DNA from: Massilia forsythiae
GTDB lineage: Bacteria > Pseudomonadota > Gammaproteobacteria > Burkholderiales > Burkholderiaceae_D
Assembly: GCF_012849555.1 (NCBI RefSeq)
Contig: NZ_CP051685.1
Coordinates: 682,001 to 746,000 of the forward strand
Reading direction: 5' to 3'
Length of the DNA: 64,000 nt
Within the stretch, counting starts at the first letter, position 1. Each line of letters begins with the position of its first letter. Below the pieces are notes generated by a model that worked only from the letters and a program-made list of their open reading frames with translations, was not told the DNA's origin and ran no database searches. Shown in pieces: positions 1 to 64,000 of the stretch. A program made the translations under genes and the position numbers.

Positions 1-568
1 TCGGACCCGGCTTGACCAGCACCACCTTCAGCCTGCTGCCGCTGCCGGCCAGGCGGTGCTGCAGGCCCTGCGCATAGCGCGTCACCAGGCCCTTGGCGGC
101 GCCATACACGTAGTTGGAGCGGCGCCCGCGGTCGCCCGCCACCGAACCGATGATGGTGATCGTGCCGCCGACTGCCTCCATGTGTCCGGCGAAGGCTTCG
201 GCGAACAGCACCGGCGAGACGCCGTTGACGTCGAGCGCCTCGGATGCCGCTTCCAGGTCGCGTTGGCACTGCTGCTGGTCGGGCAGCGAGCCGTGCGCGA
301 TCAGCACCTGGGTCGGCATGCCCTCGCGCACCACGGCGTCGGCCAGCGCGCGGATCGACCGGGGATCGGAAAAGTCCGCGCTGCGCACCGTGACGGCGGC
401 GCCGGGGCCGCGCACGCGCAAGTCGGCGGCGACGCGCTCGAGGCGGGCGGCGTCGCGCCCGACCAGGGTCAGCGCGACGCCGCGCCCGGCCACCCACAGC
501 CGCGCGCAGTGCTCGGCAATGGACGACGTGGCACCGATGATCACGATGCGTTGTTGAAGGTCCTGCAT
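1..568 (-). CDS. SDR-family oxidoreductase, DprE2-like (3' end outside window)
   Basis: Short-chain dehydrogenase, probably the NADH-dependent 2-ulose reductase that completes epimerisation of decaprenylphosphoryl-ribose to -arabinose. The N-terminus reads MQDLQQRIVIIGATSSIAEH, an SDR nucleotide-binding turn, and a YxxxK catalytic pair is visible in YVYGAAKG at about residues 154-161. The ATG lies 1 nt after the stop of the DprE1-like gene and is preceded by AGGAAG, so the two are translationally coupled. The gene runs off the left edge after about 189 codons. The family assignment is firm. The DprE2 role is inferred from the gene order UbiA-DprE1-DprE2. Confidence 0.85.
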   Translation of the reverse strand, partial: MQDLQQRIVIIGATSSIAEHCARLWVAGRGVALTLVGRDAARLERVAADLRVRGPGAAVTVRSADFSDPRSIRALADAVVREGMPTQVLIAHGSLPDQQQCQRDLEAASEALDVNGVSPVLFAEAFAGHMEAVGGTITIIGSVAGDRGRRSNYVYGAAKGLVTRYAQGLQHRLAGSGSRLKVVLVKPGP

Positions 569-569
569 A

Positions 570-1874
570 TCAGCTTCCTATCAAACGGCGCGACATCGAC
601 GAGCTGATGCCCGGGTCGCGGTATTGCAAGAATTCGGCCAGGCGCGGATAGCCCGATTCGAACAGGTCGCGCGGCATGCGCGCATCCTTGGCGGCGTAGA
701 TGCGCCCGCCGGCGGCGCGCACGATGGCGTCCAGGCGTTCGAACAGGCGCAGGGTCGGCGCGCCGCGGTTGGGAAAGTCCAGCGCCAGCGTGACGCCGGG
801 ACGGGGAAAACTCATCATGCCCACGCTCTCGCGCGCGCCGAAGGTCTTCAGCACGGCCAGGAACGAGCCCTGCCCGGACGCCTTGATCGCCTCCAGCATC
901 GCGCCCACCGCGGCCTGGCCGCCGGCGCGCGGCACCACGCTCTGGTACTGGTAGAAGCCGCGCGGGCCGTACATGCGGTTCCAGTGATGCAGGTTGTCGA
1001 GCGGGTAGGTGTATTGTTCGAAGTGGGCGATGGCGTGCCCGGCCTTGAGCGCATTCAGGCGGAAATAGGTTTCGTTGAACGGGCGCAGCGACAAGCCGTT
1101 CACCAGCGACACCGGCGGCACGAACGGCACGCTGTTCGCTCGCCGCCCCGCCTGCGCCTGCAGGTCCGGAATGGCAGCCGGGTTGGCGCGGAAGAACAGG
1201 CCGCGGCCGATGCCGGACAGGCAGTCGATCCACGACACGGTATGCTCCCAGCCGGCTTCCGAAGCGTCGGCCAAGGCGAAGAATTCGTCGAGATTGCGGT
1301 ACGGGACGGTATCGGTCACCAGCCAGGGCCCGGCCACGCGCCGCAGCTGCAGCTCGGCCTCGACGATCACCCCGGTCAGGCCCATGCCGCCGACGGTGGC
1401 GGCGAACCACGGGTCGCCCGGCGCGCAATCGATCACGGCGCCGTCGGTGCGCGCCAGGCGCAGGTGCAGCACGTGGTCGCCGAACGCGCCGAGCACATGG
1501 TGGTTCTTGCCGTGCACGTCGTTGGCGATGGCGCCGCCGACGGTGATCATCTGGGTGCCGGGCGTGACCGGCAGCAGCCAGCCGTGGGCCAGGCTCATGC
1601 GCTGGATGTCGCGCAGCAGCACGCCGGCCTCGCAGCGCAGCCGGCCGCTGGCGGCGTCGAATGCGATGAAGCGGTCCATGGCGGCCGTGCGCCACAGGCG
1701 CCCGCCCGGGTTCAGGCAGACGTCGCCGTAGCTGCGCGCATTGCCCTGCGCCAGTCCGGTGACGGCATCGGCGCCGCGGCGCGCGATCTGGCGCGCCACC
1801 CGGCCGCGGTCGGACAGCGCCACCAGCTCGTGCTCGCCGCTCGCCAGCCGGCCCCACGACGACACCTTCACCAT
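570..1874 (-). CDS. FAD-binding oxidoreductase, DprE1-like decaprenylphosphoryl-ribose 2-oxidase
   Basis: Predicted 434-residue flavoprotein of the VAO/PCMH fold that oxidises the 2-OH of a polyprenylphosphoryl ribose. The segment GGAIANDVHGKNHH (about residues 113-126) matches the His-containing FAD loop of mycobacterial DprE1, and GGRIYAAKDAR near the C-terminus matches the conserved active-site Lys segment. The position aligned by eye with Mtb Cys387 appears to be Ala (LALDFP, about residue 364). The chosen ATG overlaps the stop of the upstream HAD-UbiA gene by 7 nt (ATGGTGA). A longer in-frame start at 2042 lies wholly inside that gene and gives low-complexity sequence, so it was rejected. 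Confidence 0.87.
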   Translation of the reverse strand: MVKVSSWGRLASGEHELVALSDRGRVARQIARRGADAVTGLAQGNARSYGDVCLNPGGRLWRTAAMDRFIAFDAASGRLRCEAGVLLRDIQRMSLAHGWLLPVTPGTQMITVGGAIANDVHGKNHHVLGAFGDHVLHLRLARTDGAVIDCAPGDPWFAATVGGMGLTGVIVEAELQLRRVAGPWLVTDTVPYRNLDEFFALADASEAGWEHTVSWIDCLSGIGRGLFFRANPAAIPDLQAQAGRRANSVPFVPPVSLVNGLSLRPFNETYFRLNALKAGHAIAHFEQYTYPLDNLHHWNRMYGPRGFYQYQSVVPRAGGQAAVGAMLEAIKASGQGSFLAVLKTFGARESVGMMSFPRPGVTLALDFPNRGAPTLRLFERLDAIVRAAGGRIYAAKDARMPRDLFESGYPRLAEFLQYRDPGISSSMSRRLIGS

Positions 1875-3358
1875 GGCCACCCGAGCGCGCCGGCCAGCAC
1901 CACCGCCCCGAAGGCCAGCCCGGCCAGCCGGCTGGCGCGGTCCTTCACCGCGAACACCAGCGGGTCGTCGTGCATGTGGCCGCGGTGCGCCTGCATCCAG
2001 ATCCAGCTGACCCAGAACAGCAGCACCGGCACCGCGCCCCATACCGCTTCAGGCTGGCGGTACAGCACCAGCACGTTGTCGCTGTTCAGGTACAGCGCCA
2101 GCACCACCGCCGACGCGTAGCCGGCGGTCACGCCCAGGTTCAGCACCAGCGGCTCGTCGCTGGTGTAGTAGCCGCGCCCGTGCACCTTGGTCTTGCCGGT
2201 CGAGGCCTGAACCTGCAGTTCGGCATAGCGCTTGACGAAGGCGAGCGACAGGAACAGGAACACCGAGAACGCCAGCAGCCAGAACGACAGCGGCATCCAC
2301 AAGGCGGCCGCGCCGGCGATGATGCGCAGCGTGTACAGCATCGCCAGCGTGATGCAGTCGAGCAGGATGACGCGCTTGAGCACCCAGGAATACAGACAGG
2401 TCAGCACGAAATAGCACAGCAGCCAGGGCAGGAAGGTACCACCGACCAGCGCGCCCAGCGCCAGGCTGGTTCCCAGCAGCAGCGGCGCCAGCAGCACGCC
2501 CTGCCAGGCCGGCACCGCGCCCGAGGCGAACGGGCGCAGGCGCTTGCGCGGATGGGCGCGGTCGCTTTCCAGGTCGAGCAGGTCGTTGGCGATGTAGACG
2601 GTCGAGGCGCACAGGCTGAACGAGACGAATGCCAGCAGCAGCGTCAGCCAGCCATCGACGTCGCCGACCTGGTGCGCCGCCAGCAGCGGCATGAACAACA
2701 GCAGGTTCTTCAGCCACTGGTGCACGCGCAGCACCCGGCGCCAGGCCGCGAAGCCGCGCGGCGCCGGTGCGAATTCGCGTTCGACGCGGCACTGGGCGGC
2801 GGCCTTGTGCGCCAGTCCGCGCGCGCCGTTGACCACGATCGCGTGGCGCGCGTGGCGCCATACCGCCAGGTCGGCGGACGAGTTGCCGACGTAATCGAAG
2901 CGCCGCTCGCCATAGCGCCGCACCAGCGCTTGCGCCTTGTGGCCGCCGGCCAGGTTGGTGCTGCCGTCGCTGGCCATGACGTCGTCGAACACGCCCAGGT
3001 GCGCCGCAATGGCTTGCGCGATCGCGTGGTCGGAAGCGGTGCACAGCACCACCTGGCGGCCGAGCGCGCGCTGCTCCTTCAGCCAGGCCAGCAAGGCCTC
3101 GTTGTACGGCAGCAGCGACGCATCGAAGCCGCTGCGGCTGGCCAGGTTGCGCTTCAGGACCGCCTTGCCCTGCATCAGCCACACCGGGATACGCAGCGCG
3201 TCCAGCGGACGGTCGCGCGAAATCCGCAACGCCGATTCGTGCAGCATGTCCGTATGAATCAGGGTGCCGTCCAGATCGACGATCAGCGGAACGGCGCGTG
3301 TATCGATTTCCTGAAGGGAGACTGAAGGATCGAGCACTGGCGCCCCGGTCGAATGCAT
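1868..3358 (-). CDS. HAD hydrolase-UbiA prenyltransferase fusion (polyprenyl-phosphate phosphoribosyltransferase type)
   Basis: A 496-residue two-domain protein. Residues 1-200 are a HAD phosphatase-like domain with motif I DLDGTL (nucleophile Asp28) and the later motifs CTASD and GNSSAD. Residues 210-496 form a multi-pass UbiA prenyltransferase with the Asp-rich NDLLDLESDRAHPRKRLRP motif. This combination is typical of bacterial decaprenyl-phosphate 5-phosphoribose synthases, where the HAD part is thought to remove the 5-phosphate. It is the first gene of the three-gene cassette and would supply the lipid-linked ribose used by the next two enzymes. No clear ribosome-binding site precedes the ATG, so the start is the least certain part. 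Confidence 0.85.
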   Translation of the reverse strand: MHSTGAPVLDPSVSLQEIDTRAVPLIVDLDGTLIHTDMLHESALRISRDRPLDALRIPVWLMQGKAVLKRNLASRSGFDASLLPYNEALLAWLKEQRALGRQVVLCTASDHAIAQAIAAHLGVFDDVMASDGSTNLAGGHKAQALVRRYGERRFDYVGNSSADLAVWRHARHAIVVNGARGLAHKAAAQCRVEREFAPAPRGFAAWRRVLRVHQWLKNLLLFMPLLAAHQVGDVDGWLTLLLAFVSFSLCASTVYIANDLLDLESDRAHPRKRLRPFASGAVPAWQGVLLAPLLLGTSLALGALVGGTFLPWLLCYFVLTCLYSWVLKRVILLDCITLAMLYTLRIIAGAAALWMPLSFWLLAFSVFLFLSLAFVKRYAELQVQASTGKTKVHGRGYYTSDEPLVLNLGVTAGYASAVVLALYLNSDNVLVLYRQPEAVWGAVPVLLFWVSWIWMQAHRGHMHDDPLVFAVKDRASRLAGLAFGAVVLAGALGWPW

Positions 3359-3490
3359 ATGAAAAAGGTAATAGTAAATCTCAGCTATTATACCTTGAGC
3401 AATACTGTCCTTCTATCGCTTTCGACTCCAAGGCCAGGCCCGATTGTAATTGTCTGTCATTTTCTTGTTACAGCCAGCCAAAGGAAATCC

Positions 3491-3676
3491 ATGTTTTCCC
3501 ACGTTTTCATCGGCGTGAGCGATTTTGTGCTGGCGCTGGCGCATGGCGGCCGCTGCGCCGGCGCGCCCGGCCTGCGGCCCGACTACCACGCCGATTACTA
3601 CGGCGCCTATTTCCATGACCCGGACGGCAACAAGCTGTGCGTGGTGTGCCACGATGCGGCGGCGGTACCGGGGTGA
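3491..3676 (+). pseudogene. Internally deleted VOC/glyoxalase-fold protein
   Basis: A 61-codon frame that starts like a VOC-family protein (MFSHVFIGVSDF) and jumps directly to a normal VOC C-terminus (ALAHGGRCAGAPG, then YYGAYFHDPDGNKLCVVCH). The family is usually 120-130 residues, so about 65-70 central residues, including one of the two metal-ligand strands, appear to be missing. The junction is in frame and the ribosome-binding site AAAGGAAA is intact. It is either a decayed gene or a retained single-module remnant. It diverges from the HAD-UbiA cassette. The deletion is inferred from family architecture; no intact copy is in view. Confidence 0.6.
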
Positions 3677-3741
3677 CAATCCGCGCGCTTTAAGCGGACT
3701 CGTCCATGCTAGGATCGTGCGTCATTGTATTTACGAACGCC

Positions 3742-4284
3742 ATGTATTCATCTACCCTGCGCCGCCACGCTTGCCTGTTCGCCTTCCTGCCCCTGCTATG
3801 GGCCTGCACCGGCAAGTCCACCCCCGATACTGCCGAACAGGCGCGCCAGGACATCGAGACCGCGCGCCGCGATGCCGCGGCGATGGAACAGAAACTGGCC
3901 GCCCTGCCGCCGGCCTGCACGCTGGGAACGGCGCACGGCGAGGCCGGCGCCTGGGTCGATGCACCGCATGCCAGGGCGGAACCCGGCCAACCCTTCGTGT
4001 ACCACTATGCGTTCGACAAGACCGTGACGGGGCGCGCCTTCCATGTCGCACTGAACCGGAAGGCCTGGCGCAGCCTGGACAAGGTGGAAGCGCGCGACGC
4101 GCGCGGCGAGTGGACCGTGGTCTGGGCCGGCACCCTGCCCGAGGCGCCGGCCGAATGCGAATACCTCAGGCTGGAGCAGGCGTTCGCCAACGGCCCGAGG
4201 CAAGTGGACGCGATGCGCTTCTCGTTCTATCCGGGCCCGGAAACCATCACCGCCGCGGATGCCGGCGTGCTGCCCGCCGGCTGA
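3742..4284 (+). CDS. Putative lipoprotein of unknown function
   Basis: A 180-residue protein with a lipoprotein signal: basic start, hydrophobic core and lipobox LLWAC (Cys22). A helical, charged stretch follows (about residues 30-50, EQARQDIETARRDAAAMEQK) and then a beta-rich region. I do not recognise a family. The C-terminal segment (FSFYPGPETITAADAGV) suggests an extracytoplasmic beta-sandwich-like domain, but that is a guess. The start at 3742 was preferred over 3706 because it begins directly at the signal peptide. It converges with proB, with only 4 nt between the two stop codons. Confidence 0.65.
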   Translation: MYSSTLRRHACLFAFLPLLWACTGKSTPDTAEQARQDIETARRDAAAMEQKLAALPPACTLGTAHGEAGAWVDAPHARAEPGQPFVYHYAFDKTVTGRAFHVALNRKAWRSLDKVEARDARGEWTVVWAGTLPEAPAECEYLRLEQAFANGPRQVDAMRFSFYPGPETITAADAGVLPAG

Positions 4285-4288
4285 GGCT

Positions 4289-5455
4289 TTATAGCAGCAC
4301 CAGGTTATCCCGGTGCACCAGTTCCGGCGCCTCGACGTAGCCGAGGATGCCTTCGATCTCGCTGGACGGATGGCGCATGATGCGTTTCACTTCGGCGCTG
4401 GTGTAGTTGACCAGGCCGCGCGCGATCTCGCGCCCGTCCGCATCCACGCAGCCCACCAGCGCGCCGCGTCGGAACTCGCCGCGCACCGCGCTCACGCCGA
4501 TCGGCAGCAGCGACTTGCCCTCGCGCGCCAGCTTCTGCACCGCGCCGGCATCCAGCACCAGCTCGCCGGCGGTGTGCAGGTGGTCGACCATCCACTGGCG
4601 GCGCGCGGTCAGGCGCGCGGTCGGCGCCGTCAAGGCGGTGCCGATGGCTTCGCCGTGCGCCAGGCGCACCAGCGCATTGTCTTCGCGGCCCCAGGCGATC
4701 ACGGTGTGGGCGCCGGAGCGCGCGGCGCGCCTGGCGGCGAGCACCTTGGTCAGCATGCCGCCGCGGCCGATGCTGCTGCCGGCGCCGCCGGCCATCGCTT
4801 CCAGCGCATCGTCGCCGGCCTGCGCCCGGGCGATCAGGCGCGCGGACGGGTCCTTGCGCGGGTCGGCCGAATACAACCCCTTCTGGTCGGTGAGGATCAC
4901 CAGCGCATCGGCCTCGATCAGGTTGGCCACCAGTGCGCCCAGCGTGTCGTTGTCGCCGAACTTGATCTCGTCGGTGACCACGGTGTCGTTCTCGTTGATG
5001 ATCGGGACCACGTGCAAACGCAGCAGCGTGGTCAGGGTCGAGCGCGCGTTCAGGTAGCGTTCGCGGTCGGCCAGGTCGGCGTGGGTCAGCAGCACCTGCG
5101 CGGTCTTGACGCCGTGGCTGCGGAAGCTGGTCTCGTAGATCTGGGCCAGGCCCATCTGGCCGACCGCGGCGCATGCCTGCAGTTCGTGGATGTCGGTCGG
5201 GCGCGCGGTAAAACCGAGGCGCAGCATGCCCTCGGCGATGGCGCCGGACGACACCAGCACGACTTCCTTGCCGAGCGTGCGCAGCGTCGAGATCTGCGCG
5301 GCCCAGCGCGCGATGGCGGCGTGGTCGAGGCCGCGGCCTTCGTTGGTGACCAGGGACGAGCCGACCTTGACGATGATGCGGCTGGCCTGGCGGATGACGG
5401 AATCGGCGACGCCGTCAGGCGCGGCGGCGGAATGGGAATCGGTGGCGGAGTTCAT
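4289..5455 (-). CDS. proB: Glutamate 5-kinase
   Basis: Phosphorylates glutamate to gamma-glutamyl phosphate, the first step of proline synthesis, in the cytoplasm. The 388-residue protein has an N-terminal amino-acid-kinase domain ([16 protein letters not shown] near residue 30, ENDTV and [10 protein letters not shown] substrate and nucleotide loops, GRGGMLTKV) and a C-terminal PUA domain from about residue 290. It carries a roughly 25-residue hydrophilic N-terminal extension compared with the E. coli enzyme. It lies last in the rplU-rpmA-obgE-DUF block, the usual betaproteobacterial neighbourhood of obgE and proB. Confidence 0.96.
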
Positions 5456-5464
5456 GGGGCGAAT

Positions 5465-5887
5465 TCATCGGAACAATGCATTCCCGCGCGGACGCAAGGC
5501 CAGCAGCGCCAGGCCGGCCAGCACTTCGGCGACGCACACGAGGAACAGGGAACCCTTGGGCAGGCCGATCGCGAACGCCGCGACGAAGCGGCCGAGCGGC
5601 TGCGCCAGGATGAACAATGCTGCGAGGTCGCCGAGGATGGGCTGGTCGCCCCGCCTGGACGCCAGCAGAGCCAGCCCCGCGGTGGCGAGGCGCACTCCGA
5701 CATAGATGGCGTAGAACTGGCTGTAGCCGTTCACGCCGACGAGAAACAGGCCCATCGCCTCCGCCACCCGGTCCGGGTTGAGGAGCGCCGCCAGCGCGGC
5801 CAGCGAATGGGCGGTGGCGCACACGCCCAGCAGCTGGCTGCGCCAGTGGGCGCGCCGCCGGGCGGGATGGGCGATGGCGCCTGCCAA
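5465..5887 (-). CDS. Small integral membrane protein, DUF4345-like
   Basis: A 140-residue protein with about four hydrophobic segments, at roughly residues 17-38, 45-75, 85-107 and 112-132, and no enzymatic motif. Size and pattern resemble DUF4345-type proteins, but the assignment is by general likeness only. The likely start is a TTG 2 nt downstream of the obgE stop, which suggests translational coupling. Later ATG codons would remove the first membrane segment. It sits between obgE and proB on the same strand. Confidence 0.6.
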   Translation of the reverse strand: MAGAIAHPARRRAHWRSQLLGVCATAHSLAALAALLNPDRVAEAMGLFLVGVNGYSQFYAIYVGVRLATAGLALLASRRGDQPILGDLAALFILAQPLGRFVAAFAIGLPKGSLFLVCVAEVLAGLALLALRPRGNALFR

Positions 5888-5889
5888 GG

Positions 5890-7042
<1,153 letters not shown>

Positions 7043-7081
7043 AGAGCCTCTCGATTGAAGGCTTGCGCCTTACAAAATCAA

Positions 7082-7384
7082 TTACGCTGCGATCGCTTCT
7101 TCAGCGACTGCTTCGTTTGCAACCACCTGGTTCGCCACGACGGTCACGTACTGCTTCGAACCGACGCCTTGCTTGACGAACTTGACGGTGCCATCGACCA
7201 GGGCGAACAGGGTGTGATCCTTGCCCAGGCCAACGTTGCTGCCCGGACGAACCTGGGTGCCGCGCTGGCGGATGATGATGCCGCCGGCATTGATTGCCTG
7301 GCCGCCGTAGACTTTCACGCCGAGGCGTTTGCTTTCCGAGTCACGGCCGTTGCGAGTAGTACCGCCGCCTTTTTTGTGTGCCAT
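7082..7384 (-). CDS. rpmA: 50S ribosomal protein L27
   Basis: A 100-residue L27 that begins [20 protein letters not shown] and contains the conserved GIIIRQRGT and [12 protein letters not shown] segments. It contacts the peptidyl-transferase centre. L27 is commonly about 85 residues; this one carries a small Ala/Glu/Val-rich tail ([16 protein letters not shown]). The gene follows rplU by 41 nt. Confidence 0.98.
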
Positions 7385-7425
7385 TTATTTACTCCTGACT
7401 GACTTTAAGAAGGGACGCGCGGCAA

Positions 7426-7737
7426 TCAGCCGTTGATCGCAACCACTTGGATTTCGGTGTAGTTCTGACGATGACCCTGGCGCTTCTGGTAGTGCTTACG
7501 ACGACGCATCTTGAAGATACGCACTTTGTCGTGGCGACCGTGGGACACAACAGTCACCTGAACCGAAGCACCTTCGACCAGCGGCGCACCAAACTTGATG
7601 CTGTCGCCCGCGCCTACCGCGAGAACCTGGTCGATCGTGATTTCGGAACCAATGTCTGCCGGTATCTGTTCTACTTTGAGTTTTTCGCCAGCGACAACTT
7701 TGTATTGCTTGCCACCGGTTTTTATGACCGCGTACAT
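7426..7737 (-). CDS. rplU: 50S ribosomal protein L21
   Basis: A 103-residue L21 ([14 protein letters not shown] at the start; [16 protein letters not shown] rRNA-binding segment near the C-terminus). The ATG at 7737 is preceded by GAGG at a suitable distance. Upstream in-frame codons back to 7836 give no L21-like sequence. It is the first gene of the rplU-rpmA-obgE-proB unit, read from a strong promoter about 72 nt upstream. Confidence 0.98.
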
Positions 7738-7815
7738 GATTGAAACCTCATTGATTGTTAAAAAATTTCCCAGCCAGACCGCGTCGAACCGCCCTCGAGA
7801 TCCGGGGAACAGAGG

Positions 7816-7844
7816 ATTATACATGCAGTTGTGCACAGCGTCAA
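7816..7844 (-). promoter_or_regulatory. sigma70 promoter of rplU
   Basis: On the minus strand TTGACG, a 17-nt spacer and TATAAT. Transcription would start near 7809, giving a leader of about 72 nt before rplU. Confidence 0.85.
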
Positions 7845-7912
7845 AATGGCTGTGATGGATTGATATTCAAGTGCCTCAGGAACCACATCCTGCGGGGAAA
7901 CGTAGCTCGGCC

Positions 7913-8036
7913 GTCGTCCCCGCGAAGGCGGGGACCCATGCTGAGGATCTGAAATCGATAGCCTTGATACCGTCGGGCTGCTTCCAATCTGCCGAATTCT
8001 GTTGCTATGTATGGGTCCCCGCCGCCGCGGGGACGA
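7913..8036. repeat. Paired REP-like palindromes (BIME-like), family A, locus 1
   Basis: Two copies of a short palindrome in opposite orientation. The left copy (7913-7945) has arms GTCGTCCCCGC and GCGGGGAC, then CCATGCTGAG. The right copy (8010-8036) is its inverse. They fill the 401-nt divergent gap between rplU and ispB, where no further gene is visible. Confidence 0.85.
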
Positions 8037-8084
8037 CGGCTTTACCGCCAGGCGCGAACAAGCGCGGGTTTTGCTTGTCTGTCG

Positions 8085-8090
8085 TATAAT
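8085..8090 (+). promoter_or_regulatory. Possible -10 element of ispB
   Basis: A perfect TATAAT lies 49 nt upstream of the ispB start, but no convincing -35 box sits at the right distance. Assignment is by position only. Confidence 0.35.
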
Positions 8091-8138
8091 CGCGCCACTT
8101 AACAAAATTCAAACCGCCCTCTTCCAAGCAGGTCTGCC

Positions 8139-9128
8139 TTGTCCGCCGCTATCCAAACTGCCCAACAGAACCCCATCACCCGCACGATCGCCGCCGACAT
8201 GGAGGCCGTCAACGCTGTGATCCGACAGCGGCTGCAGTCGGACGTCGCGCTGGTGAACCAGATCGCCGAGTACATCATCAGCGCCGGCGGCAAGCGGATC
8301 CGTCCGGTGCTGGTGCTGCTGCTGGCGAATGCCTACGGCTACCGCGGCGCGGGGCACCACGAACTGGCGGCGGTGGTCGAGTTCATCCACACCGCGACCC
8401 TGCTGCACGACGACGTGGTCGACGAATCCTCGATGCGGCGCGGGCGCCAGACCGCCAACGCCCTGTTCGGCAACGCGGCTTCGGTGCTGGTCGGCGACTA
8501 TTTGTACTCGCGCTCGTTCGAGATGATGACCGCGCTGGACGACATGCGCATCATGCGCATCCTGTCGCGCGCCACCACCGTGATCGCCGAAGGGGAAGTG
8601 CTGCAGCTGCTGAACATGCACGACCCGGACGTCACGCGCGAAAACTACCTGAACGTGATCCGCTCGAAGACCGCCAAACTGTTCGAAGCGGCTGCCCAGC
8701 TGGGCGCGCTGGTGGCGGGCGCGGACGACAGCCGGATCGAGGCGGCCGGCGAATTCGGCCGCTCGCTGGGCACCGCCTTCCAGCTGATCGACGACGTGCT
8801 CGACTACGCGGGCGACGCCAGCGAGATCGGCAAGAACGTCGGCGACGACCTGCGAGAAGGCAAGCCGACGCTGCCCCTGATCTACGTGATGGAAAACGGC
8901 ACGCCCGAGCAGCGCGAACTGATCCGCACCTGCATCGAGCAGGGCGACGAGACCCATTTCGACGCCGTGCTGACTGCCGTCCAGGACAGCGGCGCGCTCG
9001 ACTACACGCGCCGCGAAGCCGAAGCCGCCGCCCGGCGCGCCGCCGCCGCCATCGCCGACCTGCCCGACAGCGAGTACAAGCAAAGCCTGCTCCAGCTGTG
9101 CAGCTTCGCTGTTGACAGGAACCATTGA
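8139..9128 (+). CDS. ispB: Octaprenyl diphosphate synthase
   Basis: Trans-prenyltransferase that builds the side chain of ubiquinone from IPP and FPP. The 329-residue protein has both Asp-rich motifs, LLHDDVVDE (about residue 87) and LIDDVLDY (about residue 212), plus GGKRIRP near the N-terminus. The TTG at 8139 gives the usual family N-terminus (SAAIQ..., helices before GGKRIRP). An ATG at 8199 would cut off the first helix. The gene diverges from rplU, the standard betaproteobacterial order. A promoter for the following tRNA genes overlaps its last codons. Confidence 0.96.
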   Translation: MSAAIQTAQQNPITRTIAADMEAVNAVIRQRLQSDVALVNQIAEYIISAGGKRIRPVLVLLLANAYGYRGAGHHELAAVVEFIHTATLLHDDVVDESSMRRGRQTANALFGNAASVLVGDYLYSRSFEMMTALDDMRIMRILSRATTVIAEGEVLQLLNMHDPDVTRENYLNVIRSKTAKLFEAAAQLGALVAGADDSRIEAAGEFGRSLGTAFQLIDDVLDYAGDASEIGKNVGDDLREGKPTLPLIYVMENGTPEQRELIRTCIEQGDETHFDAVLTAVQDSGALDYTRREAEAAARRAAAAIADLPDSEYKQSLLQLCSFAVDRNH

Positions 9129-9140
9129 GGCAACTATAGT
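9112..9140 (+). promoter_or_regulatory. sigma70 promoter of the tRNA-Pro pair
   Basis: TTGACA, a 17-nt spacer and TATAGT. The -35 box is inside the 3' end of ispB (stop at 9126-9128). The first tRNA begins about 32 nt after the predicted start site. Confidence 0.85.
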
Positions 9141-9178
9141 AATGCCTTCCCGAGATTCGGCAACGATTCTCGAACAGT

Positions 9179-9257
<79 letters not shown>

Positions 9258-9326
9258 CGTTTTCTCCCTCGCAGTGTCGACGCAAAGCCTTCCACGGTCG
9301 CGCACGCTGCTCCAGGTACTACCAGT

Positions 9327-9405
<79 letters not shown>

Positions 9406-9596
9406 TTCCTGTCTGCTTCCGCGCGCTGTCTCTTTCCGTTTGTTCCGTCTTTCCTCCTGACGCCAGGTTTTTCATGTCGCGCATGCGCTCGTGCCGTTGC
9501 GCGCGCCGCCCTGCTGTATTGACACCTACAATCGATATGCATACCGCCGGGGCCGTCACGCGCCACCGCGGCCGATCGTCGTCAGCCGGAGAAGCC

Positions 9597-10556
9597 ATGC
9601 TCGAATCCGTAGGCACCCCCACCCTGTATCTATCGTTCACGGCGCTGGTCGCCGCCCTGCTCGCGGTCGATTTCCTGGTGCTCAAGACCTCGGGCACGCA
9701 CCGCGTCAGCACGCGCGAGGCGGCCGGCTGGTCGGTGGTATGGATCACCATCGCGCTCGGCTTCGGCCTGTGGTTCTGGTGGTATTTGCAGGACATCGTC
9801 GGACCGGACATGGCGCGCGCCAAGGCCACGGAGTACGTCACCGGCTACCTGATCGAGAAGTCGCTGGCAGTCGACAACGTGTTCGTGTGGATCACGCTGT
9901 TCAACTTCTTCGCGGTGCCGGCCGCCTACCAGAAGCGCGTGCTGCTGTACGGCGTGCTGGGCGCGATCGTGCTGCGCGCGGTGCTGATCTTCGTCGGCGC
10001 GCTGCTGCTGGCGCGCTTCCACTGGATCCTGTACGTGTTCGGGCTGTTCCTGCTGTACACCGGCGTGCAGATGCTGCTGGCGGCCGACCACGACGCCGAC
10101 CTGGCCGACAACCGCGTGCTGCGCTGGCTGCGCGGGCACATGAAGATCACCGACGACTACCACGGCGAGCGCTTCTTCGTGCTGAAGCAGGGCGTGCGCT
10201 ACGCCACGCCGCTGTTCGTGGTGCTGCTGATGGTCGAGGTCACCGACGTGATCTTCGCGGTCGATTCGATTCCCGCCATCTTCGCCGTCACCGGCGATCC
10301 GTTCATCGTGTTCACCTCGAACATCTTCGCCATCCTCGGCTTGCGCGCGATGTACTTCCTGCTGGCCGACATGGCCGAGCGTTTCCATTTGCTGAAATAC
10401 GGCCTGGCGGCGATCCTGGTGTTCATCGGCGCCAAGATGCTGCTGCTGGATGTGTATAAAATCCCGACCGGGATTGCGCTGGGGGTGGTGGGGTTGATCC
10501 TGGCGGCGTCGGTGGTGGCCAGCCTGGTGACGTCGAAAGCCGTACCCAAGCCGTGA
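9597..10556 (+). CDS. TerC-family integral membrane protein
   Basis: A 319-residue polytopic membrane protein of the TerC/Alx family, whose members have been linked to manganese export and tellurite resistance. Typical features are an acidic pair in the first membrane segments (VDFLVL, SLAVDNVFVW), VTDVIFAVDSIPAIFAVT, and IFAILGLRAMYFLLADM. The ATG at 9597 begins exactly at the family N-terminus. The in-frame extension back to 9474 is Arg-rich and not membrane-like. It stands alone between the tRNA pair and a REP pair, and nothing in its surroundings fixes the substrate. Confidence 0.9.
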   Translation: MLESVGTPTLYLSFTALVAALLAVDFLVLKTSGTHRVSTREAAGWSVVWITIALGFGLWFWWYLQDIVGPDMARAKATEYVTGYLIEKSLAVDNVFVWITLFNFFAVPAAYQKRVLLYGVLGAIVLRAVLIFVGALLLARFHWILYVFGLFLLYTGVQMLLAADHDADLADNRVLRWLRGHMKITDDYHGERFFVLKQGVRYATPLFVVLLMVEVTDVIFAVDSIPAIFAVTGDPFIVFTSNIFAILGLRAMYFLLADMAERFHLLKYGLAAILVFIGAKMLLLDVYKIPTGIALGVVGLILAASVVASLVTSKAVPKP

Positions 10557-10571
10557 TCGGCTCCTGAACGC

Positions 10572-10695
10572 GTCGTCCCCGCGAAGGCGGGGACCCATGC
10601 TGAGCGACAGAATTCGGTATATTGGAAGTAACTCGAACGCTTTAAAAATACCGACCTTGGACACTCAGCATGGGTCCCCGCATACGCGGGACGAC
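10572..10695. repeat. Paired REP-like palindromes, family A, locus 2
   Basis: Left copy 10572-10604 and inverted right copy 10664-10695, with the GTCGTCCCCGC / GCGGGGACCCATGCTGAG core. They lie between the convergent 3' ends of terC and nasA and may act as a bidirectional transcription-end structure. Confidence 0.85.
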
Positions 10696-10739
10696 GTATT
10701 CCCTGCTATCGCCATCATCCACGACAGCAATGAAAACAC

Positions 10740-13556
10740 TCAGTTTTCGACTGCGCGCGCCTCGGCCAGGATCGCGCGGATCTCCGGAATGCACGACCCG
10801 CAATTGCCGCCCGCCTTGACGCAGGCCGTCACCGCCGCCGCATCCTTGCAGCCATGCTGCCGGATGGCGATCTCGATGGTCTTGCGGCCGACGCCGAAGC
10901 ACGAGCACACGGTCGGCCCGGCGTCGACGCCCTGCTCGCGCGCGCGGCCCGACAGCAGGCCCATGCGGTCGGCCGGCGCCAGGCGCTCCTTGGCGAACAT
11001 ACCGGCCAGCCAGGCGCGCGCCGGCAAATCCTGGCGGCGCGACACGAATAGGCAGGCTTCGATGCGGCCGTCGACCAGGTGCGCGGCGCGGTACACGCCG
11101 CCGTTGCGGTCCTCGGCCTCGATCCAGTCGGCGCCCTCGTCGTCGGCGGCGCCGTGCTCGTGCGGCGCCACGCCCAGCAGGGCGCGGCCCCAGCCGGCGG
11201 CGTCGGCGAACGGCTTGCGCCCGGCCAGTTCGTAGCGGATGAAATCGGCGCCCTGGATGCGGGTCCAGTGCGCCGCTTCCAGCAGCGGCAGTTCGCTGCG
11301 GCTCAGGATGAAGCCGTACCAGTTGACGCCGAACGGCTCCAGGCGCACCGGCGTGTGCTTGAACTCGGGCTCGCCCGAGACCGGGTCCACCGCCGGATTC
11401 ACCACCGCGCCCACGCGCGCGTCGGACGCGGTCTGGGCGCTCCAGTGGATCGGCATGAACACGCTGCCGCGCGCGATGCCGCCGCCGTGCTGCACGCGCG
11501 CCACCACCGAACCCCAGCCGCTCACCACGCGCGCCAGTTCGCCCGCCTTGACGCCCCACAGCAGCGCATCCTGCGGGTGCATGTCGACGAAGGGTTCCGG
11601 CACGTGCTCGGCCAGTCTCGGCGACTTGCCGGTGCGCGTCATGGTGTGCCACTGGTCGCGCACGCGGCCGGTGTTCAGCACCAGCGGATAGTCGCCGTCG
11701 GGCAGGTTGGCCGGCGCGCGCGCCACGGTGGCGACGAAGCGCGCACGCCCGTCGGGGAATGAAAACATGCCGTCGCCGAACAGGCGCGTGCTGGCGTCCG
11801 CTTCTTGTGCAGCTTCTCGTGCCGCTTCTTGTTCCTCTCCTTGTGCCGCCAACGACGCTGCCGCGCCAGCCAGCACCGGCCACTGCAGCGGCGCCAGCGC
11901 ATCGTAGGCGGCGCGCGTCATGCCGGCCAGGCCGCCGATGTCGAACAGCCGGCGGCGCTGTCCCGGCGTGCCGTTCTGCCAGGCGCTCAGGCGCGCGTGC
12001 TCGTCGAAGATCTCGTGCGGCGCGGTGAAATCGAACCCCGCGTAACCCATGCGGCGGGCGACGTCGCAGATGATGTGCCAGTCCGGCCGCGCGGCGCCGG
12101 GCGCCGACAAAAAGCCGCGCTGGCGCGAGATGCAGCGCTCGGAATTGGTGACGGTGCCATCCTTCTCGCCCCAGCCGAGCGCCGGCAGCAGCACGTGCGA
12201 GACGGCGTTGGTATCGGTGCCGAGCGCGATGTCGGACGCCACCACCAGCTCGCATTTGGCCAGGGCACGTCGGGCCTGGTCGGCGTCCGGCATGCTCACC
12301 AGCGGGTTGGTCGCCATGATCCACACCGCCTTGACCTTGCCCGCTTCGATGGCCTGGAACAGGTCGACCGCCTTCAGGCCGGGCCGCTCGGCCATGCGCG
12401 GCGCCTGCCAGAAGCCTTGCAGCGCCGCGCGCTGGTCCGGATTGTCCAGGTCCATGTGCGCGGCCAGCATGTTGGCCAGGCCGCCGACTTCGCGCCCGCC
12501 CATGGCGTTCGGCTGGCCGGTCAGCGAGAACGGCCCCATGCCGGGTTTGCCGATGCGGCCGGTGGCCAGGTGGCAGTTGATGATGGCATTGACCTTGTCG
12601 GCGCCGCTGCTGGACTGGTTGACGCCCATGGTGAAGGCGGTGACCACCTTGTCGGTGGCGGCGAACCATTCGTAGAACTGGCGCAGCAGCTGCGGGTCGA
12701 TGCGGCAGGCCCTGGCCACTTCCAGCAGGTTGCCGCCCTGCCCGGCCGCCGCCAGCGCATCGTCCAGGCCCGTCGTGTGGCCGGCCACGAAGGCGGCGTC
12801 CAGCCGGTTTTGCTGCGCCAGGTAGGCCAGCAAGCCGTTGAACAGCGCCACGTCGGCGCCCGGCTTCAACGGCAGGTGCAGGTCGGCGATGTCGCAGGTG
12901 GCGGTGCGGCGCGGGTCGATCACCACGATCTTCAGGTGCGGGCGCGCTTCCTTGGCGCGCGCGATGCGCTGGTACAGCGTCGGATGGCACCAGGCCGCGT
13001 TGGAGCCGACCAGCACGATCATGTCGGCCAGCTCGAAGTCCTCGTAGCAGCCGGGCACCACGTCTTCGCCGAAGGCGCGCTTGTGGCCGGCCACCGCCGA
13101 GGACATGCACAGGCGCGAGTTGGTGTCGATGTTGGCGCTGCCGACGTAGCCCTTCATGAACTTGTTGGCGACGTAGTAATCCTCGGTCAGCAGCTGGCCC
13201 GAGACGTACAGCGCCACCGCGTCCGGCCCGTGCTCGGCGATGATGCGCTGGAAGCCGGCGGCGACCTTGTCCAGCGCCTCGTCCCACGTGGCTTCGCGCA
13301 GCGCGCCGCCGCCGTCACCATCGGCGTCGCGCAGCATCGGCGCCAGCAGGCGCCCCTGCATGCCGACGGTCTCGCCCAGCGCCGAACCCTTCACGCACAG
13401 GCGCCCGCGGCTGGCCGGATGGTCGGCGTCGCCGGCGATCGCCAGCGTCCCATCCTTGCCCATGCTGGCGTTGACGCCGCAGCCGACGCCGCAGTACGGG
13501 CAGGTAGTGCGCACGGTGGCGGCGGATTGGATGAACGACTGTTCGGACAACTTCAT
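10740..13556 (-). CDS. nasA: Assimilatory nitrate reductase, catalytic subunit
   Basis: Cytoplasmic molybdenum bis-MGD enzyme reducing nitrate to nitrite. The 938-residue protein has an N-terminal [4Fe-4S] site (CPYCGVGC at residues 19-26 and Cys54 in GRLCVKG), the molybdopterin oxidoreductase domain and dinucleotide-binding domain (about 60-720), and a C-terminal BFD-like [2Fe-2S] domain (CSCFGVG... GGNCGSCIPEI). An Ala/Glu/Gln-rich insert lies at about residues 560-590. The ATG at 13556 has a GGGAG ribosome-binding site; a start at 13574 would overlap the upstream stop. It is the last gene of the nas operon, 14 nt after the FAD oxidoreductase that probably feeds it electrons. Confidence 0.95.
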   Translation of the reverse strand: MKLSEQSFIQSAATVRTTCPYCGVGCGVNASMGKDGTLAIAGDADHPASRGRLCVKGSALGETVGMQGRLLAPMLRDADGDGGGALREATWDEALDKVAAGFQRIIAEHGPDAVALYVSGQLLTEDYYVANKFMKGYVGSANIDTNSRLCMSSAVAGHKRAFGEDVVPGCYEDFELADMIVLVGSNAAWCHPTLYQRIARAKEARPHLKIVVIDPRRTATCDIADLHLPLKPGADVALFNGLLAYLAQQNRLDAAFVAGHTTGLDDALAAAGQGGNLLEVARACRIDPQLLRQFYEWFAATDKVVTAFTMGVNQSSSGADKVNAIINCHLATGRIGKPGMGPFSLTGQPNAMGGREVGGLANMLAAHMDLDNPDQRAALQGFWQAPRMAERPGLKAVDLFQAIEAGKVKAVWIMATNPLVSMPDADQARRALAKCELVVASDIALGTDTNAVSHVLLPALGWGEKDGTVTNSERCISRQRGFLSAPGAARPDWHIICDVARRMGYAGFDFTAPHEIFDEHARLSAWQNGTPGQRRRLFDIGGLAGMTRAAYDALAPLQWPVLAGAAASLAAQGEEQEAAREAAQEADASTRLFGDGMFSFPDGRARFVATVARAPANLPDGDYPLVLNTGRVRDQWHTMTRTGKSPRLAEHVPEPFVDMHPQDALLWGVKAGELARVVSGWGSVVARVQHGGGIARGSVFMPIHWSAQTASDARVGAVVNPAVDPVSGEPEFKHTPVRLEPFGVNWYGFILSRSELPLLEAAHWTRIQGADFIRYELAGRKPFADAAGWGRALLGVAPHEHGAADDEGADWIEAEDRNGGVYRAAHLVDGRIEACLFVSRRQDLPARAWLAGMFAKERLAPADRMGLLSGRAREQGVDAGPTVCSCFGVGRKTIEIAIRQHGCKDAAAVTACVKAGGNCGSCIPEIRAILAEARAVEN

Positions 13557-13570
13557 GGTGATACTCCCGC

Positions 13571-14830
13571 TCAAGCCGCCTGCTTCGCGTTCTCCGCAAG
13601 GGCCTGGCCAAACAACAATTGGTCGCGCATCGACGCGATGTCGGTGCGCTTCTGGATCAGGTCGAAGTACCAGGGGCCGTCGGCCACGTCGCCGTACAGC
13701 ACCGCACCGACCAGGCGGTTGCCGGCCACCACCAGGCGTTTATACACGCCGCCGCGGCGGTCGCGCAGCACCAGGTCTTCGCTGCCTTCGCCGCCGACGA
13801 TGTCGCCGGCCGAGTACAGGTCGACGCCGGTCACCTTCAATTTGGTGGCAGTGGCCTGCTGCACGTAGCGGCGGTGGCCGGCGCCGGCCAGGTGCGCCGC
13901 GCACACGCGCGCCTGGTCCCAGATCGGCGCCACCAGGCCGAAGGTGGCGCGCCGGTGCTGCACGCACTCGCCCACCGCGTACACGCGCGGGTCGTAGGTC
14001 TGCAGCGTGTCGTCGACCACGATGGCGCGCTCGCAGTGCAGGCCGGCCGACTGCGCCAGCGCGATGTTGGGACGCACGCCGGCCGCCATCACCACCAGGT
14101 CGGCCGGGATCTCTTCGCCGTCCTGGAAGCGCACAGCGCGCACGCGCGTGCCTTCTTCGTCAGCGACGATCTCGGCAGTCTGGCGCTCCAGCAGGATACG
14201 CAGGCCGCGCCGCTCCAGCGTGGCGCGCAGCAGGCCGGCGGCGGAGGCGTCCAGCTGCTGGTTCATCAGGCTGGCGGTGACGTGCACCACGCTCACCTCC
14301 ATGCCCTGGCGGCGCAGGCCGTTGGCCGCTTCCAGGCCGAGCAGGCCGCCGCCGATCACCACCGCATGGCCGCCCGCGCGCGCGGCGGCCAGCATGGCGT
14401 CGACGTCCTGCAGGTCGCGGAAACCGACCACGCCGTCGAGCTGGTGGCCCGGCACCGGCACGATGAAGGGTTTCGAGCCGGTGGCGATCAGCAGGCGGTC
14501 GTATTCCACCGCCAGGCCGGATTGCGCATGCACGATGCGGCGCTTGCGGTCGATGCGCGTCACCGGATCGCCCGCATGCAGGGCGATGCCGTGCTCGGCG
14601 TACCACTCGCGCGTGTTGAGCATGATGTCGGCGAAGGCCTTTTCGCCGGACAGCACCGGCGACAGCAGGATGCGGTTGTAATTGCCGTGCGGCTCGGCGC
14701 CGAACACGCTGATGCGGTACATGTCGGGCGCCAGCTTGAGCAATTCCTCGACCGTGCGCATGCCGGCCATGCCGTTGCCGATCACCACGAGGGACGGTTT
14801 GTCGACATCCGGCGCATCGTGCGCTTCCAT
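13571..14830 (-). CDS. FAD/NAD(P)H oxidoreductase of nitrate reduction (NasB-like electron-transfer subunit)
   Basis: A 419-residue pyridine-nucleotide-disulphide-type flavoprotein with two Rossmann motifs (VVIGNGMAGMRTVEE near residue 16, VVIGGGLLGLEAANGL near residue 150) and a late segment ATKLKVTGVDLYSAGD. The same blocks occur in the first half of NirB (TKLKLMGVDVASIGD), so it is a paralogue of that part of NirB. It has no Cys motif for a second cofactor. It lies between nirD and nasA, 2 nt after nirD. The inferred role is NAD(P)H-to-NasA electron transfer, with the [2Fe-2S] centre carried by NasA itself. Confidence 0.85.
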   Translation of the reverse strand: MEAHDAPDVDKPSLVVIGNGMAGMRTVEELLKLAPDMYRISVFGAEPHGNYNRILLSPVLSGEKAFADIMLNTREWYAEHGIALHAGDPVTRIDRKRRIVHAQSGLAVEYDRLLIATGSKPFIVPVPGHQLDGVVGFRDLQDVDAMLAAARAGGHAVVIGGGLLGLEAANGLRRQGMEVSVVHVTASLMNQQLDASAAGLLRATLERRGLRILLERQTAEIVADEEGTRVRAVRFQDGEEIPADLVVMAAGVRPNIALAQSAGLHCERAIVVDDTLQTYDPRVYAVGECVQHRRATFGLVAPIWDQARVCAAHLAGAGHRRYVQQATATKLKVTGVDLYSAGDIVGGEGSEDLVLRDRRGGVYKRLVVAGNRLVGAVLYGDVADGPWYFDLIQKRTDIASMRDQLLFGQALAENAKQAA

Positions 14831-14832
14831 GG

Positions 14833-15186
14833 TCAGGCTCCCACCCAGACCCGGCCATCCTCGACGCGTACCGGATAGCTGGACACCGAGTTGTGCGGCG
14901 CTTCCAGGCATTCGCCGGTCTGCAGGTCGAAGTGCTGCTTGTAGATCGGCGAAGCCACCACGATGCGCTCGCCGATGCTGCCGACCAGGCCGCGCGACAG
15001 CACGGCGGCGTCCGAATTCGGGTCGACGTTGTCGATGGCGAACAGGCGCGGCGCGCTCTCGTCGGCGCCGACGCGGAACACGGCCACTTGCCGGCCGTTG
15101 ATCAGCGCGCACACGCCGGTATCGGGCACGATGCGCTCCAGCGTGCAGATCGGGTTCCAGTGTTGCGTTTGAAGGTCGCGCTGCAT
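14833..15186 (-). CDS. nirD: Nitrite reductase (NADH) small subunit
   Basis: A 117-residue NirD, a Rieske-like fold usually lacking the cluster ligands. It starts MQRDLQTQHWNPICTLERIV and contains FAIDNVDPNSDAAVLSRG and the conserved SPIYKQHFDLQTGECLE segment. The ATG has an AGGAGAAT ribosome-binding site. It is 32 nt downstream of nirB and 2 nt upstream of the FAD oxidoreductase. It assembles with NirB for cytoplasmic nitrite reduction to ammonium. Confidence 0.95.
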   Translation of the reverse strand: MQRDLQTQHWNPICTLERIVPDTGVCALINGRQVAVFRVGADESAPRLFAIDNVDPNSDAAVLSRGLVGSIGERIVVASPIYKQHFDLQTGECLEAPHNSVSSYPVRVEDGRVWVGA

Positions 15187-15218
15187 GGGATTCTCCTTGA
15201 TGACGTTGATTCGGCCGC

Positions 15219-17753
15219 TCACACGCCGGCGGCGATCGGGATCACGCGGCGCAGCTCGCGCTCCTGCGGCGTGGCCGGGCGGATCTGGCCGCGCTCCGGC
15301 ACGAACACCACGGTCGGGTCGGCGGCGTCGCTGTTGACGAAGCTGTTGAAGCGCTGGCGCACGGCCGGGTCCTCGATCGCTTCCTTCCATTCGCAGACGT
15401 AGGTGTCGACCAGGTGCTGCATGTCGGCTTCGAGGTCGGCGCAGATGCCCAGCTTGTCGTCCAGGACCACCTGCTTCAGGTAATCCAGGCCGCCCTCCAG
15501 GTTCTCGCGCCAGGTGCTGGTGCGCTGCAGGCGGTCGCCGGTGCGCACGTAGAACATCAGGAAGCGGTCGATCATTTTCACCACGGTCGCCTCGTCCAGG
15601 CCGGACGCCAGCAGCTCGGCGTGGCGCGGCTTCATGCCGCCGTTGCCGCACACGTACAGGTTCCAGCCCTTGTCGGTGGCGATCAGGCCGACGTCCTTGC
15701 ACTGCGCCTCGGCGCATTCGCGCGTGCAGCCGGACACGCCGAACTTGATCTTGTGCGGCGCGCGCAAGCCTTTATAGCGGTTCTCCAGCGCCACCGCGAA
15801 GCCGACCGAGTCACCCACGCCGTAGCGGCACCAGGTCGAGCCGACGCAGGATTTCACGGTGCGGATCGACTTGCCGTAGGCGTGCCCGGTCTCGAAGCCG
15901 GCGGCGATCAGCTCTTCCCAGATGTGCGGCAGCTGTTCCACACGCGCGCCGAACAGGTCGACGCGCTGGCCGCCGGTGATCTTGGTGTACAGGCCGTACT
16001 TCTTGGCCACCATGCCCACCGCGATCAGGCCGTCCGGGGTCACCTCGCCGCCGGCCATGCGCGGCACCACGGAATAAGTGCCGTCCTTCTGGATATTGCC
16101 GAGGAAGTAATCGTTCGAATCCTGCAGGCTGGCGTGCTGGGGTTTGAGCACGAAGTCGTTCCAGGCCGAGGCGAAGATATTGGCGGCCACCGGCTTACAG
16201 ATGTCGCAGCCGAGGCCACGGCCGTGCTTGTGCAGCAGCTCGCCGAAGGTCTTGATACCGCCCACGCGCACCAGGTGGTGCAGTTCCTGGCGCGAGTACG
16301 GGAAGTGCTCGCACAGATGGTTGCTGACCGCCAGGCCGGCCTTTTTCATTTCCGCCTTCATGATCTGCGTGACCAGCGGCACGCAGCCGCCGCACGAGGT
16401 GCCGGCATTCGTGCAGCTTTTCACCGCGCCGATGTCGTTGGCGCCACCGGCCACGGCCTGGCAGATGTCGCCCTTGGTCACGGCGTTGCACGAGCACACC
16501 TGGGCCGCGGCCGGCAGCGCGTCGACGCCGAGCGCCGGGCGGATGCCGCCTTCGGCCTGCGGCAGGATCAGGAATTCGGGAGAGTCGGGCAGCGGCATAT
16601 CGTTGAGCATCATCTGCAGCAGGCTGCCGTACTCAGCGGCGTCGCCCACCAGCACCGCGCCCAGCAGGCGCTTGCCGTCTTCGGACACCACGATCTTCTT
16701 GTAGATGCCCTTGCGCTCGTCGCTGAACTGGAAGCTGCGGCTGCCGGCGGTGGCGCCGTGGGCATCGCCGATGCTGGCCACGTCCACGCCCATCAGTTTC
16801 AATTTGGTGCTCATGTCGGCGCCGGCGAAGCTGCCTTCCTGGCCGAGCAGCGCCTTGGCGACGGTGCGCGCCATGTCGTAGCCCGGCGCCACCAGGCCGA
16901 AGGTCTGGCCGTTCCAGGCGGCGCATTCACCGATCGCGTACACGTCCGGGTCCGAGGTGACGCAGGCGCCGTCGATGGCGATGCCGCCGCGCGCGCCGAT
17001 GGCCAGGCCGCAGGCGCGCGCCAGTTCGTCGCGCGGGCGGATGCCGGCCGAGAACACGATCATGTCGGTTTCCAGCTGGCTGCCGTCGGCGAATTCCATG
17101 CGGTGCGTGGCGCTTTCGCCATCGACGATGCGCAGCGTGTTCTTTTGCGTGTGCACCGTCACGCCCAGTTCCTCGATCTTGGTGCGCAGGGTGCGCCCGC
17201 CCAGTTCGTCGACCTGCACCGCCATCAGGCGCGGCGCGAATTCGACCACGTGGGTCTGCAGGCCGAGGTCGCGCAGCGCCTTGGCGCATTCCAGGCCGAG
17301 CAGGCCGCCGCCGATCACCACCCCCGAGCGACCGCGCGCGCCGCATTCGCGCATGCCTTCCAGGTCTTCGATGGTGCGGTAGACGAAGCAATCCTTGCGC
17401 TCCTTGCCGGGCACCGGCGGCACGAACGGGGTCGAGCCGGTGGCGAACACCAGCTTGTCGTAAGGGAGCACTTCACCGTCGGCCAACGTGACCGTCCTGG
17501 CGTCGCGGTCGACGGCGACGGCCCTGGCGTTCAATTTGAGGGTCAGCTTGTCGCGCTCGAAGAAACCCGGCACCACCAGCGACAGGTCGTCGGCGGTCTT
17601 CCCCGAAAAGAATTCGGACAGGTGCACGCGGTCGTAGGCGGCGCGCGGTTCTTCGCCCAGCACGGTGACGTCGAAGCCGTGGCCGCCGTCGGCGACCAGG
17701 GTTTCCAGGAATTTGTGGCCGACCATGCCGTGGCCGATGACGATGAGTTTCAT
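15219..17753 (-). CDS. nirB: Nitrite reductase (NADH) large subunit
   Basis: Cytoplasmic sirohaem enzyme reducing nitrite to ammonium with NADH. The 844-residue protein has an N-terminal FAD/NAD part (MKLIVIGHGMVGHKFLETL, VVIGGGLLGLECAKAL), a BFD-like [2Fe-2S] domain (CSCNAVTKGD ... CTNAGTSCGGC), and the C-terminal sulfite/nitrite reductase repeats with the [4Fe-4S]-sirohaem Cys set (CVGSTWCRYG, then SGCTRECAEAQCKDVG). The frame stays open upstream to 18110, but family alignment fixes MKLIVIGHG as the start, with an AGGAAGGAAAG ribosome-binding site. It is the second gene of the operon after the transporter. Confidence 0.97.
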   Translation of the reverse strand: MKLIVIGHGMVGHKFLETLVADGGHGFDVTVLGEEPRAAYDRVHLSEFFSGKTADDLSLVVPGFFERDKLTLKLNARAVAVDRDARTVTLADGEVLPYDKLVFATGSTPFVPPVPGKERKDCFVYRTIEDLEGMRECGARGRSGVVIGGGLLGLECAKALRDLGLQTHVVEFAPRLMAVQVDELGGRTLRTKIEELGVTVHTQKNTLRIVDGESATHRMEFADGSQLETDMIVFSAGIRPRDELARACGLAIGARGGIAIDGACVTSDPDVYAIGECAAWNGQTFGLVAPGYDMARTVAKALLGQEGSFAGADMSTKLKLMGVDVASIGDAHGATAGSRSFQFSDERKGIYKKIVVSEDGKRLLGAVLVGDAAEYGSLLQMMLNDMPLPDSPEFLILPQAEGGIRPALGVDALPAAAQVCSCNAVTKGDICQAVAGGANDIGAVKSCTNAGTSCGGCVPLVTQIMKAEMKKAGLAVSNHLCEHFPYSRQELHHLVRVGGIKTFGELLHKHGRGLGCDICKPVAANIFASAWNDFVLKPQHASLQDSNDYFLGNIQKDGTYSVVPRMAGGEVTPDGLIAVGMVAKKYGLYTKITGGQRVDLFGARVEQLPHIWEELIAAGFETGHAYGKSIRTVKSCVGSTWCRYGVGDSVGFAVALENRYKGLRAPHKIKFGVSGCTRECAEAQCKDVGLIATDKGWNLYVCGNGGMKPRHAELLASGLDEATVVKMIDRFLMFYVRTGDRLQRTSTWRENLEGGLDYLKQVVLDDKLGICADLEADMQHLVDTYVCEWKEAIEDPAVRQRFNSFVNSDAADPTVVFVPERGQIRPATPQERELRRVIPIAAGV

Positions 17754-17791
17754 GATGCTTTCCTTCCTTGCTTGAACTTGTAAAGCAAACC

Positions 17792-19087
17792 TCATGCCGC
17801 CGCAGCGGCCGGGGTTTCGAGGGCGCTGCTGCTGAAGCGCACGCCGATCGCGCACACGCTGGCCACCAGCACGGCGCCGCCCAGGATCATCAGGGTCTGG
17901 CGCACGTCGCCGGTGCCTTTCATGAGGAAGCCGGCCAGCACCGCGCCGACGTTGCCGCCGGCGCCGACGATGCCGGCCACGCCGCCCAGCGCCTTGCGGT
18001 TCACGAACGGCACCAGCGCGTAGGTGGCGCCGCAGGCCATGTGGGTGCACAGGCCGAAGGCCAGCATGGCGGCAATCGCCAGGGTGACGCTGGCAGCGTG
18101 CGAGAACCACAGCAGGCCCAGGCCCTCGCCCACCATCAGGATGAACAGCAGGTTCACGCGGCTATTGAGATCGCCGCGCGCCGCGGCGCGGTCCGACAGC
18201 CAGCCGCCCAGGGCGCGGGCGAACAGCGCCAGCAGGCCGAAGCTGCCGGCGGCCATGCCGGCCGCCTTGAGCGACAGGCCGAAGTGGTCGACGTAATAGA
18301 CGGCGGCGGTGTTGTGGATGAACAGTTCGATGCCGAAGCAGGCGCCGTAGGTGACGAACAGCAGCCAGGCGCGGTAGTTGCCGCAGGCTTGCACGAAGCT
18401 GGCCCAGCCGCCCTTGCCGCTGGCTTCGAACGGCACGCCGGCGGCGCGCAGTTCGGCGTAGTTACCTTCCGGGCAATCCTGGGTCAGCTTCCAGTAGGCG
18501 ACGGCGGTGACCAGCATGGCCACGCCCGGCACCAGCAGCGCCACGCGCCAGCCCATGGTCTCGCTGACGCCGGCCATCACGACCGCGCCCATCAGCAGCG
18601 GCATCAAGGCTTGCGCCACGCCGCCGCCGCTGTTGCCCCAGCCGGCCGACGCCGCGTTGGCGGTGCCGACCACCTTCGGGCCGAACATGACCGAGGTGTG
18701 GTACTGGGTGATCACGAAACTGGCGCCGACCGCGCCGATGCCGAGGCGGAACAGCAGAAAGCTTTCGTAGTTCTGCGCCATGGCCACGCCCAGCACCGGG
18801 ATCGCGCCCAGCACCAGCAGGCCGGTATAGGTCTTGCGCGGGCCGAAGCGGTCGCACAGCGGGCCGACCAGCAGGCGCACCAGGATGGTAATGGCGACGG
18901 CGGCGATGTTGATGTCGGCGATCTGGCCGACCGACAGGTGGAACTCGCCCTTGATGACCGGCATCAGCGGCGCGCAGGCGAACCAGGCGAAGAAGCACAC
19001 GAAGAACGCCACCCAGCTCATGTGGAAGGCGCGCATCTGCGGCGTGTTGAAGGAGAAAAGCTTGATGCTGTTTGCTTTGCCGGCCAT
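17792..19087 (-). CDS. Nitrate/nitrite MFS transporter (NarK/NasA type)
   Basis: A 431-residue 12-helix major-facilitator transporter of the NNP family, moving nitrate into the cell. Both nitrate signatures are present: GWGNSGGGVAQ (about residue 145) and GVAGIVGAGGNVGAVL (about residue 365). The N-terminus FHMSWVAFFVCFFAWFACAPL is typical. An AGGGAG ribosome-binding site precedes the ATG. It is the first structural gene of the nas operon, directly behind the NasT-responsive leader and the sigma54 promoter. Confidence 0.94.
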   Translation of the reverse strand: MAGKANSIKLFSFNTPQMRAFHMSWVAFFVCFFAWFACAPLMPVIKGEFHLSVGQIADINIAAVAITILVRLLVGPLCDRFGPRKTYTGLLVLGAIPVLGVAMAQNYESFLLFRLGIGAVGASFVITQYHTSVMFGPKVVGTANAASAGWGNSGGGVAQALMPLLMGAVVMAGVSETMGWRVALLVPGVAMLVTAVAYWKLTQDCPEGNYAELRAAGVPFEASGKGGWASFVQACGNYRAWLLFVTYGACFGIELFIHNTAAVYYVDHFGLSLKAAGMAAGSFGLLALFARALGGWLSDRAAARGDLNSRVNLLFILMVGEGLGLLWFSHAASVTLAIAAMLAFGLCTHMACGATYALVPFVNRKALGGVAGIVGAGGNVGAVLAGFLMKGTGDVRQTLMILGGAVLVASVCAIGVRFSSSALETPAAAAA

Positions 19088-19122
19088 GTCCAGGCTCCCT
19101 TTATTTTGATCGTCAGAAAACG

Positions 19123-19181
19123 AAAAAGGCGTCCGCTGCCTGGCCGAACACGTTCTTCGTGTTTCGGGTGCAGCGGACGCC
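19123..19181 (-). terminator. Regulated intrinsic terminator in the nas leader
   Basis: 12-bp perfect arms GGCGTCCGCTGC (19181-19170) and GCAGCGGACGCC (19139-19128), with an inner CACG/CGTG hairpin between them, followed by TTTTTCGTTTT. The 5' arm overlaps the third hexaloop hairpin, so the two structures exclude each other. Confidence 0.9.
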
Positions 19182-19251
19182 GTTGTCCTGTTTGCCGGTC
19201 CGCCGTTGGACCGGCTGTGGTTCTGTACATCGAAGGGATCGCCGTTGATCC
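19175..19251 (-). promoter_or_regulatory. NasT (ANTAR) antitermination leader with three AACGGC hexaloop hairpins
   Basis: P1 is GGATC-AACGGC-GATCC (19251-19236). P2 is GCCGGTCC-AACGGC-GGACCGGC (19215-19194). P3 is GGAC-AACGGC-GTCC (19188-19175). Each loop has the A1 and G4 bases required in ANTAR-binding RNAs. P3 uses the 5' arm of the terminator at 19123-19181. The known model is that NasT, freed from NasS when nitrate is present, binds tandem hexaloop hairpins and prevents termination, allowing narK-nirBD-nasA transcription. Two such hairpins are usual; here a third, upstream one is present. Confidence 0.88.
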
Positions 19252-19266
19252 TTTACGGGGATAAGT

Positions 19267-19281
19267 GCAAGAGCCGTGCCA
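19267..19281 (-). promoter_or_regulatory. sigma54 promoter of the nas operon
   Basis: TGGCAC-GGCTC-TTGC on the minus strand, a full match to the -24/-12 consensus with GG-N10-GC spacing. The predicted start (about 19255) lies 4 nt before hairpin P1. About 100 nt remain upstream to the nasS stop for an NtrC-type activator, but I could not identify a canonical NtrC site there. Confidence 0.85.
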
Positions 19282-19381
19282 GAGCGCGCCGCCCGTGAAC
19301 TCGATCAAACCTTGCCGGGATGGCGCTTCGTTGCAGTGCACCATGCCCCAACATGGCGCGCTTCTCGCCGGGGCGCACTGT

Positions 19382-20527
19382 TTACGCCCCGCCGGGCGCC
19401 AGGCGGTGGATGGCGAACGAATGGGCGTAGGCATGCGGGTCGAGCCCGTTCCACACCTTGCCGTCCATGAGCACCGAACTGCGCATCGTCGCGCTCGGCG
19501 CCGCCACGCCGGCCAGCAGCGCCGCCTCGCGGTACAGCTCGATGCGGTTGACGCGGGCGGCCAGCGCCGCGTAGTCCGGGTCCTCGCGCAGCAGGCCCCA
19601 GCGCCGCTGCTGGGTCAGGAACCACATGCCGTCCGACAGCCACGGGAAATTGGCGTCGCCGTCGGCGAAGAAGCGCAGTGGGTCGGGGTCGCGCCAGTGC
19701 CGGCCCAGGCCGTCGTCGTACTGGCCCTGCAGGCGGCCCAGGATCGCCTGCATGTCGGTGTTCAGATAGGCCGGGCTGGCCAGCACCTCGGCGGCGGCGG
19801 CGCGGTGGGCGTCGGATTCGTCGATCCAGCGCCCCGCTTCCAGCAGCGCCGCCACCAGGGCGCGGCTGGCGTCCGGGTTGGCGTCGACGAAATCGGCGCG
19901 CGCGCCGAGCGCCTTGCCGGGGTGGTCCGGCCAGATGTCCTGGCTGACCGTGAGCGTGACACCGCTGCCATCCAGCACCGCATTGCCGCTCCAGGGTTCG
20001 CCGGCGCAGAAACCGTCCATGTGCCCGGCCGCCAGGCTGCCCGCCATCTGGCCGGGCGGCACCGTCACCAGCTCGGCGTCGCGCAGCGGGTCGATGCCGC
20101 CGGCGGCCAGCCAGTAGGACAGGAACATCGCATGGTTCCCGGTCGGGAAGGTGTGCGCGAACACCGGCCGGCGCCCGCTGCGGCGCACCAGGTCGGCCAG
20201 CGCTTCCAGGCTGGTCACGCCCTGCTCCGCCAGCGCGCGCGACACGGTGACGGCCTGGCCGTTGCGCGACAGATTCATCAGCACCGCCATCGGCGTGGCC
20301 GCGCAACCGATGCCCATCTCGACCCCATACAGCAGGCCGTACAGCACATGGGCGGCATCGAGTTCCCCCCTGACCAGGCGGTCGCGCATGCCCGACCAAG
20401 AATGTTCGCGGCTGAGCACCAGCTCGATGCCGTACTGCTGGTCCAGGCCCAGCACCGACGCCATCACCAGCGAGGCGCAATCGGTGAGCGGCATGAAGCC
20501 GGCCTTGATCTGGGTGCGTTCCGTCAT
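19382..20527 (-). CDS. nasS: NasS-type cytoplasmic nitrate sensor (CmpA/NrtA family)
   Basis: A 381-residue protein of the NrtA/CmpA nitrate-binding family (KAGFMPLTDCASLVMAS at the start, CAGEPWSGNAV in the middle). It has no signal peptide or lipobox, and no ABC permease or ATPase gene is near. That is the signature of NasS, which sequesters NasT when nitrate and nitrite are absent. It lies downstream of nasT on the same strand with a 77-nt gap holding a perfect palindrome. An AAAGG ribosome-binding site precedes the ATG. The alternative, a periplasmic transport protein, is unlikely without a signal sequence. Confidence 0.9.
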   Translation of the reverse strand: MTERTQIKAGFMPLTDCASLVMASVLGLDQQYGIELVLSREHSWSGMRDRLVRGELDAAHVLYGLLYGVEMGIGCAATPMAVLMNLSRNGQAVTVSRALAEQGVTSLEALADLVRRSGRRPVFAHTFPTGNHAMFLSYWLAAGGIDPLRDAELVTVPPGQMAGSLAAGHMDGFCAGEPWSGNAVLDGSGVTLTVSQDIWPDHPGKALGARADFVDANPDASRALVAALLEAGRWIDESDAHRAAAAEVLASPAYLNTDMQAILGRLQGQYDDGLGRHWRDPDPLRFFADGDANFPWLSDGMWFLTQQRRWGLLREDPDYAALAARVNRIELYREAALLAGVAAPSATMRSSVLMDGKVWNGLDPHAYAHSFAIHRLAPGGA

Positions 20528-20562
20528 GTAATGCCTTTCTATTTCTCTAGTGAACTTGCCCT

Positions 20563-20605
20563 AATTCGGGGTCAGAGCACATTCAATCTGCTCTGACCCC
20601 GAATT
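20563..20605. repeat. GGGGTCAGAGC palindrome between nasT and nasS
   Basis: Perfect 16-bp inverted repeat, AATTCGGGGTCAGAGC (20563-20578) and its complement (20590-20605), with an 11-nt loop. The right arm touches the nasT stop codon. It belongs to a different family from the GTCGTCCCC palindromes. Similar sequences occur widely in proteobacteria as REP-like elements (from general knowledge). It could reduce nasS relative to nasT by polarity. Confidence 0.85.
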
Positions 20606-21237
20606 CAGAGCAGGTCTTCGACGTCCAGGACGCGCTGGGCGATCTCGGCCAGTTTGAGCTTGCGGTTCATGGCCATGTTGCGCAGCTTGCGGTAGGCCTC
20701 TTCCTCGCTCAACCGGTGGCGCGCCATGACGACGCCCTTGGCGCGTTCGATCAGCTTGCGATCGGCCAGCTGGCGGCGGGTATCGGACAGTTCGTCCAGC
20801 AGCTTCTGCTCGCGGCGGAAGCGCACCATGGCCACGTCCAGCACCGCTTTCACACGCTCGGCCTGGAGGCCGTCGACGATGTAGGCCGATACCCCCGCCG
20901 CCAGCGCCGCATCCATGCTCGATTCGGTCTGGTCGTCGGTAAACAGCACGATCGGGCGCGGCTCGTCGCGGGTGGCGATCACGATGTGCTCGAGCACGTC
21001 GCGCGCATCCGATTCGCTGTCGATGATGATCATGTCCGGCTGGATCTGGGCGATGCGGCCGGGCAGGAAGATATCCGCCGGCAGCGAGGCGACGATGTCG
21101 TAGCCCGATTCGAGCAGGCCGATGCGCAGCGCCGCGTTGCGCCGCGATTGGGCGGCCGCGCTGTGCTCGTCCAGGCCGGCGCCGGCCTGGGAATTGACGA
21201 CGACGATGCGCAGGGTGCGTGGAGAAGGCGGTTTCAT
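20605..21237 (-). CDS. nasT: ANTAR-domain antiterminator
   Basis: A 210-residue protein with a receiver-like N-terminal domain (LRIVVVNSQ, MIIIDSES near residue 78, VLFTDDQ) and a C-terminal ANTAR RNA-binding domain (about 145-205: IERAKGVVMARHRLSEEEAYRKLRNMAM). It binds hexaloop RNA hairpins and lets polymerase pass the leader terminator of the nas operon; NasS restrains it. The ATG at 21237 is chosen because it gives the compact family start. An open extension to 21441 exists but adds unrelated sequence. The ribosome-binding site is weak. Confidence 0.92.
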   Translation of the reverse strand: MKPPSPRTLRIVVVNSQAGAGLDEHSAAAQSRRNAALRIGLLESGYDIVASLPADIFLPGRIAQIQPDMIIIDSESDARDVLEHIVIATRDEPRPIVLFTDDQTESSMDAALAAGVSAYIVDGLQAERVKAVLDVAMVRFRREQKLLDELSDTRRQLADRKLIERAKGVVMARHRLSEEEAYRKLRNMAMNRKLKLAEIAQRVLDVEDLL

Positions 21238-21408
21238 GCCTGGGGAATATGCAAGTTCCGGGCCAAGCCTACCCCTGCCTAACCACGACTTTGCAACGAG
21301 GCGAGCTCTGCAGATATTCAGAAAACCGATGTCCGTAATCGCCAAAACACAATAATTGCCTTGAAGAAAATATTCACAGCGCGAATGGGATGCATCACAA
21401 ACTAAAAG

Positions 21409-21437
21409 TTCATTTATAGAGAAATCGTCCCTATACT
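21409..21437 (+). promoter_or_regulatory. Possible sigma70 promoter of the small-gene pair
   Basis: TTCATT, a 17-nt spacer and TATACT in an AT-richer stretch, 36 nt before the 88-residue gene. The -35 box is poor. Confidence 0.5.
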
Positions 21438-21473
21438 GCAACGCAACAACTCAGGAAATGAACGGAGAAATCG

Positions 21474-21740
21474 ATGAACACCGCAACCATCGCCCAAGCG
21501 CAGAACAGTGGCCTGCGCAGCATCGTCGCCGAGACCTTTGGCAAGATCCGCAACTTCGCGATCGAACTGTACACCGCCCACGGCGGCTGGTTCGTGCACG
21601 ACGCGGCCCAACCCGCCAGCGGCGCCCTGGCCCGCACCGAGCAGCAAAGCCTGGCCAAGCTGCTGATCCTGGGCACCGCATGCGAACACTATGCACCGGC
21701 CCTGGCCGCCGAAATGTCGCGCGACACGGCAAAGAACTGA
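21474..21740 (+). CDS. Small hypothetical protein (88 aa)
   Basis: An 88-residue soluble protein without signal peptide or recognised domain. It has an amphipathic helical start (SIVAETFGKIRNFAIELYTAHGGWFVHD) and an Ala/Leu-rich helical end. GGAG at the correct distance, a plausible promoter at 21409 and a following small gene with its own ribosome-binding site support real translation. It diverges from nasT. Function unknown. Confidence 0.6.
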   Translation: MNTATIAQAQNSGLRSIVAETFGKIRNFAIELYTAHGGWFVHDAAQPASGALARTEQQSLAKLLILGTACEHYAPALAAEMSRDTAKN

Positions 21741-21799
21741 ATACGCAGCACCGAACAGAAACACATCAACCGAATCTCAAGCATACAAGGATACATATC

Positions 21800-21931
21800 A
21801 TGACCCCGATCGAATACGTCACCGTCGCCATCTCCGCCCTGGCCATCGTCACCCGCATCGTGATGTTCGTGCGCAACCCGTCGGCCACCACCCCGACCGA
21901 CCTGTGGACCGCGCAGCACCCGCAGATGTAA
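21800..21931 (+). CDS. Single-span membrane microprotein (43 aa)
   Basis: A 43-codon frame starting MTPIEYVTVAISALAIVTRI. Residues 5-24 form one membrane span, and a short polar tail ends in TDLWTAQHPQM. AAGGA is correctly placed and a terminator follows at 21972. It is probably co-transcribed with the 88-residue gene. No family is recognised. Confidence 0.55.
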   Translation: MTPIEYVTVAISALAIVTRIVMFVRNPSATTPTDLWTAQHPQM

Positions 21932-21971
21932 TCGCAGCGGCCCGCATGCGCGGGCAGCATCGAATCGCCAC

Positions 21972-21999
21972 ACGCCCGGATTGCCGGGCGTTGTCTTTT
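21972..21999 (+). terminator. Intrinsic terminator after the small-gene pair
   Basis: ACGCCCGG-attg-CCGGGCGT stem-loop followed by TGTCTTTT, 40 nt after the microprotein stop. Confidence 0.75.
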
Positions 22000-22136
22000 G
22001 TGCATTGCAATAACACGTACCTCTCCTTTTCCTGCATGCCGTACTTACGCAGGCACACCACTCCCCTCGCGAAACCCGCCCAGCCCCGTCATCGCCTGCG
22101 CTAGAATGCTTTTTTGCAATTCTTGACCCGGAATGC

Positions 22137-24560
22137 ATGCCCGCGTTCCGCTCGACCCGACCGATGATGCGACTCCCTACCCTGACCGTTCTCGCCGCCG
22201 TGCTGGCGCTGCCCGCCTTCGCTTCCACGCCCATCACCCTCGACCAGGCCATGGCCAATCCGGACTGGATCGGCACGCCCGTGGAGGCGGCCTGGTGGAA
22301 CTGGGATGGCAAGGAAGTGTTCTACAAGCAGAAGCGCACCGGCTCGCCGGTGCGCGATACCTGGCAGGTCGACGCGGGCAACGGCAAGGCGCGCCAGGTG
22401 CGCGACACCGAACTGTCCAAGCTCGACAGCGCCGACATGGTCTACAACCCGGAACGCACGCGCGCCCTGGTGCTGCGCAACGGCGACCTGTTCGAACGCG
22501 ACCTCAAAAGCGGCGCCCTGGTGCAGATCGTGCGCGGCAGCGGCGCCAGGGAAGACGCCGTCAAGGCCGTGCAGTATGCGGCGGACGGCCGCAGCGTGCA
22601 GTTCCGCAGCGGCGACGACTGGATGGTCTGGCAGCGCGCCGAGCGCCTGGTGGCGCCGCTGGCGCTGTTGCGCGCGGCCAGGGATCCGAACGCGCCGCCC
22701 GACGGCAGCGCGGCCGACAAGCAGTCGCGCGAGCTGCAGCTGCGCCTGATCGCGACCTTGAAACGCCAGAAGGACGAGCGCGACGCCAACCGCGCGCGCG
22801 GCGAGGAAGAGCGGCGCGCCGATCCGACCCGCGCGCCGGGCCCGATTTATCTCGGCGACAAAGTGGCGATTCTCAACAGCCACCTGTCGCCGGACGGCCG
22901 CTGGCTGCTGGTGGTGACCGGCCCCAAGGACGGCGACAAGGGCCGTATCGGCAAGATGCCGCGCTACGTGACCGAGAGCGGCTACGAGGAAAGCGCGGAC
23001 GAGCGCACCCGCGTCGGCCGCGACGCGCCGGCCGGCCAGGCGCTGAAACTGGTCAACCTGGCCACGCGCGAGGTCAAGGACGTGCCGCTCGACGTTTTGC
23101 CCGGCATCGGCACCGACCCGCTGGCCGCCATGCGCGCCGAGCGCAAGCTCGATCCCCTGAAAGGCAACCGCCCGGTGACGATCGGCTTCCGCGGCGACGC
23201 CGTCAGCTGGAGCCGCGACGGCGCCAACCTGGCCATCATGCTGCGCGCGGTCGACAACAAGGACCGCTGGATCGCCACCGTCGACCTGCCGCACGCGGCC
23301 TTGAAACCGGTGCACCGCCTGAGCGATGCGGCCTGGGTCAACTACGACAACAACGACTTCGGCTGGAAGCCGGACAACGCCACGCTATGGTACCTGTCCG
23401 AGGAAAGCGGCTACTCGCACCTGTACGTGCGCGACGCCGCCGGCAACGCGCGCGCCCTCACCGGCGGCAAGTGGGAAGCCTCGGACGTGGCCTGGTCGGC
23501 CGACGGCCAGACCGCCTGGGTGGTCTGCAACCGCAAGACGCCGGGCGCCTACGAGGTGTGCGCGGTCGCGGCGCGCGACGGCGCCACGCGCGAGGTCAGC
23601 AGCCTGGACGGCGGCGTCGAGGAATTCCGCCTGTCGCCCGACCAGAAAAAGCTGCTGGTGCGCTATTCCGGCCCCTACCTGCCGCCGCAGATCGCCGCCC
23701 TGCCCTCGGCCGGCGGCGCGACCGTGAAGCTGACCGACACCCGCACCCCGGACTTCAAGGCGCGCGACTGGGTCCAGCCGCAGTTCGTCAGCGTCCCGTC
23801 GACCCACGGCGCCGCCGATCCGGTGTGGGCCAAGCTGTACCGCCCGGACCGGCTGGACCCGGACAGGAAGTATCCGGTGGTGATGTTCGTGCACGGCGCC
23901 GGCTACCTGCAGAACGTCACCAGGCGCTACACGCCCTATTTCCGCGAGCAGATGTTCCACAACCTGCTGGTGCAGAAGGGCTACGTGGTGCTGGACATGG
24001 ACTACCGCGCCTCCAAGGGCTACGGCGCCAAGTGGCGCACCGCGATCTACCGCCAGATGGGCCACCCGGAACTGGACGACTACCTGGATGGCGTGAACTG
24101 GATGGTGGCCAACCAGCAGGGCAACGCAAATAAAGTCGGCATCTACGGCGGCAGCTATGGCGGCTTCATGACGCTGATCGGCATGCTGCGCGCGCCCGAG
24201 GTGTTCAAGGCCGGCGCCGCATTGCGCCCGGTGACCGACTGGACCACCTACAACCACGAGTACACCGCCAACATCCTCAACACGCCGGAGCTGGATCCGG
24301 AAGCGTACAAGATCTCCTCGCCGATCGAGTACGCGCAGAACCTGCAGGGCCACCTCCTGATCGCGCACGGCATGGTCGACGACAACGTGTTCTACCAGGA
24401 TTCGGTGCGCATGGCGCAGCGCCTGATCGAGCTGAAAAAGGACAATTGGGAACTGGCGGGCTATCCGCTGGAGCGGCATTCGTTCGTGCAGCCGGAGAGC
24501 TGGTACGACGAGTACCGCCGCATCTACCAGCTGTTCGAGCGGACGCTCAAGCAGCCGTGA
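22137..24560 (+). CDS. S9-family prolyl oligopeptidase / dipeptidyl-peptidase IV-like
   Basis: An 807-residue exported serine peptidase. It has a signal peptide (MRLPTLTVLAAVLALPAFAS within residues 10-30), a beta-propeller-like N-terminal region with WSxDG-type repeats (about 60-550), and a C-terminal alpha/beta-hydrolase domain. Nucleophile Ser is in GIYGGSYGGFMTL, the Asp in MVDDNVFYQDS and the His in LERHSFVQP. It cleaves dipeptides or oligopeptides in the periplasm or outside. Starts at 22137 and 22164 are both possible and neither has a strong ribosome-binding site. The stop overlaps the next possible start (TGATG). Confidence 0.9.
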   Translation: MPAFRSTRPMMRLPTLTVLAAVLALPAFASTPITLDQAMANPDWIGTPVEAAWWNWDGKEVFYKQKRTGSPVRDTWQVDAGNGKARQVRDTELSKLDSADMVYNPERTRALVLRNGDLFERDLKSGALVQIVRGSGAREDAVKAVQYAADGRSVQFRSGDDWMVWQRAERLVAPLALLRAARDPNAPPDGSAADKQSRELQLRLIATLKRQKDERDANRARGEEERRADPTRAPGPIYLGDKVAILNSHLSPDGRWLLVVTGPKDGDKGRIGKMPRYVTESGYEESADERTRVGRDAPAGQALKLVNLATREVKDVPLDVLPGIGTDPLAAMRAERKLDPLKGNRPVTIGFRGDAVSWSRDGANLAIMLRAVDNKDRWIATVDLPHAALKPVHRLSDAAWVNYDNNDFGWKPDNATLWYLSEESGYSHLYVRDAAGNARALTGGKWEASDVAWSADGQTAWVVCNRKTPGAYEVCAVAARDGATREVSSLDGGVEEFRLSPDQKKLLVRYSGPYLPPQIAALPSAGGATVKLTDTRTPDFKARDWVQPQFVSVPSTHGAADPVWAKLYRPDRLDPDRKYPVVMFVHGAGYLQNVTRRYTPYFREQMFHNLLVQKGYVVLDMDYRASKGYGAKWRTAIYRQMGHPELDDYLDGVNWMVANQQGNANKVGIYGGSYGGFMTLIGMLRAPEVFKAGAALRPVTDWTTYNHEYTANILNTPELDPEAYKISSPIEYAQNLQGHLLIAHGMVDDNVFYQDSVRMAQRLIELKKDNWELAGYPLERHSFVQPESWYDEYRRIYQLFERTLKQP

Positions 24561-25015
24561 TGCCGGTGACGGCAGCGGCGTGCGGGCAAGGCCGCGGGCA
24601 GCGCTTCGGCAAGCCTGGCGGCGCGCCGGCTTCCGCAGCCGCCGTGGCGTGCCGTCCCCGTTCCCTCCTTGCCGGCGCGCTGCTGTGCGCCTTGCTGGTT
24701 CCCGCCTGCGCGGCCGCACGGGCGCAAACGGGAACCGACGTACCGACCTATGTCGGCTTCCCGGTCACAGGCCAGGTCGACGACGAGAAAGTCCGGGCGG
24801 CGCGCTATGGAACGCAAGCCGCGACGGCGACCGCCGCTGCCCAGCCGCCTTCCGCGCTGCAGGCGACACCCGCGCCGCGGGCGCCGCGCCAGATGGAGCC
24901 GCCGGTGTCCGCGCCCAAGCCCGCCGATACGGCCGGCCCGGGCACCCCGGCGCGGGAGGGAGGTTCCCCCGCCCCCGTTGCCAGGCAAATCCGGCGCGCC
25001 GGACGCAGTCCGTAG
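24560..25015 (+). CDS. Putative exported Pro/Ala-rich protein of unknown function
   Basis: A 151-residue frame whose ATG overlaps the peptidase stop by one base, suggesting coupling. A hydrophobic stretch (SLLAGALLCALLVPACAA, about residues 35-52) could be a signal peptide in spite of the long N-terminus. The remainder is Pro/Ala-rich and probably disordered. No family is recognised. Opposite-strand frames here look less protein-like. It could also be non-coding 3' sequence. Confidence 0.4.
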   Translation: MPVTAAACGQGRGQRFGKPGGAPASAAAVACRPRSLLAGALLCALLVPACAAARAQTGTDVPTYVGFPVTGQVDDEKVRAARYGTQAATATAAAQPPSALQATPAPRAPRQMEPPVSAPKPADTAGPGTPAREGGSPAPVARQIRRAGRSP

Positions 25016-25087
25016 CAATGCGACGGTGCAGTACGCGCACCGGCGATACCGGGCGAGGCGCTGCTTGAATGCCGGTAGAATGCGCCG

Positions 25088-25633
25088 ATGCGAACCGATT
25101 TCAAGATACGCGCCGCCACGGTGGCCGACACGCCTGCGCTGCAAACGCTGATCGAGCGCTCCGGCATCGGACTGTCGGCCGGCTTCTACACGTCCGAACA
25201 GGCGCACGCGATCACGCGCGAGGTGTTCGGCGTCGACACCCAGCTCATTCGGGACGGTACCTACTTCGCCATCGAAGACGACACCCGCATCGTCGCCTGC
25301 GGCGGCTGGAGCAAGCGTTCGACGCCCTATGGCGGCGACCAGCACAAGGCCGCGCCGGATCGCCTGCTCGACCCGGCCACCGAGGCGGCCAAGATCCGCG
25401 CCTTTTTCGTCGATCCGGGCATGGCGCGCCTGGGCCTCGGCTCGATGCTCATGCGGCATTGCAGCGCGCAGGCCCTGGCGGCAGGTTTCGCCGCGCTCGA
25501 ACTGACGGCGACCATGCCGGGCGTACCGCTGTACACCGCACATGGCTTCGTGCCGGTACACGACCTGAGCCTGGCGCTCGGCGGCGGCCAGGTGGCGGTG
25601 AACCTGACGCTGATGCGCAAGGCGCTCCAGTAG
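25088..25633 (+). CDS. GNAT-family N-acetyltransferase
   Basis: A 181-residue acetyl-CoA-dependent acetyltransferase. Beta strands and the acetyl-CoA loop are visible (AKIRAFFVDPGMARLGLGSMLMRHCSAQA, about residues 98-130, with the R/Q-x-x-G-x-G/A-type turn reading ARLGLG), and an ELTATMPGVPLYTAHGF segment follows. The substrate cannot be told. It stands between the S9 peptidase and the minus-strand purine genes. Confidence 0.88.
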   Translation: MRTDFKIRAATVADTPALQTLIERSGIGLSAGFYTSEQAHAITREVFGVDTQLIRDGTYFAIEDDTRIVACGGWSKRSTPYGGDQHKAAPDRLLDPATEAAKIRAFFVDPGMARLGLGSMLMRHCSAQALAAGFAALELTATMPGVPLYTAHGFVPVHDLSLALGGGQVAVNLTLMRKALQ

Positions 25634-25741
25634 CAGTCAAACCGTACCCGCCCGTTCATGGCGACGCCCGACACCCCGGCGGCCCGGCCGCTGCGCGCGA
25701 GCGTCGCCGCTATCCCGTCCCGGGCCGCCGCGCGCCGTGCC

Positions 25742-26974
25742 TCATCCGCCCAGAAAATCCAGCAGCGTCAGCGCCACCACCTTGGTCGCCTTGCGCAGAT
25801 CCTCCAGCGCCAGCCGCTCGTCCGCCTTCTTGGCGTTCGATTCCGGCACCGTGCGCGGTCCGGCCCCGTACAGCACCGCCGGGATGCCGCGCTCGCCGTA
25901 CAGGCGCGCATCGGCGTACAGCGGCGTGCCCTTGGCCTGCGGCGTCTCGCCGAGCACGGCGGCGCCATGGCGCTGCAGGCTGGCCACCAGTTGCTCGGAA
26001 CCCGGCAGCGGTCGCAGCGCCTGCGACAGCAGCAGCCGGCGGATCTCGATACGGATGCCGGGCACGCCGCGCACCGCGTCCTCGACCAGCGCGCGCACCT
26101 GCGCCTCGACCAGCACCGGATCCTCTTCCGGGATCATGCGCCGGTCCATCTTCATGACCACCTTGCCCGGCACCACATTGGTATTGGTGCCGCCGTCGAT
26201 GCGGCCCACCAGCATGGTGGGCGAATCGATGCCGGGCACGTTCGACCTGATCTTCTTCAGTTCGGGCAACTGGCCGTAAATGGCGTTGAGGATGCGCGTG
26301 GCGGCCTGCAATGCGTCGACCGCGGTCTCCGGCATGGCGCCGTGGCCGGCCTTGCCGTGCACCGTGATTTCCAGCTGCAGGCAGGCGTTGTGGGCGTTGA
26401 CGATGTCGTAGGCGAAGCCGGCGGCGATCACGAAGTCGGGCCGCGTCAGGCCCTGCTCCAGCAGCCAGCCGGGGCCGAGCAGGCCGCCGAATTCCTCGTC
26501 GTAGGTGAAGTGCAGCTCGAGCGCGCCGGCCAGGGGTACGCCCAGCGCTTCCAGCGCGCGCGCGGCGAACACGTAGGTGGCGAAGTCGCTCTTCGACACC
26601 GCCGCCGCGCGGCCGTAGATGAAGCCGTCCTCGACCACGCCGCCATACGGCGGCTTGCTCCAGCCCTCGCCGGGCGGCACCACGTCGCCGTGGGCATTCA
26701 GCGCCACGGTCGGGCCGCTGCCGCCGTAAGGACGCCGCACGATCAGGTTGGTGATGCTCTGCATGCCGTAGTCGCGCACGCGCTCTTGCGGCACCGCGTG
26801 CTTCTCGGCCTGCCAGCCGTAGTCGCGCAGCCGATCCGCCACCGCGTCCGCGTGCGGCGCATTGTTGCCGGGCGGGGTGTCGGTCGGGATGCGGATCATC
26901 TCCTGCAAGAAGGCGACCTGCTCGTCGAAGTGGGCGTCGATCCACGCCAGCAGCCGTTGCTGATTCGGTTCCAT
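25742..26974 (-). CDS. M20-family metallopeptidase (ArgE/DapE/acetylornithine-deacetylase-like)
   Basis: A 410-residue dinuclear-zinc amidohydrolase. It shows the M20 metal sites HGDVVPPG (about residue 99), Asp in GFIYGRAAAVSKSD, TYDEEFGG (catalytic and metal Glu) and the lid-domain segment ITVHGKAGHGAMPE. The ATG at 26974 follows the puuD stop at 27001 by 26 nt on the same strand, so the two may be an operon. The neighbourhood suggests a role in nitrogen scavenging. Hydrolysis of an N-acyl or N-carbamoyl amino acid is possible, but the substrate is not shown by the sequence. Confidence 0.88.
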   Translation of the reverse strand: MEPNQQRLLAWIDAHFDEQVAFLQEMIRIPTDTPPGNNAPHADAVADRLRDYGWQAEKHAVPQERVRDYGMQSITNLIVRRPYGGSGPTVALNAHGDVVPPGEGWSKPPYGGVVEDGFIYGRAAAVSKSDFATYVFAARALEALGVPLAGALELHFTYDEEFGGLLGPGWLLEQGLTRPDFVIAAGFAYDIVNAHNACLQLEITVHGKAGHGAMPETAVDALQAATRILNAIYGQLPELKKIRSNVPGIDSPTMLVGRIDGGTNTNVVPGKVVMKMDRRMIPEEDPVLVEAQVRALVEDAVRGVPGIRIEIRRLLLSQALRPLPGSEQLVASLQRHGAAVLGETPQAKGTPLYADARLYGERGIPAVLYGAGPRTVPESNAKKADERLALEDLRKATKVVALTLLDFLGG

Positions 26975-27000
26975 GATTGCGTCGTGCTTCCCGGTTTGTC

Positions 27001-28260
27001 CTAGTTGGTCTTTGCGCCGGCCTCGAACCACGCCGCCACCTGGGCGCGCTCGGCGTCCGTCATGTTGGTCATGTTCGCCAATGGCATCGCCTTCAGTTGC
27101 ACCGCCTGCTGGTAGATGCGGGCGGCATTGCGGGCGATGCCGCCCGCGTCGTCCAGCGCCACCCCGGCCGGCGCGGCGGCGAAGCCGGGCTGGGTCGGGT
27201 GCGCCGCGTGGCAGGAGACGCAGCGCTGGGCGATGATGCCCTGCACCTGCGCGAACTGGGCGCCGGCGTTGGCATGCACGCCGGCGGCGGACGGCGCCGC
27301 CCCACCGGCCAGGGCTGGACTGGAGGTCGACGGACGCGGCGCGATCGCCACGGCCACCGCCAGCAGCAGCGCCACGCCTACCGCCGGGTATTTCCACTCC
27401 ACGCGGCCCTTGTGGCGCAGGTTGAAGAAGTGGCGAATGAACACGCCGGCCGCCATGATCGTCGCCAGCACCGCCCACGCGTGCGCGTGGTGGTAGGTCA
27501 TGGCGAAGTGGTTGCTGATCATGATGAACAGCACCGGCAGCGTGAAGTAGTTGTTGTGCACGCTGCGCTGCTTGCCGCGGATGCCGTACACCGGGTCCGG
27601 CTTCTGGCCGGCCAGCATGGCATTGACCATCTTGCGCTGGCCGGGAATGATCACCATCGCCACGTTGGCCACCATGATGGTACCGATTATGGCGCCGACG
27701 TGGATGTAGGCGGCGCGTCCGCTGAGGAAGTGGGTCAGCACCCAGGCCGCACCCACCAGGAAGGCGAAGATGACGATGCCGAAGGCCAGGTCGTGCTTGC
27801 CCAGCCTGGAGCGGCACAGCAGGTCGTACACGACCCATCCGGCCACCAGGCTGCCCAGGCCGATGCCGATCGCCTGCCACGACGACAGGTCGGCCACGCC
27901 TCGGTCGATCATCATCGCCTGGGCGTTGAAGTAGTAGACGATGGTGAGCAGCGCGAAGCCCGACAGCCAGGTCGAATACGCTTCCCACTTGAACCAGTGC
28001 AGGTCGGGCGGCAGCTCGGCCGGCGCCACCATGTACTTTTGCGGATTATAGAAGCCGCCGCCGTGCACCGCCCATAGCTCTCCGGCCACGCCCTTCTTCG
28101 CCAGTTCCCCGCCCGGCGCCGGCGGCCGCAGCGAATTGTCGAGCCAGACGAAATAGAACGAGGCGCCGATCCAGGCGATGCCGGTAATCATGTGCAGCCA
28201 GCGCACCAGGAGATTCATCCATTCGAGCCCGTAGGGCAGCAGATAGTCGAGCGCGTGCAT
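27001..28260 (-). CDS. puuD: Urate hydroxylase PuuD with C-terminal cytochrome c
   Basis: A 419-residue membrane protein. Residues 1-320 contain about eight transmembrane helices of the urate-hydroxylase family (MITGIAWIGASFYFVWLDNSL, AVHGGGFYNPQKY). After a Pro/Ala linker comes a cytochrome c domain with the haem motif CVSCH (residues 347-351) and a distal Met region. It converts urate to 5-hydroxyisourate using the respiratory chain instead of oxygen-dependent uricase. A GGGAG ribosome-binding site is present. It diverges from a LysR regulator, and the downstream uric-acid enzymes are represented by the fused UraD-AllC at 29.5 kb. Confidence 0.93.
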   Translation of the reverse strand: MHALDYLLPYGLEWMNLLVRWLHMITGIAWIGASFYFVWLDNSLRPPAPGGELAKKGVAGELWAVHGGGFYNPQKYMVAPAELPPDLHWFKWEAYSTWLSGFALLTIVYYFNAQAMMIDRGVADLSSWQAIGIGLGSLVAGWVVYDLLCRSRLGKHDLAFGIVIFAFLVGAAWVLTHFLSGRAAYIHVGAIIGTIMVANVAMVIIPGQRKMVNAMLAGQKPDPVYGIRGKQRSVHNNYFTLPVLFIMISNHFAMTYHHAHAWAVLATIMAAGVFIRHFFNLRHKGRVEWKYPAVGVALLLAVAVAIAPRPSTSSPALAGGAAPSAAGVHANAGAQFAQVQGIIAQRCVSCHAAHPTQPGFAAAPAGVALDDAGGIARNAARIYQQAVQLKAMPLANMTNMTDAERAQVAAWFEAGAKTN

Positions 28261-28333
28261 GAAACTCCCTCAATACAGCAATTAATAGAATATAAACCCG
28301 AAACCGCCCCCAAGATAAACTCTTTTTATTTTG

Positions 28334-28369
28334 TTCAACATGAAAAATGCCGTATATTCAACATAAGAA
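28334..28369. promoter_or_regulatory. Candidate LysR operator pair in the puuD/lysR divergent region
   Basis: TTCAACATGAA (28334-28344) and TTCAACATAAGAA (28357-28369) share TTCAACAT and have the TTC...GAA dyad and spacing expected for LysR-type sites. Assignment is by position and symmetry only. Confidence 0.45.
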
Positions 28370-28408
28370 CCTGCATATACGCGCCCTCCACCGCCCCCAT
28401 CGAGCCCC

Positions 28409-29347
28409 ATGTCCAGCCTGCCCCAGCACCTCGACCTGCACCTGATCCGCATCCTGTACCTGCTGCTGGTGGAAAAGAACGTCTCGCGCGTGGCGCTCAA
28501 GCTGAACCAGCCGCAGCCGTCGATCTCGGCCTCGCTGCGCAAGCTGCGCGAACTGACCGGCGACCCGCTGCTGGTGCGCGGCGCGCGCGGCATGGTGCCG
28601 ACCCAGCACGGCGAAAGCCTGTTGAAACCGGCCAAGCGCATCCTCGACGAGACCGAGAGCCTGTTCATCCGCAAGTCGCCGTTCCTGCCGGAAGAAGCGG
28701 CGCGCACCTTCCGCATCGCCGCGCCCGATTACCTCGACACCCAGTTCCTGCCGAACGTGGTCGCCATGGTGCGGCGCGGCTCGCCCAACAGCCGCGTTAC
28801 CATCCACCAGCTCGGGCCGGGCACCGACTACCTGCGCATGCTGTCCGACGGCGAGATCGACCTGGTGATCGCCAATTGGGAAGAGCCGCCGGCGCACCTG
28901 CACATCTCCAAATTGTTCGAAGACCCGATCGTCTGCACCATGCGCGCCGACAGTCCCTATGCCAAGCGCACCGACAGCGACGCCATGACGGTCGAGGACT
29001 ACCTCGCCCTGCCGCACGTGGCGCCGTCGGCCATGCTGCCCGGCTACCACGGCGTGATCGACGCGTTCCTGGAACGCGAGGGCCTGCAGCGCAAGGTGGC
29101 GGTGGAGTCGCCCTACTTCGGCCTGATCCCGTACATGCTGACCCAGACCGACCTGGTGCTGACGACCGGACGCCAGTTCATCCGCTTCTACGAAAAGACG
29201 CTGCCGCTGAAGAATTTCGCAGCGCCGATCAAGTTTCCGCCGATGCGCTTCTACCAGTTGTGGCACCAGCGCGTGCACCAGTCGGCCGAACATAAATGGT
29301 TGCGCGACCAGGTCACGGCGGCGGCGCGCGCGTTGGTGAAGACGTAG
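28409..29347 (+). CDS. LysR-family transcriptional regulator
   Basis: A 312-residue LysR regulator. The N-terminal winged helix (about residues 8-68: LIRILYLLLVEKNVSRVALKLNQPQPSIS...) is followed by a periplasmic-binding-protein-like effector domain (about 90-310). It is divergent from puuD with 148 nt between starts, so it probably controls urate hydroxylase and possibly the fused UraD-AllC gene downstream. The effector, perhaps urate or a breakdown product, is inferred from context only. Confidence 0.9.
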   Translation: MSSLPQHLDLHLIRILYLLLVEKNVSRVALKLNQPQPSISASLRKLRELTGDPLLVRGARGMVPTQHGESLLKPAKRILDETESLFIRKSPFLPEEAARTFRIAAPDYLDTQFLPNVVAMVRRGSPNSRVTIHQLGPGTDYLRMLSDGEIDLVIANWEEPPAHLHISKLFEDPIVCTMRADSPYAKRTDSDAMTVEDYLALPHVAPSAMLPGYHGVIDAFLEREGLQRKVAVESPYFGLIPYMLTQTDLVLTTGRQFIRFYEKTLPLKNFAAPIKFPPMRFYQLWHQRVHQSAEHKWLRDQVTAAARALVKT

Positions 29348-29392
29348 GGTGGGCGTGGCCGGCGAGGCGGGTTTGCCGTCCACGCGTTCAAC
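29344..29392. repeat. Repeat family B (GTAGGGTGGGCG ... CGTCCACGCGTTCAAC), copy 1
   Basis: A 49-nt element beginning GTAGGGTGGGCGTGG and ending CCGTCCACGCGTTCAAC. Related copies are at 43457-43505 and 49567-49614. It overlaps the lysR stop codon. Confidence 0.75.
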
Positions 29393-29528
29393 CGTGGCCG
29401 ATATGTCGGTCATGCATGCCGTGGTGAGACCCCATATATCGACAAACGGGCCTGTCACATGCGCGCCGCCTTATGATCCGGGCAATGCGGCGCTTTATCA
29501 TCGAACGTTCTCTTGACCGGATGCCGCC

Positions 29529-31334
29529 ATGACCACGCTCGACGACCTGAACCTGCTCGACACCGCCGCCTTCGTCGAGCGCCTGTCCGGCATCTACGAA
29601 CACTCGCCCTGGATTCCCGAACGCGCCGCCGGCCGGCGTCCGTTCGCCACGCTGGCCGCCCTCAAGCTGGCGCTGCAGGACGCCGTATCCGAGGCCAGCG
29701 ACGATGAACGATTGTCCCTGTTGCGCGCCCACCCCGAACTGGCGGGCAAGGCCGCCATCGCCGGCAGCCTGACGGCGGAATCGACCGGCGAGCAGGCGGC
29801 CTCCGGCCTGGACCGCTGCAGCCCGGCGGAATTCGCCGCCCTGCACGAATTGAACGCGGCCTACAACGCCAGGTTCGGCTTTCCCTTCATCCTGGCGGTG
29901 AAGGGCCCGACCGGCCAGGGCCTCGCGCGGCGAGACATCGTCGCCACCTTCCGCCGCCGCCTGGCCGACGGCCGCGCCGGCGAGCTGGCCGAAGCGCTGC
30001 GCCAGGTGCACCGCATCGCCGAGATCCGCCTGAACGCGCTGCTCGGCGTCGAACTCGCGTTCGGCCCGGACATCATGGCGTGGGCGGAAGAACTCGGCGC
30101 AATCAGCGACGAAAACGGCGACGAAAGCGGTCAAGGCACCGACCGCGTGCTGACCTGTGCCTACATGACCCCGGCCCACCGCCGCACCGCGGCGAAACTG
30201 GCCGCCTGGATGCGCGCCGCCGGCATGGACGTCCACTTCGACGCCGTCGGCAACGTGGTCGGCCGCTACGCCGCCGCGCCGGGCACGCAGGCGGACGCCC
30301 CGCCACGCGCCCTGCTCACCGGCTCGCACTACGACACCGTGCGCAACGGCGGCAAGTACGACGGCCGCCTCGGCATCCTGCTGCCGCTGGCCATCGTCAG
30401 GCACCTGCATGCGCGCGGCGAACGCCTGCCGTACCACCTGGACGTGATCGGCTTTGCCGAGGAAGAAGGCGTGCGCTTCCGCAGCACCTTCCTCGGCAGC
30501 AGCGCGCTGGCCGGCCGCTTCGACCCGGCGCTGCTGGATGCGCTCGACGCCGACGGCACCAGCATGCGCGCCGCGCTGCAGGAAGCCGGCCATGATCCGG
30601 CCGCCATCCCCGCCATCGCGCGCGATCCGGCAAGCCTGCTCGGCTTCGTCGAGGTGCACATCGAGCAGGGTCCGGTGCTGCTGGAGCGCGGCCTGGCGCT
30701 GGGCGTGGTCAGCGCCATCGCCGGCAGTTCGCGCTACCTGGTCGAGCTGGACGGTTTGGCCGGCCACGCCGGCACCACGCCGATGCACATGCGGCGCGAC
30801 GCCGCCGCCGCCGCCGCCGAGATCGTGCTGCTGGTCGAGCGCCGCTGCGGCGAACAGGGCGCCGGCGCGCTGGTCGGCACGGTCGGCCAGCTGGCGGTGC
30901 CGGGCGGTTCCGTCAACGTGATCCCGGGCCGCTGCCGCCTGTCGCTCGACATCCGTGCCGCCGACGACGCCGTGCGCCTGGCGGCGGTGGGCGACGTGCT
31001 GGACGGGATCACGGCGATCTGCGCGCGCCGCCGCATCGACCATCATGTCGAGGAACTGCTGCAGGCCGCCGCCGCGCCATGCGCGCCGCGCCTGATGGAC
31101 CGGCTGGGCGAGGCGGTGGAGCGCGCCGGCCTGCCACGCGTCGACCTGCCGTCCGGCGCCGGCCACGACGCCATGGCGATGGCCGCCGTGACCGACGTCG
31201 CCATGCTGTTCACGCGCTGCGGCAACGGCGGCATCAGCCACAATCCGCTGGAAACCATGACCGCCGACGACGCCGACGTCGCGGCGCGCGTCCTGCTCGA
31301 CTTCCTGCGCGACTTCCTGCACAGCGACCGCTGA
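29529..31334 (+). CDS. Fusion of OHCU decarboxylase (UraD) and allantoate amidohydrolase (AllC)
   Basis: A 601-residue protein in one uninterrupted frame. Residues 1-185 are 2-oxo-4-hydroxy-4-carboxy-5-ureidoimidazoline decarboxylase: RAHPELAGKAA holds the catalytic His68, GEQ the Glu88, and EFAALHELNAAYNARFGFPFI follows. After a short acidic linker (about 190-206), residues 207-601 are an M20-type allantoate amidohydrolase with metal and active-site motifs GSHYDT, EEEG, HIEQGP, SGAGHDA and ISHNPLE. The two steps flank allantoinase in the pathway, so one polypeptide provides S-allantoin formation and allantoate breakdown. No allantoinase or HIU hydrolase gene is adjacent. Confidence 0.93.
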   Translation: MTTLDDLNLLDTAAFVERLSGIYEHSPWIPERAAGRRPFATLAALKLALQDAVSEASDDERLSLLRAHPELAGKAAIAGSLTAESTGEQAASGLDRCSPAEFAALHELNAAYNARFGFPFILAVKGPTGQGLARRDIVATFRRRLADGRAGELAEALRQVHRIAEIRLNALLGVELAFGPDIMAWAEELGAISDENGDESGQGTDRVLTCAYMTPAHRRTAAKLAAWMRAAGMDVHFDAVGNVVGRYAAAPGTQADAPPRALLTGSHYDTVRNGGKYDGRLGILLPLAIVRHLHARGERLPYHLDVIGFAEEEGVRFRSTFLGSSALAGRFDPALLDALDADGTSMRAALQEAGHDPAAIPAIARDPASLLGFVEVHIEQGPVLLERGLALGVVSAIAGSSRYLVELDGLAGHAGTTPMHMRRDAAAAAAEIVLLVERRCGEQGAGALVGTVGQLAVPGGSVNVIPGRCRLSLDIRAADDAVRLAAVGDVLDGITAICARRRIDHHVEELLQAAAAPCAPRLMDRLGEAVERAGLPRVDLPSGAGHDAMAMAAVTDVAMLFTRCGNGGISHNPLETMTADDADVAARVLLDFLRDFLHSDR

Positions 31335-31388
31335 CGCAGCGCCGATGCGCTACACTCGCCCGATCGCCACGACATCGAGGAATTCGAC

Positions 31389-32480
31389 ATGCACGACAAG
31401 ACGCTACGGGCAGGACTCATCGGCTACGGCTTCGCCGGCAAGGTATTCCACGCGCCCCTGATCCGGACCACGCCCGGCCTGGCGATCGCGGCGGTGTCCA
31501 GCAGCGACGCCGCCAAGGTGCATGCCGACCTGGGCGGCGCCGTCACGGTGCTGGACGATGCGCGCGCCCTGATCGCCCGCGATGATATCGACCTGGTGGT
31601 GGTCGCCAGCCCCAACAACACCCATTTCGAACTGGCCAGGCTGGCCCTGGAAGCCGGCAAGCACGTGGTGGTCGACAAGCCGTTCACGCCGACGCTGGAC
31701 GAGGCGCTGCAACTGGCGCGCCTGGCGGACGGGCGCGGCCTGGTGCTGAGCGTGTTCCACAACCGCCGCTGGGACAGCAGCACGCGCAGCGCCGAGCGCC
31801 TGCTGCTCAATGGCACGCTGGGCCGGCTGCGCCACGCCACCCTGCACTTCGACCGCTTCCGCCCCAACCCGCAGGCGCGCTGGAAGGAAGACGCCGCTGC
31901 CGGCGGCGGCGTGTGGATGGACCTCGGTCCGCACCTGCTGTACGACGCGCTGCACCTGTTCGGCAGGCCCCTGGCGATCCAGGCCGACCTGCCGACGCTG
32001 CGCACCGGGGCGGGCAGTCACGGCGGCGCCCTGGCCGCCGACAACGTCCAGGCGCGCCTGCGCTATGCCGACGGCCTGCGCGTGGACGTGTGCGCCAGCA
32101 TGCTGGCGGCCGCCCCCGGCCCGCGCCTGGCGCTGCACGGCACGCGCGGCAGCTATGTCAAACCCAGCCTCGATCCGCAGGAAGCCGACCTCAAGGCCGG
32201 CAAGCTGCCCGGCGCCGACCCGGCCGCATGGGGTATCGATGCCGAACCGGGCATCCTGCGCGTCGAGCGGGACGGCGTGCTGCACGAATCCACGCTGGCG
32301 ACCGAGAACGGCGCCTATCCGGAGTACTACCGCCTGGTGCGCGCGGCCATCCTCGGCCAGGCCGCGAATCCGGTGCCGCCGCGCGACGCCATCGACGTGA
32401 TGCGCCTGCTGGAAGCGGGACGGCGCAGCCATGCCGAACGGCGCGAAATCCTGCTGGACGACGTGCCCGGCCTGGCATAA
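31389..32480 (+). CDS. Gfo/Idh/MocA-family oxidoreductase
   Basis: A 363-residue NAD(P)-dependent dehydrogenase. The N-terminal Rossmann motif is LIGYGFAGKVFHAPLI, followed by VVVASPNNTHFELA and the family motif GKHVVVDKPFTPTLDEA. The C-terminal substrate domain (about 125-350) is close in general layout to E. coli YdgJ-type proteins. The substrate (sugar or cyclitol) is unknown. A GAGGA ribosome-binding site is present. It follows the UraD-AllC fusion by 54 nt but has no evident link to purines. Confidence 0.9.
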   Translation: MHDKTLRAGLIGYGFAGKVFHAPLIRTTPGLAIAAVSSSDAAKVHADLGGAVTVLDDARALIARDDIDLVVVASPNNTHFELARLALEAGKHVVVDKPFTPTLDEALQLARLADGRGLVLSVFHNRRWDSSTRSAERLLLNGTLGRLRHATLHFDRFRPNPQARWKEDAAAGGGVWMDLGPHLLYDALHLFGRPLAIQADLPTLRTGAGSHGGALAADNVQARLRYADGLRVDVCASMLAAAPGPRLALHGTRGSYVKPSLDPQEADLKAGKLPGADPAAWGIDAEPGILRVERDGVLHESTLATENGAYPEYYRLVRAAILGQAANPVPPRDAIDVMRLLEAGRRSHAERREILLDDVPGLA

Positions 32481-32580
32481 CCGCACCTGCGGAAGGCGGC
32501 GCGCAATGCGCTGCCTTGCCTGTTTCACTATTCACCATTTTGGCGCATACGCGCACCGCTGCCGTGCCTTCGGTGTCGCA

Positions 32581-32597
32581 TGCACCGCCGCATGCAC
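32581..32597 (+). promoter_or_regulatory. Candidate NtrC-type site upstream of amtB
   Basis: TGCACC-gccgc-ATGCAC resembles the NtrC dyad TGCACC-N5-GGTGCA with imperfect right half. It lies about 80-100 nt before the predicted sigma54 start site, a usual activator distance. Confidence 0.4.
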
Positions 32598-32652
32598 GCA
32601 AAACGGGCGATACCGCATGCATGCCCGCCAGGGGTGCACCCTCTCCCCAAAA

Positions 32653-32667
32653 TGGAACGCTTATTGC
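32653..32667 (+). promoter_or_regulatory. sigma54 promoter of amtB
   Basis: TGGAAC-GCTTA-TTGC, one mismatch to TGGCAC and with the strict GG-N10-GC spacing. Predicted start near 32679, leader of about 40 nt with GGAG before the amtB ATG. Confidence 0.8.
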
Positions 32668-32718
32668 TATCCGATAGTGCTCAGTCATCTCTTCTGCACT
32701 TTATTGGAGTAGTACCGC

Positions 32719-33924
32719 ATGGATGCTTTCAAAAACGGCGCCGACGCGCTCTTCATCCTGCTCGGCGGGATCATGATCCTGGCGATGCACGCCGGCTTCG
32801 CCTTCCTCGAACTGGGAACGGTGCGCCGCAAGAACCAGGTCAACGCGCTGGTCAAGATCCTGATCGATTTCGCCGTCTCGACCATCGCCTATTTCTTCGT
32901 CGGCTACGGCATCGCCTACGGCATCCATTTCATCAAGCCGACCGACACGCTGGTGGCGAAGAACGGCTACGAACTGGTGAAATTCTTCTTCCTGCTGACC
33001 TTCGCCGCGGCCATCCCCGCCATCATCTCGGGCGGCATCGCCGAGCGCGCCAGGTTCTATCCGCAGATGGCCGCCACCGCGCTGCTGGTCGGCCTGGTGT
33101 ATCCGTTCTTCGAAGGCATCGCCTGGAACAACCGCTTCGGCTTCCAGGGCTGGCTGACGGCAGCCTTCGGCGCGCCCTTCCACGACTTCGCCGGCTCGAT
33201 CGTGGTGCATGCGGTGGGCGGCTGGGCAGCGCTGCCGGCGGTGCTGCTGCTGGGCGCGCGGCGCGGGCGTTATGCCAAGGACGGCCGCATCGCCGCGCAC
33301 CCGCCGTCGAACATCCCGTTCCTGGCGCTGGGCGCCTGGATCCTGACGGTCGGCTGGTTCGGCTTCAACGTGATGAGCGCGCAGACGCTGGACAAGATGA
33401 ACGGCCTGGTGGCGGTGAATTCGCTGATGGCGCTGGTGGGCGGCACCTTGACCGCCTTCGTGATGGGCAAGAACGACCCCGGCTTCGCCTACAACGGCCC
33501 GCTGGCCGGCCTGGTCGCGGTGTGCGCCGGCTCCGACCTGATGCATCCGCTGGGCGCGCTGTTCACCGGCGCGGTCGCCGGCGCCATCTTCGTCGTCATG
33601 TTTACGCTGGCGCAGAACCGCTGGAAGATCGACGACGTGCTCGGCGTGTGGCCGCTGCACGGCCTGTGCGGTGCCTGGGGCGGCATCGCCGCCGGCATCT
33701 TCGGCAGCCACGCGCTGGGCGGCCTGGGCGGCGTCTCGCTTGTGTCGCAGTTGCTGGGCACCCTGCTCGGCATCCTGGTGGCCGGCCTGGGCGGCTGGCT
33801 GGTGTACGGCGCGCTCAAGGCCACCATGGGCCTGCGCCTGGACCCCGAACAGGAATTCGACGGCGCCGACCTGGCGATCCACCGCATCAGCGCCACGCCG
33901 GAACGGGAGACGACGTTCCAGTGA
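32719..33924 (+). CDS. amtB: Ammonium transporter (Amt family)
   Basis: A 401-residue inner-membrane ammonium channel with about 11 helices. The twin pore histidines are in IVVHAVGG and WPLHGLCGAWGG, and the conserved Asp precedes the first (HDFAGS). No cleavable signal peptide is evident; the protein starts near the first helix (FILLGGIMILAMHAGFAFLE). No glnK lies beside it. A sigma54 promoter at 32653 indicates induction under nitrogen limitation, in line with the nearby nitrate, purine and pyrimidine genes. Confidence 0.96.
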   Translation: MDAFKNGADALFILLGGIMILAMHAGFAFLELGTVRRKNQVNALVKILIDFAVSTIAYFFVGYGIAYGIHFIKPTDTLVAKNGYELVKFFFLLTFAAAIPAIISGGIAERARFYPQMAATALLVGLVYPFFEGIAWNNRFGFQGWLTAAFGAPFHDFAGSIVVHAVGGWAALPAVLLLGARRGRYAKDGRIAAHPPSNIPFLALGAWILTVGWFGFNVMSAQTLDKMNGLVAVNSLMALVGGTLTAFVMGKNDPGFAYNGPLAGLVAVCAGSDLMHPLGALFTGAVAGAIFVVMFTLAQNRWKIDDVLGVWPLHGLCGAWGGIAAGIFGSHALGGLGGVSLVSQLLGTLLGILVAGLGGWLVYGALKATMGLRLDPEQEFDGADLAIHRISATPERETTFQ

Positions 33925-33961
33925 CATGCCGCACCTGAAGATGCGCGGCCTGCGTAGCCGC

Positions 33962-33989
33962 GTCGTCCCCGCGCAGGCGGGGACCCATA
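33962..33989. repeat. REP-like palindrome, family A, locus 3 (single)
   Basis: GTCGTCCCCGCG and the matching GCGGGGAC arm followed by CCATA, 37 nt after the amtB stop. No inverted partner is nearby. Confidence 0.8.
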
Positions 33990-34138
33990 CATCGCATGCA
34001 GCACCTTGCACGCTGCCCTGCCATGGACACTTCGAAATCCAGGCCTACCTATCTTCTCCCATTAAATTAATTTCGACTTAACCCCGCCGCGGCAACTGGC
34101 CCGTTCCATGGATACGAACAACCACCGGAGTTCCTTCC

Positions 34139-37120
34139 ATGCCTCGCATCCTGGCCACCCTCCTGCTGGGCGCATGCATCCTGTGCGCCCCGGCCCTCGC
34201 GCAATCCGCGCGCCGCGCGACCCCGCCACCGCGCCCGCTGCTGCTGGCCCCTGACGCCCGCACGCCGATCCAGCTGCAGCAGGCCGGCCTGGCGGTCGAC
34301 ATCGGCGGCGGCATGGCCGCCACCACGATCGAGCTGACCTTCTACAACCCGAACGAGCGCGTGCTCGAAGGCGAACTGCAGTTCCCGCTGGCGCCCGGCC
34401 AGCGCGTGACCGGCTTCGCGCTGGATCTCGACGGCGCGATGCGGCCGGCGGTGCCGGTGGACAAGGCCAAGGGACGGCAGGTGTTCGAGGCGATCGTGCG
34501 CCGCGGCGTCGACCCGGCCCTGCTGGAAACCACGCAGGGCGACAATCTCAAGCTGCGCGTGTACCCGATCCCGGCGCACGGCACGCGCCGCGTGCGCGTG
34601 CAGCTGGCGCAGGCGCTGGAACGCGCCAGCGGGCGCTGGACCTACCGCCTGCCGCTGCCCTACGCGGCCGGCGCCGGCGACATCGCCGCCGAGGTCAGCG
34701 TGCACAGCGCGGCCGCCGCCCCGGTGCTGCCCGATGCGCTCGATCCGGCGCCGTTCCAGCCGGCCGCCGACGGCTTCAAGGCCAGCCTGCCGCGCCGCCT
34801 GCTGGCCAACGATGCGCTGACCATCGCCGGCAAGGCCGACGACGGCGCGCGCGCCTGGACCGGCGAATTCGAGGACGAATCGTATTTCTACGCCGAGATC
34901 CCGGTAACGACCGCGCCGGCGCCGCGCGCGCTGCCGCGCACCATGGGCCTGCTGTGGGACAGCTCCGGCTCGGGCGCGGCGCGGCGCCACGACCTCGAAC
35001 TGGCCGTGCTGGAGCGCTACTTCCGCGCCGCGGGCGACATCGACGTGGCGCTGGTCCGGCTGCGCGACCGCGCCGAGGCGCCGCGCACCTTCCGCGTGCG
35101 CGGCGGCGACTGGTCAGCCCTGCGGCGCGAGCTGGAAGGCACGGTCTACGACGGCGCCAGCGCGCTCGGCGCCTGGACCGCGCCGCGCCTGGCGGGCGCG
35201 CCAGTGAATGAATACCTGCTGGTGTCCGACGGCCTGGACAACTATGGCGCGCGCACCTTCCCAACGCTGCTGCCGTCGCAGCGCCTGTTCGTGCTGAACG
35301 CGGCGCCGGGCGCCGACACCGGCTACCTGGACGCACTGGCGCGGCGCGGCAACGGCCGCCTGGTCGACATCGCCCCCGGCGCCATCGACGCCGCCGCCCG
35401 CGCGCTCGTGACCGACGGCGCGCGCATCGCCGCGCTGCAGGGCGACGGCCTGGCCGACCTGCAGGCCGAATCGATCGACGCGCACGGCGGCATCGTGCGC
35501 GTGGCCGGCCGCCGCCAGCGCGCCGATGCGCTGCTGCGCGTAACCTTCGCCGGCGGGGGCAGCGTCGCGGTGCCGGTGACGCAGGCCAGCCCCCGCCAGC
35601 CGCTGGCGCCGCTGCTGTGGGCCGGCTGGCGCATCGACGCGCTGCAGGCGGATTACCTGCTCAAGCGCGCCGAGATCGCCCGTCTCGGCAAGCGCTTCGG
35701 CATCGCCACGCGCGACACCTCGCTGATCGTGCTGGAGCGGCTGGACGACTACGTCCGCCACGACATCGCGCCGCCGCCCGAGCTGCGCAAGGCGTTCGCG
35801 CAGATGCAGTCGCTGCGCACCGAGACGCTGGCCACGGCGCGCGAATCGCACCTGCAGCGCGTGCTGCGCGAGCTCGACGCCAAACAGGCGTGGTGGGAGA
35901 CGGGCTATCCGAAAGGCGCGCCGCCGCAACCGAAAATCACCGTGGACACTGGCGAGGGCAGCACGATCTATCGCCGCGACGGACGCAGCGGCGCGCAGCC
36001 GGGCGATGTCATCCTGCCGCCACCGCCGCCGGAACCGGCTTTCCAGGCGCGCAGCACGACGGCACCGGCGCCCATGATGCCTGCCCCGGCGCCGGCCGCG
36101 CCGTCCATGGCGTACCGCAGCGTGCAGGTGAGCGGCAGCCGCGTGGATCCTGCCGCCGCCGCCCGCGCTCAAGCGCAACTCGGCATCGCGCTACAGAAAT
36201 GGACGCCCGATGCGCGCTACCTGGACCGCCTGCGCGGCGCCGACGCGCAGCAGGCCTACGCCATCTACCTCGACCAGAAACCCGACTTCTTCAACAGCAG
36301 CGCGTTCTACCTCGACGTCGCCGACCTGCTGTTCGAGAAAGGCCAGCGCGACCTGGCGCTGCGCGTGCTGTCCAACCTGGCCGAGATGGACCTGGAAAAC
36401 CGCCAGGTGCTGCGCATCCTCGGCTACCGCCTGCTGCAGGCCGGCGCGCCGGAACTCGCCGTGCCGGTGTTCGAGAGCGTGCTGCGCCTGGCCGAGGACG
36501 AGCCGCAATCGTGGCGCGACCTCGGCCTGGCCTACGCCGCCGTCGGCCGCGCGCAGGAGGCGGCCGACACCCTGTACCAGGTGGTCGTGCGCGAATGGGA
36601 TGCGCGCTTCGCCGACGTCGAACTGATCACGCTGGCCGACCTGAACGCCGTCATCGCCGCCGCCAGGGGCAAGGTCGACGCCAGCCGCTTCGATGCGCGC
36701 CTGCTGCGCCCCATGCCGCTCGACCTGCGCGCGGTGCTGACCTGGGACGCCGACAACAGCGACATGGACCTGTGGGTGACCGACCCGAATGGCGAGCGCT
36801 GCATGTACGCCAACCGCCTGACCTACCAGGGCGGGCAGATGTCGCGCGACGTCACCGGCGGCTACGGGCCGGAAGAGTTCTCGCTGCGCGACGCCAAGCC
36901 CGGCAAGTACAAGGTGGAAGCCAATTTCTACGGCCACCGCCAGCAGCTGGTGGCGTCTAGCACCACGCTGCAGCTGCGCCTGACCACCGGCTTCGGCACG
37001 CCGCGCGCGCAGGAACAACTGGTGACGCTGCGCCTGCGCGGCCGGGGCGAGACCGTGTTCGTCGGCGAGTTCGAGGTCGGCGCCGCGCCCGCAGGGAACG
37101 GGCGTCCGGCGCGGCGCTGA
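34139..37120 (+). CDS. Exported VIT / von Willebrand-A / TPR / DUF2135 protein
   Basis: A 993-residue protein with a signal peptide (ILATLLLGACILCAPALAQS, residues 4-23). Domains in order: VIT (about 45-175, ELTFYNPNERVLEGELQFPL), a VWA-like domain with a DSSGSG metal-site motif (about 270-440), a central helical region, a Pro-rich linker with repeated PAP (about 635-660), VQVSGSRV, TPR-type helices (about 690-830) and a C-terminal DUF2135-like domain (TWDADNSDMDLWVTDPNGE, about 875-980). It probably works in the periplasm or at the envelope in protein assembly or surveillance. It converges with an anti-sigma-like gene, 3 nt apart. Function is not known. Confidence 0.85.
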   Translation: MPRILATLLLGACILCAPALAQSARRATPPPRPLLLAPDARTPIQLQQAGLAVDIGGGMAATTIELTFYNPNERVLEGELQFPLAPGQRVTGFALDLDGAMRPAVPVDKAKGRQVFEAIVRRGVDPALLETTQGDNLKLRVYPIPAHGTRRVRVQLAQALERASGRWTYRLPLPYAAGAGDIAAEVSVHSAAAAPVLPDALDPAPFQPAADGFKASLPRRLLANDALTIAGKADDGARAWTGEFEDESYFYAEIPVTTAPAPRALPRTMGLLWDSSGSGAARRHDLELAVLERYFRAAGDIDVALVRLRDRAEAPRTFRVRGGDWSALRRELEGTVYDGASALGAWTAPRLAGAPVNEYLLVSDGLDNYGARTFPTLLPSQRLFVLNAAPGADTGYLDALARRGNGRLVDIAPGAIDAAARALVTDGARIAALQGDGLADLQAESIDAHGGIVRVAGRRQRADALLRVTFAGGGSVAVPVTQASPRQPLAPLLWAGWRIDALQADYLLKRAEIARLGKRFGIATRDTSLIVLERLDDYVRHDIAPPPELRKAFAQMQSLRTETLATARESHLQRVLRELDAKQAWWETGYPKGAPPQPKITVDTGEGSTIYRRDGRSGAQPGDVILPPPPPEPAFQARSTTAPAPMMPAPAPAAPSMAYRSVQVSGSRVDPAAAARAQAQLGIALQKWTPDARYLDRLRGADAQQAYAIYLDQKPDFFNSSAFYLDVADLLFEKGQRDLALRVLSNLAEMDLENRQVLRILGYRLLQAGAPELAVPVFESVLRLAEDEPQSWRDLGLAYAAVGRAQEAADTLYQVVVREWDARFADVELITLADLNAVIAAARGKVDASRFDARLLRPMPLDLRAVLTWDADNSDMDLWVTDPNGERCMYANRLTYQGGQMSRDVTGGYGPEEFSLRDAKPGKYKVEANFYGHRQQLVASSTTLQLRLTTGFGTPRAQEQLVTLRLRGRGETVFVGEFEVGAAPAGNGRPARR

Positions 37121-37123
37121 ACG

Positions 37124-38479
37124 TTAGCGAGTGATCGACGCGGCCGGCGCGGCCGGCAGCGCGTCGATGCGCGCCTGCAGCGCCGCCGGCACCGGATAAT
37201 CGGGGTACTCGCGGCGGAAATGCCGCCAGCTGTCGCGCGCGTCGGCGTCGAGGCGGCGGTCGAGCAGTTCGGCCAGCAGCGCCAGCCAGCGTTCGGCGCG
37301 CGCGTCGGCGGCCGGCGCGTCGGCGCGGGCCACGCGGCTGCCGGTGACCTCGACGGACGCCGGCGCGCGTTTTGCCTGTGCGGCAGCGGATGAAGACGCC
37401 GGCGGCGCCGGGAGCGCGAGCGAAGGCGGCGGCGCAGCCGGTGCGGGTGCGGGAGGTAGCGCGGACCGCGCGGCCTGTGCGGGTGCGGAAGGTGGCGCCG
37501 GCGCTGGAACGAATGCGGGCGCGGGTGCCGCAGCCGGCGCAGGCGTGGGAACCCGTGCGAGCGCAGGCGCGGATGCCGGCGCCGCGACACGCGCGGCCGG
37601 CTCGCGCTGCGGGGCGCGGTAGTAAACCGGCGGCGCCACGGGTTCCGGCCAGGCCGGTGCCGTCACGGAAGAAGACGATGGCGTGCCGGAACGGGAACGC
37701 GCCATGACTCCCGGCGTCGATGCGGACGGCGGTGAAAATACCGGTGCCGGTGCCGGTGGAAGTGGCGATATCGATGCAGGTTCGGGCGGCGGCGGCGGCA
37801 TCACCTCGTCCATCGTCGATGCCAGCGCCGCTGCCTGCGACGGCTCGGGCGCGGCGCTGCCGGCCAGGCGGCCATGCGCAGCCGGGGCAGCGCGCTTGGC
37901 GGCCGCGTCATCCCGTGCGGTCGCCGGCGCGGCCTCGGACTGCGTCGGCTGGGCGGCGGCCCCAGACGACGGCTCCGCAACGGCAGATGGCGTCACCGGC
38001 GCTGCCGGGGCAGCCGATGCCGGCGCACTGTCCACCGGCACCGCCGGCGCCGCATCGCGCCAGCCTTCCCAATGCAAGCCCAGCGAGACGCCGATGAGCG
38101 CCGTCGCCGCCAGGGCCAGCGGCACGCGCAGGCGCACCGCCCAGGGCGCGCGCCGCACGGGCGCACCATGGGTGTCGGCCGGAGCAGCCGCGAACGGCAT
38201 TTCCTGCACCCGCTTCGACGCCGGCCGGATCGCCGGCGCCAGACCGCCCGCACCCGCACCCGCACCCGCCTCCACGCCGCCACCCCCATCCGCCCCCGCA
38301 TCCGCATCGTTGGCCGCGCGCACCGGCTCGCGCAAGGCGGCGCGCGCCTGCGCCAGGATGCGCGCGTCCAGTTCCGGCGGCGGCGCCGGCTGACCGGCCT
38401 GGCGCAGCAGCGCGGACAGCTCGTCCTCGCCGCGCAAAAAGGCGTCGAATTCGCGGTCGTCGTCGTGGCGCGTGGTCAT
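37124..38479 (-). CDS. Anti-sigma-factor-like single-span membrane protein with long Pro/Ala region
   Basis: A 451-residue protein. The N-terminal 50 residues (FDAFLRGEDELSALLRQAGQ, LDARILAQARAAL) are acidic and helical, like cytoplasmic anti-sigma heads. One membrane span follows at about 119-136 (PLALAATALIGVSLGLHW). Residues 140-385 are Pro/Ala/Ser-rich and probably disordered in the periplasm. Then come VEVTGSRV and a short C-terminal helical domain (WLALLAELLDRRLDADARDSWRHF...). The ATG overlaps the ECF sigma stop by 4 nt (ATGA). The pairing with the sigma gene makes the anti-sigma role likely but unproven. Confidence 0.75.
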   Translation of the reverse strand: MTTRHDDDREFDAFLRGEDELSALLRQAGQPAPPPELDARILAQARAALREPVRAANDADAGADGGGGVEAGAGAGAGGLAPAIRPASKRVQEMPFAAAPADTHGAPVRRAPWAVRLRVPLALAATALIGVSLGLHWEGWRDAAPAVPVDSAPASAAPAAPVTPSAVAEPSSGAAAQPTQSEAAPATARDDAAAKRAAPAAHGRLAGSAAPEPSQAAALASTMDEVMPPPPPEPASISPLPPAPAPVFSPPSASTPGVMARSRSGTPSSSSVTAPAWPEPVAPPVYYRAPQREPAARVAAPASAPALARVPTPAPAAAPAPAFVPAPAPPSAPAQAARSALPPAPAPAAPPPSLALPAPPASSSAAAQAKRAPASVEVTGSRVARADAPAADARAERWLALLAELLDRRLDADARDSWRHFRREYPDYPVPAALQARIDALPAAPAASITR

Positions 38480-39063
38480 GCTCCGGCCTCCCTGGCGGTA
38501 TCGGTGGCGAGTTGGTCGCGCAGCTTGCGCATCGCGTAGCGCAGCCGGCTCTTGACGGTTTCCAGCGGCACGCCGCACAGCGCCGCGATCTCGTCCAGCG
38601 CCAGTCCGCTGAACTGCTGCAGCACCAGCGCCTCGCGCTGCTCGTCCGGCAGCGCGCGGATGGCCCGGTGCAGCAGCGTGGTCTGCTGGCGTGCGTCGAG
38701 CGCCTCTTCCGGCGTGGCGCCCTGTCCCTGGCCGTCGGCCAACGCCGCCAGTCCGTGTGCGCCGCCCAGTTCGCTCTCGAGCAGGGTGCGTGGGTCGTGG
38801 CGGATCAGGTCGATCAGCCGGTTGCGCGCGATCTGGTAAAGAAAAGTGCGGAACGAGGCGCTGGCCACGTAGCGCCCGCGCGCCTGGTGCAGCGCGGCCC
38901 AGCTGTCCTGCACGACCTCGTCCACCCATTCGCGGCGCGGCGAACGCCAAGCGATGAACCGGTACAGGCCGCCGCTGTGGCGCCGGTACAGCTCCTCGAA
39001 AGCGGCCAGGTCGCCGTCGCGGTAACACAGGGCCAGGTCTTCGTCGGAGGGGTCAATCGGCAT
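38476..39063 (-). CDS. ECF-type RNA polymerase sigma factor
   Basis: A 195-residue sigma70-family factor with region 2 (about 20-92: YRRHSGGLYRFIAWRSPRREWVDEVVQDSW...) and region 4 (about 135-185: LPDEQREALVLQQFSGLALDEIAALCGVPLETVKSRLRYAMRKL). Its ATG overlaps the stop of the beta-ureidopropionase gene by 11 nt, so some translation may come from that operon. The gene is coupled to the membrane anti-sigma-like gene. Targets unknown; the convergent VIT protein is a candidate. Confidence 0.92.
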   Translation of the reverse strand: MPIDPSDEDLALCYRDGDLAAFEELYRRHSGGLYRFIAWRSPRREWVDEVVQDSWAALHQARGRYVASASFRTFLYQIARNRLIDLIRHDPRTLLESELGGAHGLAALADGQGQGATPEEALDARQQTTLLHRAIRALPDEQREALVLQQFSGLALDEIAALCGVPLETVKSRLRYAMRKLRDQLATDTAREAGA

Positions 39064-40303
39064 GCGCCATGATAGCACCGGCGCGCGCCAGCATCGCGTG
39101 CAGCAGCACGTTGCAGCCGGCCTCCAGGTGATCCGGCCGGGCATCCTCGATCTCGTTGTGGCTGATGCCGTCCTTGCACGGCACGAAGATCATGCCGGCC
39201 GGCGCCAGGCGCGCCACGTAGATGGCGTCGTGGCCGGCACCCGAGACCACGTCCATGGCCGGGTAGCCGAGCAGTTCGGTGGCGGTGCGCACCGCATCCA
39301 CGCAGTCCGGGTGGAACGGACACGGCGGATAGTAGGACACGCGCTCCAGCTCGATCGCCAGGCCGCTGTCGGCGCGCACCCGGTTGACGTACGCCGTGAT
39401 CTCGTCGTGCATGGTGTTCAGCAGGTCGTCGCTGACGTTGCGCAGGTCGATGCTGAACTTGACCTGGCCCGGAATCACGTTGCGGCTGTTGGGGAACACC
39501 TGCACCATGCCGACCGTGCCGCGCCCGTACGGCGGGTAGCGGTCGGCGATCGCCACCACTTCCTGCATGATGCGCGTGGCCATCTGCAGCGCGTCGCGGC
39601 GCAGGTGCATCGGGGTCGGGCCGGCGTGCGCCTCCATGCCGTTCACCGTGCAGTCGTACCAGGACAGGCCCATCACCGCCGGCACCACGCCGATCACCTT
39701 GTCCGCGTCTTCCAGCACCGGCCCCTGCTCAATGTGGGCTTCGAAGTAGGCGCCGATCGGGTGATCGCCCGGCACTTCGTCGCCGCGGTAGCCGATGCGT
39801 TCCAGCTCCTCGCCGACCGACTTGCCGTCGACGTCGCGCGCGGCATAAGCGGTCTCCAGGCTGAAGGCGCCGCAGAACACGCCGGAGCCCATCATCACCG
39901 GCACGAAGCGCGAGCCTTCCTCGTTGGTCCAGAAGGCGACCTCGATCGGCGCCTCGGTGCGGATGCCGTGCTGGTTCAGCGTGCGCACCACTTCCAGCCC
40001 GGCCAGTACGCCGTAGTTGCCGTCGAACTTGCCGCCGGTGGGTTGCGTATCGACGTGGCTGCCGGTGACGACCGGCGCCAGGGCCGGATTCGTGCCTTCG
40101 CGGCGCATGAAGACGTTGCCGATGCGGTCGACCGTGACGGCCAGGCCCGCTTCGCGGCCCCATTGCACCACCAGGTCGCGGCCCTGGCGGTCGAGATCCG
40201 TGAGCGCGAGGCGCTTGACGCCGCCCTTGTCGGTGGCGCCGATGCGGGCCAGGTCCATCAGGGAAGTCCACAGGCGGTCGCCGTTGATGCGCAGGGTGTT
40301 CAT
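39053..40303 (-). CDS. Beta-ureidopropionase / N-carbamoyl-amino-acid hydrolase (M20 type)
   Basis: A 416-residue Zn-dependent amidase that removes the carbamoyl group from N-carbamoyl-beta-alanine, giving beta-alanine, CO2 and ammonia. M20/HyuC-type motifs are GSHVDTQPTGG, EEGSRFVPVMMGS, HIEQGP, SGAGHDA and GISHNEIE. The ATG at 40303 has a GGAG ribosome-binding site. Upstream in-frame codons belong to a REP region. It lies downstream of dihydropyrimidinase on the same strand, with a REP pair between them, and performs the third step of the reductive pyrimidine pathway encoded here. Confidence 0.92.
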   Translation of the reverse strand: MNTLRINGDRLWTSLMDLARIGATDKGGVKRLALTDLDRQGRDLVVQWGREAGLAVTVDRIGNVFMRREGTNPALAPVVTGSHVDTQPTGGKFDGNYGVLAGLEVVRTLNQHGIRTEAPIEVAFWTNEEGSRFVPVMMGSGVFCGAFSLETAYAARDVDGKSVGEELERIGYRGDEVPGDHPIGAYFEAHIEQGPVLEDADKVIGVVPAVMGLSWYDCTVNGMEAHAGPTPMHLRRDALQMATRIMQEVVAIADRYPPYGRGTVGMVQVFPNSRNVIPGQVKFSIDLRNVSDDLLNTMHDEITAYVNRVRADSGLAIELERVSYYPPCPFHPDCVDAVRTATELLGYPAMDVVSGAGHDAIYVARLAPAGMIFVPCKDGISHNEIEDARPDHLEAGCNVLLHAMLARAGAIMAHAD

Positions 40304-40356
40304 GGTGCCATTCTCCAGTTGCGTGTACGTATGATCGATTCGGGAAACGTCGAGCC

Positions 40357-40455
40357 GTCGTCCCCGCGCAGACGGGGACCCATGCACAGCCTCCGGTAGC
40401 GTTGGCCGTGAAGTGCTGCGAACTCGGCATGGGCCCCCGCCTGCGCGGGGGCGAC
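40357..40455. repeat. Paired REP-like palindromes, family A, locus 4
   Basis: Left copy 40357-40385 and inverted right copy 40428-40455 (GGGCCCCCGC variant). They lie between dihydropyrimidinase and beta-ureidopropionase; the right copy ends 2 nt before the dihydropyrimidinase stop. Confidence 0.85.
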
Positions 40456-40457
40456 GG

Positions 40458-43433
<2,976 letters not shown>

Positions 43434-43456
43434 CTAGTCTCCGCGGTGTGGGATTG

Positions 43457-43505
43457 GTAGGGTGGGCGTGGCCGGCGAGGCGGTTTCCCCGTCCACGCGT
43501 TCAAC
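43457..43505. repeat. Repeat family B, copy 2
   Basis: A 49-nt element GTAGGGTGGGCGTGG ... CCGTCCACGCGTTCAAC, nearly identical to the copy at 29344. It lies in the 101-nt gap between preA and the permease. Confidence 0.75.
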
Positions 43506-43530
43506 CAGCAATAACAATGCCACGGGCATC

Positions 43531-44826
43531 TCAGGCCTCATCTGCCACCGCCACCGCGCGCGGATTGCGCGGATCCTGGGTCCAGTTCATGTACGGCTTG
43601 TCGGCAGGCTGCGGCACCATGCTGATGCACCCCTCCACCGGACAGGTGATCTCGCACAGGTTGCAGCCCACGCACTCTTCCTCGATCACCTCGTAGCGCC
43701 GCCCTTCGCCGCGCGGGCCGGCCGTGACCAGCTTGGCCACCGCCTGGTGCGACGTATCCTCGCAGGCGATGTGGCACTTGCCGCACTTGATGCACTGGTC
43801 CTGGTCGATGTGCGCGATCACCCGGTAGTTCATGTCCAGGTATTTCCAGTCGGTGGTATTCGGCACCGCCTTGCGCGAGAACGCGGCGATGTTGGGATAG
43901 CCCTTGCTGTCCATCCAGCGCGCCAGGCCGTCCTGCATCTCTTCGACGATGCGAAAGCCGTGCAGCATCGCCGCGGTGCACACCTGCACCGAACCGGCGC
44001 CCAGCGCGATGAATTCGGCGGCGTCGCGCCAGTTGCCGATGCCGCCGATGCCGGAGATCGGCAGGCGCGCGGTGAGCGGATCGCGCGCGATCTCGGCCAC
44101 CATGTTCAGCGCGATCGGCTTGACCGCCGCGCCGCAATAGCCGCCGTGGGTGCTGGCGCCGCCGACCACCGGGTAGGCCACCATGCGGTCCAGGTCGAGG
44201 TGGGTGATCGAGTTGATGGTGTTGATCAGCGAGACCGCGTCCGCCCCGCCGGCCAGCGCCGCCCGCGCCGGCGCGCGCACGTCGGTGATGTTCGGGGTCA
44301 GCTTGACGATCACCGGCAGGCGCGTGTAGGTCTTGCACCAGCGCGTGACCAGTTCGATCAAGTCGGGCTGCTGCCCCACCGCCGCGCCCATGCCACGCTC
44401 GGGCATGCCGTGCGGGCAGCCGAAGTTCAGTTCGATGCCGTCGGCGCCGGTCGCCTCCACCAGCGGCAGGATTTCGCGCCACGGCGCTTCCTCGCACGGC
44501 AGCATCATCGACACGATCAGCGCCCGGTCCGGCCAGGCGCGCTTGACCTGCGCGATCTCGCGCAGGTTGATTTCCAGGCTGCGGTCGGTGATCAGCTCGA
44601 TGTTATTAAAACCGATGACTTCGCGGTCCTTGCCGTGGATCGCCGAATAGCGCGACGATACGTTGACCGCCGGCGGGTCCTCGCCCAGCGTCTTCCACAC
44701 CACGCCGCCCCAGCCGGCCTCGAAGGCGCGCACCACGTTGTAGGCCTTGTCGGTCGGCGGCGCCGAGGCCAGCCAGAACGGGTTGGGGGATTGGATACCG
44801 CAGAAATCGATGCTCAGGTCCGCCAT
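43531..44826 (-). CDS. preA: NAD-dependent dihydropyrimidine dehydrogenase, subunit PreA
   Basis: A 431-residue catalytic subunit reducing uracil or thymine to the 5,6-dihydro form. Residues 1-330 are an FMN-binding dihydroorotate-dehydrogenase-like barrel (NPFWLASAPPTDKAYNV, ELNFGCPHGMPERGMG, GIGGIGNWRDAAEF). The C-terminus has two [4Fe-4S] motifs, CIKCGKCHIACEDTSHQA and CVGCNLCEITCPVEGC. GGAGG precedes the ATG, which overlaps the preT stop by 13 nt, so the subunits are coupled. First step of the pyrimidine pathway. Confidence 0.97.
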   Translation of the reverse strand: MADLSIDFCGIQSPNPFWLASAPPTDKAYNVVRAFEAGWGGVVWKTLGEDPPAVNVSSRYSAIHGKDREVIGFNNIELITDRSLEINLREIAQVKRAWPDRALIVSMMLPCEEAPWREILPLVEATGADGIELNFGCPHGMPERGMGAAVGQQPDLIELVTRWCKTYTRLPVIVKLTPNITDVRAPARAALAGGADAVSLINTINSITHLDLDRMVAYPVVGGASTHGGYCGAAVKPIALNMVAEIARDPLTARLPISGIGGIGNWRDAAEFIALGAGSVQVCTAAMLHGFRIVEEMQDGLARWMDSKGYPNIAAFSRKAVPNTTDWKYLDMNYRVIAHIDQDQCIKCGKCHIACEDTSHQAVAKLVTAGPRGEGRRYEVIEEECVGCNLCEITCPVEGCISMVPQPADKPYMNWTQDPRNPRAVAVADEA

Positions 44827-46187
44827 GCGGCCTCCGTGGATTGGATGTCGTGGTCGATCGCCATGGCGGCCAGCTTGCCGTGCTGGACCGCCTGCACGGT
44901 CAGATCCTGCCCCGGCGCGATGCAGTCGCCGCCGGCGTACACGCCCGGCAGCGCGGTACGGAAACGCGCGTCGACGCGGATGCGGCCGGCGTCGTCCGCC
45001 AATGCCCGCGCCGGCGGATCGAACAGGCTGGCCGTGTCCAGGCCCTGGCCGATCGCCTTGAACACGGCGTCGGCCGCGATCTCGACGGTGGCGCCGGTGC
45101 CGACCAGGCGTCCGTCCTCGATGCGGGTTTCCTCGAAGCGCATGCCGCGCACCTTGCCGCCCTCGTCCAGCAGCACGGCCAGCGGCGCGGCCCAGGTCAG
45201 CATGCGCACCTGGGCCGCCTTGGCGATGTCGATCTCGTGGCCGGTGGCGCTCATCGCCTCGACGCCGCGCCGGTACACCAGCGTGACGTCCTGCGCGCCC
45301 AGGCGCTTCAATTGCACCGCCATATCGATCGCGGTATTGCCGGCGCCGATCACGATGGCGCGGCGCGGCAGCGGCAGCGCGGCCAGGTCGGCGGCCTGGC
45401 GCAGCGTGGCGATGTAGTCGACCGCCGTCATCAAGCCGGGCGCATCCTCGCCGGCCAGGCCGAGGCGGCGGCTGGCGCCCAGGCCGAGCCCGAGGAACAC
45501 CGCGTCGTAGCGCGCCTGCAGGTCCGGCAGGTGCAGGTCGGCGCCCAGCGCCTGGCCGTAGCGGATCTCGATGCCGCCGATGGCCAGCAGGAAGTCGATT
45601 TCGCGCTGGGCGAAGTCGCCCGGCAGCTTGTACTTGGCGATGCCGTATTCGTTCAGGCCGCCCGGCTTGCCTTGCGCCTCGAACACCACGACCTCGTGCC
45701 CCAGCATCGCCAGGCGGTGCGCGCACGCCAGGCCGGCCGGCCCGGCGCCGACCACGGCGACCGTCTTGCCGGTGGCGGCGGCGCGCTGGAAGGGATGACA
45801 GTCGAAACGCGCATGGTCGGTGGCGTAGCGCTGCAGCAGGCCGATTTTCACCGGCTGGCCTTCGCTGTCGTCGTTGCGCACGCAGGCGTCCTCGCACAGG
45901 ATCTCGGTCGGGCACACGCGGGCGCAGGCGCCGCCGAAAATGTTCTGCTTGAGGATGCCGTAGGCGGCGCCGTCGATGTTCTGCTCGCGGATGTTGCGGA
46001 TGAAGCCGGCGACGTCGATCCCGGTGGGACAGGCGCGCGCGCAGGGCGCATCGTGGCAGTACAGGCAGCGCATGCTTTCGACCGCGGCCTGGCGCGCAGT
46101 CAGCGGCGGCGCCAGGTCGGTGAAGCGCTCGGCCAGCAGGCTGTGCGTGCCGGCGGCCGGCGGCAGGTGCTGGAGGGATTCGATCAT
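44814..46187 (-). CDS. preT: NAD-dependent dihydropyrimidine dehydrogenase, subunit PreT
   Basis: A 457-residue electron-input subunit resembling the glutamate-synthase small subunit. It has N-terminal Fe-S Cys clusters (CLYCHDAPCARACPTGIDV, GACARVCPTEILCEDACV), FAD and NAD Rossmann motifs (VAVVGAGPAGLACAHRLA, AIVIGAGNTAIDMAV) and a C-terminal GGDCIAPGQDLTVQAVQHGK. The start at 46187 is preferred to 46193 because AAGGA is then 5 nt away rather than adjacent. It forms a complex with PreA, the next gene. Confidence 0.95.
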   Translation of the reverse strand: MIESLQHLPPAAGTHSLLAERFTDLAPPLTARQAAVESMRCLYCHDAPCARACPTGIDVAGFIRNIREQNIDGAAYGILKQNIFGGACARVCPTEILCEDACVRNDDSEGQPVKIGLLQRYATDHARFDCHPFQRAAATGKTVAVVGAGPAGLACAHRLAMLGHEVVVFEAQGKPGGLNEYGIAKYKLPGDFAQREIDFLLAIGGIEIRYGQALGADLHLPDLQARYDAVFLGLGLGASRRLGLAGEDAPGLMTAVDYIATLRQAADLAALPLPRRAIVIGAGNTAIDMAVQLKRLGAQDVTLVYRRGVEAMSATGHEIDIAKAAQVRMLTWAAPLAVLLDEGGKVRGMRFEETRIEDGRLVGTGATVEIAADAVFKAIGQGLDTASLFDPPARALADDAGRIRVDARFRTALPGVYAGGDCIAPGQDLTVQAVQHGKLAAMAIDHDIQSTEAAWRT

Positions 46188-46266
46188 GGGCATCCTTCGG
46201 GTTCGGGGTAGTGGGGTACGACGATCAAAGTACAGTAGTGCTTGAAGCGTTGAAAACGTTCATTCC

Positions 46267-46392
46267 GTCGTCCCCGCGCAGGCGGGGACCCATGCTGAGC
46301 CAAAGAAAACCTGCCGTTGTGACGCATACGATACGGTTATCGGAGCCACTGCTTGGGTCCCCGCCAAGGGGGCCGCCGAGGCCGGGGACGAC
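46267..46392. repeat. Paired REP-like palindromes, family A, locus 5
   Basis: Left copy 46267-46299 and inverted right copy 46355-46392, whose loop is enlarged (GGGTCCCCG ... CGGGGACGAC separated by about 19 nt). They lie between mmsA and preT in a 217-nt gap with no gene. Confidence 0.8.
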
Positions 46393-46404
46393 GCAGTTTC
46401 AGTG

Positions 46405-47904
46405 CTATTTCATCTGCGGGAACGCGAACTCCGCACCGCTGGTGGCGGTATTTGGCCACCTCTGCATCACCGCCTTGTGCCGCGTATAAAAGCGCACGCC
46501 CTCCGGTCCGTAGGCGTGGTGGTCGCCGAACAGGCTGCGCTTCCAGCCGCCGAAGCTGTTGAAGGCCATCGGCACCGGCAGCGGCACGTTCACGCCGACC
46601 ATGCCGGCCTGCGCCTGGCGCACGAATTCGCGCGCCACGCCGCCGTCGCGGGTGAACACGGCGACGCCGTTGCCGTACTGGTTGCCGTTGACGAGCTCTA
46701 ACGCGCTGCCGACGTCCGGCACGCGCACCACGCACAGCACCGGGCCGAAGATCTCTTCCTGGTAGATGCTCATCGACGGCTGCACGTGGTCGAACAATGT
46801 GCCGCCGACGAAGAAGCCGTTCTCGCGCCCTTCTACCCGGTGGCCGCGTCCGTCCACCAGCAGCGTGGCGCCCTGCTCCACGCCCTCGCCGATTAGGCCC
46901 TCGATGCGCCGGCGCGCCTCGGCGCTGACCACCGGCCCCATCTCGGCGCCGGCCGTCATGCCGTCGCCGATCTTCAATGCGGCGGCGCGCGCGGCCAGCG
47001 CCGGCACCAGTTTGTCGGCGGCGTCGCCGACCGCCACCGCCACCGAGATCGCCATGCAACGCTCGCCGGCCGAGCCGTAGGCGGCGCCGACCAAGGCATC
47101 CACCGCCATCTCCATGTCGGCGTCCGGCATGACCACCATGTGGTTCTTGGCGCCGCCCAGCGCCTGCACGCGCTTGCCGCTCGCCGTGCCGCGCGCATAG
47201 ATGGTTTCGGCGATCGGGGTCGAGCCGACGAAGCTCAGGGCCTGGATGTCCGGGTGGTCGAGCAGCGCGTCGACCGCCGCCTTGTCGCCCTGCACCACGT
47301 TGAACACGCCGTCCGGCAGCCCGGCCTGCTTGAGCAGCTTCGCATGCAACAGCGACGGCGACGGATCGCGCTCGGACGGTTTTAATATGAACGTGTTGCC
47401 GCAGGCGATGGCGATCGGGAACATCCACATCGGCACCATCACCGGGAAGTTGAACGGCGTGATGCCGGCCACCACGCCCAGCGGCTGGCGCATCGACCAG
47501 GCATCGATGCCGCGCGCCACCTGGTCGGTGAATTCGCCCTTCAGCAGTTGCGGGATGCCGACCGCGAACTCGATCACCTCGATGCCGCGCACCACCTCGC
47601 CCTGGGCGTCGCTGAAGGTTTTACCATGCTCGCGCGTCACCAGCGCCGCGAAATCGTCGGCATGCTGGCGACACAGTTGCAGGTAGGCGAACAGCACGCG
47701 CGCGCGCGCCAGCGGCGGGGTCGCGGCCCAGGCCGGGAAGGCGGCGGCGGCGGCGGCCACCGCCGCATCCACGTCGGCCGCATCCGCCAGCGCCACGCGC
47801 GCGCAGGGTGTGCCCAGCGCCGGATTGAACACGTCGGCAAAGCGGCCGCCGCTGCCCTGGGTCTCGGTCCCGTTGATCACATGGCCGATGGTCTCGATCG
47901 TCAT
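46405..47904 (-). CDS. mmsA: CoA-acylating methylmalonate-semialdehyde dehydrogenase
   Basis: A 499-residue ALDH-superfamily enzyme converting (methyl)malonate semialdehyde to acetyl- or propionyl-CoA plus CO2. It contains [41 protein letters not shown] and the catalytic Cys in [12 protein letters not shown], all characteristic of MMSDH. It starts 10 nt after the transaminase stop (GGAGA ribosome-binding site). With the transaminase it takes beta-alanine, or 3-aminoisobutyrate from thymine, to acyl-CoA. Valine breakdown is a second known role of this family, but the neighbours favour pyrimidines. Confidence 0.96.
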
Positions 47905-47914
47905 GGCGTCTCCT

Positions 47915-49231
<1,317 letters not shown>

Positions 49232-49250
49232 ACACGTCTCCGTTGGCGCC

Positions 49251-49342
49251 GCTGACACAAGCCCCAGGGCGGCGTTGCATTCGTCTCGCCGTACTGGCGT
49301 ACTGTCTTCGACGATGCGCCTTGCCCTGGGGCTTGTGTCAGC
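49251..49342. repeat. Long inverted repeat in the 5' region of the transaminase operon
   Basis: Perfect 20-bp arms GCTGACACAAGCCCCAGGGC (49251-49270 and its complement at 49323-49342) around a 52-nt centre that includes GTACTGGCGTAC. It ends 19 nt before the ATG, between the predicted promoter and the ribosome-binding site, so it would fold in the mRNA leader. Confidence 0.85.
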
Positions 49343-49368
49343 AGCTTAGTTCACGCCGATCGGTGAAA

Positions 49369-49398
49369 AATTTACCAATTGGCAAAATCATGATGCAA
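49369..49398 (-). promoter_or_regulatory. Candidate promoter with RutR-box-like operator for the transaminase-mmsA operon
   Basis: The palindrome TTTACCA-AT-TGGCAAA (49371-49386) matches 11 of 14 fixed positions of the E. coli RutR site TTGACCA-NN-TGGTCAA with the same 7+2+7 layout. On the minus strand it sits between a possible -35 (TTGCAT) and -10 (TAAATT), so a bound repressor would block polymerase. A RutR-like gene is at 51158. The remainder of the 397-nt divergent gap holds the inverted repeat at 49251 and a family-B repeat. Confidence 0.55.
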
Positions 49399-49566
49399 TA
49401 ATAGACAGCGATACCGGGGCCGGCACATATACACAATCGGCGTAATTGACCAACCGTACAGGCCGTACGACCAGTACAGTCGGCGACGTTCCGCCGGGGT
49501 GCAAACGCCGCGCAACGACGGTGCATCGACGCCCGGAAACGGCGCGAAACCGTCGGGTGAAACACC

Positions 49567-49614
49567 GTAGGGTGGACGGGGCGCCTAGCCGGCTTTGCCG
49601 TCCACGCGTTCAAC
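49567..49614. repeat. Repeat family B, copy 3
   Basis: GTAGGGTGGACGGGG ... CCGTCCACGCGTTCAAC, with GTGGACGG/CCGTCCAC arms that can pair. It ends 14 nt before the MocR-type gene. Confidence 0.75.
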
Positions 49615-49628
49615 GAACATGGAATGCC

Positions 49629-51161
49629 ATGAAGGTCACAACGGCAAGCGATACCGAACGAAGCGCCTCAGGGAAGCCCGACACACCCGCCTGGCCCCTG
49701 CTCCCCATCGACCGCCAGCGCCGCGCCAGCCTGGTCGACCAGATCGTGTCCGCCATCGCCGACCTGGTCAATCGGCGCATTCTGCAAATCGGCACCCGCA
49801 TGCCCTCGGTTCGACAATTCGCAAAAGTGAACGGCGTCAGCACCTTCACCGTGGTCGAATCCTACGACCGCCTGTTGCACCTTGGATTGCTGTCCTCGCG
49901 CCGCGGTTCCGGCTTTTTCGTCGCGCGCGGCGCAGCCGATGCACTCCCGCCGGCCGCCACACCCGGCGCAGCGGCGCCGGCGCCGGCACCGTCCACCTGC
50001 GCCGCCTTCGACTCGCTCACCTCGGACCTGTATTCCGGCCAGTCGGAAGCGCTGCCGGTCGGCGCCGGCTGGCTGCCGCCCGAGTGGTATGGCGAAGGCG
50101 CGATCCTGGACGCGGTGCGCCACGCGATGAAGATCCCGGCCGGGCGCCTGCGCGGCTACGGCCACCCGCTCGGCTTCCCGGCGCTGCGCCAGCGACTGGC
50201 GGCGACGCTGAGCGAGGAACTGTTCGCGGTGCAGCCGGAACAGGTGCTGCTGACGCACGGCGCCACCCACGCCTTCGACCTGGTGCTGCGCACGCTCACC
50301 CGGCCCGGCGACGTGGTGCTGGTGGAAGATCCCGGCTACAGCAACCTGCTGGCGCTGGTGCGCCACCACGGCTGCGAACCGGTCGGCATCGCGCGCGGCG
50401 CCGACGGGCTCGACCTCGACGCGCTGGCGGCGCTGGCGGCGCAGCGCCAGCCGAAGCTCATGTTCGTCAACACGGTGCTGCAGAATCCGCTCGGCACCTC
50501 GCTCTCGCAGGCGCAGGCGCACCGCCTGCTGGGCCTGGCGGAGCAGCACGATTTCTGGCTGGTCGAGGACGACATCTACCGCGAACTGGCGGCGCGCGGC
50601 GAAGCCTCGCTGGCGGCGATGGACGGCCTGCGCCGCGTGATCCGCATCGGCAGCTTTTCCAAGACGCTGTCGCCGGCGCTGCGCGTGGGCTCGATCTGCG
50701 CATCGAGCTCGCTGGTGCCGGAACTGGTGCGCATCAAGATGCTGGCGGGTCTCACCACTTCCGAGATCAACGAGCGCGCCGTGTTCGACGCCATCGGCGC
50801 GCGCATCTACCGCCGCCAGGTCGAGCGCCTGGTGCAGCAGCTCGACGGCGCGCGCGCACGCACGCTGGAATGCCTGGGCGAAGCCGGCCTGGCGCCGCTG
50901 GCGCAGCCGCGCGGCGGCATGTTCGTCAGCGCCGGCTGGCCGCAGTTCGATGCCGGCCCCGGCGCCGGACCTGGAGCGGGCACCGGCGCGGCGCGGCGCA
51001 GCGGGCGCGCCGTGGCCGAGCAGGCGCTGCGCGCCGGCATCCTGCTGGCGCCGGGCGAATTCTTCAGCCTGCAGCCGCCGCGCCAGGCCTGGTTCCGCTT
51101 CAACGTCGCCTACGCGGCCGAACCGGCGCTGCTGGATTTCCTGCGCGCCCTGCGCCGATGA
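49629..51161 (+). CDS. MocR-type (GntR-aminotransferase) transcriptional regulator
   Basis: A 510-residue PLP-binding regulator. The N-terminal GntR winged helix spans about residues 30-100 (LVDQIVSAIADLVNRRILQIGTRMPSVRQFAKVNGVSTFTVVESYDRL). A Pro/Ala linker leads to a class-I aminotransferase-like domain (about 125-505) with the PLP Lys in GSFSKTLSPALRVG. It is divergent from the beta-alanine transaminase operon and may sense an amino compound such as beta-alanine; that is inferred from position. The ATG at 49629 follows GGAATG; longer frames to 49446 run through a repeat. Its stop overlaps the next ATG (ATGA). Confidence 0.9.
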   Translation: MKVTTASDTERSASGKPDTPAWPLLPIDRQRRASLVDQIVSAIADLVNRRILQIGTRMPSVRQFAKVNGVSTFTVVESYDRLLHLGLLSSRRGSGFFVARGAADALPPAATPGAAAPAPAPSTCAAFDSLTSDLYSGQSEALPVGAGWLPPEWYGEGAILDAVRHAMKIPAGRLRGYGHPLGFPALRQRLAATLSEELFAVQPEQVLLTHGATHAFDLVLRTLTRPGDVVLVEDPGYSNLLALVRHHGCEPVGIARGADGLDLDALAALAAQRQPKLMFVNTVLQNPLGTSLSQAQAHRLLGLAEQHDFWLVEDDIYRELAARGEASLAAMDGLRRVIRIGSFSKTLSPALRVGSICASSSLVPELVRIKMLAGLTTSEINERAVFDAIGARIYRRQVERLVQQLDGARARTLECLGEAGLAPLAQPRGGMFVSAGWPQFDAGPGAGPGAGTGAARRSGRAVAEQALRAGILLAPGEFFSLQPPRQAWFRFNVAYAAEPALLDFLRALRR

Positions 51162-51850
51162 CGGAGCGCACGATGCCACCCACGCCAATCACCGACAGCG
51201 CCCGCCGCGCCGGCAACCGGCGCGACCGCGGCAAGGTCGAAGCGGCGATCCTGGCCGAAGCCGTGCGCCTGTTCGCCGCCTGCGGCTTCGAGGGCACGGC
51301 GATCGCCACCGTGGCCGAGCGCGCCGGCCTGTCCAAGCAGAACCTGATGTACTACTTCCCGACCAAGGAAGCCCTGTACCGGCGCGTGCTCGACGACGTG
51401 CTGGACGACTGGCTGGCGCGCATGGCCAGCCTGGCCGACGCAGCGGATGGATCCAGCGCGCCGGCCGACCTGCTGCGCGCCTACGTGCGCGCCAAGCTGG
51501 CCTTTTCGCGCGAGCAGCCGCTGGCCTCGCGCGTGTACGCGCTGGAAGTCATCGGCGGCGCCAAGCTGTACGGCGAGACCATCCGCCGCCGCGTGGTGCC
51601 GCTGCTGCGCGCCGACATCGCCGTGTTCGAGCGCTGGATCGCCCAGGGCCGCATCGCGCCGGTCGACGCCACCCACCTGCTGTTCGCGGTGTGGGCGATG
51701 ACGCAATCGTATGCGGATTTCGCGCCGCAGATGGCGCTGGTGCTCGGCCGCGACGCATTGAACCAGGACGATTTCGACGCCGCCGAGCGCACCGTCACCG
51801 CCATGGTGCTGGCCGCGCTCGGCCTGCCACCCACCGCCAACGAGACTTGA
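51158..51850 (+). CDS. TetR-family regulator, RutR-like
   Basis: A 230-residue repressor with an N-terminal helix-turn-helix (about 30-75: AVRLFAACGFEGTAIATVAERAGLSKQNLMYYFPTKEALY) and a ligand domain that closely follows E. coli RutR (GRIAPVDATHLLFAVWAMTQSYADFAPQM). RutR senses uracil or thymine and controls pyrimidine breakdown. The coupled start (ATGA with the MocR gene), the adjacent pyrimidine genes and the RutR-like operator at 49371 all support that role. A hydrophilic N-terminal extension of about 20 residues is present. Confidence 0.88.
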   Translation: MTERTMPPTPITDSARRAGNRRDRGKVEAAILAEAVRLFAACGFEGTAIATVAERAGLSKQNLMYYFPTKEALYRRVLDDVLDDWLARMASLADAADGSSAPADLLRAYVRAKLAFSREQPLASRVYALEVIGGAKLYGETIRRRVVPLLRADIAVFERWIAQGRIAPVDATHLLFAVWAMTQSYADFAPQMALVLGRDALNQDDFDAAERTVTAMVLAALGLPPTANET

Positions 51851-51861
51851 AGGAGACCGCA

Positions 51862-52422
51862 ATGCCCAGCCTGACGCCGACCGTCCTCGACACCGAACGC
51901 CTGCAGTTGCGCTGGCTGGACGAGAACGACGTTGCCGCCCACTTCGCCGTATTCTCCGATCCGCAGGTCACGCGATACTGGAGCCGCGAGCCCTGGACCG
52001 ACGTCGCCCAGGCGGCCGAAGCGATCGCCGCCACCCTGGCCGCCTACGCCGACGGCAGCGGACTGCGCCTGGGCATCGTGCTGCGCGCCAGCGGCGAATT
52101 GATCGGCAACGCGTCGCTGCACCACTTCTTCGAGCAGAACCGCCGCTGTGAACTCGGCTACGCCATCGGCAGCCGCCACTGGGGACACGGGTATGCCGGC
52201 GAAGCCCTGCGCGCCCTGCTCGGCCACGCCTTCCGCGAACTCGACCTGAACCGCATCGAAGCCGACGTCGACCCCGCCAACCTGGCCTCCACCCGCGTGC
52301 TGGAAAAGCTCGGCTTCCGCAAGGAAGGCTACATGCCGGAACGCTGGATCGTGCACGGCCGGCCGGCCGACACCGTCAACTACGGGCTGCTCAAGCGCTA
52401 CTGGACGGAACAAGGGGCCTGA
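51862..52422 (+). CDS. GNAT acetyltransferase, RimJ/RimL type
   Basis: A 186-residue acetyltransferase of the RimJ/RimL subfamily (LDTERLQLRWLDENDVAAHFAVFSDPQVTRYWS start; acetyl-CoA loop GHGYAGEALRALLGHAF; NLASTRVLEKLGFRKEGYMPE near the end). The substrate may be a ribosomal protein N-terminus or a small amine; not determinable. An AGGAG ribosome-binding site is present, 11 nt after the RutR-like gene, so they probably share a transcript. Confidence 0.9.
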   Translation: MPSLTPTVLDTERLQLRWLDENDVAAHFAVFSDPQVTRYWSREPWTDVAQAAEAIAATLAAYADGSGLRLGIVLRASGELIGNASLHHFFEQNRRCELGYAIGSRHWGHGYAGEALRALLGHAFRELDLNRIEADVDPANLASTRVLEKLGFRKEGYMPERWIVHGRPADTVNYGLLKRYWTEQGA

Positions 52423-52501
52423 GCGACCGTCATCGACGCAGCGGCATGCGCAGCCGGCAACCGCGCCAGGCGGCCCGGCAGCGCCGCCGCCCGGCAACGT
52501 A

Positions 52502-52906
52502 TCAGCGGCCAGTGCGGCGCAGGCCGCAGATCTGCCCGGCGACCTCGTCCAGCTCGCGGTCGTAGCTGGCGCGCTCGGCGGCGCTGAGGAAACCCTGCTT
52601 GCGCACGAAGCGGTCGGTATCGCGGCGCACGGTTTCCACCCGCGCGAACAAGCGCCTGGCCTGCACCTGGGTGATGCGGCGCGCCTTGCGCGCGCTGCCG
52701 ATGTCCGCCTGCAGGATGTTTCCGCGCATTGAGATGTGCGCCTGGCGCGGGTCCTTGATGGCGCCGCCGGTCGCGGCCGCCAGCGCGCGCTGGGCCGGCA
52801 AGTCGCAGCTCGGATAAGCCGGACCCGGCGCGCGCGCCTGCGCGGCGCCGGCCGCCATGGCGGATACGGCGAGGGACAACATGACGATTTTCTTGAAACG
52901 CAGCAT
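52502..52906 (-). CDS. Small exported protein of unknown function
   Basis: A 134-residue protein with a signal peptide (MLRFKKIVMLSLAVSAMAAGAAQA), a Cys pair (CDLPAQRALAAA ... GQICGL) and helical, basic middle part (ARKARRITQVQARRLFARVETVRRDTDRFVRKQGFLSAAERASYDRELDEVA). No named family is recognised. AAGGAAT precedes the ATG. It is 12 nt downstream of the putative outer-membrane protein gene and probably co-transcribed with it. Confidence 0.7.
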   Translation of the reverse strand: MLRFKKIVMLSLAVSAMAAGAAQARAPGPAYPSCDLPAQRALAAATGGAIKDPRQAHISMRGNILQADIGSARKARRITQVQARRLFARVETVRRDTDRFVRKQGFLSAAERASYDRELDEVAGQICGLRRTGR

Positions 52907-52918
52907 ACCGTTTATTCC

Positions 52919-54241
52919 TTATTTCATCGCCAGCCGGGCGCGGAAGAACACCATGTACGACGATGGATCGTTGCCATAGAACGCATCGAGCGTGGCCGGC
53001 GCCCAGTGCCTGCTGCCGAGGACGCCGGCGCTGAACGCCACGTCGCCGGCCCTGAACAGGTCCTGCACCACGCCGACGCTCAGCTTGCGCACGTCGAACT
53101 GGCGATGGTGCAGCGGCGAAGCTTCCTCGAACAGCTCGCCGTTGTCGACCTGCTCGAAGCGCCCGAACACCTTGGTGCCGGGGCGCGCCTCGATGGTGGA
53201 CTCCAGCAGATAGCCGTCGCTGCTGTCGCCCGGGTCGTGGCGGTTGCGGCCCCAGGCCAGCGTGGTCTGCATCGGCCGCCCGTCGATCGCGTGCTGCCAG
53301 CTGGCCGAGGCCGTGGTGCGGTGCACGGCGACGTTCGGCTCCAGCTGCTCCGGACTGTCCAGGCGCCCGTGGCTGACTTGCAGCGCCCATTCCGGCGTCG
53401 GGTTCCAGCTCAGGCGCGCGGATGCCGAATCGAGCCGGCGCGTCTCGATGTTCCAGCGGTACTGGTCCGGCTCGCGCCCGTTGAAGGCCGAGGCTTCCAG
53501 CTTGACGCCGCCGCGCACGTAGCCGGCGGTGAGCACGCCGAAGGTGATGTGGGTGGAATCGAGCCAGTGGTGGGTCAGCGGCGCTTCCGGGTTGTCCTGG
53601 CCGGAATAGCGGTGCATGTAGGTGACCGGCCCCAGCGCCGGCTCGCCCGGCAGGCCGCCGTACAGGAACACCGCGCTGTCGCCGTCCAGCCGGCGGCTGT
53701 AGGTGGCGGCCAGTTCCATGAACAGGTCGTGCGGGTGCTGGCGGTCGACCAGCGGATGCACGCCGTCGGCGGTCTCGCCGGTCTGGAACAGCAGCGGGTA
53801 GCCGCGCTTGCCGATGGTCGGGTCGAGCGAGAACATGGCGCGCAGGCCGAGCGTGCCGTCGCCCAGCGGGCGCTGCGCCATCGCCATGAACATGCTCTCG
53901 GTGAAGGCCTGCTTGTCGCCGCGCGGGCCGCCCTGGTGGTCGTAGACCAGGTTGGCGTAGCCGTGCACCATGGTCATCCAGTCGCCGTGCATGGCGTGGA
54001 TGCCGTCCATCGGGGTGGCGTCCGGCTGCCAGCTGGTGCCGGACGCTTCGCGCGCCATCGGGTACGGACCGAGCATGCCGCTCATCATGGTGGGCATGGC
54101 CGAGGCGTCGGTATTACCATGGCCCATAGCAGTATGGTCCATGGCAGTATGGTCCATGGCGGCGTGGTCCATGGCGGCGCTTTCCTGCGCCTGCGCAGTC
54201 GCGGCGGCGGCGGCCAGCAGGAGTGCGGGTGCGAATTTCAT
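52919..54241 (-). CDS. Putative outer-membrane protein with Met/His-rich repeat near N-terminus
   Basis: A 440-residue exported protein. After the signal peptide (MKFAPALLLAAAAATAQAQ) comes a short repeat of the unit AMDHxAMDH (residues 21-42), Met/His-rich and suited to copper or silver binding. The remainder alternates hydrophobic and polar residues and ends FFRARLAMK, with an aromatic third from the barrel-strand end, as in beta-barrel proteins. Conserved-looking segments include HPHDLFMELAATYS and WLDSTHITFGVLTAGY. A GAGGAAA ribosome-binding site is present. The barrel and metal roles are inferred from composition. Confidence 0.7.
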   Translation of the reverse strand: MKFAPALLLAAAAATAQAQESAAMDHAAMDHTAMDHTAMGHGNTDASAMPTMMSGMLGPYPMAREASGTSWQPDATPMDGIHAMHGDWMTMVHGYANLVYDHQGGPRGDKQAFTESMFMAMAQRPLGDGTLGLRAMFSLDPTIGKRGYPLLFQTGETADGVHPLVDRQHPHDLFMELAATYSRRLDGDSAVFLYGGLPGEPALGPVTYMHRYSGQDNPEAPLTHHWLDSTHITFGVLTAGYVRGGVKLEASAFNGREPDQYRWNIETRRLDSASARLSWNPTPEWALQVSHGRLDSPEQLEPNVAVHRTTASASWQHAIDGRPMQTTLAWGRNRHDPGDSSDGYLLESTIEARPGTKVFGRFEQVDNGELFEEASPLHHRQFDVRKLSVGVVQDLFRAGDVAFSAGVLGSRHWAPATLDAFYGNDPSSYMVFFRARLAMK

Positions 54242-54380
54242 TGCGTTTCCTCGGATGGCAGCACGAGTGCGTTGCCTTCCCGTCAAGCTAACGCCGCCCG
54301 CCTCGGCCGACCGTGCGCTGTCCAACCCAGGCGCATGCCCGTTCGACAAATACAACACCGCGGCGTGCACGCACCACCGC

Positions 54381-57164
54381 TCAACGGGCCGCGATCAATT
54401 CTTTGATCTTCGCGCCCAGCAGGTCCACCGCAAACGGTTTCGTCAGCACCTGCATGCCCGGCTTCAGGTGGCCGTTGCCGATCAGGCTGTTCTCGGCGTA
54501 GCCGGTGATGAACAGCACCTTCAGGCCCGGGCGGCGCTCGCGCCCGGCGTCCGCCATCTGGCGCCCGTTCATGCCGCCCGGCAGGCCGACGTCGGTCACC
54601 AGCAGGTCGATGCGCGCGTCCGACTGCAGCACCTTCAAGCCGGCCACGCTGTCGGCCGCCTCGATCGCGGTGTAGCCCAGGTCTTCCAGCACCTCGGTCA
54701 CCAGCATGCGCACCGACGGCTCGTCGTCGACCACCAGCACCGTCTCTCCCTGGCCGGCGCGTGCCACTTCGGTACGCCCGCGTCCCGCGTCGTCGGCGCC
54801 GGCCTCGCCGTAGTGGCGCGGCAGGTACAGGCACACCGTGGTGCCCTGCCCGACCTCGGAATAGATGCGCACCTGGCCGCCGGACTGGCGCGCGAAGCCG
54901 TGGATCATCGACAACCCGAGTCCCGTGCCCTCGCCGATCGGCTTGGTGGTGAAGAACGGCTCGAACACCTTGGCCACGATGTCCGGCGTCATGCCGGTGC
55001 CGGTGTCGGTCACGCACAGCGACAGGTACTGGCCTTCCGGGATGTCGTGGACGATCGAGGCCGCCTGGTCAAGCCACTTGTTGGCGGTCTCGATGGTGAT
55101 GCGGCCGCCGTCCGGCATGGCGTCGCGCGCGTTGATGCACAGGTTCAGCAGCGAATTCTCGAGCTGGCCCGGGTCGATCAGCGTCGGCCACAAGCCGACC
55201 GCGCCGACCGTTTCCAGCGCGATCTGCGGGCCGATGGTGCGCCGGACCAGCTCTTCCATGCCGCTCACCAGGCGGTTGACGTCGGTCGGTTTCGGGTCGA
55301 GCGTCTGGCGCCGCGAAAAGGCCAGCAGGCGGTGCGTCAGCGCGGCGGCGCGCCGGGCCGCGCCCTGCGCCACCGTCATGTAGCGCTCCAGGTCGCCGAA
55401 GCGGCCCTGGCGCATGCGCATCTGCATCAGGTCGAGCGCACCGGTGATGCCGGCCAGCAGATTGTTGAAGTCGTGCGCCAGGCCGCCGGTCAGCTGGCCC
55501 ACCGCTTCCATCTTCTGCGCCTGGCGCAACTGCTCTTCCAGGTTGCGCTGGCCGGTGGTCTCGATGCCGACGCCGGTGCGGCGCACCGCCACGCCGTGCT
55601 CGTCGTGGTGGTTGCGCCAGCGCGACAGCACGCTGCGCACCCTGCCGTCCGGATGCTGCAGCCGGTATTCCCAGGCCATCTCCTTGTCGGACGACAGGTG
55701 GCGCGCGATCTCGGCCTTCAGCAGCGGCAAGTCTTCCGGATGGATGTAGGCGAAGAATTCGGCGATGGGAATGCCGTCGGCGATGCGCGCCGGATCGAGG
55801 CCGTACAGCTCCCCGATGGCGGCATCGCAGAAATAGATGCCGTTCTGCAGGTCGGCGCTCCAGGCACCCACGCCGCCCACCGAGTTCAGGGCCAGGCGGG
55901 TAAAGGTCTCGGCATCGCGCAAGGCCTTTTCGCGCTGGCGCTCGACCGTGACGTCGCGGCCGGCGGCATACACCTTGCCGTCGTTGAAGGCGCCGGTCCA
56001 GGCGATCCAGCGGTACGAGCCATCCTTGTGGCGGAAACGGTATGCATACGGGACGGTCAACGGACGATCGAGCATGCCGGCGAAAACGCCCAGCGTGGCG
56101 TCCAGGTCGTCGGGATGGGTGAACTCGACGAAGCTGGTGCCGACGATGTCCGGCGCCTCGTAGCCGAGTACCTGCGTCCACATCGGATTGATCGCGTCGA
56201 TGGTGCCGTCCGGCAGCGCAACCACCAGCAGTTCCTGCGACAGTTCCCAGGCGCGGTCCAGTTCGCGCGCGCGCGCCTGCACCTGCTGCTCCAGCGAGGC
56301 GGCCAGGCGGCGCAACGCGCTTTCCGCCTGCACGCGGGCGGTGGCGGCGCGCGTGCGTCCGGCCACGTCGCGGATGAACAGCAGTTCGTCCTCGCTCCAG
56401 TCGCGCGGGAAGGCGGTGCTGACGTACTGCAGCGCGACGAAGCGGCCGCGCTCGAATACCGGCGTATTGACGAAGGCGCGCGCGCTGCGCGCTTCCAGCG
56501 CGGCGGCGAAATCGCGGGTGCGTGGATCGAGCCGGGCATCGCGTACGACCACCGTGTCGCCGCGCTTGAAGTCCTCGATGTAGGAGCCGAAGTCGCGGAA
56601 CTGGACGGTGCCGGCCAGCGACGGCGCGCCGCCCGTGGTCCAGTCGCGCTCCACCGTGAGGGTTTCCGCCTCGGCATCGACGACGCCGTAGCCGACCAGC
56701 TGCACGTCCAGCGTCTCGCCCAGGATGGTGCAGGCGGCATCGGTCATGCTGGCGGTGTCGTCCAGCTGTGCCAGGCGGTCGTTCAGCGCGAACAGCGCCG
56801 CGCGCCGCATTTCCTCGCGCTTGCGCGCGCTGACGTCCGAGAACAGGATGGCGACGTGGTGCTTGCCGGGCTGGCCGGTCCGGTACGCGTACACCTCGAA
56901 GTGGCGCCCGCCGAGACCCTGCGCGGTGTATTCGAAGCGGGCCGGCTGCCCGCTGCGGGCGATCGCCGCGTAGCGGTCGAACCAGTACTGCTCGTGCTCC
57001 GGCACCAGGTTGCGCATCCAGCGGCCGGCGGCATCCTGCAGGCCGGTATGCTGCGCGAACGCCGGGTTGACTTCGAGGAAACGGTAATCCGCCGGCCGGC
57101 CCTGATCGTCATAACGCATCTCGATGACACAAAAACCAACGTCGATATCGCTATGGGAATTCAT
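54381..57164 (-). CDS. Hybrid sensor histidine kinase (PAS-GAF-PAS-PAS-HisKA-HATPase-REC)
   Basis: A 927-residue cytoplasmic kinase without membrane segments. Domains: PAS (about 15-112), GAF (about 130-275), two PAS domains (about 300-410 and 420-540), HisKA with phospho-acceptor His564 (GGLAHDFNNLL), HATPase with N-box NLCINARDAM, DTGTGM and GTGLGLSM, and a C-terminal receiver with Asp858 (LLVTDVGLPGG). No output regulator is adjacent, so the receiver may act in a phosphorelay. The ATG at 57164 starts directly at the first PAS domain; no strong ribosome-binding site. The signal is unknown. Confidence 0.93.
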   Translation of the reverse strand: MNSHSDIDVGFCVIEMRYDDQGRPADYRFLEVNPAFAQHTGLQDAAGRWMRNLVPEHEQYWFDRYAAIARSGQPARFEYTAQGLGGRHFEVYAYRTGQPGKHHVAILFSDVSARKREEMRRAALFALNDRLAQLDDTASMTDAACTILGETLDVQLVGYGVVDAEAETLTVERDWTTGGAPSLAGTVQFRDFGSYIEDFKRGDTVVVRDARLDPRTRDFAAALEARSARAFVNTPVFERGRFVALQYVSTAFPRDWSEDELLFIRDVAGRTRAATARVQAESALRRLAASLEQQVQARARELDRAWELSQELLVVALPDGTIDAINPMWTQVLGYEAPDIVGTSFVEFTHPDDLDATLGVFAGMLDRPLTVPYAYRFRHKDGSYRWIAWTGAFNDGKVYAAGRDVTVERQREKALRDAETFTRLALNSVGGVGAWSADLQNGIYFCDAAIGELYGLDPARIADGIPIAEFFAYIHPEDLPLLKAEIARHLSSDKEMAWEYRLQHPDGRVRSVLSRWRNHHDEHGVAVRRTGVGIETTGQRNLEEQLRQAQKMEAVGQLTGGLAHDFNNLLAGITGALDLMQMRMRQGRFGDLERYMTVAQGAARRAAALTHRLLAFSRRQTLDPKPTDVNRLVSGMEELVRRTIGPQIALETVGAVGLWPTLIDPGQLENSLLNLCINARDAMPDGGRITIETANKWLDQAASIVHDIPEGQYLSLCVTDTGTGMTPDIVAKVFEPFFTTKPIGEGTGLGLSMIHGFARQSGGQVRIYSEVGQGTTVCLYLPRHYGEAGADDAGRGRTEVARAGQGETVLVVDDEPSVRMLVTEVLEDLGYTAIEAADSVAGLKVLQSDARIDLLVTDVGLPGGMNGRQMADAGRERRPGLKVLFITGYAENSLIGNGHLKPGMQVLTKPFAVDLLGAKIKELIAAR

Positions 57165-57378
57165 ACAGGACTGGCCGCTTTGCTTACCGTTTTCAATGAT
57201 CACCGCGCAGCATAACATGACGCGCACACGGCCGTCCCCGTATGAGCCGGCATCCGTATATCCGCCGCCACGACCGCCGGCGCCGCGTTTCGCACCGCTC
57301 GTCGCAAGGCCGTGGAAAGCGCCGGCGGCCGCCGTTACAGTCACACCATCGCAACCCGACAAGCATGAGGAAAAGATC

Positions 57379-57684
57379 ATGAAAGACGCTTCGTTCCGCC
57401 AGCTCGGCGCCGCGCTGGAAGACCTCGCCCACGACATCATGCGCGCCTGCCGCCGCGCCGCGCGCACCATCGCCGTGCTGCCCTGGCCGGCGCTGGCGGC
57501 CTGCTGCGTGGCGCTGGCGCTGGTCATCAGCATCCTGCCGCTGGCGCTGTTCCTGTTCGTCGCCTTCATGGCCGTGAAACTGGTCGTCGGCGCCTTTTTC
57601 GTGGACGCCCGCCGCCGCCGCCGCGGCCTGCACCAGGGCAAGATGTACCGGCACGACGCGCGCGCCAGCCATGCCGATCGCTGA
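57379..57684 (+). CDS. Small two-span membrane protein preceding a LytS-type kinase
   Basis: A 101-residue protein with a helical N-terminus, two hydrophobic segments (about 33-54 and 53-72, possibly a hairpin: AVLPWPALAACCVALALVISILPLALFLFVAFMAVKLVVGAFF) and a basic C-terminus. GAGGAAAAG precedes the ATG. Its last codons overlap the histidine-kinase start by 14 nt, so it belongs to the same operon and may modulate or anchor the kinase; that is inferred. Confidence 0.7.
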   Translation: MKDASFRQLGAALEDLAHDIMRACRRAARTIAVLPWPALAACCVALALVISILPLALFLFVAFMAVKLVVGAFFVDARRRRRGLHQGKMYRHDARASHADR

Positions 57685-58579
57685 CATGCGCGCCAGCCAG
57701 CTCAACCGCGGCGTGGATTTCGTGCGCGACGCCGGCCGCGAGGCCGGCAAGCTGTGGTGGCGCTTCTTCGACTGGCTGGCCGTGGTCGAGTGGCGCCAGC
57801 TGTACCTCACCTGGCTGTTCGTGGGCGTGTTCTTCGTCCTGGTGAACACGCCCGAAGCCGGCTTCTGGTACATCTTCGTCTCGCTTGCCGTGAAAGTGCT
57901 GGCCGGCGGCAAGCGCAAGGCCGAGCTGCTGGCCAAGGAAGCCACGCTGCAGGCCAACGTGGCCACGCTGGAGCGCAGCCTGGCGGAAGCACGCATGGCC
58001 GCGCTGCAGGCCCAGGTCGAGCCGCACTTCCTGTTCAACACGCTGGCGCTGATCGGCCAGCTGATCGAGACCGATCCGCCCGAGGCGGCGCGCGTGCACG
58101 CCCACCTGATCGACTACCTGCGCTCGGCGCTGCCGCAACTGCGCGCGCGCGACGGCGGCACCCTCGGCAAGCAGGTCGAACTGTCGCGCGCCTATCTCGC
58201 CATCATGCAGGCACGCATGAAGGAAAGGCTGGCGGTGCGCTTCGAGGTGCCGGACTTCCTGGGCAGCGCGCCGTTCCCGCCGACCATGCTGCAGACGCTG
58301 ATCGAAAACGCCATCAAGCACGGCCTGGAGCCGAAGATCGCCGGCGGCACCGTCACCGTGCGCGCCTATGTGGTGCAAGCCGACCTGCACGTGCAAGTGT
58401 GCGACGACGGCGTCGGCATCGACACGCATGCCGGCGACGGCGTCGGCCTGGCCAACATCCGCGAACGCCTGCAGCTGCTGTACGGCACCCAGGCCGAACT
58501 CTCGATCGCCATGCCGCCCGGCGGCGGCGCCTGCGCCACCATCCGCCTGCCCTACCGGATGATGAAGGAGGCGCCATGA
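57671..58579 (+). CDS. LytS/YpdA-type sensor histidine kinase
   Basis: A 302-residue membrane kinase. Two hydrophobic segments (about 45-60 and 63-78) precede a short coiled coil and the His_kinase domain with phospho-acceptor in QAQVEPHFLFNTLALIGQL (about residues 112-130). The HATPase domain has LIENAIKHGLEPK, DDGVGI and GVGLANIRERL. A LytTR regulator overlaps by 4 nt and completes the pair. Starts at 57671 and 57686 are both possible. Confidence 0.92.
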   Translation: MPIADMRASQLNRGVDFVRDAGREAGKLWWRFFDWLAVVEWRQLYLTWLFVGVFFVLVNTPEAGFWYIFVSLAVKVLAGGKRKAELLAKEATLQANVATLERSLAEARMAALQAQVEPHFLFNTLALIGQLIETDPPEAARVHAHLIDYLRSALPQLRARDGGTLGKQVELSRAYLAIMQARMKERLAVRFEVPDFLGSAPFPPTMLQTLIENAIKHGLEPKIAGGTVTVRAYVVQADLHVQVCDDGVGIDTHAGDGVGLANIRERLQLLYGTQAELSIAMPPGGGACATIRLPYRMMKEAP

Positions 58580-59466
58580 TGCGCCTCGGAGCCGGTACCG
58601 GCAGCAGCGGCGCGCGTCCGGCCACCGCCCTGATCGCCGACGACGAGGCGCCGATGCGCGACCTGCTGCGTGCGCGCCTGCAGGCGGTGTGGCCGGAGCT
58701 GGCCATCGTGGCGGAAGCCGCCAACGGCGTGGAAGCGGTCGAGCTGGGCGAGCGCCACCGCCCCGACATCGCCTTCCTCGACATCCGCATGCCCGGCCTG
58801 TCCGGGATCGAGGCCGCGCGCCGGCTGTATCGCGACGCGCACATCGTGTTCGCCACGGCCTACGACCAGTATGCGCTGGACGCCTTCGAGCAGGGCGCCC
58901 TGGACTACCTGCTGAAACCGGTGTCGGCCGAGCGCCTGGCGACCACCTGCGCGCGCCTGCGCACGCGCATGCAGGCGGCGCCCGCCGCCAGGTCCGCCGC
59001 CGGCGCCGCCGTCGCCGCTGCGGCCGGCATGGCTTCCCCCGCATGCGCGCCGGACGACATCGGCGCGCAGCTGGCGCGGCTGGCCACGCTGCTGGAACGC
59101 GGCGGCCACGGCAACGCTCCCGGCGGCGCCGGCAAGCATGGCTACCTGCGCTGGATCCAGGCGCAAGTCGGCGCCAGCCTGCGCATGGTGAGCACGCGCG
59201 AAGTGCTGTTCTTCCAGTCCGACGAAAAGTACACGCGGGTGCAGACCGCGAGTTCGGAATTCCTGATCCGCAAGACCCTCAAGGAATTGCTGGACGAACT
59301 CGATCCGGACGAGTTCTGGCGCATCCACCGGTCCACGCTGGTGCGGGTCGATGCCATCGCCGAGGTCGTGCGCGACCTGCGCGGGCGCCAGCTGCTGCGC
59401 CTGCGCGGCAGCGCGCACGAGCTGGAAGTCAGCCGCAACCACGGTTACCTGTTCCAGCAGATGTGA
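58576..59466 (+). CDS. LytTR-family response regulator
   Basis: A 296-residue regulator with a receiver domain (about 17-130; phospho-acceptor Asp in DIAFLDIRMPGLSG), an Ala-rich linker (about 135-190) and a C-terminal LytTR DNA-binding domain (about 198-292: ALFF-type VLFFQSDEKYTRV, IRKTLKEL, FWRIHRSTLVRVD). Overlaps the LytS-type gene by ATGA. Targets unknown; no repeated LytTR sites were found upstream of its own operon. Confidence 0.93.
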   Translation: MMRLGAGTGSSGARPATALIADDEAPMRDLLRARLQAVWPELAIVAEAANGVEAVELGERHRPDIAFLDIRMPGLSGIEAARRLYRDAHIVFATAYDQYALDAFEQGALDYLLKPVSAERLATTCARLRTRMQAAPAARSAAGAAVAAAAGMASPACAPDDIGAQLARLATLLERGGHGNAPGGAGKHGYLRWIQAQVGASLRMVSTREVLFFQSDEKYTRVQTASSEFLIRKTLKELLDELDPDEFWRIHRSTLVRVDAIAEVVRDLRGRQLLRLRGSAHELEVSRNHGYLFQQM

Positions 59467-59543
59467 GGACGCAACGTAGTGCGATCGATAACGCGGCGCG
59501 GCGCTGGTAGGATAGGACATCGCCACCTACCCGAGGAGCCGCC

Positions 59544-59981
59544 ATGCCATCCATCGCCATCCCCTGCCTGCGCTACCGCGACGCGCCCGCCGCCATCGAC
59601 TGGCTGGCCGAAGCCTTCGGCTTCGAGTGCCAGGTGGCGGTGCCGGGCATCGACGGCGCCATCGCCCACGCCCAGCTGACGCTGCGTAGCGAAGCCGGCG
59701 ACGGCATGATCATGCTGGGTTCGGTCAGCAGCGAGGGAGAATACGGCCGCCTTCTGGCCCAGCCCGACGAGATCGGCGGACGCCAGACCCAGACCGTCTA
59801 TCTGCGCGTGCTGGATGCCGACCGCGTCTGCGAACGCGCGCGCGCGGCCGGCGCCGTCATCCTGGAAGAGCCGGCCGACACCGAGTTCGGCAGCCGGGGC
59901 TTCCTGTGCCGCGACCCCGAGGGACACGTGTGGAACGTGGGCACCTACGATCCGTGGCAGCCGGAGCGTTTGTTCGGCTAA
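59544..59981 (+). CDS. VOC-family (glyoxalase-fold) protein
   Basis: A 145-residue protein of the vicinal-oxygen-chelate fold. It begins MPSIAIPCLRYRDAPAAIDWLAEAFGF and ends with DTEFGSRGFLCRDPEGHVWNVGTYDPW, the standard first and last motifs. It resembles the PhnB-like and bleomycin-resistance-like groups rather than true glyoxalase I. GAGGAG ribosome-binding site. It stands alone after the LytTR operon. Substrate unknown. Confidence 0.88.
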   Translation: MPSIAIPCLRYRDAPAAIDWLAEAFGFECQVAVPGIDGAIAHAQLTLRSEAGDGMIMLGSVSSEGEYGRLLAQPDEIGGRQTQTVYLRVLDADRVCERARAAGAVILEEPADTEFGSRGFLCRDPEGHVWNVGTYDPWQPERLFG

Positions 59982-60001
59982 GAGAGAGAACGGATATACC
60001 C

Positions 60002-60030
60002 GTCGTCCCCGCGCAGGCGGGGACCCATGC
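60002..60030. repeat. REP-like palindrome, family A, locus 6 (single)
   Basis: GTCGTCCCCGCG and GCGGGGAC arms followed by CCATGC, 20 nt after the VOC gene stop and between convergent genes. Confidence 0.8.
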
Positions 60031-60084
60031 CGAGTTACTTGGACCGATCAATCGGTGCAGTTGCCACCGTGTCCAAAAAGAAGC

Positions 60085-60855
60085 TCAGCTGAACAAGCCC
60101 TCATCCGATCCGTCGCCATCGAAGAACCCGGAACCGCTGTCGCCACCATTGTCGAACAGGCTTTCCGACGCACCGCCGCCATCGTTGCCGGACGACTGGC
60201 CGACATCGCCCACGCCGGCCTGGTCGGCCAGCGAGCTGCCCGACTGGTCGCTGAACAGGTTATTGCCCTGGTCATCGCTGGACAGCAGGTGGTTGGCGCC
60301 GCCGCCGTTTTCATGATGGCCGCCGAACATGTTTTCCAGGCCCTGGAACAGGAAACCACCCGCCGCCACACCGGCCGCGGTGGCCGCGATCGTGCCCAGC
60401 GTGCCGCCGAAGCCGCCGCGCAGAAAGCTGGACGACGGCACCGGCTGCTGGTAGCCGGCCTGCGGATAACCGCCCTGCGGGTAGCCGCCTTGTTGCGGAT
60501 AGCCGCCCTGCGGCTGGTACGGCTGCTGGTCGCGCGGATAGTCGCGCCCGTACTGCTGCTCGCGCACCTCGGGACGCGCAGTGCCGCTGTTGCCCCACGA
60601 GTCCGCGTCGAGGAACTTGCCGCCGCCCTGCCCGCCCGATCGCAGCTGTTCCTGCAGCGCCGCGATCTGGCTCTTGGCATTGTTCAGTGCCTGGTCCAGC
60701 AGCAGCGCGCGCTGCACCAGCAGATAGGCGGCGTCCGGCTGCTGGGCCACCGCGCGCTGGATCAGCGCATCGGCTTCCGCATCCTTCTGGACGCCGTGCG
60801 CCTGGGTCAGCTGGCCCAGGAAAGTAGTCAACATCTGCGTATCTTGCTGGTTCAT
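60085..60855 (-). CDS. DUF2076 family protein
   Basis: A 256-residue protein. Residues 1-75 are helical (MNQQDTQMLTTFLGQLTQA, DAYLLVQRALLLDQALNNAKSQIAALQEQL). A Gly/Tyr/Pro/Gln-rich low-complexity stretch follows (about 110-145, repeated GGYPQ), then a Gly-rich hydrophobic segment (TLGTIAATAAGVAAGGFLFQGLENMFGG, about 157-184) and an acidic Ser/Gly/Asp tail. This layout is that of DUF2076 proteins of unknown function, often periplasmic-facing or envelope-associated. It stands alone. Confidence 0.85.
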   Translation of the reverse strand: MNQQDTQMLTTFLGQLTQAHGVQKDAEADALIQRAVAQQPDAAYLLVQRALLLDQALNNAKSQIAALQEQLRSGGQGGGKFLDADSWGNSGTARPEVREQQYGRDYPRDQQPYQPQGGYPQQGGYPQGGYPQAGYQQPVPSSSFLRGGFGGTLGTIAATAAGVAAGGFLFQGLENMFGGHHENGGGANHLLSSDDQGNNLFSDQSGSSLADQAGVGDVGQSSGNDGGGASESLFDNGGDSGSGFFDGDGSDEGLFS

Positions 60856-61020
60856 GGCCTTGCTCCTGTCTTGAATTGCGAATATGCCATCACATGTTGT
60901 GTGCACGGCTAAATTTTCAAGCCAGACAATGCCCGAATCGGCGCAGGTCGGTCGCACGGAAGATTGCTTGTCCCGGCGGCCCGGCGCTCCACCGCGCAGG
61001 CACGATACGTGCGCGCGATC

Positions 61021-61044
61021 TTGCGCTTACTGTTGCGCTTACTG
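61021..61044. repeat. Tandem 12-bp duplication at the cdd stop codon
   Basis: TTGCGCTTACTG occurs twice in a row. On the minus strand it duplicates CAGTAAGCGCAA, placing a second in-frame TAA 12 nt after the first. Confidence 0.8.
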
Positions 61045-61455
61045 CTGCGACGACTTGTGCAGGTCGCCGCCGACGAAGGCGTTCGGCAGTTGGGCGGCGG
61101 CGGTGGTGTCCATGCGGTCGCCCTTCAGGTCGGTCAGCACCACCGGCAATGCGCCGCCGCCCAGTTCCAGGATCACCTGGCGGCAGGCGCCGCACGGGGC
61201 GATCGGGCCGTCGGTGTCGCCGGTCACAGCCAGCGCCGTGAAGTCGCCCGGCTTGTAGCCGTGGGCGATGGCCGAGAAAAAGGCGGTGCGCTCGGCGCAG
61301 TTGCACAGGCCGTAGGAAGCGTTTTCCACGTTACAGCCGCGGAACACGCGGCCGTCCTTGCATTCCAGGGCGGCGCCGACCTTGAAGTTGGAGTATGGGG
61401 TGTAAGCCAGTTCGCGCGCGGCGCGGGCTTCGTCGATCAGGTGTTCGTAGCTCAT
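61039..61455 (-). CDS. cdd: Cytidine deaminase
   Basis: A 138-residue zinc enzyme deaminating cytidine and deoxycytidine. The zinc and catalytic motifs are CNVENASYGLCNCAERTAF (Cys and catalytic Glu) and PCGACRQVI (two Cys). It is of the short tetrameric class. The start at 61455 (MSYEHLIDEARAARELAYTPYSNFKVGAAL) matches the family; upstream in-frame codons lie in a REP element. It follows deoA on the same strand, with a REP pair and a tandem repeat between them. Confidence 0.95.
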   Translation of the reverse strand: MSYEHLIDEARAARELAYTPYSNFKVGAALECKDGRVFRGCNVENASYGLCNCAERTAFFSAIAHGYKPGDFTALAVTGDTDGPIAPCGACRQVILELGGGALPVVLTDLKGDRMDTTAAAQLPNAFVGGDLHKSSQQ

Positions 61456-61486
61456 GGGAGTTTCTATGAAAACACGGAAGAATACC

Positions 61487-61635
61487 GTCGTTCCCGCGAA
61501 GGCGGGAACCCATACATAGCAGCCACAGTCGTGATGCTTGCACCTCAGCTCCGCTATGTTCAGCATGGGTCCCCGCCTTCGCGGGGACGACGGCGGTGGC
61601 GCGGGCACGACGGCGGTGGCGCGGGGACGACGGTG
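61487..61635. repeat. Paired REP-like palindromes (family A, locus 7) with a tandem 20-mer array
   Basis: Left copy 61487-61515 (GTCGTTCCCGC variant), inverted right copy 61561-61592, then three steps of a 20-bp unit ending GACGACGGCGGTGG (61580-61599, 61600-61619, 61620-61635; one base change in the second, third incomplete). The unit begins inside the palindrome arm. Confidence 0.85.
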
Positions 61636-61650
61636 TGTCGCTGTTACTTC

Positions 61651-62973
61651 TTATGGCCGGATGGTCTTGTAGATCATCGGCTGCGCCGCCGGCGCTTCCT
61701 GGGCGATGCGGTACGCCGCCTGCACCTCGCGCACGGCGCGCTGGGCGGCGTCCTCGGTGCGCGCGTGCACCAGCGCCAGCGGCTGGCCCGGTTCGATGCG
61801 CGCGCCCAGTTCGACCAGGCCGGTCAGGCCGACGGCGAAGTCGATCGGGTCTTGCGGGCGGATGCGCCCGCCGCCCAGGCCGACCACCGCCAGGCCCAGG
61901 CCCCTGCAGTCGGTCGAATAGGCGTAGCCGGCCTCCAGCGCCGGCACCGGCACCACGATCGGCGCGCGCGCCAGGTGCGCATCCGGATTGTCGACCAGGT
62001 CGGCCGGGCCGCCCAGCGCCGTGACCATGCGCGCGAAGCGCTCGGCCGCCTCGCCCGAATCGAGCGCGTGCTGCAGTTTGGCATGCGCTTCGGCGTCGCT
62101 CGCGGCCAGGCCCGCGATCACCAGCATCTCGGCGCACAGCGCCATCGTGACTTCGTGCAGGCGCGCCGGGCGCGATCTGCCGGTCAGGTAATCGATCGCC
62201 ACGCGCACTTCGACCGCGTTGCCGGCCGCCGGGCACAGCGACTCGTTCATGCCGGTCAGGATGGCCGAAGTGCGGGTGCCGGCGCCGTTGCCGACGTGGA
62301 CGATCGATTCCGCCAATTCCACCGATTTCTCGTAGCTCGGCATGAAGGCGCCGCTGCCGGCTTTCACGTCCATGACCAGCGCGTCCAGGCCCGCCGCCAG
62401 CTTCTTCGACAGGATCGAGCCGGTGATCATGGCCACCGACTCCACGGTCGCCGTGGTGTCGCGGATGCTGTAGAAGCGCTTGTCGGCCGGCGCCAGCTGC
62501 GCGGTCTGGCCGATGATGGCGACGCCGACTTCCTTCACCACTTTCTTGAACAGTTCCGGGTCGGGGACGGTCGAGTAGCCCGGAATCGAGTCGAACTTGT
62601 CGAGCGTGCCGCCGGTGTGGCCCAGGCCGCGGCCCGAGATCATCGGCACGAAGCCGCCGCAGGCCGCGATCATCGGACCCAGCATCAGGGACACGACGTC
62701 GCCGACGCCACCGGTCGAGTGCTTGTCGACCACCGGGCCGGGCAGATTCAGCGACTTCCACTCCATGACCTGGCCGGAATCGCGCATCGCGAGCGTGAAC
62801 GCGACGCGTTCGTCCATCGTCATGTCGTTGAAGAACACGGCCATCGCCAGCGCCGCGATCTGGCCTTCGGTGACGCTGCCGTCGGGGATGCCGCGCACGA
62901 AGAACTGGATTTCTTCGGCGCTCAGGGTGCCGCCGTCACGCTTTTTGCGGACGATTTCTTGGGGGAGGAACAT
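61651..62973 (-). CDS. deoA: Thymidine phosphorylase
   Basis: A 440-residue enzyme cleaving thymidine and deoxyuridine to base and deoxyribose-1-phosphate. It shows the N-terminal helical domain ([22 protein letters not shown]), the family signature [20 protein letters not shown], phosphate-site [11 protein letters not shown] and the C-terminal domain. Released thymine or uracil can enter the PreTA pathway in this window. Same strand and probably same unit as cdd downstream and the ALDH-like gene upstream. Confidence 0.96.
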
Positions 62974-63114
62974 CGTATTTTTGGTCTCTCTACATTCAGA
63001 TAAACAATTAATTTGGCTATATTGGCGACGTCGGAAACGACGAAGGGCAAGCCGGGAATATCCACTTGCCCACCCTATCCGTCGTTGCTTCGACGGTTTC
63101 CCTACAGGCCTAAC

Positions 63115-63233
63115 GGAACCTCGAGAAACCGTAGCGAGCGGAAGGAGTGTTGTCCGAGAAGCGGAGCTGTACGCATGTACAGCGAGCATCACAGGACGAC
63201 AATCCGACGCGCAGTAGGTTTATCGAGGTTTCC
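63115..63233. repeat. MITE-like element with imperfect terminal inverted repeats
   Basis: A 119-bp segment bounded by GGAACCTCGAGAAACC (63115-63130) and GGTTTATCGAGGTTTCC (63217-63233), complementary apart from two differences. Inside is the palindrome GCTGTAC-GCAT-GTACAGC (63166-63183). The right end touches the stop codon of the ALDH-like gene. The 260-nt gap to deoA holds no gene. Confidence 0.6.
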
Positions 63234-64000
63234 TCAGGCGCCGTAGGGTATCCATACATTCTTGACTTGGCTCGCATGCTGCAGCACCGCGCGTCCGCAC
63301 GTCTGCCTGGCGTCGAACCAGTCGCGCCCCTTGGCGCCGCCGGTCCAGGTGCGCTTGAGCGACTCGGCCGACAGGCGCTCGACCTCGGCGCAGCCATCAA
63401 GCGAGCCGTCGTGGCGCCACACGGCGTCCACGTCGAAGTGCGTCGCCAGCGTGCGCGCCAGTTCGTCGGCCGAACCGGTGACGATGTTCAGCGCGCCGCC
63501 CGGCAGGTCGGAGGTGTCCAGCACCTGGTACAAATCGAGCGCGGACAGCGGGTGCATTTCCGACGGTACCGCCACCACACGGTTGCCCAGTGCCAGCGCC
63601 GGCGCCACCAGCGAGACGAAGCCCAGCAGCGGCTGTTCGTTCGGGCACACGATGCCGATCACGCCGACCGGCTCGTTCAGCGCCACGGTGATGCCGTGCA
63701 TCGGCGGCTGGTGCGCCTGGCCGTCGTACTTGTCGGCCCATGCGGCCCAGTAGAACAGGCGCTCGATCGATGCCTGCACTTCCTTGTCCGCGTCCTTCGC
63801 GCCGGTCTGCCGGGCGATGCGCGCCGCGAACTCGTCGGCGCGGATCGCCAGGTTCTCGGCCAGGTAGTACAGCACCTGGGCGCGGTTGTGCGCGGTCGCC
63901 CTGGCCCAGCCGGACGCCTTGTGCGCCGCTTCCACCGCGTTGCGGATGTCCTTGCGGCTGCCTTCGCCGATGTCGGCCAGGTAGCTGCCGTCGGCGCCGT
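63234..64000 (-). CDS. Aldehyde-dehydrogenase-like protein, C-terminal part (5' end outside window)
   Basis: The visible 254 codons contain an ALDH-superfamily NAD-binding region (NEPVGVIGIVCPNEQPLLGFVSLVAPALALGNRVVAVPSE, DLPGGALNIVTGS) preceded by IERLFYWAAWADKYDGQAH. After LARTLATHFDVDAVW the protein ends within about 65 residues (QVKNVWIPYGA), so most of the usual catalytic domain and its GQxC motif are absent. Such ALDH-like partners occur next to a full ALDH, deoC, deoA and cdd in deoxyribose breakdown clusters (family knowledge). The first coding base is beyond 64000. Confidence 0.85.
   Translation of the reverse strand, partial: GADGSYLADIGEGSRKDIRNAVEAAHKASGWARATAHNRAQVLYYLAENLAIRADEFAARIARQTGAKDADKEVQASIERLFYWAAWADKYDGQAHQPPMHGITVALNEPVGVIGIVCPNEQPLLGFVSLVAPALALGNRVVAVPSEMHPLSALDLYQVLDTSDLPGGALNIVTGSADELARTLATHFDVDAVWRHDGSLDGCAEVERLSAESLKRTWTGGAKGRDWFDARQTCGRAVLQHASQVKNVWIPYGA

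Follow-up and report, generated by a model that had tools for sequence, protein, structure and literature searches.

The window, as we call the whole 64,000-nucleotide stretch of Massilia forsythiae DNA that was analyzed, carries on one strand, in this order, nasT, nasS, a leader, a gene for a narK-type transporter, nirB, a frame for a NirB-like FAD protein, and a nitrate reductase gene. The leader lies on the minus strand between nasTS and narK–nirB and holds three hairpins, P1 to P3, each with the loop AACGGC. The features are, in the direction of transcription:

20605..21237, minus strand: nasT, REC-like plus ANTAR antiterminator (PF03861, E 4.4e-20)
19382..20527, minus strand: nasS, nitrate sensor of the NMT1_2 family (Pfam PF13379, 286 bits)
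19267..19281, minus strand: sigma54-type −24/−12 element TGGCACGGCTCTTGC, pattern TGGCAC-N5-TTGC
19251-19236, minus strand: P1, putative ANTAR site 1 at the RNA 5′ end, GGATC-AACGGC-GATCC, 5-bp stem
19215-19194, minus strand: P2, putative ANTAR site 2, the middle, lineage-variable hairpin, GCCGGTCC-AACGGC-GGACCGGC, 8-bp stem
19188-19175, minus strand: P3, putative ANTAR site 3 and antiterminator, GGAC-AACGGC-GTCC, 4-bp stem
19128..19181, minus strand: intrinsic terminator, a perfect 12-bp stem enclosing an inner hairpin
19117..19127, minus strand: U-rich tract TTTTTCGTTTT in the sequence 3′ of the terminator arm
17792..19087, minus strand: narK-type nitrate/nitrite MFS transporter, the first gene after the leader (TIGR00886, Pfam MFS_1)
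15219..17753, minus strand: nirB, assimilatory nitrite reductase large subunit (844-aa reading; start codon inferred)
10740..13574, minus strand: assimilatory nitrate reductase catalytic subunit (NasC/NasA-like) with a C-terminal Fer2_BFD domain

The narK-type protein scored 297.9 bits against TIGR00886, just below the cut-off of 311.7, and the longer nirB frame (15219-18110) scored 1119 bits against TIGR02374; for the nitrate reductase, every nitrate reductase model scored below its cut-off. Between nirB and the nitrate reductase gene, the frame of the NirB-like FAD oxidoreductase (window 13571-15112) matched TIGR02374 at positions 1-404 only, below cut-off. The ANTAR protein and the NasS of a NasS–NasT system are both encoded with the operon: the name nasS is our assumption from position and family, and the nasT product would be about 210 aa long if it starts with MKPPSP (start codon inferred). 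A phmmer search matched NasT to chain 6wsh, titled "Response regulator" (E 2e-18), which we take to be EutV.

P1 and P2 are separated by 20 nt and P2 and P3 by 5 nt, the direct gap between P1 and P3 is 47 nt, and the loop-closing pair is C–G in all three hairpins. In the terminator, GGCGTCCGCTGC (19181-19170) pairs with GCAGCGGACGCC (19139-19128), and this 12-bp stem overlaps P3 by 7 nt (19181-19175). A first-pass annotation of the window had reported three AACGGC hairpins, the last of them forming part of the 5′ arm of a perfect terminator stem and lying 5 nt from the second, and every one of its coordinates proved exact. The identity of the loops that it also described is real in the window and accidental for P2: only 9 of 103 P2 loops from the family, defined below, read AACGGC, and because these P2 loops take 26 forms, we rejected loop identity as the key feature. 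Nor did we use the count of AACGGC as evidence, since it occurs more often in the window than expected (81 vs. 52.6 times) and alone proves nothing. The conserved feature is the ANTAR signature, an A at loop position 1 and a G at position 4 (A1/G4).

By the −24/−12 consensus of sigma54 promoters and its spacing to +1, a transcription start was predicted near 19255. P1 would then sit at the very start of the RNA, in agreement with the place that the first-pass annotation had given it. The TGGCAC-N5-TTGC pattern was present in 30 of 30 Massilia leaders and lay 18-21 nt ahead of the P1 loop in the 28 that could be measured by a fixed P1 pattern. A simple promoter and terminator scan, built for sigma70 sites and short terminator loops, gave no match in the window. 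At the Rfam gathering score, the curated RNA family matches in the window were two tRNAs only, leaving the leader unmatched; the two tRNA genes have the same sequence and lie 74 nt apart (window 9179-9252 and 9327-9400).

Folding of the leader

The leader was predicted to fold at −65.7 kcal/mol (z = −6.0), and none of 200 shuffles was as good. Folded without the terminator 3′ arm, it formed P1, P2, and P3 together. Among the lengths sampled in growing-RNA folds, P3 was part of the best fold between nt 84 and nt 120, and was replaced by the terminator at nt 124-128, the loss of P3 coinciding with the appearance of the terminator 3′ arm. For the 168-nt leader RNA from 19255, the free fold reached −72.3 kcal/mol vs. 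−61.6 kcal/mol with P3 forced, and in the absence of protein the terminator fold is thus predicted to be favored by about 11 kcal/mol. These forced folds, a check proposed with the first-pass annotation, made P3 and the terminator mutually exclusive with the terminator lower in energy, and the last hairpin excludes an intrinsic terminator as in other ANTAR targets.

Conservation in Massilia

We searched 61 genomes at the DNA level, consisting of the window's genome, 36 others of the genus, and 24 from other families of the order. Besides the window's genome, 31 of the 36 others had the leader; the 24 genomes of other families gave none in this DNA search, which reaches close relatives only. 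All three hairpins were present in each of the 32 leaders (30 read together, plus L294 of G001 and L309 of G025), and the family survey described below contributed five further three-hairpin leaders of the genus (L045, L291, L292, L293, and L295). The loss of P1 with P2 and P3 retained, an outcome that the first-pass annotation had named as speaking against its reading, was therefore not seen in any of the 32. Over the 30 leaders read together, the stem of P1 was 100% paired and that of P2 97.1%, and four pairs were changed on both sides, three of them in P2, compared with 1.3 in shuffles; as the leaders are related, neither the counts nor this covariation test are independent. One relative in the genus, L011, has an additional hairpin, GGCCTCTTGAGAGGCC, in the stretch that links P1 to P2.

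A NasT-type ANTAR protein (72-80.5 bits) was encoded in exactly the 31 of 36 genus genomes with the leader and in none of the five without it, although some of the genomes are incomplete (e.g., G024, 84%), and it was the sole ANTAR match in 14 of the 31. The leaderless G015, G017, and G026 had no ANTAR match, and the leaderless G023 and G029 had weaker ones only. This weaker match is patchy in the genus sample and does not follow the nitrate leader. The window's genome encodes two ANTAR proteins, the second being a REC-type protein of 233 aa (C1:962097-962255, L002). A covariance model of the three-hairpin leader gave one match in the window's genome.

Survey beyond the genus

The wider survey was anchored on the exact P3 core, GGACAANGGCGTCC, with neither P1 nor P2 required, and diverged leaders are missed by it. 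P3-core matches were found in 102 of 195 genomes of the family, which corresponds to Oxalobacteraceae, in at least 133 of 399 of the order, and in 63 of 369 of the class; named genomes with the P3 core and a terminator arm gave at least 120 stretches, some of which are not leaders. Beside the loci given directly by these searches, we retrieved a subset of the hits, with 70 stretches from the family, 70 from the order, and 40 from the class. We excluded 111 P3 matches lacking a recognized terminator, as well as those with fewer than 100 bases of upstream DNA, and merged leaders with the same 60 upstream bases, giving 306 distinct leaders, 120 from the family and 186 from outside; 12 named loci were assigned to the family by genus name, except that for one of the 12, L079 from a Burkholderiaceae MAG, the assignment was by sequence only.

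Three A1/G4-type hairpins were present in 108 of the 120 family leaders, including L026, L030, and L292 with a weaker P1 (−4.3 to −4.6 kcal/mol). P1 was found in 107 of the 120, and 105 of these also had an A1/G4 hexaloop hairpin at the place of P2 (−12 to −26); as a control, the other 15 letter pairs averaged 1.5 in the same 107 leaders, with a maximum of 7. The 12 leaders that do not fit comprise L279, L285, and L290 with two hairpins and a 5-6-nt linker, L274, L276, and L277 with a 23-nt linker, L264 and L270 with the middle loop GACGCA and thus G at position 1, and L184, L203, L242, and L308 with an ambiguous hairpin count. As L279, L285, and L290 precede narK, P2 is dispensable in nature. 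One genome, G485, had seemed to hold both a two-hairpin and a three-hairpin leader (L203 and L310), a reading that was given up because L203 has a possible degenerate P1. The earlier view of a nasTS-linked ANTAR antitermination leader with a real third hairpin is borne out.

Outside the family, P1 was found at −40 to −75 in 94 of 186 leaders, and 28 of the 94 had an A1/G4 hexaloop at the place of P2 (control with the other 15 letter pairs: mean 1.9, maximum 7). Thirteen of the 28 lacked a recognized promoter, and part of the 28 will be due to chance. The cases include Xanthomonas euroxanthea (L094) and the order and class families f5, f14, f21, f27, f31, f72, and f119 among others, and Salinicola acroporae (L108), where P1 lies at −83, could be another case. 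Leaders of the three-site type reappear in some other lineages of proteobacteria. In L203, L219, and 18 named leaders without an A1/G4 middle hairpin, nasS took the place of narK or nirB as the first recognized downstream gene, an arrangement that suggests autoregulation in other lineages. In Paraburkholderia and Burkholderia (L083, L087, L090, and L142), leaders with P3 and a terminator occurred in pairs, back to back and 385-537 bases apart.

Which hairpin is the additional one

In the first-pass annotation, P2 and P3 formed the ANTAR pair and P1 was an extra site that might raise NasT affinity, load a second dimer, or make the response graded. We sought P1 as an A1/G4 hairpin located 15-26 nt past the −12 element in leaders with a promoter-like match, and found it in 111 family leaders (at 17-24 nt) and 88 outside leaders (at 17-26 nt). 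In four family and 23 outside leaders, a promoter-like match was not followed by P1 within this interval, and the match itself was absent from four family and 39 outside leaders. With a hexaloop imposed, an A1/G4 middle hairpin was present in 103 of the 111 family leaders vs. 12 of the 88 outside leaders, the other 76 of which keep the promoter-fixed P1 without it. Moreover, the same 16-mer, GGATCAANGGCGATCC, forms P1 in 55 of the 103 three-hairpin family leaders and in 7 of those 76 outside leaders, e.g., in Caballeronia (L077) and Cupriavidus (L166). Because the promoter-fixed P1 and its 16-mer occur inside and outside the family, P1 and P3 are the common elements and P2 is the one that varies. 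The sequences support P1 and P3 as the pair shared with two-hairpin leaders and P2 as the lineage-variable hairpin, filling a gap that in other lineages holds a spacer hairpin with another loop or is reduced to a short linker; the assignment of P1 as the extra site was not supported.

The pairing of P2 with P3 fared better in part, in that the linker between them is a tight 1-9 nt in the 103 family leaders, compared with 7-35 nt between P1 and P2, and the two may for this reason still be a geometric unit read by NasT. One may thus regard P2 and P3 as the canonical ANTAR pair and P1 as an accessory upstream site. In the accessible parts of the work on EutV, the eut linkers of Enterococcus faecalis are 5-12 nt, induction falls drastically when the linker has 3 or 14 nt (PMC3369931), and a 20-nt extension of the linker abolishes antitermination in vitro (PMC8934654). 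However, the 76 outside leaders that lack an A1/G4 middle hairpin retain P1, in 7 cases with the 16-mer also found in the family, and as their raw P1–P3 gap ranges from 3 to 81 nt (median 36), the spacing requirement of EutV may not apply to leaders of this kind. We consider P2 and P3 as the canonical pair unlikely.

In the 103 family leaders, P1 and P3 lie 32-59 nt apart in the raw sequence (median 40), of which a median of 17 nt is unpaired, and the corresponding unpaired median in the 76 outside leaders is 19 nt; the middle hairpin thus shortens the gap both within and outside the family. This raises the alternative that P2 is a mere structural spacer joining P1 and P3, with irrelevant loop letters, and the similar unpaired gap with and without A1/G4 agrees with it. 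Similarly, free folding of leaders with a gap of at least 28 nt gave a stable middle hairpin in 53 of 60 outside leaders, 44 of the 53 lacking an A1/G4 hexaloop. Seventeen of the 53 had hexaloops, nine of them A1/G4, and at 1/16 the chance of at least 9 of 17 would be 2e-7, assuming even base use. In the family, the stable middle hairpin was present in 105 of 105 leaders, the free-fold loops being 75 A1/G4 hexaloops, 28 tetraloops, and two GACGCA. The tetraloops often arise because position 6 is a U able to pair with A1, and for these 28 the A1/G4 hexaloop is an imposed reading, a point that speaks against a recognition loop in P2. With the hexaloop imposed, A1/G4 is present in 103 of the 105, arguing against irrelevant loop letters. 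A Fisher comparison of this count with the 9 of 53 outside is not used, as it would set an imposed criterion against a free-fold one.

The pattern of substitutions points the same way. We counted loop changes by the Fitch method on a FastTree phylogeny of the flanking DNA of 103 family leaders. For loop positions 1 to 6, we obtained 0, 0, 22, 0, 8, and 8 changes in P1; 0, 5, 17, 0, 20, and 26 in P2; and 0, 0, 6, 0, 0, and 0 in P3. Positions 1 and 4 of P2 were unchanged and positions 2, 3, 5, and 6 changed 5-26 times; as the rows had been preselected for the P3 core and for an A1/G4 loop in both other hairpins, the zeros of P2 rest on the unselected count, with two G1 exceptions in 105. The loop-proximal pairs of P2 are likewise nearly fixed, the closing pair being C–G in 70 and U–G in 33 of the 103 leaders and the second pair C–G in 102, and pairs 3-8 of the lower stem vary. 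The sequence evidence supports P2 bearing the recognition signature (A1, G4, and C–G or U–G closing) under a constraint like that on P1, and the middle hairpin of the family carries a predicted binding-type loop besides shortening the gap. A purely structural role for P2 is accordingly improbable in our judgment.

That the extra hairpin serves the second, REC–ANTAR protein of the window's genome, encoded at C1:962097, we rejected as very improbable on the distribution of ANTAR proteins and leaders in the genus, where 14 leader-bearing genomes have the NasT-type match alone and G023 and G029 have the weaker type and no leader.

Discussion

Our preferred reading, to which we give a probability of about two-thirds, is a nitrate-responsive antitermination leader of narK–nirB–nasC that is read by the neighboring NasT through three ANTAR recognition hairpins in series. 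Most likely, P2 acts as a third NasT site and, by folding, also shortens the stretch from P1 to P3. In such a mechanism, transcription from the sigma54-type promoter would expose P1 first; nitrate would free NasT from NasS, and NasT could dock on P1 and be loaded early. It would then reach P2 and P3 as both emerge within about 60 nt, with P2 cutting the P1–P3 gap from about 40 nt to about 17 unpaired nt and raising the NasT occupancy beside P3. If P3 is held before the terminator 3′ arm is made, the polymerase would read through. The arrangement suggests a relay or cooperativity of NasT along the hairpins.

The known ANTAR systems offer precedents for these steps, here taken from the accessible parts of the papers. 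EutV depends on A1, on G4, and on a suitable linker (PMC3369931); its minimal site is one hexaloop, and it has been proposed to pass from a hairpin that recruits it to the one that serves as antiterminator (PMC8934654). SELEX with NasR recovered C:G-closed A1/G4 loops, and NasR bound a hairpin pair at ~1 µM vs. ~12 µM for a single hairpin, an ~12-fold weaker binding (PMC7496416). For the nasA leader of Paracoccus denitrificans, hairpin HI was needed for growth on nitrate and HII was thought to attenuate (PMC5424462); NasT targets of Bradyrhizobium are treated in PMC6759348.

The hairpins in the window have A1/G4 hexaloops in common with the EutV leaders and C:G-closed A1/G4 loops in common with the NasR target. 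The EutV leaders of E. faecalis also share a last hairpin overlapping the terminator and an ANTAR regulator, but have two hexaloops, whereas the window has three, with a 47-nt P1–P3 gap bridged by the third (PMC3369931, PMC8934654). The nasF leader of Klebsiella oxytoca, which likewise belongs to a nitrate assimilation operon, is described as a two-hairpin P1P2 leader, and its regulator NasR is, unlike that of the window, a one-component NIT–ANTAR protein (PMC7496416). P. denitrificans has nasTS beside the operon as the window does, but the account of its nasA leader, in the part accessible, covers two mutated hairpins, HI and HII, and describes no third (PMC5424462). Actinobacterial ANTAR RNAs follow the same loop rule and were accepted as dual stem-loops with a 2-25-nt linker (PMC8164766), a range that includes the 20 nt between P1 and P2 and the 5 nt between P2 and P3 and leaves out the 47 nt between P1 and P3; a search built on this definition would cut a three-site leader down to two of its hairpins. 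With three hairpins in place of two in tandem, the leader is a variant and not a typical ANTAR target RNA. In the accessible, mostly open-access literature, we found no three-hexaloop ANTAR target, those described having one or two, and the priority of the three-hairpin leader is not certain.

More tentatively, three-site leaders could form a frequent class of ANTAR switches in their own right, in which a spacer hairpin has repeatedly been turned into a binding site and NasT is passed or stacked along P1, P2, and P3, giving a steeper or more sensitive response to nitrate; we hold this broader proposal to be possible and somewhat doubtful. Our results suggest that target searches based on pairs would misdraw three-site leaders, and that the spacer hairpin of other families is part of the device. 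Why ANTAR antitermination should require a pair of hairpins if a dimer binds only a single loop at once is a question raised in the accessible part of PMC8934654. Two- and three-site leaders occur on RNA that is otherwise alike and in genomes encoding one NasT, and would allow a direct test of the need for multiple sites; the third hairpin, kept across most of the family and present in some others, offers a ready way to ask why one binding site is not enough for these switches.
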